DNA from: Couchioplanes caeruleus | GTDB lineage: Bacteria; Actinomycetota; Actinomycetes; Mycobacteriales; Micromonosporaceae | Length of the DNA stretch: 64,000 nucleotides | Assembly (NCBI RefSeq): GCF_003751945.1 | Contig: NZ_RJKL01000001.1 | Span: forward strand, 3,224,001 to 3,288,000 | Direction: 5' to 3' | Shown: positions 1 through 64,000 of the stretch, in pieces | Numbering within the stretch: the first letter of the stretch is position 1 | How the letters are laid out: every line of letters starts with the position of its first letter | Position numbers and translations under genes: made by a program | The notes under the pieces: generated by a model | Seen by the model: the letters and a program-made list of their open reading frames with translations, nothing else | The model's database searches: none | Told to the model about the DNA's origin: nothing

Positions 1-81
1 CGCGATGCCGTCGGTGACGCTACGCAGCCGGACGAGGGGGGTATCCCCGATGATCTCGACGACGTTGTCGTAGTACCGCAC
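1..81 (-). CDS. Cystathionine beta-synthase/cysteine synthase-like enzyme, N-terminal fragment
   Basis: Only the first 27 codons are present; the gene runs off the left edge. Read from a GTG at 81-79, the peptide begins VRYYDNVVEIIGDTP and continues LVRLRSVTDG. This matches the conserved N-terminus of PLP-dependent cysteine synthase and cystathionine beta-synthase proteins, where an IGxTPLVRL block precedes the lysine that binds PLP. A purine-rich GAAGGG lies just upstream of the GTG as a plausible ribosome site. The RYYDNVV opening is closer to actinobacterial cystathionine beta-synthases than to CysK, but so short a fragment cannot separate them. The catalytic lysine and any CBS domains are outside the window. 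Confidence 0.75.
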   Translation of the reverse strand, partial: MRYYDNVVEIIGDTPLVRLRSVTDGIA

Positions 82-103
82 GTCTTTGTGCCCTTCTCGG
101 TGC

Positions 104-125
104 TGACCTGTGACTGATCAGGTCA
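104..125. promoter_or_regulatory. Inverted repeat between two minus-strand genes
   Basis: TGACCTG at 104-110 is mirrored by CAGGTCA at 119-125 across an 8-base spacer. It lies downstream of the DUF1232 gene stop and about 23 bases upstream of the start of the cystathionine beta-synthase-like gene. It could be an operator for the latter or a weak terminator for the former. There is no T-run on the minus strand, so an intrinsic terminator is not favoured. Confidence 0.3.
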
Positions 126-134
126 GCCTACGGC

Positions 135-491
135 TCAGGGCACAATCTTCCCGAGCAGGACCGAGTCGCGTTGCTTCTCCCACTCGAGGAACCGCTCGGT
201 CTCGCTGAGCACGCTGCCGGCGATCCAGGCGATCATCGCGGCGTCGTCGACCAGCCCGAAGATCCAGAGGAACATCTCCGGGACCACGTCGATGGGCGAG
301 ACCACGTACGCGGTCGCGGCGGCCATCATCGCGATCCGCATGCCGCCGTCGTACTGTCCGCTCGCGCTCGCCTTCATCATCCTGGGCAGCGCCGCCATGC
401 GCTTGCCGATCGAGGGTCCACCGCGCGCGCCCGCCATCAGCGCCTTTGCGAGTGCGGTGAACGCGGCGGTCCGTCGCAGCGCCTTGGCCAT
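135..491 (-). CDS. YkvA-like DUF1232 membrane protein
   Basis: This 118-residue protein has the DUF1232/YkvA signature in its second half: AYVVSPIDVVPE followed by FGLVDDAAM at roughly residues 60-87. Two hydrophobic stretches here (about 50-65 and 72-95) may sit in the membrane. The N-terminal half is basic and amphipathic (MAKALRRTAAF). The ATG is preceded by GAGAGGAG at good spacing. Family members are small proteins of unknown function, often 100-140 residues, so the gene is full length. It is divergent from the SGNH hydrolase gene at 671, with 179 bases between the starts. No function can be assigned beyond the family. Confidence 0.85.
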   Translation of the reverse strand: MAKALRRTAAFTALAKALMAGARGGPSIGKRMAALPRMMKASASGQYDGGMRIAMMAAATAYVVSPIDVVPEMFLWIFGLVDDAAMIAWIAGSVLSETERFLEWEKQRDSVLLGKIVP

Positions 492-670
492 GGTCGTCTC
501 CTCTCGCCGATCCCAGCATGACGTCCATCCGCCAGTTGTGCCCGCTCGGCGCGGGGTTCAGACGTCTGTCGCCAAGCCGCGTTAGCCTCGAAGACCCCAC
601 CCATCGCCGGAAGCCGGTCTCCACCGACGGCTGACGGGCCATCCCCACCCGGGCGAGAGCGAGGGAGAGC

Positions 671-2248
671 ATGCGACAGGTGCGCAATCTGACAGCGGAG
701 GAACGCCGGCGGATCAGGATCGCCGGCCAGGTCGCCGGCGGCGTCACGGGAGCCGCGGCCGGGCTCAGTCTCCTGTCGGCGGGCGTGCTGCTGCGCCAGG
801 CGGCGGACGCCCGCCGGATCATCCCGCTGGCCGAGGCGCCACCCCCGCGCGGCGACGGACTGTACGGCCCCAAGTTCCCGGGCCGGCCGCTGAGCATGGT
901 GATCCTGGGCGACTCGTCGGCGGCCGGATACGGCGTGCACCGTCCGCGCGAGACGCCCGGCGCCCTGCTGGCCACGGGCGTGTCCCGCCGGCTGCGGCGC
1001 CCGGTCCGCCTGCACCGGGTGGCCGTGGTCGGCGCCACCTCGGCCGGCCTGCCCTATCAGGTGGACGCGGCGCTGGAGTACGACCCCGAGGTCGCGGTGA
1101 TCATCATCGGCGGCAACGACGTCACCCACGTGTCGGCGCGTACGGCGGCCGTGCGCCATCTCGCCGACGCGGTCCGGCGCCTGCGTGCCGTCGGCTGCAA
1201 GGTCGTCGTGGGCACCTGTCCCGACATCGGCGCCATCCAGCCGATCAAGCCGCCGTTGCGTTGGCTCGCCACGACCTGGAGCCGGCAGCTCGCGGCCCAG
1301 CAGACGGTCGCGGTGGTCGAGGCGGGCGGCCGCACGGTCTCCCTCTGTGACCTGCTGGGACCGGCCTTCGTGGCGGATCCGGTGCGCATGTTCGGCTCGG
1401 ACCGCTTCCACCCGTCGGTCGAGGGGTACGCCCGCGCGGCAGCGGTGATCATGCCGACGCTGATGGCCGTGCTGGGCGAGGAGGAGGACCGCATGCCGGC
1501 CACCGGCCCTGACGGTGTCCGCAGCCTGTCGCAGGCGGCCCACGAGGCGGTCCGCGCCGCGGGTACCGAGGTCAGTGCGGCGAAGGTGGACGGCCGCGAT
1601 CGCGGGCCGGCGGGGCGGTGGGCGCAGTTGCGCCGGCACCCGTGGTTCGGCGAGCCGCGGAGCTGGCTCGGGCACCGCGCCCTGACGTTCCTGCCGTCGG
1701 GCCTGCCGGTGAGCGGGATGGGCACGGGGGCCGGGCGGGAGCCTGCGGGCGGTGAGCCGGCAGTCGGCGGGGCGGCGGCCGGCGAGGCGGCGGCCGCGGA
1801 CGGCCCGGCCGGTGGCGCGGACGGCCCGGCCCGTGATGTGGACGGCCCGGCCGGTGGAGCGGACGGCCCGGCCGGTGGAGCGGACGGCCCGGCCGGTGGA
1901 GCGGACGGCCCGGCCGGTGGAGCGGACGGCCCGGCCGGAGCGATCGGCGGATTGGCGTTGTCAGGCGGGTCGATCGGGAGGTTCCCGCTGAGTGGTAGCT
2001 CGCTGGGTGGGTTGTCGTTCGGCGGCAGCTCTCTGGGCGGGTTGACGCTCGGCGGCGGCCCGGTGCGGTTCCTACTCGGTGGGAGCGCGCTCGGGCGGCC
2101 CACGAGCAGCGGTGCGGTCGCCGGAGTCAAACGGGTGGGAGCGCATGTGGCAAGCCGGATGAGTGCTCGCGTTGCCCGTGGGTCGGGCCGGACGGCCGCC
2201 GGCGCCGTAGGCTGGACATCGGAGGATCATCAAGCGACCGTCGATTGA
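671..2248 (+). CDS. SGNH/GDSL-type hydrolase with repetitive C-terminal tail
   Basis: The 525-residue product has an N-terminal hydrophobic segment (about 18-42) and then an SGNH hydrolase domain. The motifs are block I GDSSAAGYG with the nucleophile near Ser82, block III GGND near residues 147-150, and block V DRFHP near 243-247. The family covers esterases and lipases of diverse substrate. After about residue 280 the protein turns into a low-complexity tail: seven units of a DGPAGGA heptad, then Gly/Ser-rich repeats of the SSLGGL type. The tail is probably disordered and may be cell-wall spanning. GAGGGAGAGC precedes the ATG. A second SGNH gene follows 38 bases later, so the two are probably co-transcribed. 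The substrate is unknown. Confidence 0.85.
   Translation: MRQVRNLTAEERRRIRIAGQVAGGVTGAAAGLSLLSAGVLLRQAADARRIIPLAEAPPPRGDGLYGPKFPGRPLSMVILGDSSAAGYGVHRPRETPGALLATGVSRRLRRPVRLHRVAVVGATSAGLPYQVDAALEYDPEVAVIIIGGNDVTHVSARTAAVRHLADAVRRLRAVGCKVVVGTCPDIGAIQPIKPPLRWLATTWSRQLAAQQTVAVVEAGGRTVSLCDLLGPAFVADPVRMFGSDRFHPSVEGYARAAAVIMPTLMAVLGEEEDRMPATGPDGVRSLSQAAHEAVRAAGTEVSAAKVDGRDRGPAGRWAQLRRHPWFGEPRSWLGHRALTFLPSGLPVSGMGTGAGREPAGGEPAVGGAAAGEAAAADGPAGGADGPARDVDGPAGGADGPAGGADGPAGGADGPAGGADGPAGAIGGLALSGGSIGRFPLSGSSLGGLSFGGSSLGGLTLGGGPVRFLLGGSALGRPTSSGAVAGVKRVGAHVASRMSARVARGSGRTAAGAVGWTSEDHQATVD
1799..1942 (+). repeat. 21-bp tandem repeat inside the SGNH hydrolase gene
   Basis: Seven head-to-tail copies of GACGGCCCGGCCGGTGGAGCG occur; the second is diverged and the seventh is 18 bases. 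The middle four are identical. Each copy encodes Asp-Gly-Pro-Ala-Gly-Gly-Ala. The repeat is in frame, so copy-number change would lengthen or shorten the tail without breaking the gene. Confidence 0.9.
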
Positions 2249-2286
2249 CGGCTGCGGCAGGACTCAGCACGCCGCGAGGAGGCGAC

Positions 2287-3093
2287 ATGACGGGCCTGAC
2301 GGGACGAATCGGCAGGGCGGCGGCCACGACGCTGTTCGCCTCGGCCGTGGGCGGTGTCGCCCTGCTCGCGGGCGAGGCCCTCGCCGCCAAGAGCCGGCGG
2401 TATGCGAAGCCGACCATGGGTCTGGCGCTGCGTACGTCGATGGGCCCGTCCGCCGCGCCACCCCTGCGGCTGGTGCTGCTCGGCGACTCGGCCGCGATCG
2501 GCGTCGGCGTCGAATGGCTGTCCGAGACGGTCGGCGGCCAGTTGGCCCGGCTGCTGGCCGACGGCACCCCGGAGACCGGCCGGCGGCACGTGCTGCTCTC
2601 GAGCGTCGGTGTGGCGGGCTCGCGCTCCACCGATCTGGCCACCCAGGTGGCCCGCGCACTGCTCGGCGACCGCCCCGATGTGGCGGTGGTGCTGATCGGC
2701 GCCCACGACACGACCGCCCTGCGCGGACCCGAGGAGTCGGCGCGGTACCTGGGCGAGGCCGTACGCCGCCTGCGCGACGCCGGCGTCCAGGTGGTCGTCG
2801 GCACGTGCCCCGACCTCGGCGCCGTACGCTCGATCGCCCAGCCGTTGCGTCAGGTGACCGCCTGGCTGGGGCGCCGGATGAGCCGCGCCCAGGCAGCGGC
2901 GGTGACCGAGGCCGGCGGCGTGGTGGTGGATCTCGCCGGCGAGACCGGCGCGGTGTTTCGGGCGGACGCCGGAACGCTCTGTTACGACGGCTTCCATCCC
3001 TCGGCGGACGGCTACCGGGTGTGGGCGCACGCGCTCTACCCCGCGGTGTTCGATGCCGCCCAGGCGGCCGGCAACCGTTCCATCCAGGAGTAG
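2287..3093 (+). CDS. Second SGNH hydrolase, with an altered block III
   Basis: This 268-residue paralogue of the upstream protein has an N-terminal hydrophobic segment (about 10-33) and then GDSAAIGVG with Ser near residue 68, and DGFHPSADGY near 234-243. Block III reads GAHD (about 139-142) where the family and the neighbouring gene have GxND, so the asparagine that normally helps form the oxyanion hole is replaced by histidine. The ATG at 2287 was chosen because GAGGAGG lies at 2276-2282; a TTG at 2245 has no such signal and overlaps the previous stop. Lack of the repetitive tail suggests a catalytic-core paralogue arising by duplication. Substrate unknown. Confidence 0.85.
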   Translation: MTGLTGRIGRAAATTLFASAVGGVALLAGEALAAKSRRYAKPTMGLALRTSMGPSAAPPLRLVLLGDSAAIGVGVEWLSETVGGQLARLLADGTPETGRRHVLLSSVGVAGSRSTDLATQVARALLGDRPDVAVVLIGAHDTTALRGPEESARYLGEAVRRLRDAGVQVVVGTCPDLGAVRSIAQPLRQVTAWLGRRMSRAQAAAVTEAGGVVVDLAGETGAVFRADAGTLCYDGFHPSADGYRVWAHALYPAVFDAAQAAGNRSIQE

Positions 3094-3174
3094 GAGCCAG
3101 CTCCATAGATCGGACATTTAGGTGTGACGAAGTGGCGCTTCCGCGATAAGTTACCGGCGCGTTAACGTGTGGTC

Positions 3175-4419
3175 ATGCCGGAAGCTGTCATCGTCGCCAC
3201 CGCCCGCTCCCCCATCGGCCGTGCCGTCAAGGGTTCGCTGAAGGACCTGCGCCCCGACGATCTCGCCGCCACCATCGTCGACGCCGCGCTGAGCAAGGTG
3301 CCCCAGCTCGACCGGGCGCTCATCGAGGATCTCTACCTCGGTTGCGGCCTGCCCGGCGGCGAGCAGGGCTTCAACATGGCGCGCGTGGTCGCCACGCTGC
3401 TCGGCCTCGACGGGCTTCCGGGCGCGACCCTCACCCGCTACTGCGCCAGCTCGCTGCAGACCACCCGGATGGCGTTCCACGCGATCAAGGCCGGCGAGGG
3501 TGACGTCTTCGTCTCCGCCGGCGTCGAGACCGTGTCGCGCTACGCCCGCGGCAACTCCGACAGCCTGCCGCCGGAGGCCCAGGAGCTGGTCGGCGGCGGC
3601 TGGGAGAACCCCAAGTTCGCCGACGCCCGGGTACGCACCACCGACGCCGCGAGGAACGGCGGCGTCTGGCACGACCCCCGCGAGGACGGCCAGCTCCCCG
3701 ACATCTACCTCGGCATGGGCTACACGGCGGAGAACCTCGCCCAGGCGTACGACGTCAGCCGCGCGGACATGGACGAGTTCGGCGTCCGCAGCCAGAACCT
3801 CGCCGAGAAGGCCATCGCCAACGGCTTCTGGCAGCGGGAGATCACCCCGGTGACCACCCCGGACGGCACGGTGGTCTCCGCCGACGACGGCCCGCGGCCG
3901 GGCGTGACCATGGAGGCGGTGTCCGGCCTCAAGCCGGTGTTCCGCCCCGACGGCCGGATCACCGCCGGCAACTGCTGCCCGCTCAACGACGGCGCGGCGG
4001 CCGTAGTGATCATGAGCGACACCAAGGCCCGCGAGCTCGGCATCACCCCGCTGGCCCGGATCGTGTCCACCGGCGTCACCGCCCTCTCCCCCGAGATCAT
4101 GGGGCTGGGCCCGGTCGAGGCGTCCCGCCAGGCGCTCAAGCGCGCCGGGATGACCGTCGACGACATCGACCTGGTGGAGATCAACGAGGCCTTCGCGGCC
4201 CAGGTGATCCCGTCCTACCGCGAGCTGAACATCCCGCTCGACAAGGTCAACGTCAACGGCGGCGCGATCGCCGTCGGCCACCCGTTCGGCATGACCGGCG
4301 CCCGCATCACCGGCACCCTGCTGAACTCCCTGGAGTGGCACGACAAGTCCATCGGCCTCGAGACGATGTGCGTCGGCGGCGGCCAGGGCATGGCGATGGT
4401 GCTTGAGCGCCTGAACTGA
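3175..4419 (+). CDS. Thiolase (acetyl-CoA acetyltransferase family)
   Basis: The 414-residue protein is a full-length thiolase. The nucleophilic cysteine is Cys90 in RYCASSLQTT, the NEAFAAQ block lies near 343-349, the catalytic His is in GGAIAVGHPFG, and the second cysteine in CVGGGQG near 403. Such enzymes condense two acyl-CoA units or cleave 3-ketoacyl-CoA in beta-oxidation. Chain-length preference cannot be read from the sequence. No clear ribosome site precedes the ATG at 3175. A GTG at 3169 and a TA-rich GATAAGTTA about 20 bases upstream make a leaderless or near-leaderless transcript possible. There are no fatty-acid genes beside it, so it seems to stand alone. Confidence 0.9.
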   Translation: MPEAVIVATARSPIGRAVKGSLKDLRPDDLAATIVDAALSKVPQLDRALIEDLYLGCGLPGGEQGFNMARVVATLLGLDGLPGATLTRYCASSLQTTRMAFHAIKAGEGDVFVSAGVETVSRYARGNSDSLPPEAQELVGGGWENPKFADARVRTTDAARNGGVWHDPREDGQLPDIYLGMGYTAENLAQAYDVSRADMDEFGVRSQNLAEKAIANGFWQREITPVTTPDGTVVSADDGPRPGVTMEAVSGLKPVFRPDGRITAGNCCPLNDGAAAVVIMSDTKARELGITPLARIVSTGVTALSPEIMGLGPVEASRQALKRAGMTVDDIDLVEINEAFAAQVIPSYRELNIPLDKVNVNGGAIAVGHPFGMTGARITGTLLNSLEWHDKSIGLETMCVGGGQGMAMVLERLN

Positions 4420-4433
4420 TACACCGCACCGAA

Positions 4434-4537
4434 TCTTCCGCCGGGTCCGGCTGCCGTACAGGGCGCCGGGCTCGGCGGAGCTCATTCTTCCGCCGGGTTC
4501 GGCTGCCGCAGAGGGCGCCGGGATCGGCGGACCTCAT
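4434..4537. repeat. Two tandem copies of a 52-bp sequence between convergent genes
   Basis: Copy one spans 4434-4485 and copy two 4486-4537, both beginning TCTTCCGCCGGGT and each containing CGGCTGCCG and GGGCGCCGGG. They differ at only a few positions. The repeat fills the gap between the thiolase stop (4419) and the convergent minus-strand stop (4575). Each copy can fold around GGCGCC, so a role in bidirectional termination is possible but unproven. Confidence 0.8.
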
Positions 4538-4574
4538 TCGGCCGGTCCAGAGCCGCGCGCGGCGCGGAATCGCG

Positions 4575-4886
4575 TCAGAGGGCCTCGCGTGCGGTGCGGA
4601 TCGCGGCGGCGGCCTGAGCCAGCAGCTCGTCCGCTGCCGGGACCGCGAGCAGGTCGCCGGTCATGACGCGGAGCTGGTCGGGCAGGGTCGTGTCCGCCTC
4701 GCGGGGCACCTCACGGTGTGGCCGCCGCTCCGCCTCCGCGCCCAGATCGGCCAGGCGCTGGACCAGCGTGTGGACGAGGTCGCCGCGGGTGCCGGCGCCC
4801 GCGCTCACGGCCCACCGGCCGGTCTCCCAGTGGCCCACCTGGGCGAGCAGGCGCTGGACCGCGGTCCGGAGTTCTTCGGCAGCCAC
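4575..4886 (-). CDS. Small helical protein of unknown function
   Basis: The protein has 103 residues and no recognised domain. It starts VAAEELRTAVQRLLAQVG and is mostly alanine- and leucine-rich helices, with a short charged middle segment (RRPHREVPREAD). There is no signal peptide or membrane segment. The GTG at 4886 was chosen because upstream codons in the same frame read through a hairpin and intergenic sequence; the ribosome site (GGTAGGGT) is weak. It follows the Bax1-I gene on the same strand, separated by a hairpin at 4910-4942. It looks like a lineage-restricted conserved hypothetical protein. Confidence 0.6.
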   Translation of the reverse strand: MAAEELRTAVQRLLAQVGHWETGRWAVSAGAGTRGDLVHTLVQRLADLGAEAERRPHREVPREADTTLPDQLRVMTGDLLAVPAADELLAQAAAAIRTAREAL

Positions 4887-4909
4887 GGGCAAGACCCTAC
4901 CGACAGCGA

Positions 4910-4942
4910 AACGCCCGGCCCGCACGAGGCGGACCGGGCGTT
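4910..4942 (-). terminator. Hairpin downstream of the Bax1-I gene
   Basis: AACGCCCGG at 4910-4918 pairs with CCGGGCGTT at 4934-4942, giving a 9-bp perfect stem with a 15-base loop, 22 bases beyond the stop at 4964. There is no strong T-run, as is usual for terminators in high-GC actinomycetes. Confidence 0.6.
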
Positions 4943-4963
4943 CGGTGTCGTCGGGCGCGACGG

Positions 4964-5788
4964 TCAGTCGTCGCCCTGCAGGAAGCTCAGCAGGCGCAGG
5001 ATCTCGATGTAGAGCCAGACCAGGCTGACCAGGATGCCGAAGGCGGCGGTCCACGAGTAGCGCTGCGGGAGCCCCATCCGGACCCCCTCCTCGACCTCGT
5101 TGAAGCTGAGGATGAAGCTCAGCGAGGCCACGACGATGCACACCAGGCTGAAGACGATGCCGAGCGGGCCGTTGTCACGCAGACCGGTGTTGACGTCGAA
5201 GAGCGCCAGCACGAAGTTGATCATCATGACCCCGAACAGGCCGGCCATGACCGCGATCATGCCGCGGGCGAACTTCGGCGTCGCCCGGATGACCCGGGCG
5301 CGGTAGAGCGCCGCCATCAGGAAGAAGACGCCGAAGGTGGCGACCACCGCCTGCAGGACGATGCCCTGGTAACCGGCGATCACCTGGAAGAACTTGCTGA
5401 CCAGGCCGACGAAGGTGCCCTCGACGACCGCGTAGGTGACGACCAGGGCCGGGTTGGCCATCCGGCTGAACGAGATGACGAAGCCGAGCACCAGGCCGAC
5501 GATCGCGGCGCCGATCCAGGCGGGGCCGATCAGGCTGTTCGGGATCAGGTTCCAGGCCGCGACGGCGGAGATGCCGGTGATGCCGAGCAGCGTCACGGTC
5601 TTGACGACGACGTCGTCGATCGTCATGGGCTGCACGGCCGGCGGCGAGGCCGGGTAGCCCGTGGCCGTCGGGTACGGCTGACCGTAACCCGGCTGACCGG
5701 CGGGCGGTCCGTACGGTCCGTATCCGGCCGCGCGCTCCCGCTCGGCCGCCTGGCCGAGGCGCGAAAGCACCGGGTTCGAAGTCTTCAC
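4964..5788 (-). CDS. Bax inhibitor-1/YccA family membrane protein
   Basis: The 274-residue product has a Gly/Pro/Tyr-rich cytosolic N-terminus (about 20-52, with GYGPYGPPAG), followed by seven predicted membrane spans from about residue 62 to 268. The spans and their length match bacterial Bax1-I/YccA-type (DUF4126/UPF0005-like) proteins, a family with calcium-leak-channel members. The conserved run ISFSRMANPALV, the paired acidic residues late in the protein (FNEVEEGVRMG) and the tail WLYIEILRLLSFL fit the family. No role in the organism is known. The start is the ATG at 5788, and the gene is probably monocistronic, with the hairpin at 4910-4942 downstream. Confidence 0.85.
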   Translation of the reverse strand: MKTSNPVLSRLGQAAERERAAGYGPYGPPAGQPGYGQPYPTATGYPASPPAVQPMTIDDVVVKTVTLLGITGISAVAAWNLIPNSLIGPAWIGAAIVGLVLGFVISFSRMANPALVVTYAVVEGTFVGLVSKFFQVIAGYQGIVLQAVVATFGVFFLMAALYRARVIRATPKFARGMIAVMAGLFGVMMINFVLALFDVNTGLRDNGPLGIVFSLVCIVVASLSFILSFNEVEEGVRMGLPQRYSWTAAFGILVSLVWLYIEILRLLSFLQGDD

Positions 5789-5998
5789 TGTGTCCAGTCT
5801 CCCTTTGAGGTTGAGGGGTCGTGCCCTACAAGAATAAGCGCTACATCAGCGGGAGTCCGGTCCGCGAGGCTGTGAACGAGCTGAAAAACACGCACGTCCG
5901 GGATATCGTGCCTGGTTGGCGCGCCGGTGACCGGTTTCGGGCCGGTCCGGCGTCGTGCCGGATGGGCCCGACCCGATACGGTGAGGATCAGCTCCCCG

Positions 5999-6080
5999 GC
6001 CCGGGTGGTGGAACGGCAGACACGGCCGCCTTAAAAGCGGCTGCCCAAAAGGCGTGCGGGTTCGAGACCCGCCCCGGGCA
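5999..6080 (+). tRNA. bldA: tRNA-Leu (anticodon UAA), bldA-type
   Basis: The acceptor strands GCCCGGG (5999-6005) and CCCGGGC (6073-6079) pair fully, followed by discriminator A6080. The anticodon stem GCCGC/GCGGC (6025-6029/6037-6041) encloses loop CTTAAAA, giving anticodon TAA at 6032-6034. A long variable arm (about 6042-6055) and the T-arm GCGGG-TTCGAGA-CCCGC (6056-6072) confirm a class II leucine tRNA. The CCA end is not encoded. This tRNA reads the UUA codon, which is very rare in actinomycetes; in Streptomyces its orthologue bldA gates development and secondary metabolism. A TACGGT hexamer at 5977-5982 could be its -10 element. Confidence 0.95.
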
Positions 6081-6209
6081 CTCGACGACCGTCCGGCACA
6101 CGAGTCGCCCGTCCCGAATCGACCTCGGATTCCGGATCGCCCGCGCGGCGCCGCTCGCCGCGGCCCTGGTCGGTCACCCGGGACGCGGCGGAAGCACTCA
6201 TTCCAGAAC

Positions 6210-7493
6210 TCATTCCGCGTCGTGACGCGCGGGGGACGGTCCGATCACGCCGGTGTAGGCGAGGTGCCACAGCATCCCTTCGGCGGCGTGCTCGAAGTTG
6301 TGGCAGTGGTCCATCCAGATGCCGGGGTTGTCGGCGGTGAACGTGATCTCGAAGGACTCGCCCGGCGCGACGTTGAGGGTGTGGGTCCACCACGGGCTGC
6401 CGGTGACCGGCGCGTCGTTGCGGGACAGGACGCGGATGCGGTGGCCGTGCAGGTGCATGGGGTGGTCGATGATGCCGCGGTTGGTGAACCGCATCCGTAC
6501 GGTGTCGCCGCGGTCGACCATGAGGGTCGCGATCGCCGCACCGGAGGCGCCGTTGACCGTGTTCGCCCAGGAGAAGGTGCCGTTGGTGAACGCGGAGCCG
6601 TTGTCCATGACGAGGTCGTAGGTGCGGGTGGCGGGAGCCGGGTTGGGCACGAACCGGTAGACGTGGCGGCCGCCGGGCCGGACGGCCTCCTGGGTGAGGC
6701 CGGGAACGCCGTCCTCGGCGTTGGGCACGTCGACGCCGTGCCAGTGCACGGTGACGCCCTCGGCGACGTCGGTGTTGACCAGCGTGACCTCGACGAGCTG
6801 GCCCTGGCGCACCCGCAGGGTGGGTCCGGGTGACGCGCCGTTGAAGGTCAGCGCGTCGATCTGGGCACCGGAGGAGAGCCGGATCTTGCCGTGCGCGGCG
6901 ACCAGGGTGAACCGCACGTCGGGCTTTCCCTGGTGGAGACCGGTCAGGCTGGCGACGGCGATGCTCGGCCTGCCCGCGGCGGAAGACTCGAGCGAAGAGC
7001 GGTGGTGTGCGTGGCCCGCCGCCTGAGCCGGCGCCTGGTTCTGCACATACAACCCGAAGATCGCGGCGATGAGCGCGAGAGTGGTCAGGGTGGCGAGCCA
7101 GGGCAGGCGGGCCGCCCGCGAGTCGGCGGCCTGCAGACGCAGCCGCGCGACCGCCACCGCCGCGGTGGCCGCCAGGACGACGAGGCTGAACGCGGCGACC
7201 AGCGGCCGGTCGGCCGGATCCTGTGGCACCCAGGCCAGATAGGCGGAGACCAGCATGCCGACGGCGGCGACCTGCCCGGCGACGCGAGTGCCTACGACGC
7301 GAGTGCCGGCGCCGCGCGACGCCAGCACGATCGTCACGGCGAGCGGAAGGATGGCCACGCCGACACTCCGGATGTCCGTGGGGTGACCCACACCGGAGAA
7401 GGCCCCTCCGGCGGGCCACACGGCGATCACCGGTGCGCCACTGATGGTGGCCGGAGCCGCTGTCCAGTCGCGCCGTCGGCGACCGCTCAGCAC
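6210..7493 (-). CDS. Membrane-anchored multicopper oxidase lacking a middle region
   Basis: The N-terminal part has four predicted membrane spans, followed by a cupredoxin region. Copper motifs are TVHWHGVD, then HPMHLHGH and the type 1 site HCHNFEHAAEGML near the C-terminus. The second trinuclear motif, usually WYHSH at the end of domain 1, is absent: the protein passes from YRFVPN straight to RTYDLVMDNG, which looks like the last domain. At about 427 residues it is roughly 150-200 shorter than three-domain relatives. The GTG at 7493 is the best available start but has no strong ribosome site, so the N-terminus is uncertain. It lies 77 bases downstream of the NADH dehydrogenase gene on the same strand. 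Oxidase activity is doubtful. Confidence 0.75.
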   Translation of the reverse strand: MLSGRRRRDWTAAPATISGAPVIAVWPAGGAFSGVGHPTDIRSVGVAILPLAVTIVLASRGAGTRVVGTRVAGQVAAVGMLVSAYLAWVPQDPADRPLVAAFSLVVLAATAAVAVARLRLQAADSRAARLPWLATLTTLALIAAIFGLYVQNQAPAQAAGHAHHRSSLESSAAGRPSIAVASLTGLHQGKPDVRFTLVAAHGKIRLSSGAQIDALTFNGASPGPTLRVRQGQLVEVTLVNTDVAEGVTVHWHGVDVPNAEDGVPGLTQEAVRPGGRHVYRFVPNPAPATRTYDLVMDNGSAFTNGTFSWANTVNGASGAAIATLMVDRGDTVRMRFTNRGIIDHPMHLHGHRIRVLSRNDAPVTGSPWWTHTLNVAPGESFEITFTADNPGIWMDHCHNFEHAAEGMLWHLAYTGVIGPSPARHDAE

Positions 7494-7570
7494 TGCCCAG
7501 TTCTGTTCACTTCGTCGCCGGACCACGGGGGCCCGGCCCGGTGCGTGGCCGGGCCGGGCCGGGGTGGTGG

Positions 7571-8920
7571 TCAGCGGGTGCCGGTACCCACCGGGGTGCT
7601 CTCGTCGCCCAGCGGCGGGGTGACGTGGGTGAACTCCTCGCGGGGGGCGTGTAGCTGGCCCAGCGAGATCACCTCGCGCTTGAGCACGAAGGCGAGGGTC
7701 CAGTCGGCCAGCACGCGGACCTTGCGGTTGAACGACGGGATGCGGCTCATGTGGTACGTGCGGTGCATGAACCACGCCGGGAGGCCCTTGAGCTTCACGC
7801 CGTAGATCTTCGCCACGCCCTTGTAGAGGCCGAGGCTGGCGACGCTGCCGGCGTACTTGTGCTTGTAGTCCTTGGGGACGCCGCCGTAGATGACCTGGCG
7901 GATGTTGTCGGCGAGCACCGCGGCCTGGCGGACGGCGTGCTGGGCGCTCGGCGAGCACCAGGCGCCCGGGCTGGTCAGGTCGGGGACCTGCGCACAGTCG
8001 CCGGCCGCCCACGCGCCGTCGAGAACCCGGTCGCCGTCGACGACCTGAAGGGTGGGCAGGCAGGTGACGTGGCCGCGGGGGCCGCGGGGCAGGTCGGTCT
8101 GGTCGAGCATCGGCGACGGCTTGACGCCGGCCGTCCAGACGATCGTCTCGGCGTGGAAGACCTCGCCGTCGGAGAGGTGGACCTCGCCGTCGACGCACGA
8201 CTCCATGCGGGTCTCGAGGCGGATGTCGATGCCGCGCTTGCGGAGCTGGCGGGCGGCGTACGCGCCCATCTCCGGGCCGACCTCGGGCAGGATCCGGTTG
8301 GACGCCTCCACGAGGACGAACCGGACCTCTTCCTTCTTCAGCTCCGGGTAGTACTTGAGGCCGTCGCGGACGACGTCCTCCATCTCGGCCAGCGCCTCGA
8401 CGCCCGCGTAGCCGCCGCCCACGAAGACGAAGGTCAGCGAGGCCCGGCGCACCCCGGGGTCGGGGGTGACGGCCGCGACGTCGAGCCGGTCGAGGATGTG
8501 GTTGCGCAGGTAGATGGCCTCACCGATGGTCTTGAAGCCGATGCCCCGCTCGCGCAGGCCGGGGATGGGCAGGACCCGGGAGACGGAGCCCGGCGCCACG
8601 ATGATGTGGTCGTACGCGATCTCCTTGATCGGCCCCTCGATCGGCTGCACGGTCACCGTCTTGCGGGCGTGCTCGATCCGGGTGACCTCGCCCGAGACGA
8701 TGTGGCAGCGCTTGAGCTCACGGCGCAACGGCACCACCGAGTGACGCGGCGAGATGTTGCCGGCCGCCGCCTCGGGCAGGAACGGCTGGTACGTCATGTG
8801 CGGCTGGGGGTCGATGACGACCACCTCGGCCCGGCGGGCGTTGACCTTCTTCGACAGGCGCAGGGCGGCGTAGAGCCCCACGTGACCTGCGCCGACTACC
8901 ACGATGCGTTGCGGTTTCAC
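7571..8920 (-). CDS. ndh: Type II NADH dehydrogenase (NDH-2)
   Basis: The 449-residue FAD enzyme starts KPQRIVVVGAGHVGL, a Rossmann fold for FAD at about 5-20. A second nucleotide-binding fold FVFVGGGYAGVE near 165-177 binds NAD(H), and AAGDCAQVPD near 308 is the conserved FAD contact of this family. The C-terminal region holds the amphipathic membrane-association segment typical of NDH-2. The enzyme passes electrons from NADH to quinone on the inner face of the membrane without pumping protons. The length matches actinobacterial NDH-2. A related ferredoxin- or sulfide-quinone reductase is less likely, because the quinone-reductase cysteine pair is not seen. Confidence 0.85.
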   Translation of the reverse strand: MKPQRIVVVGAGHVGLYAALRLSKKVNARRAEVVVIDPQPHMTYQPFLPEAAAGNISPRHSVVPLRRELKRCHIVSGEVTRIEHARKTVTVQPIEGPIKEIAYDHIIVAPGSVSRVLPIPGLRERGIGFKTIGEAIYLRNHILDRLDVAAVTPDPGVRRASLTFVFVGGGYAGVEALAEMEDVVRDGLKYYPELKKEEVRFVLVEASNRILPEVGPEMGAYAARQLRKRGIDIRLETRMESCVDGEVHLSDGEVFHAETIVWTAGVKPSPMLDQTDLPRGPRGHVTCLPTLQVVDGDRVLDGAWAAGDCAQVPDLTSPGAWCSPSAQHAVRQAAVLADNIRQVIYGGVPKDYKHKYAGSVASLGLYKGVAKIYGVKLKGLPAWFMHRTYHMSRIPSFNRKVRVLADWTLAFVLKREVISLGQLHAPREEFTHVTPPLGDESTPVGTGTR

Positions 8921-9046
8921 GTACTCATCATTCCGCCCCGGACGGATCGACGCCTCGTTCTGTGATCAATCCCAAACCGCGAAGTCAAGAGTGGTCACGG
9001 GGATATTTCGGTTTCAGTTCGCTGAGAACTTAGGGTGGGCTCCCCA

Positions 9047-9610
9047 TCACGCTCGGCGTAGCAAACGGGCCAGCAGCAGGGTCAGGCCGACCGCCGCGGC
9101 CAGGCCCACCAGGCTCGCCAGGACGAACGCCGGACCGGCCAGCCCGGCGGTCAGCCCGAGGGCGATCACGGTCAGCACGGCCGAGCCGAGGACCACCGCG
9201 CCGGCCCGGGCCAGCCAGGCCGTGACGACGTCCGCGGTGACCACCGCGTCGTACGGCAGCACCGCCGCCAGCGCGGACAGGGTATGCCCGGCGTACAGCA
9301 GGGTCGCCACCGCGAGCACCCGCCAGAGCGCGATCCGGGCGTCGTACCAGGTGGTGTCGAGGATCCAACCGCCGACGACGGTGAGCGCGGCGACGGTCGG
9401 CCCGCGGCCCCGGGGCGCGAGCGCCGGGTACACGGCCACGACCGCCAGCAGGGCCACCGAGCGGCTCAGGACCAGCGACACCGGCCAGGCGACCAGCAGC
9501 GCCGCGAGGAAGGCGAGGCCGATGCCGCCGCGGACGAGCAGGGGCAGGACGGTCGCGCGGGCGGTGGCCGTACGCACCCGCGCGACGCGGCCCGTGATGC
9601 CGGCGCGCAT
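9047..9610 (-). CDS. Polytopic membrane protein, last gene of the MoxR operon
   Basis: The 187-residue product has no recognised domain but about five hydrophobic spans: residues 22-45, 47-65, 75-95, 118-145 and 152-180. The ATG at 9610 lies one base after the DUF58 stop, so translation is probably coupled. An upstream in-frame start inside the DUF58 gene was rejected. Similar small membrane proteins close MoxR-DUF58 operons in other actinomycetes, where they may help anchor the complex. No enzymatic motif is visible. Confidence 0.7.
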   Translation of the reverse strand: MRAGITGRVARVRTATARATVLPLLVRGGIGLAFLAALLVAWPVSLVLSRSVALLAVVAVYPALAPRGRGPTVAALTVVGGWILDTTWYDARIALWRVLAVATLLYAGHTLSALAAVLPYDAVVTADVVTAWLARAGAVVLGSAVLTVIALGLTAGLAGPAFVLASLVGLAAAVGLTLLLARLLRRA

Positions 9611-9611
9611 G

Positions 9612-10975
9612 TCAGCGACCCCTCGGCGCCGAGGCGAGCCGCGCCACGTCGCGCAGCACCAGGTCGAGGCTGCCCGCACCGGCCCAGGTCACCACGGGTA
9701 CGCCGTGCTCCCGCAGCCGGCCCAGCACGTTCTCGCGCTCCAACCGCCACAAGCGGGTCGCGAGCGGCGTCCACTGGTTGTGCTGCGGCGGCGCGGCACC
9801 GACCGGCAGCGTGTCGACGGCCACGGTGTAGCGACCGGACTGCACCAGCCCCGCCAGCATGTCCGCCGCCCGCGGGTCGACCAGCGGGGTCAGCACCATC
9901 ACGAGGGCGTCGGAGGAGACGTTGTGGGCACCGAAGACGTGCTGCTCCTGGTCGCCGGTGTCCGCACGGACGTCCAGCAGCCACTCCAGCACGGTCAGAT
10001 ACTGCCGACGGCCGGTCGCGGGGCGCAGGCGGCGGGCCGACGCGCCGTACTCGGCCAGCGAGACCCGGTCGCCGCGCTGCAGATAGTGCTCGGCGATGGC
10101 GGCGGCGGCCCGGACGGTCGTGTCCAGCACGGACGCCGCGCCCTTCACGCCGCCGGAGGCACCGGCCTCGCCCAGGACGTCGAGCAGAATGAGCACCTCG
10201 GCGTCGCGGTCGGACAGGGTCGAGGCCACGTGCAGATCCCGGGTACGCAGCGAGACCCGCCAGTCGATCCGGCGCAACCGGTCGCCGGGCGCGAACGGGC
10301 GTACCCCCGCGAGCTCGCCGCCCTCGCCCGGCCGGCGCGACCGGTGGTTGCCGACCAGCCCGGCCGCCGCAGGCATCGCCTCGGTGGCCGCGAACGGCTC
10401 GGTTTCCGGATAGACCCGCACGCCCCGGGCCGGGACCACGACCGGGCGGCAGGCCAGCAGGCCGCCGCACGCGGCCACCCGGGCCGCGGCCGGGCCCACA
10501 TCGTGGCGGCCCCACCGCTGTGCCGTGCCGGGCAGGTCGACGGCGGTCCAGGCGTCCGCCGCGACGCTGACGGCGAAGGGCCGGTCGGCGTCCTCCAGGC
10601 GCAGCCACGGCGAGGTCCGGGTACGCATCACCACCAGGTCGTACGCGATGACGTCGGGATTGCCGACGGTGACCGAGGCCGCGACCGCGCCCCCCTCGAC
10701 GATGTGGTCCTCGTCGGCGTCGATCCGCAGCTCCGGCGCGGACCGGGGCATGCGCCGCAGGCTCACCGCCGCGCCGATCGCGAACGGCGCGGCGAGCAGC
10801 ACCAGGTCGACCCGGCCGAGCGCGACGCCGAGAACCAGCAGCAGGCCGGTGAGCAGCACCGTGCGCCCCAACGCCCGGGTCGGCACCCAGACCGGCGGCG
10901 CCCAGCCCTCGTCGGCCGCCGCCGCCTCGCTCGGAGGAGGCACCGCGGCCCGCAGCGTCGGCGGGTCGGTGACGG

Positions 10976-10979
<4 letters not shown>
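9612..10979 (-). CDS. DUF58 domain protein (von Willebrand-like, MoxR partner)
   Basis: The 455-residue protein has two hydrophobic spans near residues 37-72, then a beta-rich segment, then the DUF58 core with GDRLRRIDWRVSLRTRDL near 235-252 and a vWA-like fold after it (LILLDVLGEAG). In MoxR operons DUF58 proteins are thought to be the vWA partner acted on by the AAA+ ATPase. The GTG at 10979 overlaps the MoxR stop by four bases (GTGA), which fixes the start. It sits in an operon with MoxR, a DUF4129 protein and two small membrane proteins. Confidence 0.88.
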
Positions 10980-11986
<1,007 letters not shown>

Positions 11987-11999
11987 CGATCCACCCTTC

Positions 12000-12599
12000 T
12001 CAGATCTTCTCCAGCGCGTCGACCCATGCCGACAGCTCCCGGGACTTCGGCGGCCGACGCCCCGGCTCCTCCAGCATCCGCCACAGCGGCTCGCCCAGCA
12101 GTTCGCGCGCGCGGCGGGGATCCGACGAACGGGTGACGCCGTGCCGCAGCCGCAGCCGCTCGTCGGCGAGTTCCGCCAGCGCGGGCTGCACGATACGCGA
12201 GAACCGGTCGGCGTCGTGCTGCGCGGAGTCCAATTGCCACTCCCACCGGCGTACGGCCGTCCGCAGTGTGTCGTTGCCGGCGAACTGGCCGGCGCCGACG
12301 TCGCTCGTGCGGCGACGACCCCGGGGTGCCGGCGGCGGGGCGACTTCGGACACCCCGAGCATGATCAGGCGCAATGCCGTGAATGCGGCCACGACGAGCG
12401 GGATCGGGAGCTTGATGCCCTGGGACCGCAGCACGGCGACGGTGACCGTGGTGGCCACGGCGACCAGCAGCACATTGCCGGTGACCCGGGCGGCTCGCGA
12501 GCGGGGCTTCGCGCCGGCCCGCGCCGGCTCGGCGGCGGTGGCGGGTTCGGCGGAGGCGCCGAAGAGATCCTCGAGGCCGCCGTCGGGGTCGCGGCTCAC
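12000..12599 (-). CDS. Membrane protein of unknown function in the MoxR operon
   Basis: The 199-residue protein has an acidic N-terminus, two predicted spans (about 38-57 and 65-85) and a soluble helical C-terminal half rich in Arg and Glu. The GTG start overlaps the stop of the DUF4129 gene by four bases, showing coupled translation. No family could be recognised. Its position between the DUF4129 and MoxR genes suggests it belongs to the same membrane complex. Confidence 0.75.
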   Translation of the reverse strand: MSRDPDGGLEDLFGASAEPATAAEPARAGAKPRSRAARVTGNVLLVAVATTVTVAVLRSQGIKLPIPLVVAAFTALRLIMLGVSEVAPPPAPRGRRRTSDVGAGQFAGNDTLRTAVRRWEWQLDSAQHDADRFSRIVQPALAELADERLRLRHGVTRSSDPRRARELLGEPLWRMLEEPGRRPPKSRELSAWVDALEKI

Positions 12600-13300
12600 G
12601 ACGGCACCCCCGCGCCGAGGTCGGCGCGCAGCCGCTCCAGCGCCGACACGGCCTGGCGTCGCATCTGGTCGTCGACGGTGTGCGTGGCGTACCGAGCCTG
12701 GCGGTAGACGTGCGCGAACGGGGTCAGCACGGCCGCCTCGACCCGCTGCTCGGCGAGCAGCCGGGCGACCAGGTCCGTGGGGCTGTCACCGGCGTGGCGC
12801 GGCGTACCCGCCGCCGCCGCGGCCTGTTCCAGGCGCACCCAGCAGGCGATCACGGCGCGGCGGGGGTCACGGTCGGTGTCGGAAAGCTCCTGCAGGCCGG
12901 CGTCGAGGGCGGCGACCAGGTCCTCCGCCGTACGTGTCTCGGAGCGGGCCGGGGCCCGGCGGCCGCCGCGGCGCGAGCGCCGGCGGCCCTGGTCGCGCAG
13001 CACGGCCCACACCACCAGGGCGAGCACCACCACCGCGGCCAGGCCGAGCACGACCCACGCCGCGGTGTCCATCCAGTCCGGCAGCTCGCGGGCGGCCTCC
13101 ACCGGCTCCCGGCTCGCCGACACGGTCGGCTCGGGGGCCGGCGGCAGCAGCGGCGCGGCGGTCTCCTCGACCTCGAGCCCGGCGTTCGGGTTGAAGCGCT
13201 CGAGCTGCGGTGCGGACCGGGTCGCGGCGAGCGAGGCGAGGAAGAGCAGCGCGAGGACGGCGGCCAGCGGCCACCAGCGACGCAGCGCGGCGAGATCCAA
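12596..13300 (-). CDS. DUF4129 domain protein
   Basis: The 234-residue protein has an N-terminal membrane span (about 10-26), a proline-rich periplasmic stretch, a second span (about 82-104) and a C-terminal DUF4129 domain. That domain contains WVRLEQAAAAAGTPRHAGD and, later, VYRQARYA. DUF4129 proteins often accompany MoxR-DUF58 pairs and transglutaminase-like proteins. The start is a TTG at 13300 with only a weak ribosome site, so the exact N-terminus is uncertain. The gene starts 48 bases after the uracil-DNA glycosylase stop on the same strand and may share its transcript. Confidence 0.8.
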   Translation of the reverse strand: MDLAALRRWWPLAAVLALLFLASLAATRSAPQLERFNPNAGLEVEETAAPLLPPAPEPTVSASREPVEAARELPDWMDTAAWVVLGLAAVVVLALVVWAVLRDQGRRRSRRGGRRAPARSETRTAEDLVAALDAGLQELSDTDRDPRRAVIACWVRLEQAAAAAGTPRHAGDSPTDLVARLLAEQRVEAAVLTPFAHVYRQARYATHTVDDQMRRQAVSALERLRADLGAGVPS

Positions 13301-13348
13301 TGCTCAGGCTCTGATCCGTGATCGGCGGGACGGGGGGCAGGACACGAA

Positions 13349-14086
13349 TCATGCCAGGCCCGCGAGCCGTTTCGCACTGACGAAGACGTCGTCCAGCATC
13401 ACGGGTGTCAGCCGGCCGGTGAAGGTGTTCTGCTGCGACACGTGATAGCAGCCGAGCAGGTCGGGCACGCCCGGGAGGACGACGTGGGCGCCGTGGCCGA
13501 ACGCCGGCCGGGGGACGGGGGGCTTCCGGCCGTACACCTCACGCAGGACCGGCCACCATGCCGCCCACGCGAACGCGCCGAGCGCGACCACGACCCGCAG
13601 AGTGGGCCGGATCAGGGACACCTCCCGGTGCAGCCACGGCGCGCAGGTGTCGCGCTCGGCGGGCAGCGGCTTGTTGTCCGGCGGCGCGCAGCGGACCGCG
13701 GAGAAGATCCGCAGGTGCCGCAGGGCGAGGCCGTCGTCGGCGGAGACGCTCGTCGGCTGGTTGGCGAGGCCGGCCCGGTGCAGCGCGGCGAAGAGGACGT
13801 CGCCGGAGCGGTCGCCGGTGAAGATCCGCCCGGTGCGGTTGCCGCCGTGCGCGGCGGGGGCGAGGCCCAGGATCGCGATCGGCGCGTCGCCGGCCCCGAA
13901 CCCCGGGACGGGGCGTCCCCAGTAGGTCTGCTCGCGGAAGGAGGCACGCTTGGCGACGGCGACCTGTTCACGCCAGGTGACCAGCCGGGGGCAGGCGAAG
14001 CAATCCGCGACGCCGGCGTCCAGCACGGTAAGGTCCGGCGCCTCGGCCGCGTGGGTGGCGACGTCTTCGGGGGTACGGCTGGGCAC
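13349..14086 (-). CDS. Uracil-DNA glycosylase, family 5 (UDGb)
   Basis: The 245-residue protein removes uracil or related damaged bases from DNA. Motif A is [19 protein letters not shown], where the family 1 catalytic Asp is replaced by Ala, which is diagnostic of UDGb. The second motif is [13 protein letters not shown] near 216-228. Four cysteines are placed as expected for a 4Fe-4S cluster: Cys29 and Cys32 (DCFACPR), then one in SAVRCAPP and one in RDTCAPW. The start is a GTG. The length matches actinobacterial family 5 enzymes. Confidence 0.9.
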
Positions 14087-14134
14087 CCGTCCAGCAGAGC
14101 ATCCGGGCGTACGGACCGGGGAGCCGGGGTGGAT

Positions 14135-14461
14135 TCAGCCCGCCCGCCGCAGGCAGAGCAGGTAACCGTCGCCCGCGGTGCTGGTGTAGAGGAAGTACTC
14201 CTCGTCGGCCTCGAAGAACCGCTCGCAGGACCGGCTCGCGGAGTCGCTCTCGCCGTCGACGCGACCGACCACGGTGAAGGCGGCGGCGGCCTCGGCGCAG
14301 CCGACGAGCTTCGCGCCGGGGTGTGCCGCCGAGGCGGAGAGGCAGTCGCCGACGGCGGCGTCCTCGGCGGCGTCGCCGGGCGCCAGCAGCGACCCGACGA
14401 TCACGAGCGTCGCCAGGGCCACCACGGCCGCCGCGACGCGCCGCACGACCAGATTTCCCAC
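14135..14461 (-). CDS. Small secreted or membrane-anchored protein (LppU/SCO3897-like)
   Basis: The 108-residue protein has an N-terminal hydrophobic segment (about 5-28) and a soluble C-terminal part with four cysteines (GDCL, VGCAEA, SCERF and LLCLRR), likely two disulfides. The layout resembles actinobacterial LppU-like proteins, though this is a weak match. GGAGGGAGG upstream of the GTG fixes the start. It follows the membrane gene ending at 14516 on the same strand. No function is known. Confidence 0.65.
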   Translation of the reverse strand: MGNLVVRRVAAAVVALATLVIVGSLLAPGDAAEDAAVGDCLSASAAHPGAKLVGCAEAAAAFTVVGRVDGESDSASRSCERFFEADEEYFLYTSTAGDGYLLCLRRAG

Positions 14462-14491
14462 GTCAGGTCCTCCCTCCCCGGGGGCCTAACG

Positions 14492-14510
14492 AGCCGGCGG
14501 CGCTCCGGCT
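14492..14510 (-). terminator. Short hairpin after the PadR-linked membrane gene
   Basis: AGCCGG at 14492-14497 pairs with CCGGCT at 14505-14510 across a 7-base loop, five bases beyond the stop at 14516. It may be a weak terminator separating this gene from the one at 14135. Confidence 0.4.
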
Positions 14511-14515
14511 TCTCC

Positions 14516-15484
14516 CTAGCGGCTCGCCGCGGGCGACGGCGTCGCGGGCGACGGCGTCGCGGCGCTCTTCGACGGGGTGGCCTTGGGGGCGGCGCTCGGC
14601 ATGCGGAACGGGGCGCCGCTCGCACAGTACGGATACACGCCGCCCTCCTTCTCCTCGCCGGTCTCGGTGCTCTCGTCGTAGCAGTACGGGTCGCCGAGGT
14701 GGATCGGCTGACCGTTCTGGTCGAAGAGGCGGGCGTTCGTCACCAGCCGGCCCTGCTCGTCATAGACGAACACGTCCTGCACACCGCTGTACGGGTTGTC
14801 GTAGTTGACGTCCGAGTAGTACGAGTTGCGGGTGCTGCTGTCGACGTCGAGGAAGCCGGCCAGCCCGATCATGATGAGGACGACCGTGGCCCCGTACATG
14901 GACAGGCGTGACCATTGCGGCAGGCGCGCCGCCCGCCGGCCGAACCAGATCGAGCCGAGCACCGCGAGGGCGAGCAGGATCAGCGCGACGATCTCGCTGT
15001 CGCCGATGCGGGGCAGCAGACCGAGCGGCCGTCCGGTGTTGTCGAGGATGTCGGCGACGACCATCGCCACGAGATAGCCGCGCAGCACCCACCAGGCCGG
15101 GCGCAGGAGACGGAGGAAGTCGCTGACCCGCTCGTACCCGACGGCCTTACCGAAGCGCGCGTCGGCCTTGCGCAGCGTCGGGAGGACGTGGTCACGCAGC
15201 GCGGGCGTGACCTGGTCACGCAGGCCGGCGATGACGCGCGGGCGGCTGCTCGGCGGATCGGGGAAGCCGCCCACGAAGGGCGCCGCGCCGCGCAGGTCCG
15301 CGGCGTACGCCTCGGGGCTGCCCAGCCGGTCGGTGAGCGAACCCTCACCGTCGGCCATGACCTCCGTCAGGTGCTCGGTCAGGTCCTCGAGCAGCTCGTC
15401 GCGCTGCGCCTCGGGCAGATCGCCGAGGGCCGCGCGGACCGCGTACACATATGCGGTGATCTCGTCCTGGGCCGTGGGTTTCAC
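14516..15484 (-). CDS. Membrane protein coupled to a PadR regulator (HAAS-like N-terminus)
   Basis: The 322-residue protein begins with a cytosolic helical region that resembles HAAS/DUF1700 modules (AYVYAVRAALGDLPEAQRDE near 10-29, then LEDLTEHLTEV). Four hydrophobic spans follow between about 140 and 235. The C-terminal portion is extracytoplasmic, with DPYCYDE and YPYCAS as a likely disulfide, and ends in a Pro/Ser/Thr tail (ATPSPATPSPAASR). The GTG at 15484 overlaps the PadR stop by four bases, so it is translationally coupled and is the likely regulatory target. PadR plus HAAS-domain membrane protein is a common bacterial pairing of unclear function. Confidence 0.8.
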   Translation of the reverse strand: MKPTAQDEITAYVYAVRAALGDLPEAQRDELLEDLTEHLTEVMADGEGSLTDRLGSPEAYAADLRGAAPFVGGFPDPPSSRPRVIAGLRDQVTPALRDHVLPTLRKADARFGKAVGYERVSDFLRLLRPAWWVLRGYLVAMVVADILDNTGRPLGLLPRIGDSEIVALILLALAVLGSIWFGRRAARLPQWSRLSMYGATVVLIMIGLAGFLDVDSSTRNSYYSDVNYDNPYSGVQDVFVYDEQGRLVTNARLFDQNGQPIHLGDPYCYDESTETGEEKEGGVYPYCASGAPFRMPSAAPKATPSKSAATPSPATPSPAASR

Positions 15485-15819
15485 GCCGTCCCCCGCTCGC
15501 AAAGCAGATCGTTCATCGTTGAAGCGAACTCGTTCCAGATCTTGCCCGACCGCTCCAACTCGGCCTGGCCGGCGCTGTTCAGCGCGTAGTACTTCCGGTG
15601 CGGACCCTCGATGCTGGGCACGACGTAGGTATTGAGCAACCCGGCGTTGAACAGCCGGCGCAGCGTGCCGTAGACGCTGGCGTCCCCGACCTCGGCCAGC
15701 CCGGCGGTCCGCAGGCGGCGCAGGATGTCGTATCCGTAACCGTCGTCCTCGCGCAGGGCGGCGAGCACCGCGAGATCCAGCACACCCTTGAGGAGCTGGG
15801 TCGTATCCACGCGCAGCAC
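15481..15819 (-). CDS. PadR-family transcriptional regulator
   Basis: The 112-residue protein is a short, single-domain PadR repressor. The winged helix carries LAALREDDGYGYDILRRL, then DASVYGTLRRLFNAGLL and the wing GPHRKYYALNSAG. These are the hallmark residues of PadR subfamily 1. The C-terminal helix forms the dimer. It is co-transcribed with the membrane gene at 14516, overlapping by four bases. A 19-bp palindrome lies two bases upstream of the GTG, which suggests autoregulation. A second GTG nine bases downstream is an alternative start. Confidence 0.92.
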   Translation of the reverse strand: MLRVDTTQLLKGVLDLAVLAALREDDGYGYDILRRLRTAGLAEVGDASVYGTLRRLFNAGLLNTYVVPSIEGPHRKYYALNSAGQAELERSGKIWNEFASTMNDLLCERGTA

Positions 15820-15821
15820 AG

Positions 15822-15840
15822 TACTTCGCGATGCGAAGTA
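15822..15840. promoter_or_regulatory. Palindromic operator upstream of the padR gene
   Basis: TACTTCGC at 15822-15829 and GCGAAGTA at 15833-15840 are perfect inverted arms around GAT. The site abuts the padR start, so a bound dimer would cover the transcription or translation start. Its size and symmetry suit a PadR dimer. Confidence 0.75.
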
Positions 15841-15903
15841 GTGTCAAAAGATCGAAGGCGAGTAAGGCGTCAGCACCGTCCAGTTGAGGTTGCCGCGCCT
15901 GAA

Positions 15904-15926
15904 GTGAGCCGGGCGTCCGGCCTCAC
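15904..15926 (-). terminator. Hairpin overlapping the ppx stop codon
   Basis: GTGAGCCGG at 15904-15912 pairs with CCGGCCTCAC at 15917-15926 with one bulged base and a 4-base loop. It spans the ppx stop codon at the end of the eno-ftsB-DUF501-ppx series and may end that transcript. Confidence 0.5.
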
Positions 15927-16828
15927 ACCAGCGAGAAGGCGATCCCGTCGAGGATGTCGTGCTCGCTGGCGATCACCGACGCCTTGTTCGCCCGCTCCAT
16001 GATGATGCGCAGGATCAGGGCACCCGCGCCGATCACGTCCGCGCGGCCCGGATGCATCACCGGCAGGTCGAGCCGGTCCGCGACCGTCGACCCGAGGATG
16101 TCGGCGGTCACCTTCGTCACGTCGTCGCGGTGGATCCGGGCGTGGTGGATCTGCCGGGGGTCGTACTCGGGGAGTCTCAGGGCCAGCGCCGCGACGGTGG
16201 TGACCGAGCCGGCCAGGCCGATCAGGGTCGCCGTGCCGTGACCCGAGACCGCGCGCAGGGCGTTGTCGACCGTCTTGGTGATGTCGCGCTCGGCGGCCTG
16301 GATCTCCGCCGGGGTCGGCGGGTCGCCGTGCAGATGCCGCTCGGTCATCCGGACGCAGCCGATGTCCACGGACACGGCGTGCTTCACCTCGCGGAAGCCG
16401 ACCACGAACTCGGTGGAACCGCCGCCGATGTCGACGACCAGGTATGGCGGCTCCGCGTCCAGGCCGTGCAGAGCGCCGGTGAAGGACAGCCGGGCCTCCT
16501 CGTCGCCGGTGATCACCTCGGGCTCCACGCCGAGCACCGAACGGACCATCGTGCGGAACTCCTCCGCGTTGGAGGCGTCCCGGGAGGCCGAGGTGGCGCA
16601 CATGCGCACGCGGTCGACGCCCAGTTCGGCGATCTCCGCCGCGTAGCCCACCAGGGCCTTACGGGTGCGCTCGATCGCCTCCGGCGCCAGCCGTCCGGTG
16701 CTGTCGACACCCTCGCCGAGCCGGACGATCTCCATCCGGCGGGCGACGTCCGTCAGCTTTCCCCCCGCCACGTCGGCGATGAGCAGACGGATCGAGTTGG
16801 TGCCACAGTCGATGGCGGCGACTCTCAC
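15923..16828 (-). CDS. ppx: Exopolyphosphatase (Ppx/GppA family)
   Basis: The 301-residue protein has the ASKHA phosphate-binding loop AAIDCGTNSIRLLIAD at 4-19 and the second phosphate loop VDIGGGSTEFVVG near 138-150. The single-domain length (about 300 residues) is the short actinobacterial type, lacking the C-terminal HD module of E. coli Ppx. It hydrolyses polyphosphate, and in some members pppGpp. It lies 9 bases after the acetyltransferase stop and closes the eno-ftsB-DUF501 group, as in other actinobacteria. The start is a GTG. Confidence 0.93.
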   Translation of the reverse strand: MRVAAIDCGTNSIRLLIADVAGGKLTDVARRMEIVRLGEGVDSTGRLAPEAIERTRKALVGYAAEIAELGVDRVRMCATSASRDASNAEEFRTMVRSVLGVEPEVITGDEEARLSFTGALHGLDAEPPYLVVDIGGGSTEFVVGFREVKHAVSVDIGCVRMTERHLHGDPPTPAEIQAAERDITKTVDNALRAVSGHGTATLIGLAGSVTTVAALALRLPEYDPRQIHHARIHRDDVTKVTADILGSTVADRLDLPVMHPGRADVIGAGALILRIIMERANKASVIASEHDILDGIAFSLV

Positions 16829-16837
16829 TCAGGGCTC

Positions 16838-17341
16838 CTATAGATGCAGCAACATCCGCTTGTTGCCGAGCGTATTCGGCTTCACCCGTTCGAGGTCGAG
16901 GAACTCGGCAACGCCCTCGTCGTACGAGCGCAGCAACTGCTCGTAGACGGCGTGCGGCACCGGGGCGCCGTCGATCTCTTCGAAGCCGAAGGAGCCGAAG
17001 AAGCGGGTCTCGAAGGTCAGGCAGAACACCCGGGCCACGCCCAGCTCCCGCGCGGCGCCGAGCAGCTCCGCGACCAGGCGATGGCCGATCTTCATGCCGC
17101 GGTGGGCGGGGTCGACGGCGACCGTACGGATCTCCGCCAGGTCCTCCCACATGACGTGCAGGGCGCCACACCCGATGACCCGGTCCTGCTCCGCATCCAC
17201 GGCCACCCAGAACTCCTGGACGCTCTCGTACAGCGTGACGGTGGCCTTGCTGAGCAGCCTGCGGTCCTCGGTGTACGTGTCCACGAGCGCCCGGATGGCC
17301 TTCACGTCGGCGGTACGGGCCCGGCGGATCTCGATCCCCAC
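16838..17341 (-). CDS. GNAT N-acetyltransferase, amino-acid N-acetyltransferase-like
   Basis: The 167-residue protein is a single GNAT domain. The acetyl-CoA motif A is present as IRTVAVDPAHRGMKIGHRL near 73-91, followed by LGVARVFCLTFETRFFGSFGF, which resembles the amino-acid N-acetyltransferase (ArgA-type) enzymes that acetylate glutamate in arginine synthesis. The GTG at 17341 was chosen because it starts four bases after the DUF501 stop; a GTG at 17377 would overlap that gene. The substrate is not proven. It sits within the ppx-DUF501-ftsB group, where it is not universal, so it may be an insertion into that block. Confidence 0.8.
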   Translation of the reverse strand: MGIEIRRARTADVKAIRALVDTYTEDRRLLSKATVTLYESVQEFWVAVDAEQDRVIGCGALHVMWEDLAEIRTVAVDPAHRGMKIGHRLVAELLGAARELGVARVFCLTFETRFFGSFGFEEIDGAPVPHAVYEQLLRSYDEGVAEFLDLERVKPNTLGNKRMLLHL

Positions 17342-17345
17342 CGGC

Positions 17346-17846
17346 TCACCCGGTCCCGCGAGCGACACACGGGCCACCGGACCACCACGCGCCGACGGCC
17401 TCACGGACCTCGTCGCCGAACGGGTTGACGCCGGGGCCGGCCGCCAGCGCGTGACCGAGGTGGACGTGCAGGCACTTGACCCGGTCCGGCATGCCACCGG
17501 CCGAGACCTTCTCGATCTCGGGCACGTGCCGCGCCGCCTCGCGCCGGGCCAGATAGTCCTCGTGCGCGGCGCGGTAGCGCTCCGCCAGCTCCGGGTCCAC
17601 GGCGAGCCGGACCTGCATCTCGCGCATCACGCCGGCGGACTCGAGGCGGCTGCACGCCGCCGTCGCACGCGGGCAGGTCAGATAGAACATCGTCGGGAAC
17701 GGTGTGCCGTCGTCCAGCCGGGGCTCGGTCTCCACGACGTCGGGGTTGCCGCAGGGGCAACGGTGCGCGACGGCGCGGGTGCCGCGGGGGCGGCGGCCGA
17801 GCTGCTCGGCGACGATCTCGAGATCGGTCTCGGAAGGAGTCGTCAT
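17346..17846 (-). CDS. DUF501 protein
   Basis: The 166-residue protein matches the DUF501 family, which nearly always lies between divIC/ftsB and ppx in actinobacteria. Four cysteines (Cys30, Cys32, Cys58, Cys65) with the pattern CPC and CP-x5-C could bind a metal. The C-terminal block VSAGGMPDRVKCLHVHLGHALA is typical of the family. Its ATG directly abuts the ftsB stop codon. Function unknown. Confidence 0.9.
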   Translation of the reverse strand: MTTPSETDLEIVAEQLGRRPRGTRAVAHRCPCGNPDVVETEPRLDDGTPFPTMFYLTCPRATAACSRLESAGVMREMQVRLAVDPELAERYRAAHEDYLARREAARHVPEIEKVSAGGMPDRVKCLHVHLGHALAAGPGVNPFGDEVREAVGAWWSGGPCVARGTG

Positions 17847-18470
17847 CTACTTTCGGGATTCTGCATTGGCGGCGGCGACGCTTCCCCACAGTGTGTCGTA
17901 CCACCGGTCGGGGCCGGGCGCCGCGGTGCCGGCCGCGTCGCGAGCGGCGCCGGCCGGGTCGTTGAGCACCAGCAGCGGCACCTCACCGGGCTTGACGTAG
18001 AACAGCCGGTCCCGGGCCTGGATGCGGACGTACTCCTTGTCCTTCCACTTGTCGACCTCCTCCTCCAGCCCCTTGATCTTCGCCTGCTGCGCGGCCTGGT
18101 CGGCCTGCATCTGGGCGATCTGGGACTCCTGGGCGAGGTAGACGCGGACCGGGTAGGTGTAGGCGAGGGCCAGCGCGACCAGGACGATGATCAGGACGGT
18201 GGCGCGCCCGGTGAAGGCCTTGGGACGGGTCGCGACCGTACGCTTCGTGGCCCCGGAGGCCGCGGCGCGGCGTGCCGCCGCCGGCCTGCTGCCGGAGCGG
18301 TTGACGCTGCCGGTGGTGCGGGCGGTGGGGATGCGACGCGGCTCGATGCGCGTCGCCCCGGTGTCACGGACACGGCCCGGTCGGGCGCCATTGCGGACCC
18401 CCGGACGCCCCGCCTGGCCGGTGGGACGACGGGTCGGACCCTGCCCACTCGGTGTGCGGCGCTGCGTCAT
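17847..18470 (-). CDS. ftsB: FtsB/DivIC-like septum formation initiator
   Basis: The 207-residue protein has a long basic, Pro/Arg-rich N-terminal region (about 1-85), one membrane span (about 89-110) and a short coiled coil (SQIAQMQADQAAQQAKIKGL near 115-134). The motif ARDRLFYVKPGE near 151-162 is the FtsB/DivIC signature. The protein joins the divisome with FtsL and FtsQ. The ATG at 18470 is preceded by GAGGGCAGGG. The position between eno and DUF501 matches other actinobacteria. Confidence 0.9.
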   Translation of the reverse strand: MTQRRTPSGQGPTRRPTGQAGRPGVRNGARPGRVRDTGATRIEPRRIPTARTTGSVNRSGSRPAAARRAAASGATKRTVATRPKAFTGRATVLIIVLVALALAYTYPVRVYLAQESQIAQMQADQAAQQAKIKGLEEEVDKWKDKEYVRIQARDRLFYVKPGEVPLLVLNDPAGAARDAAGTAAPGPDRWYDTLWGSVAAANAESRK

Positions 18471-18500
18471 CCCTGCCCTCCCCCCGGCACTCGCCAAGAC

Positions 18501-18562
18501 CATGGAGTTGCGGCACCTGCCCGCCAGGCTATGCCTCCGGCAGGCGGCGCCACAACTCCATG
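18501..18562 (-). terminator. Long stem-loop between eno and ftsB
   Basis: CATGGAGTTG at 18501-18510 pairs perfectly with CAACTCCATG at 18553-18562. An inner GGC/GCC pair and CCTGCC/GGCAGG can extend the fold. The structure lies 17 bases beyond the eno stop and may end or attenuate the eno transcript ahead of ftsB. Confidence 0.6.
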
Positions 18563-18578
18563 ATCCGTCGACGGAGCG

Positions 18579-21400
<2,822 letters not shown>

Positions 21401-21439
21401 CCCGCCCACCGCACCCCTACGGCCTGCGCGACAACCCAC

Positions 21440-21593
21440 TCGATGTCGGCAATCCGCCGCCTGATCACCAACGCACGGCGTGGGATGGGCGCGGCACGGC
21501 GTGGCATGACGCGGGATGGCTCGGTATGGCGCGACCCGGAACGACCCGGCCCGACCCCCGCTCCGCCCCCGGCCCGGGAGGCCCGCGGGTGGG
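21440..21593. repeat. Degenerate short repeats in a convergent intergenic region
   Basis: Between the lipoprotein stop (21400) and the convergent DUF885 stop (21594) lie about 190 bases with imperfect, closely spaced GGCRTGGSATG-like and GACCCGG-like units. No reading frame looks coding. The region may serve as a terminator for both genes. Confidence 0.4.
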
Positions 21594-23210
21594 TCAGACG
21601 CCGAGGAGGAACCGGAGATGACGCGGCGGCGGTGAGCCGTGGGCGAGCATCGCGTCGTGCCAGGCTTTCGGGGTGGCGCCGAAGGGGCGGGCCGCCGCGA
21701 TCGCCGCGACCTCGGTGTAGCCCACGAAGTAGGTGGAGAGCTGGGTGGAGGTGAGGAGCGCTCGTTTCCACTTGCCCGCGGCCTCGCCCTCCTCCTGGAA
21801 GCCGCGCGTCATCATCAGCTCCATGGCGTCGGCCTCGGAGAGGTCCTCGCAGTGTGTGAGCTGGTCGATCACCGCGTTCAGGCTGATCCGGAGCTGCATC
21901 TTGAGCTGCTGGAGGCGCACCGGCAGGCCGCCGAAGCCCAGCCCGGCCATCAGCTCCTCGGCGTACGTCGCCCAGCCCTCCACGAACGGGCCGGAGAGGC
22001 CCAGGGACCGGACCCGGGTGGCGGCCCGGAAGCGCCGGGAGTGTGCGAGCTGCAGGAAGTGCCCCGGCATGGCCTCGTGCACGGTCAGGTTGCGCAGCAT
22101 GTGGTCGTTGTATTCGCGGTAGAACGACTCGACCCGCTCCCGCGGCCAGTCGGCCGGGGCCGGGGCGATGCAGTAGAACGTCGGGACGTCCGCCGTCTCC
22201 AGCGGGCCCGGCGGGTCGCAGTGGGCCACCGCGACGCCGCGGGCGAACTCCGGCATCTCCTGGATCACGCAGGGGTCGTCGATGATCGTCATCAGGTCGT
22301 GCTCGCGGACGAACTCGGTGGCCTCGGCCATCGTGACCTTGGCCAGGTCGACGATCGTGGCGTCGTCGGGGTGCTGCGCCGCGCAGGTGTCCAGGGCCTG
22401 GCGCACGGTGGCGTCGGTGGCCGGGCCGCCGACCAGTTCGGCGGCCGCCTCGCGGAGCCGGGCGGCGGCGTCGTCGAGGTTCTGCCGGGCGCGGGCGAGG
22501 ATCTCGGCGGCGGGCAGTTCGGTGTCGAGGGTGTGCCACAGCCGGGCCTCCCACAGCGGCCGGCCCAGGCGCGGGTCGCGGCCGGGCTCGCCGCTCTCCA
22601 GCCGTGCCCGGAGCCAGCCATCGAACTCCACGAACGCGTCGAGCGCGGCGGCCGCCGCCGGCTCTACTGCCGGTCGCAGGCCGGGCGCCTCGGCCAGCAG
22701 CTCCGGCACCTCGTCGCGGATCAGCGCCGCCGTGCCCGCGAACTGGCCGACCGCGACCTCGGCGTGCAGCCGGGGCACGTCGCGCAGCACCGCCCGGGCG
22801 GTGGCCAGCGCGTCCGGAATGGCGGCCAGCCGACCACCGAGGCCGGCGAGCCGCTCCTCCACCGGGGCGAACGGGCGGGCGATCAGGGCGTGCAGCAGCG
22901 GGCCGGGGTTGTGGACCAGCGGGTTCCACTCGTGGCCGCGCACGTCGGTCAGCTCGAAGATGCCGCGCTCCACGACGGCGGAGAGGATGGCGTGGTCGAC
23001 CTGATCCTGCGGGGCGATGGCCTCCGGGTCGACGCCGGCGAGGGCGTCGGCCGCGTCCCGCAGCATGGTGACCCGCGCGGCGACCGCGCCGCTCGAACGG
23101 TCGGGCAGCCGGTCGTCGTAGCGGTGGTCGCCCGCGGACGTGGCGAGGGCGGGGTCGCTCTCGAGGATGGCGTCGACGATGCGCTCGGCGAGCGGGACGA
23201 ACTCCGGCAT
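21594..23210 (-). CDS. DUF885 family protein (metallopeptidase-like)
   Basis: The 538-residue protein belongs to the DUF885 family. It carries the zinc-binding-like HEAMPGHFLQ motif near residues 382-391 and a downstream acidic region (PFVEGWATYAEELMAGLGF). The HExxGH-type motif links the family to gluzincin-like carboxypeptidases, and some members hydrolyse small peptides. The ATG at 23210 lies 10 bases after the mazG stop, so it is likely co-transcribed with mazG. No signal peptide is visible, so it is cytosolic. In most actinobacteria mazG is followed directly by eno; here this gene and two convergent plus-strand genes are inserted. Confidence 0.85.
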   Translation of the reverse strand: MPEFVPLAERIVDAILESDPALATSAGDHRYDDRLPDRSSGAVAARVTMLRDAADALAGVDPEAIAPQDQVDHAILSAVVERGIFELTDVRGHEWNPLVHNPGPLLHALIARPFAPVEERLAGLGGRLAAIPDALATARAVLRDVPRLHAEVAVGQFAGTAALIRDEVPELLAEAPGLRPAVEPAAAAALDAFVEFDGWLRARLESGEPGRDPRLGRPLWEARLWHTLDTELPAAEILARARQNLDDAAARLREAAAELVGGPATDATVRQALDTCAAQHPDDATIVDLAKVTMAEATEFVREHDLMTIIDDPCVIQEMPEFARGVAVAHCDPPGPLETADVPTFYCIAPAPADWPRERVESFYREYNDHMLRNLTVHEAMPGHFLQLAHSRRFRAATRVRSLGLSGPFVEGWATYAEELMAGLGFGGLPVRLQQLKMQLRISLNAVIDQLTHCEDLSEADAMELMMTRGFQEEGEAAGKWKRALLTSTQLSTYFVGYTEVAAIAAARPFGATPKAWHDAMLAHGSPPPRHLRFLLGV

Positions 23211-23220
23211 GAAGCGAAAT

Positions 23221-24186
23221 CTACTCGCCGGGTGCGACATCCTCCCGAATCCGTACGGCGTCGGCGTACCGCAGCGCCGCCTGGCGCAGCAGAGCCTCGG
23301 GGTCGAGGCCGTCCGCGCGCGCCTGCGCCACGGTGCGCAGCAGCGCGGAGCCGAGCCCGGGATCGGCGGGCAACGGCACGTCCAGCCCGGCGCGATCCGC
23401 CCGCTGGAGGATCTTGGCGGCGAGCGACAGCGCGGGCTGGCTCAGGGCGATGCCCTCCAGGACGGAGTCCCGCGCCTTCTCCTCCTTCTTGATCCGCTCC
23501 CAGTTGGCGATGATCGCTTCGACATCCTCGACGTCCTCTCCCGCGAAGACGTGGGGGTTGCGGCGGACCATCTTGTCGACGAGGCCGCCGGCCACGTCGT
23601 CGACCGTCCAGCGTTCGTCCTCGGGGAGCTCCTCGGCCAGCCTGGCGTGCAGCACCACCTGGAGCAGCACGTCGCCCAGCTCCTCGCGCAGCGCGGCGAG
23701 GTCCTGAGAGACGATCGCGTCGTACGCCTCGTAACTCTCCTCGAGCAGGTACGGCGCGAGGGTCTCGTGGGTCTGCTGCCGCTTCCACGGGTCGCCGCCG
23801 GGCGAGTAGAGCCGGTCCATGACGGCGACGGCGTCGAGCAGCCGTGCCCCCGGCGGATCCCAGGATCCGTAGCAGAGCTCGAGCTCGGCCAGGGACGGCT
23901 CGCGGGCCAGCCGCAGCCCGAGCCGGCGGGCGAAGTCCTCGTCGCCGGTCGCCCCGGCGAGCCAGACCACCGTGCCGTGTGCCGCCAGGAGCCCGATCAG
24001 CCGCTCGGGGTCGGGCTCGACGACCGTGACGGTGACGCCGGCGGCGCGCAAGGCGGCGGCCTGGTCGCCGTCCGCCGCGGTGAGCACGGGCCAGGCGCGG
24101 ACGAGGTCCCACGCGGCCGCCGTCAGGATCCCGGCCGGCAGCCGCGGCGAGGTGACCAGCAGGACGATCCGACCGCCCTCGGGCAT
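23221..24186 (-). CDS. mazG: Nucleoside triphosphate pyrophosphohydrolase MazG
   Basis: The 321-residue protein has an N-terminal extension (about 1-125) that resembles the ring-like domain of actinobacterial MazG, then a MazG domain with LLEESYEAYDAI and LREELGDVLLQVVLHA (about 155-187), supplying the metal-binding acidic residues. The enzyme hydrolyses NTPs and dNTPs to monophosphates, a housecleaning role. Its ATG overlaps the SurA-like gene stop by one base, so translation is coupled. The order mfd, SurA-like, mazG is the actinobacterial standard. Confidence 0.93.
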   Translation of the reverse strand: MPEGGRIVLLVTSPRLPAGILTAAAWDLVRAWPVLTAADGDQAAALRAAGVTVTVVEPDPERLIGLLAAHGTVVWLAGATGDEDFARRLGLRLAREPSLAELELCYGSWDPPGARLLDAVAVMDRLYSPGGDPWKRQQTHETLAPYLLEESYEAYDAIVSQDLAALREELGDVLLQVVLHARLAEELPEDERWTVDDVAGGLVDKMVRRNPHVFAGEDVEDVEAIIANWERIKKEEKARDSVLEGIALSQPALSLAAKILQRADRAGLDVPLPADPGLGSALLRTVAQARADGLDPEALLRQAALRYADAVRIREDVAPGE

Positions 24187-24977
24187 CAGGCCACGGTGGT
24201 CACGGCGGAGACGTCCGTGACGTACGCGTCCTCGGCATCGTCGCCGCTGAGGGAGAGCACCACCAGCGGGACGTCCTTGCCGTCGGCGCCCTGCGCCGAC
24301 AGGAGCGTGACCTGCTGGGCGCCGTACCGAGGATTGATCTTGACCTTCTGGTCGGCGACGACCCGCTCGAGCTCCGTGCGCATCGCCACGTACGACTCCA
24401 GGAGCGACTTGTTCTCCGGCGAGAGCGTGCTCTGGAACTCCTCGAACTTGCTGTTCGGGTCGGCGGCGCCGCCCTTGACCAGCCGGCCGAAGACGTCGCG
24501 CAGGTCGGCCTCGGTGAGCTGCGCCGGCTTGACGGCGCTCTGCAGCGCGGTTCGCAGCCGGTAGGTCTCCGCGTAGAGCTGGGTGAACTCCCATTCGGGC
24601 GAGTAGTTGCGGGCCTGGGCGACCTGCTCGACGGTCGGGGATCCGGCCGGCGACACGCCGTGCGCCTGCGCCGACTTGCGCAGGATGTCCACGCTGAGCA
24701 GCGTGTTCAGCACATCCTGCTGCTTGATCGGCATGACCGGCGGCGGCAACTCCTCGGTGGCGCCGGAGGCCTCGCCCTGACGCTGGGCCTGCGCGCGCGC
24801 CTCGGTGAGCTGATCGCGCACCTGGTCGTAGATCACCTGGATCCGGTCCTCGGTGATCTTCCCGCCCGCGGTGTACGCGGCCACGTCCGGCGACTGCTGG
24901 CAGGCGGTCAGGCCGGCGACGGCGAGGACGGCGACGACGGCGGTGGATGCGAGTCGGCGGGCACGCTGCATGGTCAT
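24186..24977 (-). CDS. SurA N-terminal domain lipoprotein
   Basis: The 263-residue product has a type II signal peptide with lipobox LTAC (Cys about 26), followed by a helical SurA-N-like chaperone domain (VAAYTAGGKITEDRIQVIYD). A peptidyl-prolyl isomerase domain is not visible. GAGAGAG precedes the ATG at 24977; a second in-frame ATG lies two codons later. It lies seven bases after the mfd stop and overlaps mazG by one base, so the three are one operon. The role is presumably extracytoplasmic protein folding. Confidence 0.88.
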   Translation of the reverse strand: MTMQRARRLASTAVVAVLAVAGLTACQQSPDVAAYTAGGKITEDRIQVIYDQVRDQLTEARAQAQRQGEASGATEELPPPVMPIKQQDVLNTLLSVDILRKSAQAHGVSPAGSPTVEQVAQARNYSPEWEFTQLYAETYRLRTALQSAVKPAQLTEADLRDVFGRLVKGGAADPNSKFEEFQSTLSPENKSLLESYVAMRTELERVVADQKVKINPRYGAQQVTLLSAQGADGKDVPLVVLSLSGDDAEDAYVTDVSAVTTVA

Positions 24978-24984
24978 GACTCTC

Positions 24985-27900
24985 TCACGCTCCGGATGTG
25001 ACGCCCGACACCGGGGCCGGGATGTCACCCAATACGTCCTTGAGCAACTGCGTGCACCACTGCAGCAGTGCCTGGTCGCGCAGCGGCTCGCCGCCGATCC
25101 GGCGGGTGCTCGGCCGCGGCACGCTGACCTGGTCGTTGGCCTGCTTGTACACCGAGTCGGGGTGGTAGCGCTTGAGCCGCATCTGCTTGGAGTCGGGCAG
25201 GGGCAGCGGCGAGAAGCGCAGGTGCTTGCCCTGGACCGAGACGTCGGTGAGCCCGTACGCCCGCGCGATCAGCCGGAACCGGGCGACCGCGATGAGGTTG
25301 GCGACCTGCTCCGTCGGGTCGCCGTAGCGGTCGGTCATCTCGGCGACCACCTCGTCGAGGCGGGCGTTGTCGCGGGCCTCGGCGAGCTTGCGGTACATCT
25401 CGAGGCGCAGCCGCTCCACCGCGATGTACTCGGTCGGCAGGTGCGCGTCGATCGGCAGGTCGACCTTGACCTCCGGCTCCTCCTCGGGCCGCTCGCCCTT
25501 GAACGCCTGCACGGCCTCGCCGACCATGCGGACGTACAGGTCGAAGCCGACGCCCTCGATGTGACCGGACTGCTCGCCGCCGAGCAGGTTGCCGGCGCCG
25601 CGGATCTCGAGGTCCTTCATGGCGACGTACATGCCGGCGCCGAGCTCGGTGTGCTGGGCGATGGTGGCGAGCCGCTCGTGGGCCTGCTCGGTCAGCGGCT
25701 TCTCCCGCGGGTAGAGGAAGTACGCGTACGCGCGCTCGCGTCCACGGCCGACCCGGCCGCGGATCTGGTGGAGCTGGGCCAGGCCGAGCAGGTCGGCGCG
25801 CTCGACGATGAGGGTGTTGGCGTTCGGGATGTCGATGCCGGACTCGACGATGGTCGTGCAGACCAGGACGTCGAACTCCTTCTCCCAGAAGCCGACCATC
25901 ACCTTCTCGAGCTGCTCCTCGCTCATCTGCCCGTGCGCGACCGCGACCCGCGCCTCGGGCACCAGTTCGCGCAGCTTGCGGGCCGCCCGGTCGATCGACT
26001 CGACCCGGTTGTGCAGGTAGAAGACCTGTCCGTCGCGGAGCAGCTCGCGGTGGACGGCGGCGGCGACCTGCTTGTCGTCGTGCGCGCCCACGAACGTCAG
26101 CACCGGGTGGCGCTCCTCCGGCGGGGTGGCGATGGTCGACATCTCCCGGATGCCGGTGATCGCCATCTCCAGGGTGCGCGGGATCGGCGTGGCGGACATG
26201 GTGAGCACGTCCACCGCCGCGCGCAGGGCCTTGAGCTGCTCCTTGTGCTCGACGCCGAAGCGCTGTTCCTCGTCCACGATGATCAGGCCGAGGTTCTTGA
26301 ACCGGGTCGAGTTGGCCAGCAGGCGGTGCGTGCCGATGACGATGTCGGCGGTGCCCGCCGCGGCGTCCTCGAGCACCAGCGACGCCTCCTTGGGCGTCTG
26401 GAAGCGGGAGAGCTGCCTGATGCTCACCGGGAACTGGCTCATCCGTTCGGCGAACGTGTTGTAGTGCTGCTGAGCCAGCAGCGTGGTGGGCACGAGGATC
26501 GCCACCTGCTTGCCGTCCTGCACCGCCTTGAAGGCCGCCCGTACGGCGATCTCGGTCTTGCCGTAACCGACGTCGCCGCAGATCAGGCGGTCCATCGGTA
26601 CGGCCAACTCCATGTCGTGCTTGACCTCGCTGATCGCGGCGAGCTGGTCCGGGGTCTCCGTGTACGGGAACGCGTCCTCGAGCTCCCGCTGCCACGGCGT
26701 GTCCGGCCCGAAGGCGTGTCCCTTGGAAGCCTGCCGCGCCGCGTACAACTGGATGAGCTGGGCGGCGATCTCGCGGACCGCCTTGCGGGCGCGCGCCTTG
26801 CTCTTCTGCCAGTCGGCGCCGCCCATCTTGTGCAGCGAGGGCGACTCCCCGCCCACGTAGCGGGAGAGCTGGTCGAGCTGGTCGGTGGGGACGAAGAGCC
26901 GGTCGCCGGGCTGGCCGCGCTTGCTGGGTGCGTACTCGATGACGAGGTACTCGCGGTCGGCGCCGTTCACGGTGCGCTGCACGAGCTCGACGTAGCGGCC
27001 GATGCCGTGCTGCTCGTGCACGACGAAGTCGCCGGTCTTGAGCTCGAGCGGGTCGATCGTGTTGCGCCGTCGACTCGGCATCTTGCGCATGTCCTTGGTG
27101 GACGCGCCGCGGCCGCCGCTGATGTCGTTGCCGGTGATGACGGCGAGCCGGGAGCCGTCGTCGACGAAGCCGTGGTTGAGCCCGCCGCAGGTGACCAGGA
27201 GCTGGCCCGGCTCCACGGACTCGGAGATGGACTCGACCGGGGTGACGCCGAGTCCCGCGTCGCGCAGGAGCTCGGTGGCGCGCTGCGCGGTGCCGTGGCC
27301 CTCGAACACCAGCGCGATCGCCCAGCCGGCGCCCGCCCACTGCTGCAGGTCGGCGGCGAGGCGGGCGGTGTCACCGTGGTAGAGCGGCACCGGCTGCGCC
27401 TTCAGCGCGACGGCGTCCCCGGTGTCGGGGCTGACCTCCACCTCCGGGGTCTCCAGCCAGGGCATGTCGGTGGCGGGTCGCTCGTCGGCCTCGGCCAGCC
27501 CGAACGGCGAGACCGTCCACCAGGGCTGGTGCAGCGTCGCGGCGTGCGCGCGGACGTCCGCGAGGGTGCGGAAGGCGGCGGCGCCGACGTCGATCGGCGC
27601 CTGCCCACCCACGGCGGCAGCGGCCCAGCTCGCCTCGAGGAACTCGTCGGAGGTGCGGGTCAGGTCGTGGGCCCGGGTACGGATCCGCTCCGGGTCGCAG
27701 AGCAGGACGTGGGTGCCCGCCGGCATGCAGTCGATCAGCAGCTCCATGCTGTCGGTGCCCTGCAGCAGCGCCGGGGCCAGCGACTCCATGCCCTCGACCG
27801 GGATGCCCTCGGCCAGCTTGTCGAGGATCTCTCCCAGCTCGGGGTGCTGCTGGGCCAGCTCGGCGGCGCGGGCCCGCACCGCCGGGGTGAGCAGCAGCTC

Positions 27901-28623
27901 GCGACACGGCGGCGCCCACAGCCGCTCGGCCGCTTCGATGGTGCGCTGGTCGGCGACGGCGAAGGTACGGATCTCCTCCACCTCGTCGCCCCAGAACTCG
28001 ACGCGCGACGGGTGCTCGTCGGTGGGCGGGAAGACGTCCAGGATGCCGCCGCGTACGGCGAACTCGCCCCGCTTGGTCACCAGGTCGACGCGGGCGTACG
28101 CCATGTCGGACAGCCGGCGCGCGACGTCCTCGAGCGCGGCCTCTCCCCCGGGTCGCAGCTCGACCGGCTCGAGGTCGCCGAGGCCCTTGAGCTGCGGCTG
28201 CAGCAGGGAGCGTACGGGCGCGACGACCACCTGCAACGGCTCCGCACCGGCCTCGGCGGGATGCGCGAGCCGGCGCAGGACGGCGAGCCGGCGCCCGACG
28301 GTGTCCGAGCGCGGCGAGAGACGCTCGTGCGGCAGCGTCTCCCATGAGGGATAGACGGCGACGCCGTCCGGCGAGATCAGGCAGCCGAGTGCGGCGGCGA
28401 GGTCGTCGGCCTCGCGGCTGGTCGCGGTCACGGCGAGGACGGGCCGCGCGGCGCCGCCGATCGCGGCCGGCCCGGCGACCGCGGCGACGACGAACGGCCG
28501 CAGCGCGGCCGGCGCGGTCAGGTCGAGCGCGTCCGAGTCGACTCCGCCCTTGCGGGCCAGGTCGCGGGCCCGCGCCAGCCCGCGGTCACGCAGGGCGGCC
28601 GGGAGGAGGCCACTGAGTTGCAT
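24985..28623 (-). CDS. mfd: Transcription-repair coupling factor Mfd
   Basis: The 1212-residue SF2 translocase removes stalled RNA polymerase and recruits UvrA. The domain order is a UvrB-like N-terminal module, a CarD-like RNA-polymerase-interaction domain (FVVHEQHGIGRYVELVQRT), a helicase core with Walker A CGDVGYGKTE and DEEQRFGVEHKE, and a TRCF domain near the C-terminus. The ATG at 28623 gives MQLSGLLPAALRDRGLARAR, the usual actinobacterial start, with GAGAGA upstream. Length is normal. It heads the mfd-SurA-mazG operon and is divergent from hypX. Confidence 0.97.
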   Translation of the reverse strand: MQLSGLLPAALRDRGLARARDLARKGGVDSDALDLTAPAALRPFVVAAVAGPAAIGGAARPVLAVTATSREADDLAAALGCLISPDGVAVYPSWETLPHERLSPRSDTVGRRLAVLRRLAHPAEAGAEPLQVVVAPVRSLLQPQLKGLGDLEPVELRPGGEAALEDVARRLSDMAYARVDLVTKRGEFAVRGGILDVFPPTDEHPSRVEFWGDEVEEIRTFAVADQRTIEAAERLWAPPCRELLLTPAVRARAAELAQQHPELGEILDKLAEGIPVEGMESLAPALLQGTDSMELLIDCMPAGTHVLLCDPERIRTRAHDLTRTSDEFLEASWAAAAVGGQAPIDVGAAAFRTLADVRAHAATLHQPWWTVSPFGLAEADERPATDMPWLETPEVEVSPDTGDAVALKAQPVPLYHGDTARLAADLQQWAGAGWAIALVFEGHGTAQRATELLRDAGLGVTPVESISESVEPGQLLVTCGGLNHGFVDDGSRLAVITGNDISGGRGASTKDMRKMPSRRRNTIDPLELKTGDFVVHEQHGIGRYVELVQRTVNGADREYLVIEYAPSKRGQPGDRLFVPTDQLDQLSRYVGGESPSLHKMGGADWQKSKARARKAVREIAAQLIQLYAARQASKGHAFGPDTPWQRELEDAFPYTETPDQLAAISEVKHDMELAVPMDRLICGDVGYGKTEIAVRAAFKAVQDGKQVAILVPTTLLAQQHYNTFAERMSQFPVSIRQLSRFQTPKEASLVLEDAAAGTADIVIGTHRLLANSTRFKNLGLIIVDEEQRFGVEHKEQLKALRAAVDVLTMSATPIPRTLEMAITGIREMSTIATPPEERHPVLTFVGAHDDKQVAAAVHRELLRDGQVFYLHNRVESIDRAARKLRELVPEARVAVAHGQMSEEQLEKVMVGFWEKEFDVLVCTTIVESGIDIPNANTLIVERADLLGLAQLHQIRGRVGRGRERAYAYFLYPREKPLTEQAHERLATIAQHTELGAGMYVAMKDLEIRGAGNLLGGEQSGHIEGVGFDLYVRMVGEAVQAFKGERPEEEPEVKVDLPIDAHLPTEYIAVERLRLEMYRKLAEARDNARLDEVVAEMTDRYGDPTEQVANLIAVARFRLIARAYGLTDVSVQGKHLRFSPLPLPDSKQMRLKRYHPDSVYKQANDQVSVPRPSTRRIGGEPLRDQALLQWCTQLLKDVLGDIPAPVSGVTSGA

Positions 28624-28731
28624 CAAAAAGACTCTCTCGAAGGCACATCGAAAAACCCCGACGCCAGTTGGACGGGGGGTATGCGCCAAGCTTAGTCCGC
28701 CGACCGGCACCCCCGGAGCGACGGACCACTA

Positions 28732-28748
28732 TCGGACAACATGTCCGA
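28732..28748. promoter_or_regulatory. Palindrome in the mfd-hypX divergent region
   Basis: TCGGACA at 28732-28738 and TGTCCGA at 28742-28748 are perfect arms around ACA. It lies 63 bases upstream of the hypX start and 108 bases upstream of mfd. The 17-bp symmetry suits a dimeric regulator; which gene it controls is unknown. Confidence 0.6.
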
Positions 28749-28811
28749 CATAGCGCCAAACGGGTGCCCGAGACTGCCCGTTTGTTGTGGGGAATTGTCT
28801 GGGGAGGCAAT

Positions 28812-30599
28812 GTGCGGGTTCTTCTGCTCGTGACCGCGTTCAACGGCCTGAGTCAGCGGGTGTGGTGCGCGCTGCGGGAGGCCGGCCACGACGTCGGAGT
28901 GCTGCTCTCGACCAGCCCCCAGGACATGATCGACGGAGTACGCGCCGCGCAGCCCGAGCTGATCCTGTGCCCGTACCTGAAAGACCGCGTCCCGGCCGAG
29001 GTCTGGCAGCACTGGCGGACGGTGATCCTGCACCCCGGTCCGGTCGGTGACCGGGGTCCGTCCTCGCTCGACTGGGCCATCACCGAGGGTGCGTCCGCGT
29101 GGGGGGTCACCGCGCTGCAGGCCGTCGAGGAGATGGACGCCGGCCCGATCTGGGCCACCCGGACCTTCCCCATGCCGGCGGCTCCTCGCAAGTCCTCCCT
29201 CTACAACGGCCCGGTCGCCGACGCCTCCCTGGAATGCGCCTTCGAGGTCATCGCCAAGGCCGCCGACCCGGCGTTCCGGCCCACCGCCGCCACCGAGATG
29301 ACGGTCGAGGTGCAGGGCGCCCGGCCGCGGCCCGCGATGACCCAGGCGGACCGGGCCTTCGACTGGTCGGCGCCGACCGAGCACATCATCCGGCGGATCC
29401 GGGCGGCGGACGGCGCTCCCGGCGTGCGTACGGAACTCGCGGGGCTGGACGTCTTCGCCTACGACGCGCACACGGGTCTGGCCCGCGGCGTGCGCCCGGG
29501 CACGCTCGTCGCCCGCCGGCAGGGGGCGGTGCTCGTCGGCACTGGCGACGGCAGTGTCTGGCTAGGACACCTGCGCGACGCGTCCCGCCCCGGATGCTTC
29601 AAGCTTCCCGCCACCACACTGCTCGGCCGGCGGCTGCGCACCGTGCCGCAGTCGCCCCTGCCGGCCGGCATCGAGCCGGAGGCGCCCTCGTACCGACAGA
29701 TCCGGTACCGGCGCACCGGGTCGATCGGCTGGCTGGCCTTCGACTTCTACAACGGCGCGATGTCCGCCGGGCACTGCCGCCGGTTGCTCGCGGCGTTCCA
29801 GCATGCCGCCCAGCAGGACACCCGGGTCCTGGTGCTGCGCGGAGGAACCGACGCCTTCAGCCACGGAATCCACCTCAACGTCGTGGAGGCCGCCGCCGAC
29901 CCCGCCGCCTCGGCGTGGGCGAACATCAAGGCGATCAACGCGGTGTGCACCGCCCTGATCCGCTGCACCCGGCAGGTCGTGGTGGCGGCGTACGCGGGCA
30001 GCGCCGGAGCCGGCGGCGCCATCCTGGGCCTGGGCGCCGACGTCGTGGCCGCCCGCGACGGCGTGGTGCTGAACCCGTACTACGACATGGGTCTGTACGG
30101 CTCCGAGCTGCACACCTACACGCTGCCGCGGCGCGTCGGCGCGGAGACGGCCCAGCGGCTCATCGACGCGAAGCTGCCGGTCAGCACGCAGGAAGCCGCG
30201 TCGCTGGGGCTCGTCGACGAGGTGGGCCCGCGCCACCCCGAGGCGTACGCCGAGTGGCTGACCGCGCTCGCCCTGCGGCACGCCGACCCGCGGACGGCCG
30301 GCCGGCGCCGTGCGGCCAAGGCCAAGCGGCTCGCCGGCGAGCGGGTGCCGCTGGACGTGTACGAGTCCCGCGAGCTCGCGGAGATGAGCAGCGACATATT
30401 CGGCGACCGGTCGGGATTCGCGGCCGCCCGGCGCGCGTTCGTCGGCAAGGCGAGGGTGGCGACGCCCGAGCGGCTCCTGCTCACCGCCCCGGCACCGCAG
30501 AACGCGGCCCGCCCGCGGCAGCTCGGCCGGACCCGCAACTCCACGCCGGCAGCCGAACAACCGCCGCGCCTGCGCTCCGCCACACCCATGTCGGCCTGA
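28812..30599 (+). CDS. hypX: HypX/HoxX-like CO-forming hydrogenase maturation protein
   Basis: The 595-residue protein fuses a formyltransferase-like domain (about 1-285) to a crotonase-fold domain (about 300-500). HPGPVGDRGPSSLDW at 74-88 is the HypX version of the formyl-tetrahydrofolate site. The second half carries FDFYNGAMSAGHC, AGSAGAGGAILGLGADVV and NPYYDMGLYGSELHTYTLPR. In Aquifex and Ralstonia, HypX makes the CO ligand of NiFe-hydrogenase from N10-formyl-THF. The GTG at 28812 has GGGGAGG upstream. No hydrogenase gene lies in the window, so the partner must be elsewhere or the protein has another use. The C-terminal 60 residues are a basic, low-complexity tail. Confidence 0.85.
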   Translation: MRVLLLVTAFNGLSQRVWCALREAGHDVGVLLSTSPQDMIDGVRAAQPELILCPYLKDRVPAEVWQHWRTVILHPGPVGDRGPSSLDWAITEGASAWGVTALQAVEEMDAGPIWATRTFPMPAAPRKSSLYNGPVADASLECAFEVIAKAADPAFRPTAATEMTVEVQGARPRPAMTQADRAFDWSAPTEHIIRRIRAADGAPGVRTELAGLDVFAYDAHTGLARGVRPGTLVARRQGAVLVGTGDGSVWLGHLRDASRPGCFKLPATTLLGRRLRTVPQSPLPAGIEPEAPSYRQIRYRRTGSIGWLAFDFYNGAMSAGHCRRLLAAFQHAAQQDTRVLVLRGGTDAFSHGIHLNVVEAAADPAASAWANIKAINAVCTALIRCTRQVVVAAYAGSAGAGGAILGLGADVVAARDGVVLNPYYDMGLYGSELHTYTLPRRVGAETAQRLIDAKLPVSTQEAASLGLVDEVGPRHPEAYAEWLTALALRHADPRTAGRRRAAKAKRLAGERVPLDVYESRELAEMSSDIFGDRSGFAAARRAFVGKARVATPERLLLTAPAPQNAARPRQLGRTRNSTPAAEQPPRLRSATPMSA

Positions 30600-30614
30600 G
30601 GACTATTGCCGCGA

Positions 30615-30648
30615 TCCGGACATCGACGGATGGCGCATGTCGATCGGA
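30615..30648 (+). terminator. Hairpin after hypX
   Basis: TCCGGACATCGAC (30615-30627) pairs with GTCGATCGGA (30639-30648), leaving a three-base bulge and an 11-base loop. It begins 16 bases after the hypX stop and has no T-run. Confidence 0.45.
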
Positions 30649-30891
30649 GTGATTGCGCTCCGTAGACATCATGCCCCAACGCTCGTGAGTGTGATCACGA
30701 TACCCATCCGGCATGGCGCGCTATCCGTGTGAACGTGCAACCGTCTGTCACCAGTGTGGGTGGCGTCGGCGCTGCTCAAATCCATGATGGACCTCCGTAA
30801 GGCTACTGAGCGTAATGAAGGCGAACAGCATCCCGGGTGCGCGCGCCGCATCACACACTGTCATTTCCCGACTCGGTGCGAGGGGACGTAA
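30649..30891 (+). other. Intergenic region upstream of cslA
   Basis: These 243 bases are less GC-rich than the flanking genes and hold no plausible gene. They presumably carry the promoter of the cslA-glxA-cslZ operon. A GTGATCAC octamer palindrome lies near 30690. GAGGGGAC just before the ATG at 30892 is the ribosome site. No convincing -35/-10 pair could be assigned. Confidence 0.5.
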
Positions 30892-32769
30892 ATGAGCGAG
30901 CCGCGACCTCCGGCGGACCCGGCTCTCGCGCGAGCCCTCAACGCACCGACCGTCGCCCTGCCGGGCCGCTACGAGTACGCCGGATACAGCGTGCTGGCCG
31001 GCCCCGCGGAGAGCGTTGACGACGAGCCTCAGCAGGTGCGGATGCGGCCGCTCGCCCGGCGCCGCCCGTTCACCACGCTGCTCATCACCCTGTTCGCGTT
31101 CGCGTTCGAGGGCACGTTCTTCGCCTGGCTGATCACCTCGATCGACCTCCCCGACCGCGGGCTGCACATGTGGCTCTACGCGGCCACCCTCTTCATGATC
31201 GCGGCGACCGCGCTCATCGAGCTGTTCCGCCTCGTCAACGTCGTCACCCTGTGCCTGGCCACACTCTGGGCCCGCGACCCCGTGCCGATGGTCCCGGACG
31301 CCCGCCTGCGCGTCGCTTTCCTCACCACGATCGTGCCCGGCAAGGAACCGATCGCCATGGTGGAGCGCACCTTGCGCGCCGCCCGCGCCATCCGGCACTC
31401 GGGCCCCTTCGACGTCTGGCTGCTCGACGAGGGCGACGACGACGACGTCCGGCGGATGTGCGCCCGGATCGGCGTGAAGCACTTCTCGCGCAAGGGAAAG
31501 CCGGAGTACAACACCCCGGCGGGCGCCTTCAAGGCGAAGACCAAGCACGGCAACTACAACGCCTGGGTCGACGCGCAGGGCGACGGGTACGACGTCTTCG
31601 TCTCGGTCGACCCGGACCACGTGCCACTGCCCAACTTCTGTGAGCGACTGCTCGGCTACTTCCGCGACCCGGACGTCGCCTTCGTGGTCGGCCCACAGAT
31701 CTACGGCAACTACGACAATGTGGTCACCCGCTGGGCGGAGTCGCAGCAGTATCTCTTCCACTCGCTGCTCCAGCGCGCCGGCAACCGGCTCGGCATCTCG
31801 ATGCTGGTCGGCACCAACAACGCCGTGCGCATCGCGGCCCTGCGCAGCATCGGCGGCCTCCAGGACTCGATCACCGAGGACATGGCCACGAGCCTGGTGA
31901 TGCACAGCAACAAGAACCCGGAGTCCGGCCGGCGGTGGCGCTCGGTCTACACGCCGGACGTGCTCGCGGTCGGCGAGGGTCCCTCCTCGTGGACCGACTA
32001 CTTCAGCCAGCAGGACCGCTGGTCGCGCGGCACGGACGAGGTCGCCGTGACCTCCTTCGCGAAGCTCGCCTGGAAGCTCGGCTTCCGCCGGGGTCTGCAC
32101 TACATGCTGCTGATGTCGTACTACCCGCTCACCGCGCTCGCCTGGATCCTCGGCGCCGTCAACGCCGCCTGCTACATGGTGCTCGGCGCCAAGGGCGTCC
32201 TGGTGCCGCAGGAGGTGTGGCTGATGCTCTACGTCGACGCGGCCATCTTCCAGATCGGCCTCTACATCTGGAACCGGCGCCACAACGTCAGCCCGCACGA
32301 GGAGGCCGGCTCGTCCGGGCTGGCGGGCATGCTGGTGTCCACATTGTCCACGCCGATCTACGTCTCGTCGTTCGTCGGCGCGATCCTGCGCCGGCGCACC
32401 GGATTCGTGGTGACGCCCAAGGGCGACTCGGCCAGCCCCGACCGGCTGCTGACCTTCCGGCAGAGCCTGCGCTGGGCCGCGTTCTACGTCGCACTGCTCG
32501 TCGCCGCGCCGATCGGCGGCCACGTCAACGGCGCGATGTGGGTGTGGCCGAGCCTCAACCTGGTCATCTGCCTCACCCCGCCGGCCATCTGGGCCGCTCA
32601 GGAATGGCAGCGCCGCCGGGCCGCGCTCCGGTCGGCACCGCCGCCCGCACCCGCACCCGTATCGGCATCAGTACCCGTACCCGTACCCGTATCCGCATCC
32701 GCATCCGCATCCGTACCCGTACCCGTATCGAACAGTGAGATCGAAGCACCCGTGGAGTCGTACGCATGA
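30892..32769 (+). CDS. cslA: Cellulose synthase-like glycosyltransferase CslA
   Basis: The 625-residue family 2 transferase has two membrane spans near 60-110, a cytosolic GT-A domain and about four to five C-terminal spans (400-560). Processive motifs are all present: LLDEGDDDD near 176-184, DPDH near 241, TED near 328 and QQDRW near 372. In Streptomyces CslA makes a beta-glucan at hyphal tips and works with GlxA. Unlike BcsA there is no PilZ domain. The C-terminal 30 residues are a Pro-Val/Ser-Ala dipeptide tail encoded by a hexanucleotide repeat. The stop overlaps the glxA ATG (ATGA), so the two are coupled. Confidence 0.9.
   Translation: MSEPRPPADPALARALNAPTVALPGRYEYAGYSVLAGPAESVDDEPQQVRMRPLARRRPFTTLLITLFAFAFEGTFFAWLITSIDLPDRGLHMWLYAATLFMIAATALIELFRLVNVVTLCLATLWARDPVPMVPDARLRVAFLTTIVPGKEPIAMVERTLRAARAIRHSGPFDVWLLDEGDDDDVRRMCARIGVKHFSRKGKPEYNTPAGAFKAKTKHGNYNAWVDAQGDGYDVFVSVDPDHVPLPNFCERLLGYFRDPDVAFVVGPQIYGNYDNVVTRWAESQQYLFHSLLQRAGNRLGISMLVGTNNAVRIAALRSIGGLQDSITEDMATSLVMHSNKNPESGRRWRSVYTPDVLAVGEGPSSWTDYFSQQDRWSRGTDEVAVTSFAKLAWKLGFRRGLHYMLLMSYYPLTALAWILGAVNAACYMVLGAKGVLVPQEVWLMLYVDAAIFQIGLYIWNRRHNVSPHEEAGSSGLAGMLVSTLSTPIYVSSFVGAILRRRTGFVVTPKGDSASPDRLLTFRQSLRWAAFYVALLVAAPIGGHVNGAMWVWPSLNLVICLTPPAIWAAQEWQRRRAALRSAPPPAPAPVSASVPVPVPVSASASASVPVPVSNSEIEAPVESYA
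32645..32730 (+). repeat. Hexanucleotide repeat at the 3' end of cslA
   Basis: About fourteen consecutive 6-base units of the CCCGTA, TCCGCA and CCCGCA types run in frame and encode alternating Pro-Val, Ser-Ala and Pro-Ala dipeptides. Slipped-strand changes would alter only the length of the CslA tail. Confidence 0.9.
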
Positions 32770-34715
32770 AGCCCCGCCCCCGCCCCACGACGGCCCGCCG
32801 CCTGCTGAGCGCCGGCATCGCCCTGGTGGTCCTGAGCGTGCTCGTGTTCGTGAACCGGCCGATGGTCGCCTTCGGCGCCGACGCCTACCACGACTTCACC
32901 ATCAACCGGCAGTCCTACAAGGAGAAGTACGGCCACTGGTCGCGCCTGAACGTGCCGCAGAACTTCCGGGTCAACGCGATCCACGCCGCGCTGCTGAACA
33001 CCGGCAAGGTGCTCATCATCGCGGGCAGCGGCAACAACCGGGACAACTTCGAGGCCGGTACCTTCCGCACGGTGCTGTACGACCCCGCGAAGGACTCCTT
33101 CTCCGAGGTGCCCACGCCCACCGACGTGTTCTGCGCCGGGCACACCTTCCTGCCCAACGGCAACCTGCTGGTGGCCGGCGGCACGAAGTCGTACGAGGTG
33201 CTGGAGAAGGACATCACCCACGCCGCCGGGGTCATGAAGATCAAGAATGAGTCGCCGACCGGCGGGGCGCGTACCTTCCCGAAGGGCACGCTTCTGCTCG
33301 CGAAGAACGGCACCGCCTACCGCACCCGGGACGACCTGAGCGTGCCGGCCGCGACGGCGATGAAGCACGGCGACAAGGTCATGACCCACGCCGGAGAGGC
33401 CGAGGTGTGGGTGGACGCCGTGCAGCCGGGCGACGGCGCTGTCGTGGACCACCCGGCGCAGTACACGGTCGCCGGACTCACCGGCGAGGACCAGCGGAAC
33501 GTGTACGGCCTCTCCGACAAGATCACCCGGGAGAAGCAGGAGTACGGCGGCGACAAGACGTCGTACGAGTTCGACCCGCGCACCGAACGCTACGTGCGCA
33601 CCGGCGACATGGTGAAGAGTCGCTGGTATCCGACGCTGGCGGAGATGCCCAACGGCGACGTGCTCGCGGTCTCCGGCCTGGACCAGTTCGGCCGGATCCT
33701 GCCCGGCGACAACGAGCGCTACGTCAAGGACCAGCGGCGCTGGGTGGACGCGCCGGAGCTCAAGCGGGTCTTCCCGACGTACCCGTCGCTGCACCTCATG
33801 GCGGACGGCAAGCTGTTCTTCTCCGGCTCCAACGCGGGCTACGGCTCGGACACCGAGGGGCGGACCCCCGGCCTGTGGAACCTGAAGAACAACACCTTCC
33901 GGGTGGTGCCGGGGCTCAAGGACGCGCGCATGACGGAGACCAGCTCGTCGGTGCTGCTGCCGCCCGCCCAGGACCAGCGGGTGATGATCTTCGGCGGCGG
34001 CGAGGTCGGCGAGTCGGCGGTGTCGACGGCACGGACCGCCATCGCGGACCTCGACACGGCGAACCCGGCCTACGCCCCCGGTCCGGACCTGCCGAAGCCG
34101 GCACGCTACCTGAGCACGGTGGTACTGCCCGACGACACCGTCTTCACCACGGGCGGCTCGTCCGGCTACCGCGGCGGCCGGTACGGCGACCAGACCCGCA
34201 GCGACCTCTTCAACGCGCAGATCTACCGTCCCGCCACCGGACGGTTCGAGACGGCGGCGGACTCCACCGTCGGCCGCAACTACCATTCCGAGGCGCTCCT
34301 GCTGAGCGACGGACGGGTCATCACGATGGGCTCCGACCCGCTCTACGACCCGAGCGGGCGCAACCCCGGCACGTTCGAGCAGCGGATCGAGATCTACTCC
34401 CCGCCATACCTGTTCAAGGGCGAGCGACCCACGATCGGCCGGAACCCGGACACGGTGCAGCGCGGCACCACCTTCGGCGTGGCGACCCCGGACGCCGCCC
34501 GCATCCGCGCCGCCCGGCTCATGCGTCCCAGCGCGGTCACCCACGTCACCGACGTGGACCAGCGCTCGGTCGCGCTGGACATCACGTCGGCGGCGGGAGG
34601 CCTGGCCCTTTCCGTACCGAAGGCGAAGGGCTTGGTACCCTCCGGCTGGTACATGCTGTTCCTCATCGATGACCGGGGGTTGCCGTCCGTGGGCCGCTGG
34701 ATGCTGGTGCGCTGA
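32766..34715 (+). CDS. glxA: GlxA-like mononuclear copper-radical oxidase
   Basis: The 649-residue protein has an N-terminal signal anchor (about 13-37), Kelch-type propeller repeats and a C-terminal DUF1929 domain. The galactose-oxidase/GlxA active-site motifs are VFCAGH (Cys123), RWYPTL (Tyr near 287, the likely Tyr-Cys partner), NYHSEAL (Tyr-His near 505) and THVTDVDQR near 592, giving the final His ligand. In Streptomyces GlxA oxidises the glycan made by CslA and is needed for its deposition at tips. The ATG overlaps the cslA stop; the stop overlaps the cslZ ATG by one base. Confidence 0.92.
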   Translation: MKPRPRPTTARRLLSAGIALVVLSVLVFVNRPMVAFGADAYHDFTINRQSYKEKYGHWSRLNVPQNFRVNAIHAALLNTGKVLIIAGSGNNRDNFEAGTFRTVLYDPAKDSFSEVPTPTDVFCAGHTFLPNGNLLVAGGTKSYEVLEKDITHAAGVMKIKNESPTGGARTFPKGTLLLAKNGTAYRTRDDLSVPAATAMKHGDKVMTHAGEAEVWVDAVQPGDGAVVDHPAQYTVAGLTGEDQRNVYGLSDKITREKQEYGGDKTSYEFDPRTERYVRTGDMVKSRWYPTLAEMPNGDVLAVSGLDQFGRILPGDNERYVKDQRRWVDAPELKRVFPTYPSLHLMADGKLFFSGSNAGYGSDTEGRTPGLWNLKNNTFRVVPGLKDARMTETSSSVLLPPAQDQRVMIFGGGEVGESAVSTARTAIADLDTANPAYAPGPDLPKPARYLSTVVLPDDTVFTTGGSSGYRGGRYGDQTRSDLFNAQIYRPATGRFETAADSTVGRNYHSEALLLSDGRVITMGSDPLYDPSGRNPGTFEQRIEIYSPPYLFKGERPTIGRNPDTVQRGTTFGVATPDAARIRAARLMRPSAVTHVTDVDQRSVALDITSAAGGLALSVPKAKGLVPSGWYMLFLIDDRGLPSVGRWMLVR

Positions 34716-35806
34716 TGTCGCGACATGCCAGGCCGCGCGGCCTGTCGGCGCGCGGCTTGTTGTCGCGCGGCGTGTGGCCGCTGGCCGCGGCCGGGCTGTC
34801 GCTGGTCCTCGTCATCACCGCCATCGTGGTGCTGTCGCTGCGGGGCGAGGACTCGCCAGTCGTCACCGGCCCCGCCGCCGTGAGCGTGCCGGGGCCGGCG
34901 GCGAGCGGTGCTGACGGCGGCCTCGCCGGTCAGCAGCTCTACGCCGACCCGAAGGGCGCGGCCGCGGAACAGGTCCGGGCCTGGGAGAGCGCGGGACGCA
35001 CGGCCGACGCCGCCCGCATCCGGAAGATCGCCGACCAGCCGGTCGCGACCTGGTTCGCCGACGAGAGCGCCGGCTACGCCGACCGGGTCCGGCAACTGGT
35101 GACCGCGGCGACCACCGCCGGCCGGCTCCCGGTCCTCACGCTCTACCACATCCCGAACCGGGACTGCTCCGGCCAGTCCGCGGGCGGGGCCGCCGACGCG
35201 ACGGCCTACCGGACCTGGGTACGCGCCATCGCGGCAGCCCTGCGCGGGCACCGGGCGGTGATCGTGCTGGAGCCGGACGCGATCGCCCAGGCGGTCGAGG
35301 GCTGCCTCGACGACCGGGCGGCCAAGGAACGCTACGCCCTGCTCGCCGAGGCGATCGGCGCGCTCCGGGAGAACCCGGGCGTGCTCGTCTACCTGGACGC
35401 GGGCAACCCCACCTGGATCACCGACCCGTCCCGCATGCTCGCCGCGCTGCGCAGCTCCGGGATCGCCCGGGCCTCGGGCTTCGCCCTGAACGTCGCGAAC
35501 TTCGAGACGACGGCGGACAACGTCGCGTACGGCACCCGCCTCTCCGGCCTCCTCGGCGGCGCGCACTTCGTCGTGGACACGAGCCGCAACGGCAACGGCC
35601 CGGCCCGCAAGGGCGCCGGCAACAAGCACTGGTGCAACCCACCGGGCCGAGCCCTCGGCGACCCGCCGACCACTCGCACCGGGGTGCCGCTCGCCGACGC
35701 CTACCTGTGGGTGAAGCGACCCGGCGAATCCGACGGCGCCTGCGGCAACGGCGCACCCCCGGCCGGCCAATGGTGGCCCGAGTACGCCCTCGGCCTCATC
35801 CGATAA
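34715..35806 (+). CDS. cslZ: GH6 family endoglucanase CslZ
   Basis: The 363-residue protein has a basic N-terminus with a membrane anchor (about 20-42), a short linker and a GH6 catalytic domain. LYHIPNRDCSGQSAGG near 142-157 and VIVLEPDAIAQ near 183-193, which includes the catalytic aspartate, are the family signatures. NKHWCNPPGRALG and GACGNGAPPAGQWW in the C-terminal part are also typical. It likely trims the CslA glycan outside the membrane. The ATG overlaps the glxA stop by one base. A hairpin at 35817-35852 follows, so the operon ends here. Confidence 0.92.
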   Translation: MSRHARPRGLSARGLLSRGVWPLAAAGLSLVLVITAIVVLSLRGEDSPVVTGPAAVSVPGPAASGADGGLAGQQLYADPKGAAAEQVRAWESAGRTADAARIRKIADQPVATWFADESAGYADRVRQLVTAATTAGRLPVLTLYHIPNRDCSGQSAGGAADATAYRTWVRAIAAALRGHRAVIVLEPDAIAQAVEGCLDDRAAKERYALLAEAIGALRENPGVLVYLDAGNPTWITDPSRMLAALRSSGIARASGFALNVANFETTADNVAYGTRLSGLLGGAHFVVDTSRNGNGPARKGAGNKHWCNPPGRALGDPPTTRTGVPLADAYLWVKRPGESDGACGNGAPPAGQWWPEYALGLIR

Positions 35807-35816
35807 GCACCAAGGC

Positions 35817-35852
35817 GGCGTCCGGGTAACCAAGATCACCATCTCGGACGCC
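35817..35852 (+). terminator. Hairpin after the cslA-glxA-cslZ operon
   Basis: GGCGTCCG at 35817-35824 pairs with CGGACGCC at 35845-35852 across a 20-base loop, 11 bases beyond the cslZ stop. Confidence 0.65.
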
Positions 35853-35949
35853 CTCCTCTGAGCCCTATTGACCCGTTTTACGGCGACCCGGCAATCGACG
35901 ACGAACTCTAGGCTTCGGCGGTTCGTTAGTTGATCACGGGGAGCATTGC

Positions 35950-37026
35950 ATGTTTCTTCGCAAGTTGACCGGAGCGGCGCTGACCGTCGCCATTGGACTG
36001 GCATCGGTCGCACTGAGTTCGCCGGCTCGGGCAGAGGAGGCCAAGCCCGACCTCAAGGTCACCGTCGCGTTCAACCGCGACATCGGCAAGGTGGGCGACG
36101 CCGTCACCGTCTCCGTCACCATCACCAACAACGGCACCGTCACCGCGAAGAACGTCCGGAACATAAAGGGGGCGTTTCCCCCGTTGGACTACACGCCCCC
36201 GACACTCGCTGACGGGCCGGGCGTGTTCGATCTCGCGCCAGGAGAGTCGACGGTGCGGAAATACCACGGCATCATCAATCAGGAGGGGTACAAGATCGGC
36301 CACCTCTACTTCGCTTTTGTCTTCCAGGCGGAGAACTGGGACGAGAACCCGCGGGACAACTGGGCATTCCGCAACATGCGGGTGCCGGGAATTCGCAGTA
36401 ACTACACGGTCCGCGCTCAGGAGGACCACACCCACGTCCCTGTCGCCGGCGTCGTCGTCGAAATCACCGAGCAGACCGACAGCCCCGGCAAGTTCACGGC
36501 GCGACTGACGACCGATGCCGCCGGGAATGCCGACTTCACGAACCTCCCGCTCGGAAGGTACATCGTGCGGGCCATTGCTCCAGCGGGATGGACGGGGAAG
36601 TATTCCGACGACCTCGAGCGCTACACCTGGGTCGAGCCGAACGATCCGGACAAGCTGTCGACGCTCACGCTGGTGCGGAACGGCGATCCGACAACCGCTC
36701 CGAGCACGCCGGCTCCGGCCGCCTCCACCGGCGGGCCCGCACCGAACGTCCCGCCCACCGGCGGACCTGTGCCGAGCGTCCCGTCCACCGGCAAGCCCGC
36801 GCCGAGCGTCCCGTCCAGCGAGGGCCCGGCGGTCGCACCGAGTTCGACCCCCTCGGGCGAAGCGCTCGTAGACGCCGGTGAGGGTGACGACGAGGAAGGT
36901 GGCCTCCCGCTCACCGGCGGCAACGCGACCGCGATGGTCGGTGCCGGCCTGGGCCTGTTCGTCGCCGGCGGCGCAGCATTCCTGCTGGCGCGTCAGCGGC
37001 GCACCCGCTTCACCAGTTCCGGCTGA
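35950..37026 (+). CDS. LPXTG-anchored surface protein
   Basis: The 358-residue protein starts with a Sec signal peptide ending SSPARAEE (about residue 29). Then come a CARDB/DUF11-like beta domain (about 34-100, TVSVTITNNGTVTAKNV) and a SpaA/carboxypeptidase-regulatory-like fold (about 155-235, TTDAAGNADFTNLPLGRY). A Pro/Ser/Thr-rich spacer with imperfect PS-x-PSTG repeats (about 255-300) follows. The C-terminus has LPLTGG (about 319-324), a hydrophobic span and a basic tail RQRRTRF, a full sortase signal. It would be covalently attached to peptidoglycan. GGGGAG precedes the ATG. No sortase gene is in the window. Confidence 0.88.
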   Translation: MFLRKLTGAALTVAIGLASVALSSPARAEEAKPDLKVTVAFNRDIGKVGDAVTVSVTITNNGTVTAKNVRNIKGAFPPLDYTPPTLADGPGVFDLAPGESTVRKYHGIINQEGYKIGHLYFAFVFQAENWDENPRDNWAFRNMRVPGIRSNYTVRAQEDHTHVPVAGVVVEITEQTDSPGKFTARLTTDAAGNADFTNLPLGRYIVRAIAPAGWTGKYSDDLERYTWVEPNDPDKLSTLTLVRNGDPTTAPSTPAPAASTGGPAPNVPPTGGPVPSVPSTGKPAPSVPSSEGPAVAPSSTPSGEALVDAGEGDDEEGGLPLTGGNATAMVGAGLGLFVAGGAAFLLARQRRTRFTSSG

Positions 37027-37264
37027 GCGTTCCACCGTAGGTGCGACGCTGCGGGCTCCGGCCGCAGTCGCGCTGGCCTGGCGTGAGCAGCGGAGCAGTC
37101 GGTAGGTAGCGGGTCTCGGTGTTCCAGTCCGGGACGGTCGCGGCCAGCTCGGACAGACGCCGCCGTGCCGCGGCGCGTTCGACCTCCTCGGCTCGCTGCG
37201 CGCGTCTCGTCGCCTCGAAGGCCCGTCGCGCACACGCCTTCCGCCAACGGCTGAGCAAAGACAT
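37010..37264 (-). CDS. Small basic protein of unknown function
   Basis: The 84-residue product opens MSLLSRWRKACARRAFEA and is very rich in Arg, with one long helix (about 3-43). It has no membrane segment or known domain. GCGGGAGG sits at ideal spacing before the ATG, which is the main support. Its 3' end overlaps the end of the convergent LPXTG gene by 17 bases. Confidence 0.6.
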   Translation of the reverse strand: MSLLSRWRKACARRAFEATRRAQRAEEVERAAARRRLSELAATVPDWNTETRYLPTAPLLTPGQRDCGRSPQRRTYGGTLSRNW

Positions 37265-37379
37265 CGTCGCCTCCCGCGTGATCGTCGTGAGGGAGGCGAC
37301 GAGCTGACGGTTGCCGCCTCCACCCCGATCGTCGTGGCGCCGGGACTCGATGTGGAGATGGGCGGTGTCCGCCGAGCCT

Positions 37380-37413
37380 GCTCTCCTGTCCGCAAGCCTG
37401 TGGACAGGAGGGC
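37380..37413 (-). terminator. Hairpin after the XRE regulator gene
   Basis: GCTCTCCTGTCC at 37380-37391 pairs with GGACAGGAGGGC at 37402-37413 (12 pairs, one G-T) across a 10-base loop, 12 bases beyond the stop at 37426. Confidence 0.7.
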
Positions 37414-37425
37414 AGGCGAGGCGCC

Positions 37426-38586
37426 CTACTCCGGCTCGCTCGGACGGAATGCCTCGTACTGCTCGCGCAGGTCGTGCGCCTCAACGCCCGCGCGCTGCAC
37501 TCCGGCGACGACCTCCGATGCCCGCCACCAGTTCGACGGCACGATGCGGCCGGAGCCGATCGCTGCGGTGGCCGCGGCCGCCGCCTCGTCCGGCTTCTCG
37601 GCGGCGAGCAGCGCCAGGCCGAGGTCGAGTTGGGCGGAGGCCACCCGCCGGGGACGGGCACCTTCCTGTTCGAGCTCGGCGATGACCTCCCGGGCGACCG
37701 CCTCGGCGGCCGGGTCACCCGCCCAGGCCAGCGTCGTCGCCGTGTATGCGTGCGCCTTCGCGGGGTCGTACTGGTAGTGATGCTCGGGATGCTCCGGGAA
37801 GGGCCGATGGTCGGCGAGCCGCTCGACCCGGTCCAGGGTCCGCCGGGTCGCGGCCCGGTTGCCGAGTCGCGCCCATGCCCTTCCCTCCTGCGCCGTCGCC
37901 TGCACGAAGGCCGAGCCGTCCCGAGGTGCGACTCCCTGGGCTTGCCGGGACAGATCGAGGGCCTGGCGATAGTCACCTGCGGTCAGCACGGCCCACGCCT
38001 TCGTCTCGAGACACCAGGCGGCGATCTCGCGATGCTCGGCCTGGCCGGCGAACTCCGCGGCGATGGACAGGTACGCATCGGCGGCAGCCGCCTGTCGCAG
38101 ATCGATGTGCAATGTGGCGCGCAGCAGCGAAAGCCAGCCGCCGACGGCCAGCAGCCGCCGATGCTGGACAAGGGTCTTGCGGGCGTCGACCAGCCGGGAC
38201 GCGTATTCGAGGTGGCGCCGCACCCGCGGGACGAGATTCGCCGGAGGGGTGGTGGCGTACGCCATGGCCATGGCGTCGACCGCGCGTTCGAGCCGGTCGA
38301 GCGTCTCGGCACTGACATCCGAGGCCGTCACCCGGCGCGCGAGCTCCAGCGCCTCGATCTCGCCCTCCGAGTCGGCCGGTGCCGGCGGCCCGAGCATGGC
38401 GGCGAGCACGCCGTTGGCGTGCAAGGCGTCGTCGAGTCGGCTTGCTACGGCCGGGCTGGGTGGCTTCCGACCGGTTTCGAGCTCGTGGAGGTAGGACTTG
38501 CCGTAGTGCACGGCAGCGGCCAGTTCGCGCAGCGAGAGACCGCGTCGGGCCCGAAGGCGGCGGAGCTCGTCGGGAAACCGGTCCAC
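37426..38586 (-). CDS. XRE-family regulator with TPR-like C-terminus
   Basis: The 386-residue protein starts with a helix-turn-helix domain (about 4-60, RRLRARRGLSLRELAAAVHY then SYLHELETGRKPPS), followed by about 300 residues of TPR-like helical repeats. This architecture is common in actinomycetes as single-copy regulators, some tied to small-molecule or peptide sensing. The start is a GTG with no strong ribosome site. The gene is transcribed alone. Target and signal are unknown; the neighbouring broken gene (38680-39229) and the small gene at 37010 give no hint. Confidence 0.85.
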   Translation of the reverse strand: MDRFPDELRRLRARRGLSLRELAAAVHYGKSYLHELETGRKPPSPAVASRLDDALHANGVLAAMLGPPAPADSEGEIEALELARRVTASDVSAETLDRLERAVDAMAMAYATTPPANLVPRVRRHLEYASRLVDARKTLVQHRRLLAVGGWLSLLRATLHIDLRQAAAADAYLSIAAEFAGQAEHREIAAWCLETKAWAVLTAGDYRQALDLSRQAQGVAPRDGSAFVQATAQEGRAWARLGNRAATRRTLDRVERLADHRPFPEHPEHHYQYDPAKAHAYTATTLAWAGDPAAEAVAREVIAELEQEGARPRRVASAQLDLGLALLAAEKPDEAAAAATAAIGSGRIVPSNWWRASEVVAGVQRAGVEAHDLREQYEAFRPSEPE

Positions 38587-38679
38587 GGTGTCACGCTCCC
38601 GGTAGTGGTCGGAGCGAGGGGGCGGCCGGCCGCTGGGACCGGCCGCGCCTTCGTTTCCGAGGCTACCGCCGCGGCGGTG

Positions 38680-39229
38680 TCAGTCCAGGCCGTGGTTCGG
38701 GATCGTGTAGTCGATGGCGTCCGTGTTGGCCAGGCAGAAGGCCTCCTTGCCGCTGCGGACGGCCAGCTTCCTGTCCGCCGGCCGGAAGCCGGGCTTGTAC
38801 GCCGAGATCTGCAGATTGGGGTCGCCCTCGCCGGCGTGCTCGCCGTGCTCCGCGAGGGCGGCCTGCGGCGAGGTGTCCTCGCCGGCCCGCGCGGCCTTGA
38901 GCTTCGCCTGGGCGAGTTGTGCGGCGCCCTCGCCGCCCTGGATCGTGCGTACGGTCATGTTGATCGTCTGTGGCGGTGTCCGGGGCGACCTTGAACTGGT
39001 CACGGTATCGCGGGTTCAGCGTGACGGTCGCCGTGTACTTGCCGTCGGTCAGGTCGAGGGGCTCGCCCTGCGGGTTGCTGCCCACCTCGGCGTTCCAGCC
39101 GGCCTGGATGCCCCAGACCGCGCCGAGGTTGAACGGGTTGCCTCCCGAGCAGCCGCGCGGATAGGGGTTCTCCGCCGGAGCGTCGCGCCGGGTGCGCGCC
39201 CACCGTCAGCAGCCGAGTCCTTTTGTCAT
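38680..39229 (-). pseudogene. Broken secreted protein gene (lysyl-oxidase-like remnant)
   Basis: A good start exists: GGAGGAAAAGC before an ATG at 39229-39227, but the frame reads MTKGLGC and then stops. Beyond the stop the same frame continues with convincing protein, including GGNPFNLGAVWGIQAGWNAE and DLTDGKYTATVTLNPRYRDQ, up to about 38960. There the reading moves to another frame and continues INMTVRTIQGGEGAAQLAQ to KEAFCLANTDAIDYTIPNHG and a stop at 38680. At least one nonsense or deletion event and one frameshift are needed. KEAFCLANTDAIDYT recalls actinobacterial lysyl-oxidase-like secreted proteins, but that link is tentative. A sequencing error could explain the frameshift but not the early stop. 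Confidence 0.7.
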
Positions 39230-39401
39230 GCTTTTCCTCCCCAGAGGGTCATGTGCCGCTCAGGAAGGTCGCAATGGCGTGAAGAAGACGTAAGGCGGTA
39301 TGAGACTTACCTCAAACCACACAGCCGGAGCAGGGCACCGATACGATCGCGGATATCGGGACAGCGCTGTCCGCCGCACGCCATGCCCAAGGAGCGCCCC
39401 G

Positions 39402-42197
39402 GTGACAGATCAGCACGGCCAGATCGACCCTGACGGCCCCGACGCCGCCCTGCGCGCCGACATCCGCCGCATCGGCCGGCTCCTCGGCCAGACCCTGGCC
39501 CGGCAGGAGGGCCGGCCGCTGCTCGACCTCGTCGAGGAGGTCCGGGCCCTGGTCCGCACGGACGCACCGGCGGCGGCCGAGCGCCTCGCCGCGATGGACG
39601 TCATGACCGGCACCAAGCTGGCCCGGGCGTTCTCCACCTACTTCCATCTGGCGAACATCACCGAGCAGGTGCACCGGGCCCGCGACCTCCAGCGCCGCCG
39701 CGCCCGCGACGGCGGCTGGCTCGACCAGGCCGCCAAGCGGATCGCCGAGAAGGGTGTGCCCTCCGACGAGATCGCCGCGGCCGCCCGCCGGCTCGCCGTA
39801 CGCCCCGTCTTCACCGCCCACCCGACCGAGGCCGCCCGGCGCTCGATCCTGTCGAAGCTGCGCCAGCTCGCCGACTCGCTGGACGCCGAGGCCGCGGCCG
39901 CGATCCTCTACGGCGCCACCGACACGACCGGGTCGACGCGCCGCTTCGCCGAGCTCATCGACCTGCTGTGGCAGACGGACGAGCTGCGCCTGGACCGGCC
40001 GGATCCGACGGACGAGGCCCGCAACGCCGTCTACTACCTGAAGGATCTCTACGCCGAGGCCGCTCCGCAGGTGCTTGACGACCTCGCCGAGACGCTGCGC
40101 CAGCTCGGCGTCGAGACCGCCCCGACGGCCCGTCCGCTGACCTTCGGCACGTGGATCGGCGGCGACCGCGACGGCAACCCGTTCGTCACGCCGGCCGTCA
40201 CCCGCGAGGTGCTGATCATCCAGCACGAGCACGGCATCCAGGCCACCGAGGCGGCGATGGACGCGCTCATCGACGAGATCTCGGTGTCGCGACGGCTGCG
40301 CGGGGTCTCCCTCGACCTGTCGGCGAGCCTGGCGGCCGACCTCGACGCGCTGCCCGAGGTGGCGCCGCGCTTCCGGCGGGTGAACGCCGAGGAGCCGTAC
40401 CGTCTCAAGGTCCGGTGCGTGAAGGCGAAGCTGGCCAACACCCGCCGGCGGCTGCAGCACGGCACCGCCCACGTGCCGGGCCGCGACTACCTGGGCAGCG
40501 ACGAGCTCATCGCCGATCTGGAGCTCATCCGGGCGTCGCTGGCCCGCAACTCCGGGCAGCTCACGGCGATCGGCACGGTCGCGTCGGCGATCCGGACCGC
40601 GTCCGCGTTCGGCCTCCAGCTCGCCACCCTCGACGTCCGCGAGCACGCGGAGCGGCACCACGAGGTGCTGGCCCAGATGTACGCGCGGGTCGGCGAGGTG
40701 GACGACTACCGGTCGCTGAGCCGCGAGGAGCGCACCAAGCTGCTCGCCACCGAGCTGACCGGGCGGCGACCGCTGGCGGCGGGAGACGTCCCGCTGACCG
40801 ACTCGGCCCGCAAGACGTTCGACGTCTTCACCACCATCCGCGAGTCGCAGGACCGCTTCGGCGCCGACGTGATCGAGTCGTACATCATCTCGATGACCCT
40901 CGGCGTCGACGACGTGCTCGCCGCGGCGGTCCTGGCCCGCGAGGCCGGTCTGATCGACATCCACACCTCGCGCGCGCGGATCGGCATCGTGCCGCTGCTG
41001 GAGACCCCGGCGGAGCTCGACGCGGGCGGTGACCTGCTCGACGAGATGCTGTCCCTCCCGGCGTACAGGGAGATCGTGCGGGCCCGGGGCGACCTGCAGG
41101 AGGTCATGCTCGGCTACTCCGACAGCAACAAGGAAGCCGGCATCACCACCAGCCAGTGGTCGATCCACAAGGCACAGCGCGCGCTGCGCGACGTGGCGGC
41201 CCGGCACGGCGTACGGCTGCGCCTCTTCCACGGCCGCGGCGGCACGGTCGGCCGGGGCGGCGGTCCCACCCACGAGGCGATCCTGGCCCAGCCGTACGGC
41301 ACCCTCGACGGCGCCATCAAGGTGACCGAGCAGGGCGAGGTCATCTCCGACAAGTACACGCTGCCGGCGCTGGCCCGGGAGAACCTGGAGCTGACCGTGG
41401 CCGCGGTCCTGCAGGCGACCCTGCTGCACACGGAACCGTCGGTGGACCTGTCGTCGCTGGCCCGCTGGGACGCGGCCATGGACACCGCCTCGGAAGCGGC
41501 CTTCGGGCGGTACCGGTCGCTGGTGGAGAATCCGGACCTGCCGGCGTACTTCTGGGCGGCGACCCCGACCGAGCTGCTCGGCGCGCTCAACATCGGTTCG
41601 CGCCCGGCGAAGCGCCCGAACGCGGACGCCGGGCTGGGCGGCCTGCGGGCGATCCCCTGGGTCTTCGGCTGGACCCAGACCCGCCAGATCGTTCCCGGCT
41701 GGTTCGGGGTCGGCACCGGCCTGGCCGCGGTCCGCGAGGCCGGCGGGGCCGACGTCCTGCGGGAGATGTATGCCGACTGGCAGTTCTTCCGCACCTTCGT
41801 CTCGAACGTGGAGATGATGCTGACCAAGACCGACCTGACCATCGCCCGGCGCTACGTCGAGACGCTGGTGCCGGCCGGCCTCCAGCCGATCTTCGCCACC
41901 ATCGAGCAGGAGTACGAGAAGACGGTGAGCGAGGTGCTGGCCGTCACCGGACGGGAGCGACTGCTCGCCGCGCAGCCGGAGCTGTCGCGCACGCTGGGGG
42001 TCCGCGACACGTATCTGGAGCCGCTGCACCACCTCCAGGTCGCCCTGCTGCGGCAGTATCGCGACCTGGGCGACGCCGGCCGCCAGCCCGCCACCGCACC
42101 GGGCACGCGCCGGGTGCCGTCGGACTCGACGGCACTGGAGCGGGCGCTGCTCACCACGGTGAACGGCATCGCGGCCGGCATGCGCAACACCGGCTGA
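39402..42197 (+). CDS. ppc: Phosphoenolpyruvate carboxylase
   Basis: The 931-residue enzyme carboxylates PEP to oxaloacetate. Conserved blocks are [12 protein letters not shown] (about 142-153, catalytic His), GGDRDGNP (about 253), [10 protein letters not shown] (about 570) and [14 protein letters not shown] (about 610), and the C-terminal MRNTG is the usual end. The GTG at 39402 was chosen because AAGGAG lies just upstream and a 931-residue length fits. Longer readings begin with non-family sequence. It is convergent with the anti-sigma gene, leaving only 7 bases between stops. Confidence 0.97.
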
Positions 42198-42204
42198 GTC
42201 CGGC

Positions 42205-42924
42205 TCAGCGCAGCTCGGCCGCGACGGCGGTGGCCTCGGCAAGGGTCGGCAGTCCCTCCAGCCGGTAGGTCACCGTCCCGGCCGACCAGATCAGGGTGGG
42301 TGCGGCCAGCCGGCCGGTCTCCGTACGCTGCACGCCCTGCCGGTCGACGTAGGTCACCGGGTGCGGGCCGGGCAGCCAGATCGCCGACTCGCCGCCCACC
42401 TCGCTCCACTCGGCGGCGGTCGACGACTTCAGGAACGCCGGCGACACCCGGCCGTCGAACTGGTCGAACCGCACGGCGCCGCCGCGGAAAGTCATGGTCA
42501 CCACCCGCGGCGCGCCGTCGGGTCCGGGATCGGCCAGCTCCACCTTCTCCGGTACGCCCAGAGCCGCCGGAACGAGCACCGGGAACGGGGCGGCCGCCCT
42601 GGCCCCGGCCAGCGTCACCGATCCCGGGGAGGGCAGCGGGCTGGGCACGGACGGCAGGCGCGGCCCGGGTTCGGCCCGTACCTCGATGCCCACCACCCGC
42701 AGCGCCTCGCCGACCGCATCGACCACCGCGGCACGGGCCGGTGACACCGCGACGACCGTCCCGGCCAGGGCGGCGATCCCCGCGACGACCCAGCGCCTCG
42801 CCCGGCGCGGCGGGAGCGCGACGAGCCGGGCGCGGACCGCCGCGCGCTGGTCGGCCGCCTCGGGCACCTCCAGGTCGGCCGCCAGGGCGCGCAGCTCGGC
42901 GATCAGGGCGTCGTCGTCAGGCAC
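42205..42924 (-). CDS. Membrane protein paired with the ECF sigma factor (putative anti-sigma)
   Basis: The 239-residue protein has a short cytosolic N-terminus, one membrane span (about 44-63) and an extracytoplasmic domain with DUF4367-like or RsgI-like features (SVTLAGARAAAPFPVLVP). Its GTG overlaps the sigma gene stop by eight bases. The pairing and single span fit an anti-sigma factor, though no zinc-binding HxxxCxxC motif is visible, so it is not a ZAS-type anti-sigma factor. It may sense a cell-envelope signal. Confidence 0.75.
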   Translation of the reverse strand: MPDDDALIAELRALAADLEVPEAADQRAAVRARLVALPPRRARRWVVAGIAALAGTVVAVSPARAAVVDAVGEALRVVGIEVRAEPGPRLPSVPSPLPSPGSVTLAGARAAAPFPVLVPAALGVPEKVELADPGPDGAPRVVTMTFRGGAVRFDQFDGRVSPAFLKSSTAAEWSEVGGESAIWLPGPHPVTYVDRQGVQRTETGRLAAPTLIWSAGTVTYRLEGLPTLAEATAVAAELR

Positions 42925-43567
42925 CGGGCACCCCCACGGCGAGCCGGTCGCGCAGCTTGGCCAGGGCCCGCGACGTCCGCGACTTGACGGTCCCCTTCGG
43001 GATGTCCAGCGCCTGTGCGGTCTCCGCCTCGGAGAGGTCGAGGAAGTACCGGCACACCAGGACCTCACGCTCCCGGAAGTCGAGCCGGCGGACCTGTTCC
43101 ACGAGCTGCCGGCGGCGCTCGTCCGCCATGGTCAGCTCGGCCGGGTCCGGGCCGGTCACCCCGGTCTCCTCGTACGCCGCGGCGCGCAGGGTGAGCCCGT
43201 CCCGGCGCTTGCGGGAGCGGTGCAGGTTGCGGGTCTCGTTGGCGACGATCGAGAACAGCCAGGGCCGGAAGCCGGAGTCACCCCGGTACCGGGAGATCTG
43301 CCGGTACGCCTTCACGAACGCCTCCTGCACCACGTCGTCGGCGTCCTCGCCCGCGCCGAGCAGCACCGCGAACCGGTGCGCGGGCGCGGTGTACCGGACG
43401 ACCAGGAGCTCGTACGCATCCAGATCGCCCTCGCGGGCCCGCACCGCGGCGGCCGCGTCGTCGATTTCGCCGACCCTGTCCAGCCTCGACACCTCCGCTG
43501 TGCCGACACCGCCGGAGGCCTCCGGGTTCCCGATCGGCGGAACGTCGGTGCGGGCGGCGGTGTCCAC
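42917..43567 (-). CDS. ECF RNA polymerase sigma factor
   Basis: The 216-residue protein has sigma region 2 (YELLVVRYTAPAHRFAVLLG, then DADDVVQEAFVKAYRQ and FRPWLFSIVANETRN) and region 4 (LDFREREVLVCRYF, then SEAETAQALDIPKGTVKSR). It is a group 4 (ECF) factor. The GTG at 43567 lies only five bases from the start of a divergent gene, which leaves no room for separate promoters; a start further in, such as the GTG before SRLDRVGEID, is possible. It is coupled to the anti-sigma gene. Confidence 0.92.
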   Translation of the reverse strand: MDTAARTDVPPIGNPEASGGVGTAEVSRLDRVGEIDDAAAAVRAREGDLDAYELLVVRYTAPAHRFAVLLGAGEDADDVVQEAFVKAYRQISRYRGDSGFRPWLFSIVANETRNLHRSRKRRDGLTLRAAAYEETGVTGPDPAELTMADERRRQLVEQVRRLDFREREVLVCRYFLDLSEAETAQALDIPKGTVKSRTSRALAKLRDRLAVGVPGA

Positions 43568-43572
43568 AGGTC

Positions 43573-44724
43573 ATGACGACCCGGCGCACCTTCCTCATTC
43601 TCGCGGGCGCGGCGGCCGGTGTGGCCGGCTGCCGCTCCCCTCGCCGCACCGCCACGATGGCCGTGCCGGACGTGCTGATCGCCGAGACCGCCGGCGGCCT
43701 GGTGGTCCTCGACGGCTCCCGGGCCCGCGACCTGGGCACCCGCGCGGCCACCAGCCCCGACGGCGCCTTCGTGTACGCGGCCGGCGAGAACACCCTCACC
43801 GGCCCCACGGCCACCACGGCGCTCGAACCCGGCTGGGCCCCCCAGGTGGTCTCCCCGGACGGCACCGCCTGCGCCTTGCGTCGGGCGGACGCGCTCATGG
43901 TGGCGCGCGGGTCCGACCGGCGCCGCTACGACGTGCCGGCAACCGTCCAGCCGGACGCCTTCACCTGCGACAACACCGGCCTGTTCGTGCTGCAGTGGCT
44001 CGCGCCGGAGAACCCGGACCGCTACCGGGTACGACTGATGGACCTGACCACCGGCGTCCTGCACCCCCTGCTGACCCGCACCAAGGCACCGGTGCCGCCC
44101 GGCGCGGAGGAGGAGATGCGCGGTGAGGGACGCCAGGCGGTGCTCTCCGGCGACCGCGAGATCCTCTACACGCTCTACACCCATCAGCCCGGCCACCTGC
44201 ACACCCGCGACCTGATCGCCGGCCGGGGCGGCGGCGGTGTGCACGCGTTCGTGCACGTCCTGCACCTCGAGCAGCGGTGGGCGTACTGCCTGGATCTCCC
44301 GCACCCGTTCGGGGAGGGGCCGGCGGAGTCGCACTCCGTCGCCGTCGACTCGGCGAGCGGCCGGCTCGCCGTCGTGGACGTGGCCTCCGGGTCGCTCGCG
44401 TACGCCCGGACCGAGAGCCTGACCATCGAGCGGGTCGACCCGGTGCCCGTCGCCGCGGGGCCGGCCGCCCTCGCGCTGGCCGGCAACCGGGCGTACGTGG
44501 GGGCGGGTACGACCGTGACGGTGCTCGACGGGAGCACGACCACCCGCCTCACGGCGCCGTCGCCGATCCGCGGCCTCGGCCTCGACCGCGACGCGAACCT
44601 GCTCTATCTGGGCGGCACCGACGAGATCCGCTGGCTCGACGCGGTCTCCGGAAAGCCACGGAACCGGACACCCGTGCCCGGACTGACCCGACTGCGCCAC
44701 GTCGTCGTCCACCCTGGGACATAG
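43573..44724 (+). CDS. Tat-dependent lipoprotein with beta-propeller-like repeats
   Basis: The 383-residue protein begins MTTRRTFLILAG, a twin-arginine signal, with lipobox GVAGC at about residue 20. The mature part resembles a YVTN/WD40-like propeller, with repeated segments such as DGTACALRRADALMVA, SVAVDSASGRLAVVDVASGS and LALAGNRAYVGAGTTVTVLD. It is divergent from the ECF sigma gene, five bases from its start, so regulation may be shared. It lies upstream of the ABC operon. Its role is unknown; an envelope sensor or substrate-binding part is possible. Confidence 0.75.
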   Translation: MTTRRTFLILAGAAAGVAGCRSPRRTATMAVPDVLIAETAGGLVVLDGSRARDLGTRAATSPDGAFVYAAGENTLTGPTATTALEPGWAPQVVSPDGTACALRRADALMVARGSDRRRYDVPATVQPDAFTCDNTGLFVLQWLAPENPDRYRVRLMDLTTGVLHPLLTRTKAPVPPGAEEEMRGEGRQAVLSGDREILYTLYTHQPGHLHTRDLIAGRGGGGVHAFVHVLHLEQRWAYCLDLPHPFGEGPAESHSVAVDSASGRLAVVDVASGSLAYARTESLTIERVDPVPVAAGPAALALAGNRAYVGAGTTVTVLDGSTTTRLTAPSPIRGLGLDRDANLLYLGGTDEIRWLDAVSGKPRNRTPVPGLTRLRHVVVHPGT

Positions 44725-44746
44725 CGGCGCCTCAGGGGTGAGTAGG

Positions 44747-44788
44747 GGTGATCACCTGATCCCGGGAGGTGACAAGTCTCCCTAGGCT
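44747..44788 (+). promoter_or_regulatory. Palindromic promoter region of the ABC-2 operon
   Basis: GGTGATCACC at 44747-44756 is a perfect 10-bp palindrome. TCACCT at 44752-44757 also pairs with AGGTGA at 44767-44772. TAGGCT at 44783-44788 is a possible -10 box, seven bases before the GTG at 44796, which suggests a leaderless transcript. No -35 box was clear. Confidence 0.45.
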
Positions 44789-44795
44789 GTCAGCC

Positions 44796-45710
44796 GTGAG
44801 CCTCATCGAAACCCAAGGGTTGACCAAGACGTACGGCGGGCGGGTGACGGCCCTGCACGAGCTGAGCGTCTCCGTCGAGCCGGGGATCATCGGCCTCGTG
44901 GGCGCCAACGGCGCCGGCAAGTCGACATTCATCAAGATTCTGCTCGGCCTGATCCCGCCCTCCGCCGGCCAGGTGAAGGTCTTCGGCATCGACCCGACGG
45001 TCGACCCGGACCGGGTCCGGGCGAAGGTCGGCTACATGCCCGAGCACGAAGCGCTGCCGCCGGACGTCTCCGCGGCCGAGTTCGTCACGCATCTGGGCCG
45101 GATCAGCGGCCTGCCGCGGACGGCCGCACGCGAACGCGCCTCCGAGGCGCTGCGGCACGTGGGGCTCTACGAGGAGCGCTACCGCCAGATCGGTGGCTAC
45201 TCGACCGGCATGAAGCAGCGGGTCAAGCTCGCGCAGGCGCTGGTGCACGACCCCGACCTGCTGCTGCTGGACGAGCCCACCAACGGCCTCGACCCGGCCG
45301 GGCGGGACGCGATGCTGGCGCTGGTGCACCGCATCGGCACCGAGTTCGGCATCTCGGTCGTGGTGTGCTCGCACCTGCTCGGCGAGGTCGAGCGGATCTG
45401 CGACTCGCTGGTCGCGATCGAGGGTGGCCGCCTGCTGCGGGCCGACCGGATCTCGGCCATGACCGAGGCCAGCGACGTGCTCGCGGTCGAGGTCGCCGAG
45501 GGCATGGAGGAGCTCGCCGCCGCGCTGACCGACCTCGGCATGACGCCCCAGGTGGACGGGCGCATGCTGCTCGTGCCGCTGGACCACGAGGACACGTACG
45601 ACCGCATCCTGCGCGCCGTCGCCGACCTCGACCTGCCGTTGCACCGTCTCGACCAGCGACGCCACCGGGTGGCCGAGCTCTTCGCACCCAGGGAGACCGC
45701 AGATGTCTGA
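44796..45710 (+). CDS. ABC transporter ATP-binding protein (ABC-2 type)
   Basis: The 304-residue ATPase has Walker A GANGAGKST at 36-44, signature YSTGMKQRVKLAQAL and Walker B LLLLDEPTNGLDP. It is the nucleotide-binding part of an ABC-2 exporter. No ribosome site lies before the GTG at 44796, which may be leaderless. It is the first of four coupled genes; its stop overlaps the next ATG by eight bases. The substrate is unknown; similar pairs of ATPase and permease genes often act in antibiotic or lipid export or stress response. Confidence 0.92.
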   Translation: MSLIETQGLTKTYGGRVTALHELSVSVEPGIIGLVGANGAGKSTFIKILLGLIPPSAGQVKVFGIDPTVDPDRVRAKVGYMPEHEALPPDVSAAEFVTHLGRISGLPRTAARERASEALRHVGLYEERYRQIGGYSTGMKQRVKLAQALVHDPDLLLLDEPTNGLDPAGRDAMLALVHRIGTEFGISVVVCSHLLGEVERICDSLVAIEGGRLLRADRISAMTEASDVLAVEVAEGMEELAAALTDLGMTPQVDGRMLLVPLDHEDTYDRILRAVADLDLPLHRLDQRRHRVAELFAPRETADV

Positions 45711-46566
45711 GGCCAGCGTCATCCATGACATCGGCTACCAGCGCTACACCGGCCCGAGGCTCGGCCGCGGCGCGGTGCTGGGTGCCATCTACGTGCACGG
45801 CCTGCGGGCCGCGTACGGCCTGGGCCGCTCGGCCAAGGCGAAGATCTTCCCGTGGCTGGTGGTCGGCATCATGACCCTGGTCGCGGTGATCCTCGCCGCC
45901 GTCCGGTCCCAGACCGGTCTGCTGCCGCTCAACTACATCCAGTTCGCCGACGCGATGAGCTGGCTGATCATCTTCTTCGTCGCCATCGTCGCGCCCGAGC
46001 TGGTGTCGCGGGACATGCGCGCCGGGGTGCTGCCGCTCTACTTCAGCCGGCCGTTGCGGGCCGCGGACTACATCGGTGCCAAGGTCGCCGCGATGGTGAC
46101 CGCGGTCTGGGCGCTGCTGGCCGTGCCGCAGCTCATCATCTTCCTGGGCGCCGCCTTCACCGCCAAGAACGGGATGTCGGACGTCTGGAACGAGCTCGGC
46201 GACCTGCTTCCCGGCTGGGGCTACAGCCTGCTGTGGGCGCTGCTGTTCACCGGCATCGGCCTGCTGATCGCGTCCCTGACCGGCAAGCGCGCGTTCGCGG
46301 CCGGCGGCATCGTCGCGGTGTTCCTGATGACCACGCCGGTCGTCGGCGTACTGGCGAACCTGCCGTCGCGGGCCGTGCAGGAGATGGCCGGTCTGGCCAG
46401 CCCGATGACGCTGATGAGCGGCGTCGGCCAGTGGCTCGTCCCGTCCGCCAACACGGGCCTGCCCATCGGCCGCTACGGCCCGGTGTACGCCATCGAGGCG
46501 GTCACGCTGATCGCGACGTGCCTGCTGCTCCTACTGGCCCGCTACCGGAGGGTGGCCTCGCTGTGA
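45703..46566 (+). CDS. ABC-2 type permease
   Basis: The 287-residue protein starts SEASVIHDIGYQRYTGPRLG, a sequence common in actinobacterial ABC-2 permeases, and has about six membrane spans from residue 45 to 285. It pairs with the ATPase upstream, which its start overlaps by eight bases. Its stop overlaps the GTG of the next ATPase gene (GTGA). The transported substrate is not evident. Confidence 0.88.
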   Translation: MSEASVIHDIGYQRYTGPRLGRGAVLGAIYVHGLRAAYGLGRSAKAKIFPWLVVGIMTLVAVILAAVRSQTGLLPLNYIQFADAMSWLIIFFVAIVAPELVSRDMRAGVLPLYFSRPLRAADYIGAKVAAMVTAVWALLAVPQLIIFLGAAFTAKNGMSDVWNELGDLLPGWGYSLLWALLFTGIGLLIASLTGKRAFAAGGIVAVFLMTTPVVGVLANLPSRAVQEMAGLASPMTLMSGVGQWLVPSANTGLPIGRYGPVYAIEAVTLIATCLLLLLARYRRVASL

Positions 46567-47474
46567 CCACGGTGGACCTCAAGAACGTGTCCCGCTGGTA
46601 CGGCAACGTCGTTGCCGTCAACGACATCAGCATGACCCTCGAGGCGGGCGTGACCGGCCTGCTCGGCCCCAACGGCGCCGGCAAGACGACCGTGCTGCAC
46701 ATGATGGCGGGCTTCCTCGCGCCGTCGAAGGGCACGGTGACCGTCGACGGCACGCCGACCTGGCGCAACCCGTCCGTCTACCGCACGCTCGGCCTGGTGG
46801 CGGAGCGCGAGGCCGTGCACGGCTTCCTCACCGCCCGGGAGTTCGTGCTCGCGTCGGCGAAGATGCAGAAGCTGTCCGACCCGGCCGCGGCGACCGAATG
46901 GGCGCTGAACATGGTCGAGATGGCGCCGGCGGCGGACCGCCGGATCGAGACGTACTCCAAGGGCATGCGCCAGCGCACCCGGGTGGCGGCGGCGCTCGTG
47001 CACGAGCCGCAGGTGCTGCTGCTGGACGAGCCGTTCAACGGCATGGACCCGCGGCAGCGCATGCACATGATGGCGCTGCTGCACGAGCTGGGCGACCGCG
47101 GCCACACCATCCTGTTCAGCTCCCACATCCTCGAGGAGGTGGAGCAGGTCTCCGGCACGGTCCAGGTGATCGTGGCGGGCCGGCTGGCGGCGTCGGGCGA
47201 CTATCGCAAGATCCGCCGGCTGATGACGAACCGTCCGCACGTCTTCGCGGTGCAGTCGTCGGACGACCGCCGCCTGGCCGTGGCCCTCATCGGGGAGAAG
47301 TCGGTCACCGGCGTGGAGATCGAGGCGAACGGGATGACGGTCCGCGCCGGCGACTACGGCAGCTTCACCCGCGCCCTGCCCCGCATCGCCCTGGACTCGG
47401 GCATCCGGCTGCGCAAACTCATCCCGTCCGACGAATCCCTGGAGAGCGTCTTCTCCTACCTGCTGGAGGCCTGA
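46563..47474 (+). CDS. Second ABC transporter ATP-binding protein
   Basis: The 303-residue ATPase has Walker A GPNGAGKTT (about 34-42), signature YSKGMRQRTRVAAAL and Walker B LLLDEPFNGMDP. It is similar to but diverged from the first ATPase of the operon. The GTG at 46563 overlaps the permease stop by four bases. It could form a heterodimer with the first ATPase, or serve the permease that follows one base later. Confidence 0.92.
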   Translation: MTTVDLKNVSRWYGNVVAVNDISMTLEAGVTGLLGPNGAGKTTVLHMMAGFLAPSKGTVTVDGTPTWRNPSVYRTLGLVAEREAVHGFLTAREFVLASAKMQKLSDPAAATEWALNMVEMAPAADRRIETYSKGMRQRTRVAAALVHEPQVLLLDEPFNGMDPRQRMHMMALLHELGDRGHTILFSSHILEEVEQVSGTVQVIVAGRLAASGDYRKIRRLMTNRPHVFAVQSSDDRRLAVALIGEKSVTGVEIEANGMTVRAGDYGSFTRALPRIALDSGIRLRKLIPSDESLESVFSYLLEA

Positions 47475-47475
47475 C

Positions 47476-48186
47476 ATGTCGACGGTCGCGTGGATCACCG
47501 CCCGGGGCCTCTTCGGCCGCCGGCGGGTCCTGCTTCTCCTGCCGCTGCCGATGCTGCTGGTCGGCCTGGCCTGGCTCTGCCGGGCGTACGACGTGGACCC
47601 GGCGGAATGGGGCGCCCCGGTGCTCATCGGGCTCGGCCTTGCGGTCTTGCTGCCGATCGTGTCGCTGATCGTGGGCACGGGCGTGCTCGGATCCGAGGTG
47701 GACGACGGCACGATCGTGCACATTCTGACCAAGCCGCTGCCCCGGCGGGACATCATCATGGCGAAGCTGGGCGTGGCGGTCGTGGTGGCCGCGGCGACGG
47801 CCGCGATCCCGCTGTTCGTCGCGGGCTGGCTGGCCCACTCCCCGGCGCTGGGTGGCGCGCTCGCCGCGGCCGCGGTCGTGGGCGCGTTCGCGTATTCGGC
47901 GCTGTTCGTGCTGATGAGCCTGCTGACCCGGCGTCCGGTGCTGCTGGGCCTGGTCTACATCCTGGTCTGGGAGGGCCTGCTCGGCCGCTTCGTGAGCGGC
48001 AGCCGGGTGCTGTCCATCCAGCAGTACGTGATCACCATTGCCGACAAGATCACCCCGACGACGCTGCTCGACGGCAAGGTGTCGCTCCCGGTGGCCGTGG
48101 TGATGGGTGCGATCTTCGTGCTGGGGTGCGCGGTCGCCTCGGTGGACCGCCTCCGGTCGTTCTCGGTGGCCGGCGAGACGAGCTAA
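47476..48186 (+). CDS. Second ABC-2 type permease
   Basis: The 236-residue membrane protein has about six spans. The start MSTVAWITARGLFGRRRVLL and EVDDGTIVHILTKPLPRRDIIMAK in the first cytosolic loop fit ABC-2 permeases of the NosY/DUF3526 kind. It begins one base after the ATPase stop. Its 3' end overlaps the convergent gene at 48183 by four bases. Confidence 0.85.
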   Translation: MSTVAWITARGLFGRRRVLLLLPLPMLLVGLAWLCRAYDVDPAEWGAPVLIGLGLAVLLPIVSLIVGTGVLGSEVDDGTIVHILTKPLPRRDIIMAKLGVAVVVAAATAAIPLFVAGWLAHSPALGGALAAAAVVGAFAYSALFVLMSLLTRRPVLLGLVYILVWEGLLGRFVSGSRVLSIQQYVITIADKITPTTLLDGKVSLPVAVVMGAIFVLGCAVASVDRLRSFSVAGETS

Positions 48187-48875
48187 CCCGCGGGCCGTCC
48201 GGCGCCGCCCGCCTGTCCCCGGACTCCGGCATCATCCCGCGCGTCACCCGCGTTCCCGATCGGCTTGGGAGTGCGCCGGGCGCAGAGGTAGTGCAGGCAG
48301 AACTGGGTCAGGCGGGCCCGGGCCTCGGCGCGCTGCTCGGTCTTCCCGCTGCCCAGGGCCGCCATGGCCTCCGTGATCGCCTTGAGGGTCGTCTGCTTCG
48401 TCCGGCCCGGCACGGCGGCGGGAGAGGCCTCACCGATGCCGTAGACGAGGTCGAGCGTGACCTCCAGCAATTCGCCGTCGGAGAGCTTCTTCGCCCAGTT
48501 CTCGATGCTCCGGCGGGCCACCTGGTCGAGCATCGCGGCGGTCCAGTCGATGCCCTTGCCGATCAACGACGCCGCCCGGCGGGACTCCGCCGGGCCGGCC
48601 GCGCCACGGCCGCCGAAGTCGGCGCGGACGGCGAGCGAGCCGGCGACCCCGAAGATCACGCCATTGATCAGACCGTTCTCGGTCGGCGTGAGGATGCCCA
48701 GTTGGGCGGGAAGCCAGCCGACGAAGCCCCCGCCGGCCCCCGCGAGCACGAGATAGCAGGCGAAGCCGGCGAAGAAACCCTTGCGGCTCCAGCTATGCCA
48801 GAACTGGTAGGAGCTGAAGGGAAACCCGAACACCGCGAAGACCGCCGCTGTCAGCATTGCCAGGACAAGGGACAT
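48183..48875 (-). CDS. Membrane protein of unknown function
   Basis: The 230-residue protein has two to three N-terminal spans (about 1-20, 32-56 and 65-82), then a soluble helical region (about 105-200) with SIENWAKKLSDGELLEVTLD. The C-terminal 30 residues are Gly/Ala/Arg-rich. No family was recognised. It is convergent with the ABC operon and divergent from the genes at 48999, with a 123-base, relatively AT-rich gap. Confidence 0.7.
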   Translation of the reverse strand: MSLVLAMLTAAVFAVFGFPFSSYQFWHSWSRKGFFAGFACYLVLAGAGGGFVGWLPAQLGILTPTENGLINGVIFGVAGSLAVRADFGGRGAAGPAESRRAASLIGKGIDWTAAMLDQVARRSIENWAKKLSDGELLEVTLDLVYGIGEASPAAVPGRTKQTTLKAITEAMAALGSGKTEQRAEARARLTQFCLHYLCARRTPKPIGNAGDARDDAGVRGQAGGAGRPAG

Positions 48876-48998
48876 GACCCGCTCCGCGGTTTATATGATC
48901 TCAGTCCAAGACCCTACAACTCACCGTAGACTCGGCGCTTGCCTATGAATAACTAGAAGCCGGGCACAAGCGAGATAACGGGTCGAGGTGGACTCGCG
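48876..48998. promoter_or_regulatory. AT-rich divergent promoter region
   Basis: This 123-base gap between divergent genes is distinctly AT-richer than its surroundings (for example TTTATATGAT near 48891 and ATGAATAACTAG near 48943). It probably holds promoters for both sides. No symmetric operator was found. Confidence 0.45.
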
Positions 48999-49595
48999 AT
49001 GGTGGATCAACGACACGTGTCGGGCCGCCACGCGGGGCAGTCACCGGCCCCGGCCTGGAAATCCCTGAGCTCCGAGGCCGCGGAGCGCCTTCTCCGGGAG
49101 ATCTGCGCCCACGTGCGCGACCGCTTTCCGGACCGGATCGACGACGCGTCCATCGAGGCGCTGGTGACCGACGTCCTCGACCGATGGCAGAGTGGCCCGC
49201 TGCGCGACGCCGCCGGTGAGCCGGTCCGAGGGCTGCGGGCCGACGCCAATCGCGCCGCGCTCGCCTGGCTCAAGGAGGCCGGCAGCATCCCGGCCGGCAG
49301 TCATGAATACGACAACCTGTTCGCCGAGACGGTCTTCCACGGTCAGTTCGACGCGGCGGAGATCCGCGCGGGAATGCGGGACCTCGTGACGTCCGGCAGG
49401 GAACTCGAGTTCCGCATCGTCACGTACTACCTCGACGTCGCCGAGCTCGACGGCAAGCCACCCCTGCCGGCGGCGATCGCCCTCAGCCTGCGGACGCCGG
49501 CCCGTCCGCTCTCCAAGGAGTCCGTCGAAGACGCTCTGACGGACTTCTACAGCCTGCTGGAGTCGCGACGCTCGCGGGGGCCGGATCCCCGGTGA
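48999..49595 (+). CDS. Unassigned protein, possibly related to divergent sigma factors
   Basis: The 198-residue protein has no known family. A helical part (about 25-70, RDRFPDRIDDASIEALVTDV) is laid out like sigma region 2, and it is coupled to the sigma-like gene that follows (GTGA overlap). The C-terminal half (about 100-190) is mixed alpha-beta. GAGGTGG precedes the ATG. No membrane span. Relation to sigma factors is an inference from layout only. Confidence 0.6.
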   Translation: MVDQRHVSGRHAGQSPAPAWKSLSSEAAERLLREICAHVRDRFPDRIDDASIEALVTDVLDRWQSGPLRDAAGEPVRGLRADANRAALAWLKEAGSIPAGSHEYDNLFAETVFHGQFDAAEIRAGMRDLVTSGRELEFRIVTYYLDVAELDGKPPLPAAIALSLRTPARPLSKESVEDALTDFYSLLESRRSRGPDPR

Positions 49596-50173
49596 CCAGG
49601 CAGGACGACCCGATGCTGCGTCTGGTGCGCGCCCTGCTGGAGGAGGACGCGGAGCTTCCCCCGGGCAGCTTCCAGGAGGGTTTCTCCGCGCTGCGCGACT
49701 ATCTGTCGCGGCGGTTCGCGGGCCAGCTCGGCCGCGGCGACATCGAGGATCTCGCCGCCGACGCGATAGCCCAGTTCCTCGCCGCGGCCCGGCGCGACCT
49801 GGTGCTCGCGGACGGCAATCCCACCGGCTACCTGCTCAGGATCGCCATGAACAACGGCTTCGCCATGATCAGGAGAGTGGGCGGCACGGCGGTCCTCGAC
49901 GGCATCGAGGCGACCCTCACCGACACCGACACGGCGGCCCGCTTCGACCGCCTGGCCACCGTCGACGTGCTCCGCCGGGCGATGGTGCGGGCCCGCCTCG
50001 ACGGGGACGTCACCGCCGTCAAGGTGGCGACCTACCTGCTCGATCAGATCCAGCAGACCGGGGAGACGCCCAGCAACCGGACCACCGGCGACGCTCTGGG
50101 ACTCAGCCACACCGGGGTGGCCAAGGCGCTGCGCCGGCTCAGGGGCTATCTGGCCACGGCGCTCACCGCCTGA
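49592..50173 (+). CDS. Divergent sigma-factor-like protein
   Basis: The 193-residue protein resembles a highly diverged ECF sigma factor. A region 2-like block (LRDYLSRRFAGQLGRGDIED then LAADAIAQFLAAARRD, and TGYLLRIAMNNGFAMIRR) is followed by a helix-turn-helix like region 4 (NRTTGDALGLSHTGVAKAL and RRLRGYLATAL). The key -10-binding aromatic residues of ECF region 2 are only partly preserved. The start is a GTG overlapping the preceding stop by four bases. The partner could be the gene at 48999 or the small convergent gene at 50232. Confidence is limited without a profile search. Confidence 0.6.
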   Translation: MTRQDDPMLRLVRALLEEDAELPPGSFQEGFSALRDYLSRRFAGQLGRGDIEDLAADAIAQFLAAARRDLVLADGNPTGYLLRIAMNNGFAMIRRVGGTAVLDGIEATLTDTDTAARFDRLATVDVLRRAMVRARLDGDVTAVKVATYLLDQIQQTGETPSNRTTGDALGLSHTGVAKALRRLRGYLATALTA

Positions 50174-50231
50174 CCCGGGCGGCAGGAGTCGCGCTCGACG
50201 ATCTCAGCGCCTGGAATCGTGCTCGGTGATC

Positions 50232-50591
50232 TCAGCGGTAGGAATTGTGCTCGGCGACGATGGCTTCCGCCAGCGAGGTGAGCCGTTCGACCTCGTCGGG
50301 CTCGGCGGGCATCGCCGCCTCGGCGATGACCTCGAAACCGAGGGTGGTCAGCCGCAGCCCGGTCTCGCCGGCCGGCCCGCTGCCGCTGCCGTCCGCCGTC
50401 GCGACGCCCGTCGACAGCAGGGCCGACCGCGAGCCGAAGGGCAGGAGCTGCACCGCGGCCTGGGCGATCGACGCCGGCGCACCGTGCAGGTCGGCGAGGA
50501 ACTCGCGCAGGTCGGGAGTCAGGAATCGGAGCGCGTCGGCCGCGGACATGTCGCCCGCGTCGTCCTGCTCAGCGATGTCGGGGTGCATCAT
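50232..50591 (-). CDS. Small acidic protein of unknown function
   Basis: The 119-residue product is acidic and helical at both ends, with a Gly/Ser segment in the middle (TADGSGSGPAGETGLRL). AGGGAG precedes two consecutive ATG codons at a good distance. It is convergent with the sigma-like gene and 58 bases from its stop. No family is recognised. Confidence 0.6.
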   Translation of the reverse strand: MMHPDIAEQDDAGDMSAADALRFLTPDLREFLADLHGAPASIAQAAVQLLPFGSRSALLSTGVATADGSGSGPAGETGLRLTTLGFEVIAEAAMPAEPDEVERLTSLAEAIVAEHNSYR

Positions 50592-50777
50592 GCCGGGCTC
50601 CCTTCGCGCATCTTCATCACCTGGGTACTAGGCCGCCGGACCCCGCCGTGGAAACCGTGCCGCCGACTTTCCGTGGCCGCCGGAGCGGACCCGGGCGCTA
50701 GCCGCCGGCGTATGAACACCATTGTCGTCCGCCGGGCTCGGCGCGGCAGGGCTTTGGCGACCCGGACAAATCACCCA

Positions 50778-52067
50778 TCATGGCAGGGTGGTGACGAGAT
50801 CCACCTGGAAGATCGGCAGCTTGCCCAGCTTGCGGTACGCCGCCAGCGACTCCGGCGTCGCATCGACCGACGACTCCCGCCCCTCCTGGTTGTGCGGGGT
50901 GTCGAAGTGGACCATGGCCCGGATCTGCGGGAAGCGCCGGATCTGCCGTCCCACCTCGCGGTAGAACGCCGCCTTGTGGCCGGGATTCTTCTTCGACGAC
51001 CACACGCCCCACTCGGCCACCATCAGCGGCTTGCCGGGGTGCTTCCCGGTCGCCCAGTTGTAGAAGCCGGGCCAGGTGGGCCGGGCCGAGGACTGGCGGT
51101 TGAGCAGTTCATCGAAGTCGCCGTGGCCGTAGCCGGGGTCGCTGTACGCGTACGTGTCGAAGCCGATCCAGTCCACCACGTCGTCGCCGGGATACATGTC
51201 GCTGAACCACTTCTGGCTGGTGTGAGGCACGTACGCCATATGCACCAGCACCGTCACCAGGTTGTCGACCCCGTCCGCACGCAGCCGCTGGACGACGTAG
51301 CGGAACATGCGGGAGTAGTCCTCGGCCGTGTAGCCCGAGCCGGCCTTCTCCTTGACGTTGTCCTCAGCCTCGTGATGGACGGTGAAGAAGAACTCCTCCG
51401 GGAACTCCTTCTTGATGTGGGCGGCGAGCTTGTCCAGGAACTTGTCCGTCGCCTTGTCACCCTGGGCGATCTTCGCCCATGACGTGCCGCGCGGCTTCCA
51501 GTTGAGGAAGAGGATGCGCTCCCGGCCCGGCTCGCGGGCGATCGCCACCTCCTCCTTGGTCGGGAAGAGCTGGTTGTTGCCGCGGTGGTACGCGTGGAAC
51601 ACGTCCTGGTGCCGCTCGGTCTTCTCCTCGAAGCGCGCCAGTGCCTGCCTGCCCCGCGTGTCCGTGAAGGCTCCCGGCGCAACACCCCAGAGGACCCCAC
51701 AGGTGGGAACGAGCTTCTTCCCTGTACGGCAGGAGCCGGCCGGCGCCGGTGCCGCGGGGCCGGCGGAGGCGGTCCCGGCGGCGGAGGGTGACGCCGACGG
51801 CGGCAGCGAGGGTGCGCCGGAGGCCGGCGGCGCCCCGGGCAACATCGGCACGCCCGGCTCGACGGGCGGCGGCAGTCCCCGGGACGCCCCCGGCGCCGAG
51901 CTCGCGGCCGGCCCGGGAAGCACGACCGGGTCGGGGCCGTAGGGCAGGCCGATCTGGTCGACGCCCCCGGTCCACGCCCACGAAAGGGTGGCGACGACCG
52001 AAATGCTGAAGACGGTCGTGATGGCGGCGAGGTGCAGGAAGCGGCTGCGGCGCGGTCCACGTCTCAC
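50778..52067 (-). CDS. GH26-like glycoside hydrolase, membrane-anchored
   Basis: The 429-residue protein has an N-terminal signal anchor (about 10-32), a Pro/Ala/Ser linker (about 45-112) and a TIM-barrel hydrolase domain. The acid/base glutamate is Glu233 in HHEAEDN and the nucleophile is Glu352 in MVAEWGVWSS, the GH26 pattern. GH26 enzymes cut beta-mannans and some mixed-linkage glucans; the substrate here is unknown. It is divergent from the PAPS synthase gene, at the left end of the polysaccharide locus, so it may process the exported glycan. A paralogue lies at 61354. Confidence 0.82.
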   Translation of the reverse strand: MRRGPRRSRFLHLAAITTVFSISVVATLSWAWTGGVDQIGLPYGPDPVVLPGPAASSAPGASRGLPPPVEPGVPMLPGAPPASGAPSLPPSASPSAAGTASAGPAAPAPAGSCRTGKKLVPTCGVLWGVAPGAFTDTRGRQALARFEEKTERHQDVFHAYHRGNNQLFPTKEEVAIAREPGRERILFLNWKPRGTSWAKIAQGDKATDKFLDKLAAHIKKEFPEEFFFTVHHEAEDNVKEKAGSGYTAEDYSRMFRYVVQRLRADGVDNLVTVLVHMAYVPHTSQKWFSDMYPGDDVVDWIGFDTYAYSDPGYGHGDFDELLNRQSSARPTWPGFYNWATGKHPGKPLMVAEWGVWSSKKNPGHKAAFYREVGRQIRRFPQIRAMVHFDTPHNQEGRESSVDATPESLAAYRKLGKLPIFQVDLVTTLP

Positions 52068-52222
52068 GATCGCCCAGTATCGGCATTAAAATCCCTTTTG
52101 TCGACTACCCGACCTCGCGGAGCCACGTCGACCGTCGAGAACGGACGGACCCCGAGCCCCGCTCGACCTTGAGGAGCCCGGCTGCGAAACTGTCCTCAAA
52201 GTCACTGCAGGGGGAGTCTTAG

Positions 52223-53746
52223 GTGAACGACGGTTCTGTGCTGCCCGAGGACGTCATGCGTGACGCGCCGACGTACACGCCGCGCGCGCACGAACTCGCC
52301 GACCTCGAGCTGCTGCTGGCCGGGGCGTACACGCCGCTGACCGGCTTCCTCGGCCGCGCCGACCTGCAGTCCGTGCGCCGGCGCGGCCGCCTCACCGACG
52401 GCACGTCGTGGCCGGTCGCGGTCACCCTGGAGATTCCCGCCGAGCTCGCCAACGGCCTGGACCTCGACGATCCACTGCGGCGCACGGTCGTGCTGACCGA
52501 CCCCGAGGGCGCGCCGGTCGCCGCCATCGAGATCTCCGACGCCTGGCCCACGACCGAGGGACGGTACGCGGTCGGCGGCACGGTGCGCCGGATGGGCGAC
52601 GGCGGGCACGGCCCGTTCCAGCGGCTGCGCCGGACCCCCGAGGAGGTCAAGGCGCTGCTGCCGCCCGGGCGCGTCCTCGGCGTCATCGCGGACCGCCCGC
52701 TGCACCGCCCCCAGCTCGCGCAGATCGCGCACGCCGCCCGTACCCTCGCCGCCCACCTGCTGATCTTCGTACCCGTCACCGGTCCGGGCCCCGACGGTCT
52801 GCCCCCGGAGGCGCTGGTCCGCGCGATCTTCGCGGCCCGCGACCGGATGCCGCCGGCGACCATCGTCGCGGTCCCGCTGATGACCCGGGGCGACGAGATG
52901 CGCGACGCGCTGCTGCGGGCGCGGGTCGCCGCCGCGTACGGCGTCACCCACGTGCTGTCCACCGGCGAGATGCTCTCCGGCGCCGGGCTGCGGGTGCTGG
53001 TGCCCCGCGAGCTGGCGTACGACAACCGCGACGGCCAGTGGCGCTGGCGCGACGACATCCCCCCGCGCAACCGCCGCCTGGCGATGTCCGCCGCGGAGAT
53101 CGACGACCTGCTGGACCGGGGGTTCCCGCTGCCCGAGTGGCACACCCCGCCCGCGGTCGCCAAGGAGCTGACCCGGGTCCGCCCGCCGCGTCGGCACCGG
53201 GGGCTGGTCGTCTTCTTCACCGGCTTCTCCGGCTCCGGAAAGTCCACGATCGCCCGCGGGCTGGCCGACACCCTGCGCGAGAGCGGCGAGCGGACCATCA
53301 CGTTCCTCGACGGCGACGTGGTGCGCCGGGAGCTCTCGGCCGGGTTGGGGTTCAGCCGGGCCGACCGGGACCGCAACGTGCGACGCATCGGCTGGGTGGC
53401 GGCCGAGGTCGCGCGCCACCGCGGCATGGCGGTCGCGTGCCCCATCGCCCCGTACGAGGACGCCCGCGCGGCCGTGCGGAAGATGGCGGCCGACGCCGGG
53501 GCCGGCTTCGTGCTGGTGCACGTGGCGACCCCGCTGGAGGTCTGCGAGCAGCGCGACCGCAAGGGTCTCTACGCCCGCGCCCGGGCCGGTCAGCTCCGCG
53601 GCATGACGGGCGTCGACGACCCCTACGAGGTGCCCACCGACGCCGAGCTGGTGGTCGATACCACGGGCATGACGGTGCCGGAGGCCATCGATCTCGTGCT
53701 GGCCCACCTCGTGGAGAACGGCTGGGTGGAGCCGGAGATGAAGTAA
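52223..53746 (+). CDS. PAPS synthase: APS kinase with a degenerate sulfurylase domain
   Basis: The 507-residue protein joins an ATP-sulfurylase-like domain (about 1-320) to an APS kinase (about 325-507). The kinase is intact: P-loop GFSGSGKST near 333-341, FLDGDVVRRELSAGLGFSRA, CPIAPYEDAR and DRKGLYARARAGQLRGM. The sulfurylase half lacks QxRNPxHxxH (here ADRPLHRPQLAQ) and the GRDHAG loop (here STGEMLSGAG), so it probably cannot make APS. The enzyme would phosphorylate APS to PAPS, the sulfate donor for the two sulfotransferases in this locus. GGGGGAG precedes the GTG. Confidence 0.85.
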   Translation: MNDGSVLPEDVMRDAPTYTPRAHELADLELLLAGAYTPLTGFLGRADLQSVRRRGRLTDGTSWPVAVTLEIPAELANGLDLDDPLRRTVVLTDPEGAPVAAIEISDAWPTTEGRYAVGGTVRRMGDGGHGPFQRLRRTPEEVKALLPPGRVLGVIADRPLHRPQLAQIAHAARTLAAHLLIFVPVTGPGPDGLPPEALVRAIFAARDRMPPATIVAVPLMTRGDEMRDALLRARVAAAYGVTHVLSTGEMLSGAGLRVLVPRELAYDNRDGQWRWRDDIPPRNRRLAMSAAEIDDLLDRGFPLPEWHTPPAVAKELTRVRPPRRHRGLVVFFTGFSGSGKSTIARGLADTLRESGERTITFLDGDVVRRELSAGLGFSRADRDRNVRRIGWVAAEVARHRGMAVACPIAPYEDARAAVRKMAADAGAGFVLVHVATPLEVCEQRDRKGLYARARAGQLRGMTGVDDPYEVPTDAELVVDTTGMTVPEAIDLVLAHLVENGWVEPEMK

Positions 53747-53851
53747 CCGGTCGAGGCGGAGTAGTTACGCATCGGCGTACGGGCCGTTTACCCCTCGGGG
53801 GCGAAACGCCCGATTGCCGACAACTCCGCCTGCGAAAGGGCCGCCGTACCG

Positions 53852-55600
53852 ATGGAAGCGACTCGCCCGGTGTCCGCCGACCTCTCCCACTACCTGGGGG
53901 TGTTCCGCCGGCACTGGTGGGTCGTGGTGGCCGCCACCGGGGCCGGCCTCGGTATCGGTGCCGCCATCACCCAGACCCTGCCCAGGGTCTACGAGTCCTC
54001 CACATCGGTGCTCGTGCAGGCCGTCGACCAGGACACCAACGCCTCCGGTGGCCGCACCAAGGGCACGATCAACCTCGACACCGAGGCCCAGCTCGTCGGC
54101 TCCGGCGCGGTGGCGGCGAAGGCGGCGGCGCTGCTGCGTTCCCCCGTCTCGCCGATCGAGCTGGCCAAGCGCGTCTCGGTCGAGGTGCCGGCCAACACCA
54201 CGGTGCTGGTGATCCGCTTCGAGGCCGACAACCCGAAGGACGCCCAGGCCGGGTCGCACGCGTTCGCGGAGGCGTACCTGCGCAACCGGGAGGAGAGTGC
54301 ACGCTCCGGTCTGGACCAGCGGATCAAGACGCTCAGCCTCAAGGTCAAGCAGCTCACCACGACGCTGACGAGCCTCAACAACCGGCTGGCGAAGGCGGCC
54401 AGCGGCAGCTCTGAGCGCAGCAACCTGGAGAGCCTGCGAGGCAACTCGCAGAACCAGCTCAACAATCTGACCGGCCGGCTCAACGAACTGACCACGGCCA
54501 CCGTCGGCGCGGGCAACATCATCAGCGACGCCCGCGAGCCGGAGGAGCCCACCAGCCCGAACACGATGCTCAACATCGCGGCCGGCGCGATGATCGGCCT
54601 GATCGCCGGGCTCGGCCTGGCGTTCGTCCGGGAGCGCTTCGACCGTCGGCTGCGGACCGCCGCCGACGTCCGGGACCGCGGCCGCGTGCCGGTGCTCGCC
54701 GCGCTGGACGAGCGCACCACCCCGCACTTCGACGACGTGCTGCAGCCGTACGGTCCGGGCGGCCGGGTCTTCAACCGCCTCCGCAACGAGATCCTGGCCA
54801 GCCTGAACGCGGGCGATCAGATCATCGTCGTCACCGGCGCCAGCCGCGGCTCGGCCACCACGCTCGTCGCCGCCAACCTGGCCGCCGCGCTGGCGCGTAC
54901 GGGCAGCGACGTGGTCCTCATGGGCGCGCATCTGCCGGACAGCGTCCTCGACGCCGCGCCGCTGGCCCGCATGCTCGGGGTCTCCGCGATGCCCGGCCTG
55001 TCCGACCTGCTCGCCGGCCGCATCGGGCTCGCGAAGGCGTTGCAGCGGACCCCGCGGATTCCGTCGCTGCGGGTCATCACGACCGGTGGCGCCGCGACCG
55101 CGGCGGGCCTGATGCAGTCGCAGCGGCTGCGCGACACGCTGGAGGCGCTGCGCCGGCAGACCGGGTACGTCGTCATCGAGGCCCCGTCCACCAACAGCAG
55201 CGCCGACGCGCAGAGCCTGGCCAGCCTCGCCGACGCCGCCATCCTCGCGGTCGAGCTGCGCCGGGCGAAGCGGCCCGCCCTGCTCGACGCGGCCGAACAG
55301 CTCAGCCGGGTCGGCACGCCGTTGCTCGGCGCCGTGGTGTTGCCCCAGCTCACCGGCGTGCGGCGGTCCGCGGCCGAGGAGATCCTGCCGGTGGTGGCGC
55401 TGAGCGCGCAGAAGCCGGCCGAGCCCGCGGCCATCGACGATGACCGCACCCAGCCGCTGCGCCTGCCGCAGGGCGGCCCGGTCCGGCCACCCCGGCAGGG
55501 CGACGGCACCGAGGACGTCACCGCGGTGATCGACCTGACCCCTGCGGCCAAGCCCTCCCCCACCGCGGCCCGGATCACCGAGAAGCCGGACGACAAGTGA
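53852..55600 (+). CDS. Wzz/BY-kinase-like polysaccharide regulator lacking ATPase motifs
   Basis: The 582-residue protein has the layout of an actinobacterial tyrosine autokinase: span (about 21-42), Wzz-like extracytoplasmic part with a coiled coil (about 145-215), second span (about 231-252), then a P-loop-like domain. Walker A reads TGASRGSATT (about 328-337), with no lysine, and the later motifs read VVLMGAHLPD and VVIEAPST where BY-kinases have aspartates. It is probably a pseudokinase that sets chain length or organises export. GAAAGGG precedes the ATG. Its stop overlaps the next GTG by four bases. Confidence 0.85.
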   Translation: MEATRPVSADLSHYLGVFRRHWWVVVAATGAGLGIGAAITQTLPRVYESSTSVLVQAVDQDTNASGGRTKGTINLDTEAQLVGSGAVAAKAAALLRSPVSPIELAKRVSVEVPANTTVLVIRFEADNPKDAQAGSHAFAEAYLRNREESARSGLDQRIKTLSLKVKQLTTTLTSLNNRLAKAASGSSERSNLESLRGNSQNQLNNLTGRLNELTTATVGAGNIISDAREPEEPTSPNTMLNIAAGAMIGLIAGLGLAFVRERFDRRLRTAADVRDRGRVPVLAALDERTTPHFDDVLQPYGPGGRVFNRLRNEILASLNAGDQIIVVTGASRGSATTLVAANLAAALARTGSDVVLMGAHLPDSVLDAAPLARMLGVSAMPGLSDLLAGRIGLAKALQRTPRIPSLRVITTGGAATAAGLMQSQRLRDTLEALRRQTGYVVIEAPSTNSSADAQSLASLADAAILAVELRRAKRPALLDAAEQLSRVGTPLLGAVVLPQLTGVRRSAAEEILPVVALSAQKPAEPAAIDDDRTQPLRLPQGGPVRPPRQGDGTEDVTAVIDLTPAAKPSPTAARITEKPDDK

Positions 55601-56973
55601 CCCTGGTCGTCCCGGGCGCGAAGCAGCGGGCGGCACACGGCACGGCACCGCAACGACCCATCTCACTGCCGGCGTGGCCGGTCGCGAGCGTGCTCGCGCT
55701 CTATCCCCTGTGGTGGGCGCTGGGCCTCGGCGTCCTGATCTTCCCGATCATGGCCGTGCCGATGCTGGTCCTCCTGCTGCGGCGCCGGGCCGCCGGGCGC
55801 CCGCTGCGGCTGCCGCCCGGGTTCGGCTGGTGGGCGCTGTTCCTCGCGGCCGTCGTCATCAGCATCGCCGCGCTCGGCGCCGACCCGGCCGGGACGGTGG
55901 TCGAGCACGCGAGCGACCGCCTGGTCGCAGTCCTCTACCGGCTCTGCATGTACGCGTCCCTGACCATCCTGCTCGTCTACACCGGCAACCTCACCGAGGA
56001 GGAGCTGCCCCGCCGTCGCCTGGCGAAGCTGCTCGGCTGGCTCTTCGTGGTGACGGTGGCCGGGGGCCTGCTGGGCATGGTCGCAGGCCGGTTCGAGTTC
56101 ACCTCGCCGGTGGAGTGGTTGCTGCCGGGCGGCATACGCAGCAAGGGATTCGTGCAGTCGCTGGTGCACCCGTACGCGGCGCAGATCATGGACCTGGTCG
56201 GCGGCGAGAAGCCTCGCCCGGCCGCGCCCTGGGGTTACACCAACACCTGGGGCAACAACTTCTGCCTCCTGATGGGCTGGCTGGTGGTGGCCGCCTGGGC
56301 GACCCGCCGTACCCGGGACAAGGTGCTCGCGGTGCTGTGCCTCGCCGTCGCGATCGTGCCCGCGGTCGTCTCCCTCAACCGCGGGCTGTGGATCGGCATC
56401 GGGGTCGTCGTCTGCTACGTGGCGGCCCGCTACGTGCTGATGGGTCGTTTGTGGATCATCGGCGCGGTCGTGCTGGCCGCCGCCGGGCTCGTCCTCGCCC
56501 TGCTGGCCACCCCGCTGGGCGACGTGGTCGACGCGCGGCTGGACAACGGCAAGTCCAACGGCGTGCGCTCGTTCCTCATCGACCGGGCCATGGACGGGTT
56601 CGTGGACTCGCCGGTCGTGGGCTACGGCTCGACCCGCAACACGATCGGCGGCCGCAATTCGATCGCCGTCGGCGAGAGTTCGGAGTGCGAGCGCTGCGGC
56701 AACTTCACCGTCGGCGGCAACGGCCAGCTCTGGCAGCTCATGTACGCCCACGGCACCGTCGGCACCGTCGCCTACCTGACCTTCTTCGGGTTCGGCCTGT
56801 GGCGCTTCCGGCGGGACCGCACGCCGATCGGGATCGCCGGCAGCGCCGCCATCGTGAGCTCGTTCGCGGCGATGCTCTGGTACAACGCGATCCCCACCCC
56901 CCTGGCGTTCATGTTCCTGGCCTACGCGCTGCTCTGGCGCAACCACATCGAGGGGGACGCACATGCCCGTTAA
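55597..56973 (+). CDS. O-antigen ligase/polymerase-like membrane protein
   Basis: The 458-residue protein has about ten to twelve membrane spans and a large extracytoplasmic loop (about 315-395, with GYGSTRNTIGGRNS and CERCGNFTVGGNGQLW). This pattern fits the Wzy/WaaL O-antigen polymerase-ligase superfamily. The SLNRGLWIGI motif near 255-264 is typical. It likely polymerises or ligates the repeat unit outside the membrane. It is coupled to the Wzz-like gene upstream and overlaps the next gene by 11 bases. Confidence 0.82.
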   Translation: MTLVVPGAKQRAAHGTAPQRPISLPAWPVASVLALYPLWWALGLGVLIFPIMAVPMLVLLLRRRAAGRPLRLPPGFGWWALFLAAVVISIAALGADPAGTVVEHASDRLVAVLYRLCMYASLTILLVYTGNLTEEELPRRRLAKLLGWLFVVTVAGGLLGMVAGRFEFTSPVEWLLPGGIRSKGFVQSLVHPYAAQIMDLVGGEKPRPAAPWGYTNTWGNNFCLLMGWLVVAAWATRRTRDKVLAVLCLAVAIVPAVVSLNRGLWIGIGVVVCYVAARYVLMGRLWIIGAVVLAAAGLVLALLATPLGDVVDARLDNGKSNGVRSFLIDRAMDGFVDSPVVGYGSTRNTIGGRNSIAVGESSECERCGNFTVGGNGQLWQLMYAHGTVGTVAYLTFFGFGLWRFRRDRTPIGIAGSAAIVSSFAAMLWYNAIPTPLAFMFLAYALLWRNHIEGDAHAR

Positions 56974-58189
56974 GACCGCGCCGGCCGAGCTGACCGCCGG
57001 CGACTCGGCGCTGCGCGCGCAGTACCTGGCCGAGGTGCTCGCTCTCCTCTACCCGGCGCCCTGCTCCACCGACGACCGGCGCGGCGAGCCGATCGCCGAG
57101 TACCTCGTCGTCCCGGACGCCCGGCGGCCCCGGCTGCTGGTGCCGACCACGTCCCGCCGGGTCGCCGCCGCCGCCGTCCGCCGCTATGCCGAGCCGCAGT
57201 CCCGCGCCGCCCGGCTCAAGCGCGACGCGGTGGTGGCCGCCGTGCGTACCGGCGCCTCCAGCGTGCTGCTGCGCGACCGGGTGCGGGTCACCGGGCCGGC
57301 GCGGGAGAGCATCGACGGCTACCTGCGCGAGGCGCTGGGCCGGGACCTTTCGATGAGCATCCACATCGGACCGGCTCGGGCCAATCGCAAGCCGGTGCTG
57401 CAGCTCATCAGCCCCGACGGCGAGACCTTCGGCTTCGGCAAGCTCGGCACCGGACCGCTGACCCAGCGCCTGGTGCGGGCCGAGACCGCCGCGCTGACCG
57501 CGCTCGGCACGGTGGGGCTGTCCAAGCTCACCGTGCCCCGGGTGCTGCATGCCGGGCAGTGGCGCGGCTCCCAGGTGCTGATCCAGTCGGCTCTGCCGGT
57601 GTGGCTTCCGCGGGCACCGCTGACCCCGCGCCGGCTCACCGCGGCGATGTACGAGATCGCCGGGTGCTGCGGGTACACCAACGGCACGCTGGTCGGCAGC
57701 GCCTACTGGGCCGAGCTGCGCGGTCGCCTCGCGGCGGTGGCCGACCGCTCCGAGGGAGTCGAGCTGGCCGCGGCCGCGGAGCTGCTCGCGGCGCACGCCG
57801 GAGACTCCGTGCTGCGCTACGGCTCCTGGCACGGCGACTGGGCGCCGTGGAACATGGCGAATCTCGCCGACGCGCTGCTGGTCTGGGACTGGGAGCGGTT
57901 CACCAAGGGCGTGCCGGTCGGCTTCGACGCCATCCACTACGAGTTGCAGCGCCGGATCCAGTCCAGCGGGGACGCGGAAGGCGCGGTGGAGACCACCGTA
58001 CGCCGCGCCGGTGAGCTCCTCCATCCGTTCCGGGTCGCGCCGGAGGCCCGGGAGCTGACCGCCCTGCTCTACCTCGTCGACCTCGCCGCTCGTTATCTGG
58101 CCGACCGGCAGGCCGAGGCGGGCGCCCGCCTCGGCGTGCTGGGGACGTGGCTGCTGCCCGTACTGATTCGAAGGGTGGAGAAGCTCTGA
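56963..58189 (+). CDS. Kinase-fold protein (aminoglycoside-phosphotransferase-like)
   Basis: The 408-residue protein has a weak N-terminal lobe and a clear catalytic loop, HGDWAPWNMA near 289-298, followed by VWDWERF near 308-314. These match the HGDxxPxN and D-x-D motifs of APH/ChoK-like kinases. The substrate in a polysaccharide locus may be a sugar or a lipid-linked sugar. No signal peptide or membrane span is seen. It is coupled to both neighbours (11-base overlap before, TGATG after). No precise family could be named. Confidence 0.7.
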   Translation: MPVKTAPAELTAGDSALRAQYLAEVLALLYPAPCSTDDRRGEPIAEYLVVPDARRPRLLVPTTSRRVAAAAVRRYAEPQSRAARLKRDAVVAAVRTGASSVLLRDRVRVTGPARESIDGYLREALGRDLSMSIHIGPARANRKPVLQLISPDGETFGFGKLGTGPLTQRLVRAETAALTALGTVGLSKLTVPRVLHAGQWRGSQVLIQSALPVWLPRAPLTPRRLTAAMYEIAGCCGYTNGTLVGSAYWAELRGRLAAVADRSEGVELAAAAELLAAHAGDSVLRYGSWHGDWAPWNMANLADALLVWDWERFTKGVPVGFDAIHYELQRRIQSSGDAEGAVETTVRRAGELLHPFRVAPEARELTALLYLVDLAARYLADRQAEAGARLGVLGTWLLPVLIRRVEKL

Positions 58190-59067
58190 TGGATGTCCGC
58201 AAGGTTCCGTCGCCCGTCAAGCGGGTCGTGCACCTCGGTTCGCGCTCGTACGGCAGGCTGACCGCGCCCCGCCGGATGACGCCGTCGTTCCTCATCTGCG
58301 GCGGGCAGCGCTGCGGCACCACCTCGCTCTACCGGGCGCTCGCCGCGCATCCGGCGGTGCTCAAGGCGGTGCTGCACAAGGGCGTGCACTACTTCGACGT
58401 GTCGTACGAGCGCGGCATGTCCTGGTACAAGGCGCACTTCCCCACGCAGCGGCAGGCCGACAAGGTCTACGACACGTACGGGGTCCCCGCGCAGACGTTC
58501 GAGTCGAGCCCCTACTACATGTACCACCCGCAGGCCGCCGCACGGATCGCCGCCGACCTGCCCGGCACGAAGCTCGTGGTGCTGGTCCGCGACCCGGTGG
58601 AACGGGCGTACTCGCAGCACCACCACGAGGTGGCGCGGGGCTTCGAGAACGAGCGCAACTTCGGCAACGCCCTTGCTCTGGAGCCCGCCCGGCTGCACCG
58701 CCAGGAGGAGCGGCTCGCGGCGGATCCGGCCTACTACTCGTTCGCGCATCAGCACCAGGCCTACCGCGCCCGTGGCGAGTATGCCCGCTACCTGAGCGTC
58801 ATGGCGCAGCACGTCGGCCGGGAACGCATCCACGTGGTGGAGAGCGAGCGGTTCTTCCGCGAGCCCGAACAGGTCTACGACGAGGTGTGCGCGTTCCTCG
58901 GCCTGCCGATCAACCTCGGCCATCCGCCCTTCGAGCGGCACAACGCCCGGCCTCGACAGTCCGACATGGACCCCGGCATCCGCCGGGAGCTGTCGAGCCA
59001 CTACGCCTCGCACGACGAGGCCCTGATGACGTGGCTGAGTCGCGTACCCATCTGGCGTTCCTCATGA
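58189..59067 (+). CDS. Sulfotransferase
   Basis: The 292-residue protein is a PAPS-dependent sulfotransferase. The 5' phosphosulfate loop is ICGGQRCGTTSLYRAL near 36-51 and the 3' phosphate-binding block is LVVLVRDPVERAYSQHHHE near 127-145. It belongs to the carbohydrate (heparan/chondroitin-type) sulfotransferase group by its general layout. The ATG overlaps the preceding stop (TGATG). It likely sulfates a sugar of the exported polymer in the cytosol, with PAPS from the enzyme at 52223. Confidence 0.9.
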   Translation: MDVRKVPSPVKRVVHLGSRSYGRLTAPRRMTPSFLICGGQRCGTTSLYRALAAHPAVLKAVLHKGVHYFDVSYERGMSWYKAHFPTQRQADKVYDTYGVPAQTFESSPYYMYHPQAAARIAADLPGTKLVVLVRDPVERAYSQHHHEVARGFENERNFGNALALEPARLHRQEERLAADPAYYSFAHQHQAYRARGEYARYLSVMAQHVGRERIHVVESERFFREPEQVYDEVCAFLGLPINLGHPPFERHNARPRQSDMDPGIRRELSSHYASHDEALMTWLSRVPIWRSS

Positions 59068-60626
59068 CCGTCGTCGCCACCGAGGCTCCACCGGAGCGGG
59101 GTACGCGGGGGGCCGCCCGCGGTGGCCTGGCGAACATGGCGGGTTCGGCGCTGGCTGGCGGCACCGGAGTCGTGGTCACCTGGATCGTCGCGCGGGGCCT
59201 CGGCGCCGAGCAGGCCGGCGCCTTCTTCGCGGCCACCGCGGCGTTCGTCCTCGTCGGCGGGTGCGCGAAGCTCGGCACCCAGACCGGCCTGGTGTACTGG
59301 CCCGCGCGGCTGCGGGCCACCGGGCGTGAGCATCTGCTCGGCGCCTGCCTGCGGACCGGCCTGACGCCGGTGCTCGTGCTGGCGACCCTGCTGGGCGCCG
59401 CGATGTGGATCGCGGCGCCCTCCATCGCGCACCTGACCGCCGCCGGATCGCCGCACGTGGTCGCCGAGCACATCGCCGGGCTGCGGATCCTCGCGCTGTT
59501 CCTGCCCCTGCAGGCCCTGACCGACACGCTGCTGACGGCCACCCGCGGCTACAAGGCCATGCGCCCGACCGTGACCCTCGACCGCGTCCTGCGCAGCGCG
59601 CTGCAGTTGCTGTGCGTCGGCGCGGCCGGAGTGGCCACGCTCTGGGTCGGCGTCACGCTGCCCGCGTTCGCCCTGGCATGGGCGGTACCGTACCTGCCGG
59701 TGACGGTCCTGGCGGCCGTGGCGTTGCGCAGGATCTACCTGACCGGCAAGCCGGCGCGCTTCCGCAGCCGGCGCAGCGAGCGCCTCGACCTGCGCCGCGA
59801 CTTCTGGCGCTTCACCGGGCCACGCGCGCTGGCCAGCGTCGCCCAACTCGCCCTGCAACGCGTCGACGTGTTGCTGGTGGCGGCGCTCGCCGGACTGGCG
59901 CCGGCCGCGGTCTACGCGGTCGCCGGGCGCTTCGTCGTCCTGATCCAGTTCGCCAACCAGGGCATCTCCCAGTCGGTGCAGCCGCGGCTCGCGGAGGCGC
60001 TGGCGGTCGGCGACCGGCGGACCGCGAACCACCTGTACCAGACGGCGACCGGCTGGCTCGTGCTCGTCACCTGGCCGATCAACCTGATGGTGATCCTCCT
60101 GGCCCCGGTCTACCTCGGACTGTTCGGCCCGGGGTACCGCTCGGGCACACCGGTGGTCGTGGTGCTGGCCTGCGCGATGCTCTTCGCCACCGGCTGCGGC
60201 ATGGTCGACATGGTGCTCGCCATGGCCGGACGCACCTCGTGGAACCTCGCCAACGTCCTGGTCGCCCTGGTCGTGACGGTCGGCCTGGACGTGCTCCTGA
60301 TTCCCCGGTACGGCGCGCTGGGCGCCGCGATCGGGCTGGCCTGCGCGCTCATGGCGAACAACCTGCTGCCGCTCGTTCAGGTCGGCCGGGCCGCGCGGCT
60401 GCACCCGTTCGGCCGCGGCACGCTCGCCGCCGCCGCCCTGTCGGTGGCGTGCTTCGGCGTGCTCCCGAGAGCGGTGCTCGCGGTGGCCGGCTCCGGTCCG
60501 GCCGCCCTGGCGCTCGCGTCCGGGCTCGCCGTGGCCGCGTTCGGCGCCGGCGCGTGGCTGCTGCGCGGCCGGCTCGCCCTCGGGGCCTTCAATCCCCGCC
60601 AACTCTCGTCAAGGAGGACCGATTGA
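59064..60626 (+). CDS. Polysaccharide flippase (Wzx/MATE-like)
   Basis: The 520-residue protein has about 12-14 membrane spans and is of the MOP flippase superfamily, similar to RfbX/Wzx. Features include LGAEQAGAFFAATAAFVLVG near the start, FANQGISQSVQPRLAEAL in the middle and LIPRYGALGAAIGLA near the C-terminus. It likely moves the lipid-linked unit across the membrane. The ATG overlaps the sulfotransferase stop by four bases, and its stop overlaps the next TTG start by four. Confidence 0.9.
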   Translation: MTVVATEAPPERGTRGAARGGLANMAGSALAGGTGVVVTWIVARGLGAEQAGAFFAATAAFVLVGGCAKLGTQTGLVYWPARLRATGREHLLGACLRTGLTPVLVLATLLGAAMWIAAPSIAHLTAAGSPHVVAEHIAGLRILALFLPLQALTDTLLTATRGYKAMRPTVTLDRVLRSALQLLCVGAAGVATLWVGVTLPAFALAWAVPYLPVTVLAAVALRRIYLTGKPARFRSRRSERLDLRRDFWRFTGPRALASVAQLALQRVDVLLVAALAGLAPAAVYAVAGRFVVLIQFANQGISQSVQPRLAEALAVGDRRTANHLYQTATGWLVLVTWPINLMVILLAPVYLGLFGPGYRSGTPVVVVLACAMLFATGCGMVDMVLAMAGRTSWNLANVLVALVVTVGLDVLLIPRYGALGAAIGLACALMANNLLPLVQVGRAARLHPFGRGTLAAAALSVACFGVLPRAVLAVAGSGPAALALASGLAVAAFGAGAWLLRGRLALGAFNPRQLSSRRTD

Positions 60627-61354
60627 CCACCGACTACACCAAGGTGTTCCAGGACGCGGACGCAGTCGACAAGTACGAGCACGTGACGTACGCGCCGGAC
60701 AGCTACGCCTCGCAGATCAACGAGCGGCAGCAGGCGTACCTGCGCAAGCTCGTGCAGCGGGAGTTCGGCGCGAAGCTGCCCGTCCAGCATGACTTCGCCT
60801 GCGGGACCGGCCGCGCCATCCGGACCCTGCACGGCCTGGTCCGCGAGGCGCACGGCTACGACACCTCGGCCGAGATGATGGCCAAGGCCGAGGAGGTCGG
60901 CTCGCGGGCGCGGTGGCACCAGATCCCCCCGGACGGCCCGGTGCCGAACCCGGTGCCGGCCGGGCACCCGGCGATCGTCACCATGTTCCGGCTGTTGCTC
61001 AACGTCGACGAGGCGGTCCGCGACCGGGCCGTCGCCTTCGCCGCGAAGGCGCTGCCGACGCCGGACGCCGGGCTGCTCGTGGTGGAGAACCACGGCAACG
61101 CCGGTTCGCTGCGCCACCTGCGGGCCCGGCGGCACTCCGGTGAGCGCTGGTTCGCCGAGCTTTCCCATGCCGAGGTCGAGCGGCTGCTGGACCGGCACGG
61201 CTTCGAGATCGCCGAGCGGCGCGGCTTCTCCATGCTCACCGAGTCGCTGAACGGCAATCCGCTGGCCCGGGCCGCCGACGCGGCGGCGCGCGCGCTGCCC
61301 GGCACGGACGGGTTCGCGGTCAACGTGCTCTACGTGGCGCGCCGGAAGAAGTAA
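60623..61354 (+). CDS. SAM-dependent methyltransferase
   Basis: The 243-residue protein is a class I methyltransferase with HDFACGTGRAIRTLHGL near 53-69 as the SAM-binding motif and VREAHGYDTSAEMM as motif II. The start is a TTG, supported by a perfect AAGGAGG at 60611-60617. It may methylate a sugar in the polymer. It is coupled to the flippase upstream and to the GH26-like gene downstream (TAATG). Confidence 0.87.
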   Translation: MTTDYTKVFQDADAVDKYEHVTYAPDSYASQINERQQAYLRKLVQREFGAKLPVQHDFACGTGRAIRTLHGLVREAHGYDTSAEMMAKAEEVGSRARWHQIPPDGPVPNPVPAGHPAIVTMFRLLLNVDEAVRDRAVAFAAKALPTPDAGLLVVENHGNAGSLRHLRARRHSGERWFAELSHAEVERLLDRHGFEIAERRGFSMLTESLNGNPLARAADAAARALPGTDGFAVNVLYVARRKK

Positions 61355-62358
61355 TGGCCGCACGCCGCGCTGCCGCCCTGCTGGGGCTGATCGTGCTCGT
61401 GCTCGCCGGCTGCACCTCGCACCGGCGGGCCGAGCCCGCTCCGACGCCGTCGCCCGATCTGACGAGCCCGCCGCCCGCGGTCGCGGTGAACCCGGGGCCG
61501 TTCGAGGCGGGACCGTTCGAGGCGCCGTCGTCCGGCGCGTACCTGGGCGCGTGGATCAAGCCGGAGGCGCTGACCCATGCGGGCCGGGTGGAGGCCGTGG
61601 ACGGCCTCGAACGCAACCTCGGCCGGCGGCTGGACATCGTCAACACGTACCGCCGCTTCGAGCAGCTCGTCGGCACCGAGTCGGACGCGGAGTTCCTGGC
61701 CCAGGACGCCACGCTGATGGTGAGCTGGGCGACCGGCGACAACCGCTCGATCGTCGCGGGCGAGCACGACCGGCTGATCCGCCAGCAGGCCCGCGCGATC
61801 CGCAAGGTGCGCAAGCCGCTGCTGCTGCGGATCCGCTGGGAGATGGACCGGCCCAACCTGCGGGCCACGATGTGGTCCGGCGAGGATTACATCGCCGCGT
61901 ACAAACACATCCGGGAGATCTTCGCGCAGGAGCGTACGAAGAACGTCTCGTGGGTCTGGTGCCCGACGGCGGAGGGCTTCATCCGCGGCGACGCGCCGGC
62001 CTTCTACCCCGGCGACGACCACGTCGACTGGACCTGCGTGGACGTGTACGCCGGCAACCTCTTCCAACCGATAGGCCGGCTCATGGGCCCGTTCCTGCAG
62101 TGGGCCGCCCAGCGCCCCAAGCCGATCGTCATCGGCGAGTTCGGCGTGGCGAAGGCCTGGGGACCGGACGGGCGGGCGGCCTGGCTGCGCGACGCCCAGC
62201 GCACCTTCAAGGCCAACCCGCAGATCAAGGCGGTCGTGTACTTCGAGAGCGATCCCGAGGGCAACGGGCCGAACCAGCAGTTCCAGCTCACCGGGGACCG
62301 GCCCGCCTTCCAGGCCTTCGCCCGGCTGACGAAGGACCCCTACTTCAATCCGGAGTGA
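61354..62358 (+). CDS. GH26-like lipoprotein
   Basis: The 334-residue product has a lipoprotein signal with lipobox LAGC (Cys20), a Pro-rich linker and a hydrolase domain. The acid/base is Glu163 in RIRWEMDRPN and the nucleophile Glu262 in IGEFGVAKAWG. It is a paralogue of the protein at 50778, more compact and anchored through lipid. It likely trims or releases the exported glycan. The ATG overlaps the methyltransferase stop by one base. Its 3' end overlaps the convergent WecG-like gene by 14 bases. Confidence 0.85.
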   Translation: MAARRAAALLGLIVLVLAGCTSHRRAEPAPTPSPDLTSPPPAVAVNPGPFEAGPFEAPSSGAYLGAWIKPEALTHAGRVEAVDGLERNLGRRLDIVNTYRRFEQLVGTESDAEFLAQDATLMVSWATGDNRSIVAGEHDRLIRQQARAIRKVRKPLLLRIRWEMDRPNLRATMWSGEDYIAAYKHIREIFAQERTKNVSWVWCPTAEGFIRGDAPAFYPGDDHVDWTCVDVYAGNLFQPIGRLMGPFLQWAAQRPKPIVIGEFGVAKAWGPDGRAAWLRDAQRTFKANPQIKAVVYFESDPEGNGPNQQFQLTGDRPAFQAFARLTKDPYFNPE

Positions 62359-63142
62359 CCTGCGCGCGCCGGCTCGCCTGGGCCAGCAGCCGGAGCGCGT
62401 ACGGGGCGTCGTGCTTGAGGTATCTCCCGGCCAGCCGGCGCGGCTCGGTGCCGATCCGGTGCGCCCATTCCAGGCCGGTGCGCTGCATCCAGCGCGGCGC
62501 CCGTTCCACGTCGCCGGCCACGAAGTTGACCGCCGCGCCGCAGCCCACGAACCAGGCACGGGGCATGGTCTCCCGCAGCCGGGTGACGACCTCCTCCTGC
62601 TTGGGGAAGCCTAGGCCGACGAAGACCAGGTCGGGTTCGGCGCCGGCGATCTTGGCGCACACGTCCGCATATGCCTGCTCGTCGGACTCGAAGCCGAAGG
62701 GTGGGCAGAGCGTGCCCGCGACGCGCAGGCCCGCGCATTCGGCGGCGAGCCGGTCCGCAGCCCGGGTGGCGCCGTCCGGAACGCCGTCGTTCTCCGGCCG
62801 CCCGCCGACGACGAAGACGGACCGGCGGTCGTGCCCGAGGCCGCGCGACAGCGACCAGATGAGGCTGCTGCCGGCGACCCGTTCGGGCAGCGGCGTGCCG
62901 CTCAGCTTGCTGGCCCAGACGAGCGGCATGCCGTCGGCGACGATGAGGTCGGCGTCGTCGAGGTAGCCGCGGACCCGGTCGTCCACCCGCGACTGCCGCA
63001 GGATGTCGACGTTGGGAGTGACGATGCGGCCGCCGCGGCCGGCCGCGATCGCCTCGCGGACCACGGCGACCACCTCGCCCTCGGTCATCGGGTCGAAACC
63101 GGTTCCGTCGAGCTGGACACGGTCGAAAGCGTCGATTGACAA
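62345..63142 (-). CDS. WecG/TagA/CpsF-family glycosyltransferase
   Basis: The 265-residue protein carries the family's TPNVDILRQS, DADLIVADGMPLVWAS and VFVGLGFPKQEEVV motifs. Members transfer a sugar (often N-acetylmannosamine) to a lipid-linked acceptor in capsule or teichoic-acid synthesis. The start is a TTG at 63142 with AAGGAGG seven bases upstream. It is divergent from the second sulfotransferase; a 10-bp palindrome lies between them. Confidence 0.9.
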   Translation of the reverse strand: MSIDAFDRVQLDGTGFDPMTEGEVVAVVREAIAAGRGGRIVTPNVDILRQSRVDDRVRGYLDDADLIVADGMPLVWASKLSGTPLPERVAGSSLIWSLSRGLGHDRRSVFVVGGRPENDGVPDGATRAADRLAAECAGLRVAGTLCPPFGFESDEQAYADVCAKIAGAEPDLVFVGLGFPKQEEVVTRLRETMPRAWFVGCGAAVNFVAGDVERAPRWMQRTGLEWAHRIGTEPRRLAGRYLKHDAPYALRLLAQASRRAQVTPD

Positions 63143-63164
63143 CGCAACGCCTCCTTCAGGCTTG

Positions 63165-63194
63165 TTCGCTCGTTATAGGAGCGAAACGAGCGAA
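63165..63194. promoter_or_regulatory. Palindrome between the WecG-like and sulfotransferase genes
   Basis: TTCGCTCGTT at 63165-63174 and AACGAGCGAA at 63185-63194 are perfect inverted arms with a 10-base spacer, so the half-sites are 20 bases apart centre to centre, two helical turns. It lies in the 63-base gap between divergent starts, over the likely promoter of the sulfotransferase (TATAGG near 63174). Confidence 0.75.
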
Positions 63195-63205
63195 GGCGGT
63201 CAGAA

Positions 63206-64000
63206 GTGGCACACGTCGTCTATCTGGGCGGATTAGGACGAAGCGGCACGACGCTCGTGGAGCGCCTCCTCGGCGAGCTGCCCTCGGTGTGCACGCTGGG
63301 CGAGATCGTCCACCTCTGGCAGCGCGACATTCGGGACAACGAGCGGTGCGGCTGCGGTGCCCGGTTTGCGGCCTGCACCTTCTGGAAGCGGGTCGGCGAG
63401 CGTGCGTACGGCGGATGGCACAATGTGGACGTCGACCGCGTGCACGCGCTGCGCGACACGGTCGAGCGCACCCGCTTCATCCCTCGCCTCGCCGCCACCC
63501 ACCTGCCCCCGGCGCAGCTCGCCGACGTCCGCGAGTACGCAACCTTCTACTCCCGCGTGTACGCGGCCGCGGCCGAGGTCTCCGGCGCGTCGGTGGTCGT
63601 CGACTCGTCCAAGCACAGCGCACTGGCCCACGTGCTGCGCTGGGCGGACGACGTGGACCTGCGGGTCGTGCACGTGGTGCGGGACGCCCGCGGGGTCGCG
63701 TACTCCTGGACCAAGACCGTCACCCGGCCGGAGACCGACGGCGGCGACGAGATGACCCGCTACTCCCCCGGACGCTCCGCCCTGCTCTGGAACGCGCACA
63801 ACGCGGCCTTCGGGCTGCTCGCCCGCCGCGGGGTGCCGGTCCGGCGGATCCGCTACGAACAGTTCCTCACCGATCCCCGGGCGGCGCTGCGCGACCTGGC
63901 CGCCTACGCCGGCGTTCCGGTCGCCGAGGCCGACCTCGGCTTCCTCGGCGACGGGTACGCGGACCTGGGGGTCAGCCACAGCGCCGCCGGCAACCCGATG
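63206..64000 (+). CDS. Second sulfotransferase, 3' end beyond the window, with a TTA codon
   Basis: The reading frame from the GTG at 63206 runs to the window end with no stop, 265 codons. VVYLGGLGRSGTTLVERLLG near 4-23 is the PAPS 5' loop; VVVDSSKHSALAHVLRWA and LRVVHVVRDARGVAYSW follow as the 3' phosphate block. NERCGCGARFAAC near 45-57 carries three cysteines. Codon 10 is TTA (63233-63235), the only in-frame TTA I found in the genes of this window, so full expression may need the UAA-anticodon tRNA. GAAGGCGG precedes the GTG. It diverges from the WecG-like gene. Confidence 0.88.
   Translation, partial: MAHVVYLGGLGRSGTTLVERLLGELPSVCTLGEIVHLWQRDIRDNERCGCGARFAACTFWKRVGERAYGGWHNVDVDRVHALRDTVERTRFIPRLAATHLPPAQLADVREYATFYSRVYAAAAEVSGASVVVDSSKHSALAHVLRWADDVDLRVVHVVRDARGVAYSWTKTVTRPETDGGDEMTRYSPGRSALLWNAHNAAFGLLARRGVPVRRIRYEQFLTDPRAALRDLAAYAGVPVAEADLGFLGDGYADLGVSHSAAGNPM

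Follow-up and report, generated by a model that had tools for sequence, protein, structure and literature searches.

The wps-1 cluster and its counterpart in Couchioplanes

The closest described system to the locus reported here is the wps-1 cluster of Actinoplanes missouriensis, published in June 2026, which consists of wpsA–wpsK (AMIS_7280–7380) plus AMIS_7390 (PMC13390465, cited throughout from part of its text). Deletions in this cluster distorted the sporangia, and a sulfated polysaccharide was proposed. Sporangia or spore release were impaired by deletion of either sulfotransferase gene or of AMIS_7390, the last giving a severe sporangium defect with macroscopically no difference on the two media used; wpsD was dispensable. 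The APS kinase gene beside wps-1 was linked by the authors to sulfur amino acids.

We analyzed a stretch of 64,000 nucleotides from Couchioplanes caeruleus (the window), which holds a locus with the order known from A. missouriensis: GT2, sulfotransferase, WecG, GH26, methyltransferase, Wzx, sulfotransferase, kinase-like, Wzy, Wzz and APS kinase. Twelve genes were assigned to it, of which ten lie whole in the window, one is cut by its edge and one lies just past it:

50778..52067, minus strand: GH26a, glycoside hydrolase of family GH26, encoded divergently from the APS kinase gene (PF02156, E 9.5e-08)
52223..53746, plus strand: APS kinase, counterpart of AMIS_7390, in which the ATP-sulfurylase domain is degenerate and the APS kinase domain intact (PF01583, E 1.4e-54)
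53852..55600, plus strand: Wzz/Wzc-like chain-length protein, WpsK (PF02706, E 4.4e-08; PF13807, E 7.3e-08)
55597..56973, plus strand: Wzy polymerase/O-antigen-ligase-like protein, WpsJ (PF04932, E 1.8e-05; synteny)
56963..58189, plus strand: predicted APH/fructosamine-3-kinase-fold small-molecule kinase, WpsI (structure prediction, Foldseek, motif columns)
58189..59067, plus strand: sulfotransferase 1, WpsH (PF13469, E 2.1e-14; PF00685, E 3.9e-14)
59064..60626, plus strand: Wzx/MATE-type flippase, WpsG (PF01554, E 1.1e-10; PF01943, E 1.4e-06)
60623..61354, plus strand: SAM-dependent methyltransferase, WpsF (PF13489, E 1.4e-06)
61354..62358, plus strand: GH26b hydrolase, WpsE (PF02156, E 5.8e-05)
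62345..63142, minus strand: WecG/TagA/CpsF-family glycosyltransferase, WpsC (PF03808, E 4.4e-52, residues 64-241)
63206..64156, plus strand: sulfotransferase 2, WpsB (PF13469, E 1.9e-12); the window ends at 64000 inside the gene
64156-65070, past the window edge, same run as sulfotransferase 2: GT2 glycosyltransferase, WpsA (PF00535, E 1.2e-20)

The genes named in the original prediction (two sulfotransferases, a Wzz-like and a Wzy/ligase-like protein, a flippase, a methyltransferase, a WecG-type glycosyltransferase and two GH26 hydrolases) were all found, with intact open reading frames; both GH26 genes exist, and GH26a sits just to the left of the interval 52223..64000 in which the two had been placed. 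The kinase-like gene at 56963-58189 was absent from that gene list. The chained stop/start overlaps that had been described were borne out: Wzz through GH26b, seven genes in all, overlap successively by 4, 11, 1, 4, 4 and 1 bases, the methyltransferase having a TTG start codon preceded by AAGGAGGA. GH26b and the WecG-type gene overlap by 14 bases. Extension of the sequence to the right, where the rest of the locus had been expected, recovered the remainder of sulfotransferase 2 and the GT2 gene, which overlap by 1 base, and beyond them a DeoR regulator and then GalT. The host genome carries a second related locus.

Compared with the published description, counterparts of wpsA-C, wpsE-K and the AMIS_7390-type gene are all present here, and the WecG domain spans residues 64-241 in both systems (PMC13390465). 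The sole absentee is wpsD (DUF4262), which in A. missouriensis lies between the GH26 and WecG genes; a wpsD-like gene was found in 15 of 74 named loci (DUF4262 being confirmed for one, L036), and it was not treated as defining because of its dispensability in A. missouriensis. A counterpart of GH26a is not among the deletions reported for that organism in the cited part of the paper. Judged by its genes and their order, the present locus is the counterpart of wps-1 in a different host, C. caeruleus, and its profile matches make it a polysaccharide locus of the Wzx/Wzy type that includes two PAPS-type sulfotransferases, an APS kinase and a pair of GH26 genes.

Putative sulfation genes and other components of the locus

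Both sulfotransferases belong to the PAPS-dependent family based on their Pfam profiles and conserved PAPS-site columns. The loop residues R, G and T and the 3' motif residues R and S of sulfotransferase 1 were identical in 91 of 91 rows, as were the loop R, S and G and the 3' motif R and S of sulfotransferase 2 in 74 of 74; we take these columns to be the 5'-phosphosulfate loop and the 3'-phosphate R...S motif. The PDB matches of sulfotransferase 1 were headed by 3rnl, followed by heparan sulfate 3-O- and N-sulfotransferases. Those of sulfotransferase 2 were weak, being tyrosine sulfotransferases and a polyketide synthase, which counts against a sulfated glycan, as do the several further sulfotransferases in the host genome and the fact that sequence cannot reveal sulfotransferase substrates.

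The first gene to the right of GH26a had been predicted to encode a PAPS-forming enzyme. This holds for its APS kinase domain, in which the P-loop is kept in 71 of 71 aligned rows; the sulfurylase domain, in which the second His of the HxxH motif is Gln in the same 71 of 71, looks dead. The closest PDB match (3cr8, E 1.3e-96) is the two-domain APS kinase of Thiobacillus denitrificans, and in both this enzyme and a similar one of Entamoeba (PMC13213808, cited from part of its text) a sulfurylase-like domain that lacks the active-site motif is joined to an APS kinase; unlike them, the predicted enzyme described here adjoins a glycan locus. A separate ATP sulfurylase is present in the host, where CysD and CysN pass NCBIfam cut-offs and CysN ends without a kinase part, and the APS kinase gene was the genome's sole match to PF01583. 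Given the lost sulfurylase site and the lack of any other APS kinase, provision of PAPS for sulfation would be the likeliest role of this gene. Members of the APS kinase family occur in all 250 family genomes, including those without the locus (weakest match, G074, 8.9e-4), and linkage to the locus is seen in only part of the family. Within the fetched 20 kb, no APS kinase gene was present at any of 11 fuller loci from other genera (L096-L099, L106-L112) or in 13 of the 14 order-level regions from beyond the family. The enzyme is therefore read as a general PAPS source, and the notion of an APS kinase dedicated to the locus was dropped on the same two counts, its occurrence in every family genome and its distance from the 11 loci.

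The host CysH, encoded outside the window, scored above the cut-offs of generic cysH models named PAPS reductase, and its top PDB match carries that name too. It fell below the cut-offs of both the APS reductase model TIGR02055 (220 bits, cut-off 235.3) and the PAPS reductase model TIGR02057 (171.6 bits, cut-off 254.2). CC and CxxC pairs, which mark APS reductases, are present in its sequence, and we lean tentatively towards APS as its substrate.

Among the remaining proteins, the Wzz-like WpsK has a Walker A motif that is without its lysine in the aligned columns, and the Wzy-like WpsJ matched PF04932 at 25 bits, below the Pfam cut-off of 31.7, so that its assignment rests partly on synteny. 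With that assignment, the set for a Wzx/Wzy-dependent pathway is complete by profile matches (flippase, polymerase, co-polymerase and glycosyltransferases). WpsI matched no family in the Pfam or NCBIfam profile libraries. Its AlphaFold2 model (the one of two predictions that was used; mean pLDDT 88.8) had FN3K, APH, glucosamine kinase and maltokinase as top Foldseek matches, and the residues HGD, N and D.E, presumably the catalytic motif of APH/FN3K-fold kinases, were found in 83 of 84 rows, the remaining row being unreadable there. By predicted fold and motif WpsI is thus an APH/FN3K-fold small-molecule kinase, probably with a sugar substrate. GH26a is a conserved neighbour of the locus, with an orthologue in 64 of the 74 named loci and Glu in both catalytic columns in 71 of 71 rows; it is probably exported, as its hydrophobic N-terminus suggests by eye. 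GH26b aligned to structures of the GH26 endoglucanase H (E 1.3e-15) and bears a putative lipoprotein signal, again read by eye; one of its catalytic Glu residues is conserved in 74 of 74 rows, the other in 73 of 74, where a single row has a gap. In both hydrolases, we take these columns to be the catalytic Glu positions of the GH26 family.

The heptamer GCGAAAC precedes three of the genes:

52184..52190, plus strand: ends 32 bases upstream of the APS kinase gene; exact copy in 25/44 relatives' regions
53801..53807, plus strand: ends 44 bases before Wzz; exact copy in 33/49 relatives' regions
63181..63187, plus strand: ends 18 bases before sulfotransferase 2; exact copy in 36/60 relatives' regions

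The last copy lies within an inverted repeat, TTCGCTCGTT...AACGAGCGAA. The chance of any shared 7-mer across three shuffled regions was 0.013, for a heptamer that was chosen after inspection of the data. We consider it a candidate promoter or operator element; a second element at fixed spacing was looked for and not found, and for that reason its designation as a sigma-factor promoter was not adopted.

Distribution and the proposed pathway

Gene order was largely kept across the 74 named loci, from which A. missouriensis was absent, and on this basis the locus is not a chance assembly. Wzy and sulfotransferase 1 were concordant in 241 of 250 family genomes (both in 162, neither in 79), for these two genes the opposite of the independent variation of neighbours that the original prediction had named as evidence against itself; the APS kinase gene, however, shows linkage in only part of the family. 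In all 14 order-level regions from beyond the family, and in all 7 strong regions from beyond the order, a sulfotransferase 1 homologue lay close to a WpsI-type kinase, the strong phylum-level genomes G506 and G763 having been left out of the fetched regions. Some other families also carry the kinase–sulfotransferase–Wzx–Wzy core. Beyond the order, five weak kinase regions (L150-L154) were excluded from the locus counts, four being without a sulfotransferase match and L152 having weak ones only. One metagenome-assembled genome (L082) has homologues of Wzz, Wzy, Wzx and the kinase with no match to either sulfotransferase, which goes against coupling of sulfotransferase to polysaccharide genes, and in the g4 variant four of six were without a kinase or GH26 match in the stretch. 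The rarity that had been claimed for a Micromonosporaceae version did not survive: the locus is widespread within the family and also occurs in other families, and the proposal had appeared in June 2026 (PMC13390465).

Based on the domain matches, the overlapping operon, the heparan-type matches of sulfotransferase 1, the PAPS-site residues, CysD/CysN, the concordance of Wzy with sulfotransferase 1, the core outside the family and the A. missouriensis deletions (PMC13390465), we consider it probable that the locus makes a sulfated surface or spore-matrix polysaccharide through a wps-1-type Wzx/Wzy pathway with the APS kinase as PAPS source. A short repeat unit would be built on a lipid carrier by the WecG-type and GT2 glycosyltransferases and decorated in the cytoplasm by the two sulfotransferases, the methyltransferase and probably the sugar kinase, after which Wzx would flip the unit, Wzy polymerise it and Wzz set the chain length, and the two putatively exported GH26 hydrolases would trim the polymer. 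APS from CysDN would be converted to PAPS, the sulfate donor, by the adjoining APS kinase. The earlier suggestion of one sulfated glycan from the locus stands as the best reading, its sulfate ester, like the polymer sugars and the role in C. caeruleus, being predicted from the genes; CysH, the general spread of APS kinase, the other sulfotransferases and L082 weigh against it. The idea of a sulfated polysaccharide is already published (PMC13390465), and what is new here is the reading of the APS kinase, the family-wide concordance, the core outside the family, the second host locus and GH26a as a conserved neighbour.

Alternative explanations and sulfated glycans of other bacteria

It is distinctly improbable that the sulfotransferases modify a lipid or small secreted molecule while the polymer made by the polysaccharide genes stays unsulfated. 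Actinobacterial sulfotransferases do act on antibiotics. Two fetched g34 regions have sulfotransferase 1 beside an APS kinase without Wzx/Wzy matches, and the sulfolipid SL-1 is a known actinobacterial sulfotransferase product (PMC4373884, cited from part of its text), but the overlap of sulfotransferase 1 with both neighbours in the kinase–sulfotransferase–Wzx run, the nearby WpsI-type kinase in all 14 order-level and 7 strong phylum-level regions and the heparan sulfate enzymes after 3rnl speak against this account. Also unlikely, if less so, is that the APS kinase serves sulfur amino-acid supply, as PMC13390465 suggests, with its linkage to the cluster incidental. Such a role would fit its presence with or without the cluster, the unlinked loci of other genera and the generic CysH scores; against it are the sulfurylase motif lost in every row in a genome with CysD/CysN, the cysteine pairs of CysH, whose score with the APS reductase model exceeds that with the PAPS reductase model, and the A. 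missouriensis deletion, which severely affected sporangia and left cultures on the two media used macroscopically unchanged (PMC13390465).

We give nearly even weight to a further account, in which the product of the locus in the host and in sporangium-less genera is a polymer of the hyphae or spore coat that has nothing to do with a sporangium matrix; it is compatible with our preferred explanation, agreeing with it on the chemistry. Some further locus-bearing genera are, we presume, without true sporangia. The records of Couchioplanes, Catenuloplanes and Dactylosporangium contain the locus, and these three genera reportedly lack homologues of GimA/GimB, which degrade the matrix (PMC12691653, cited from part of its text), whereas the sole phenotype found in the literature concerns sporangia (PMC13390465). 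With similar reserve, and tentatively, we speculate that the Wzy/WpsI-type sugar kinase/sulfotransferase/Wzx core marks a widespread Actinomycetota class of sulfated, probably also phosphorylated, surface glycans, and that this core, found in most sampled Micromonosporaceae, scattered in other families and doubled in the host genome, predates the sporangium, with the matrix of A. missouriensis sporangia as one late use.

If the APS kinase reading is true, the sporangium defect of the AMIS_7390 mutant would be a sulfation defect, an explanation not named in the cited part of PMC13390465. Should the polymer prove to be sulfated, such glycans would be ordinary surface material of a large soil actinomycete group and not a cyanobacterial or marine oddity, and the conserved gene set offers new candidate glycan sulfotransferases. 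Synechan of Synechocystis (PMC8205485, cited in part) is a bacterial sulfated exopolysaccharide with known biosynthesis genes, cyanobacterial and likened here by description only. Sulfated capsular polysaccharides with genomic loci are described for Vibrio sp. KMM 8419 (PMC11641403) and Cobetia marina (PMC11766843, both cited in part), which shows that bacteria other than cyanobacteria also make sulfated glycans; the structures of these capsules of marine bacteria are reported, whereas the present locus, likened to them by description, is known from its genes.

Gene content and layout of the locus

The original prediction had placed sulfotransferases, Wzz, Wzy-like, flippase, methyltransferase, WecG-type and two GH26 genes in one stretch, and Pfam searches confirmed such a compact polysaccharide locus at the window end. 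Matches were obtained for GH26, a PUA_2/ATP-sulfurylase/APS-kinase protein, Wzz, a Wzy-like protein, a sulfotransferase (sulfotransferase 1), a MATE/Wzx flippase, a methyltransferase, a second GH26, a WecG-type transferase and a second sulfotransferase (sulfotransferase 2), while one 408-residue protein, WpsI, was unclassified by Pfam. Seven genes between 53852 and 62358 each overlap their neighbor. Extension of the sequence to the right along the same contig, which had been proposed as a check, completed sulfotransferase 2 and added a GT2 glycosyltransferase gene, followed by DeoR and then GalT genes. A sulfated-polysaccharide reading of the locus is well supported.

In the alignments, whose rows were pre-filtered by identity and length and so leave out diverged members, nearly every row retains the residues central to the PAPS site in sulfotransferases 1 and 2, the catalytic Glu in the two GH26 proteins, and the kinase motif. 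The Wzz-type protein (53852–55600) retains a tyrosine-autokinase-like domain whose Walker A is without its lysine, as in the aligned relatives. Of six copies of the heptamer GCGAAAC on both strands of 98 kb, three lie directly ahead of transcription units of the locus, which is no more than suggestive of a candidate regulatory element.

Sites before the transcription units and features at the window edge (window coordinates)
52184, GCGAAAC before the APS kinase gene; exact copy in 25 of 44 relatives' regions
53801, GCGAAAC before Wzz; exact copy in 33 of 49 relatives' regions
63181, GCGAAAC before sulfotransferase 2, inside an inverted repeat; exact copy in 36 of 60 relatives' regions
64156, end of sulfotransferase 2, past the window edge on the same contig
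64156–65070, GT2 glycosyltransferase (PF00535, E 1.2e-20)

Inheritance of the locus within and beyond the Micromonosporaceae

As the original prediction had advised, gene order was looked up in related genomes, and it was largely conserved over 74 named loci that were retrieved with Wzy words and come from 23 named genera plus an uncultured MAG. The APS kinase lay inside the fetched stretch in 70 of them (on the opposite strand in L082 and L083, the former being a different kind of locus), and in the remaining four (L020, L068, L074 and L080) the contig ended <1.5 kb from the Wzz match. Matches at >40% identity were found in the 74 loci for the divergent GH26 gene left of the APS kinase, GH26a (64), sulfotransferase 1 (71), Wzx (71), the second GH26 (69), methyltransferase (63), GT2 (63), WecG (62), sulfotransferase 2 (61), DeoR (44) and wpsD (15), with absences falling partly at contig ends and partly not.

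Independent variation of neighboring genes, which would have spoken against a single locus, was not seen for Wzy and sulfotransferase 1: among 250 family genomes, 162 had both, 79 neither, eight sulfotransferase 1 alone and one (G094, fragmented) Wzy alone, counts that are inflated by shared descent. They were made by hand at E <=1e-70 for Wzy and <=1e-85 for sulfotransferase 1, cut-offs set after the two-humped scores had been seen. Joint presence and absence within g4, g23 and g24 reflects more than one event; in genus g4, 12 of 62 genomes had both genes and 50 neither. Six of the eight genomes with sulfotransferase 1 alone came from g34 (six of its seven genomes), the others being G063 (77% complete) and G066. 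Two g34 regions that were fetched, L094 (G034:C1:3703000-3722999) and L095 (G060:C1:1831000-1850999), carry APS kinase, sulfotransferase 1, DeoR and GalT at the locus position and gave no Wzx or Wzy match; this reduced site may be a relic of the locus, or it may serve a sulfation use of its own.

Weaker Wzy matches only were present in 49 g4 genomes, and the six stretches fetched from these (L100–L105) hold a diverged version of the locus. All six matched Wzz, Wzy, Wzx, GT2 and sulfotransferase 1, none matched sulfotransferase 2, and two matched GH26; the kinase was inside the stretch in three, and in the remaining three it lay just beyond, at 11–12 kb from sulfotransferase 1. Resembling this version is a second related locus of the host (L128; contig 1, about 6380400–6388620), with Wzz, GT2, Wzy, Wzx, a sulfotransferase 1 homologue and, on the opposite strand, a WpsI-type kinase. 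The host genome also encodes several further Sulfotransfer_3 proteins beyond the locus pair, three of which score much higher.

The WpsI-type kinase profile was also searched against order-level (298) and phylum-level (346) genomes. At order level it matched 68 genomes, 14 of them outside the family, and a sulfotransferase 1 homologue was close to the kinase in all 14 regions from these, some on short contigs. At phylum level 15 genomes matched, of which 13 were outside the order, eight strongly (E <=1e-56) and five weakly; sulfotransferase 1 was found in all seven regions fetched from six of the eight strong genomes, and in the five weak regions it was absent from four and weakly matched in one. 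L082, from an uncultured actinobacterium MAG, has Wzz, Wzy, Wzx and kinase homologues and no sulfotransferase match, and is a counterexample to kinase–sulfotransferase coupling.

PAPS supply and the WpsI kinase

The best PDB match of the APS kinase was 3cr8, the two-domain APS kinase of Thiobacillus denitrificans, and all 71 filtered APS kinase sequences have an intact kinase P-loop, with Gln replacing the second His of the sulfurylase motif. It is the only APS kinase of the host by PF01583 search; CysD and CysN are encoded elsewhere, above NCBIfam cut-offs, and the CysN C-terminus, read directly, is without a kinase part. Host CysH carries CC and CxxC pairs, a mark of APS reductases. It scored 220 bits with the APS reductase model (cut-off 235.3) and 171.6 with the PAPS reductase model (cut-off 254.2), exceeded the cut-offs of generic models named PAPS reductase, and had as its best PDB match a protein deposited as a PAPS reductase, the cysteine pairs being common to both. 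The model scores lean, without settling the matter, to an APS reductase. On these observations and the mycobacterial split, in which APS goes to cysteine via CysH and PAPS to sulfotransferases (according to the accessible text of PMC4373884), sulfation would be the likelier role of PAPS in the host.

In the named relatives the APS kinase adjoins the locus. A dedicated role for it is disfavored because PF01583 was above cut-off in all 250 family genomes (weakest in G074, 8.9e-4) and because it was unlinked in other genera: it was not found within the 20 kb fetched in any of 11 fuller loci (L096–L099, L106–L112). In G117, for example, it lay ~145 kb away. It was near the locus in only one (L132) of 14 order-level regions.

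WpsI, called protein-kinase-like in the accessible text of PMC13390465, gave no Pfam or NCBIfam match and no PDB sequence match better than E 0.72. The structure predicted for it (mean pLDDT 88.8) most resembles those of fructosamine-3-kinase, aminoglycoside kinases, glucosamine kinase and maltokinase, the best row reaching a TM-score of 0.64 (by target) or 0.47 (by query). On this basis a small-molecule, probably sugar, kinase is likelier than a protein kinase.

Comparison with wps-1 and with sulfated polysaccharides of other bacteria

The accessible text of PMC13390465 (June 2026) presents an Actinoplanes missouriensis cluster, wps-1, whose gene set and gene order agree with those of the host locus. 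Its authors propose that the sporangium matrix contains a sulfated polysaccharide, experimental verification being awaited; the proposal is already in print for a relative. Our match to wps-1, which lies outside the fetched loci, is based on gene order, domains and that text. The WecG domain spans residues 64–241 in both, whereas wpsD, a relative of which at L036 is a DUF4262 protein, is absent from the host locus. As reported there, single deletions of ten genes besides wpsD gave abnormal sporangia and reduced spore release in nine cases, that of wpsE being mild; deletion of wpsB (sulfotransferase 2) left sporangia normal in appearance with spores released at ~1/10, and loss of the APS kinase gene (AMIS_7390) by deletion caused a severe defect that was "unexpected" to the authors.

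Among the matches listed, in a search with subscription literature mostly outside it, no other paper on such an actinomycete locus was found. A Streptomyces exopolysaccharide with reported sulfate content was listed, with no gene link noticed in the accessible text (PMC9911575). The remark in PMC13390465 that, among bacteria, sulfated polysaccharides occur exclusively in cyanobacteria does not agree with the listed capsules of Vibrio sp. KMM 8419 and Cobetia marina, as introduced in their abstracts (PMC11641403, PMC11766843). What the present analysis adds is the argument on the APS kinase, the distribution of the locus, its GH26a neighbor, the fold of the kinase and a second locus in the host.
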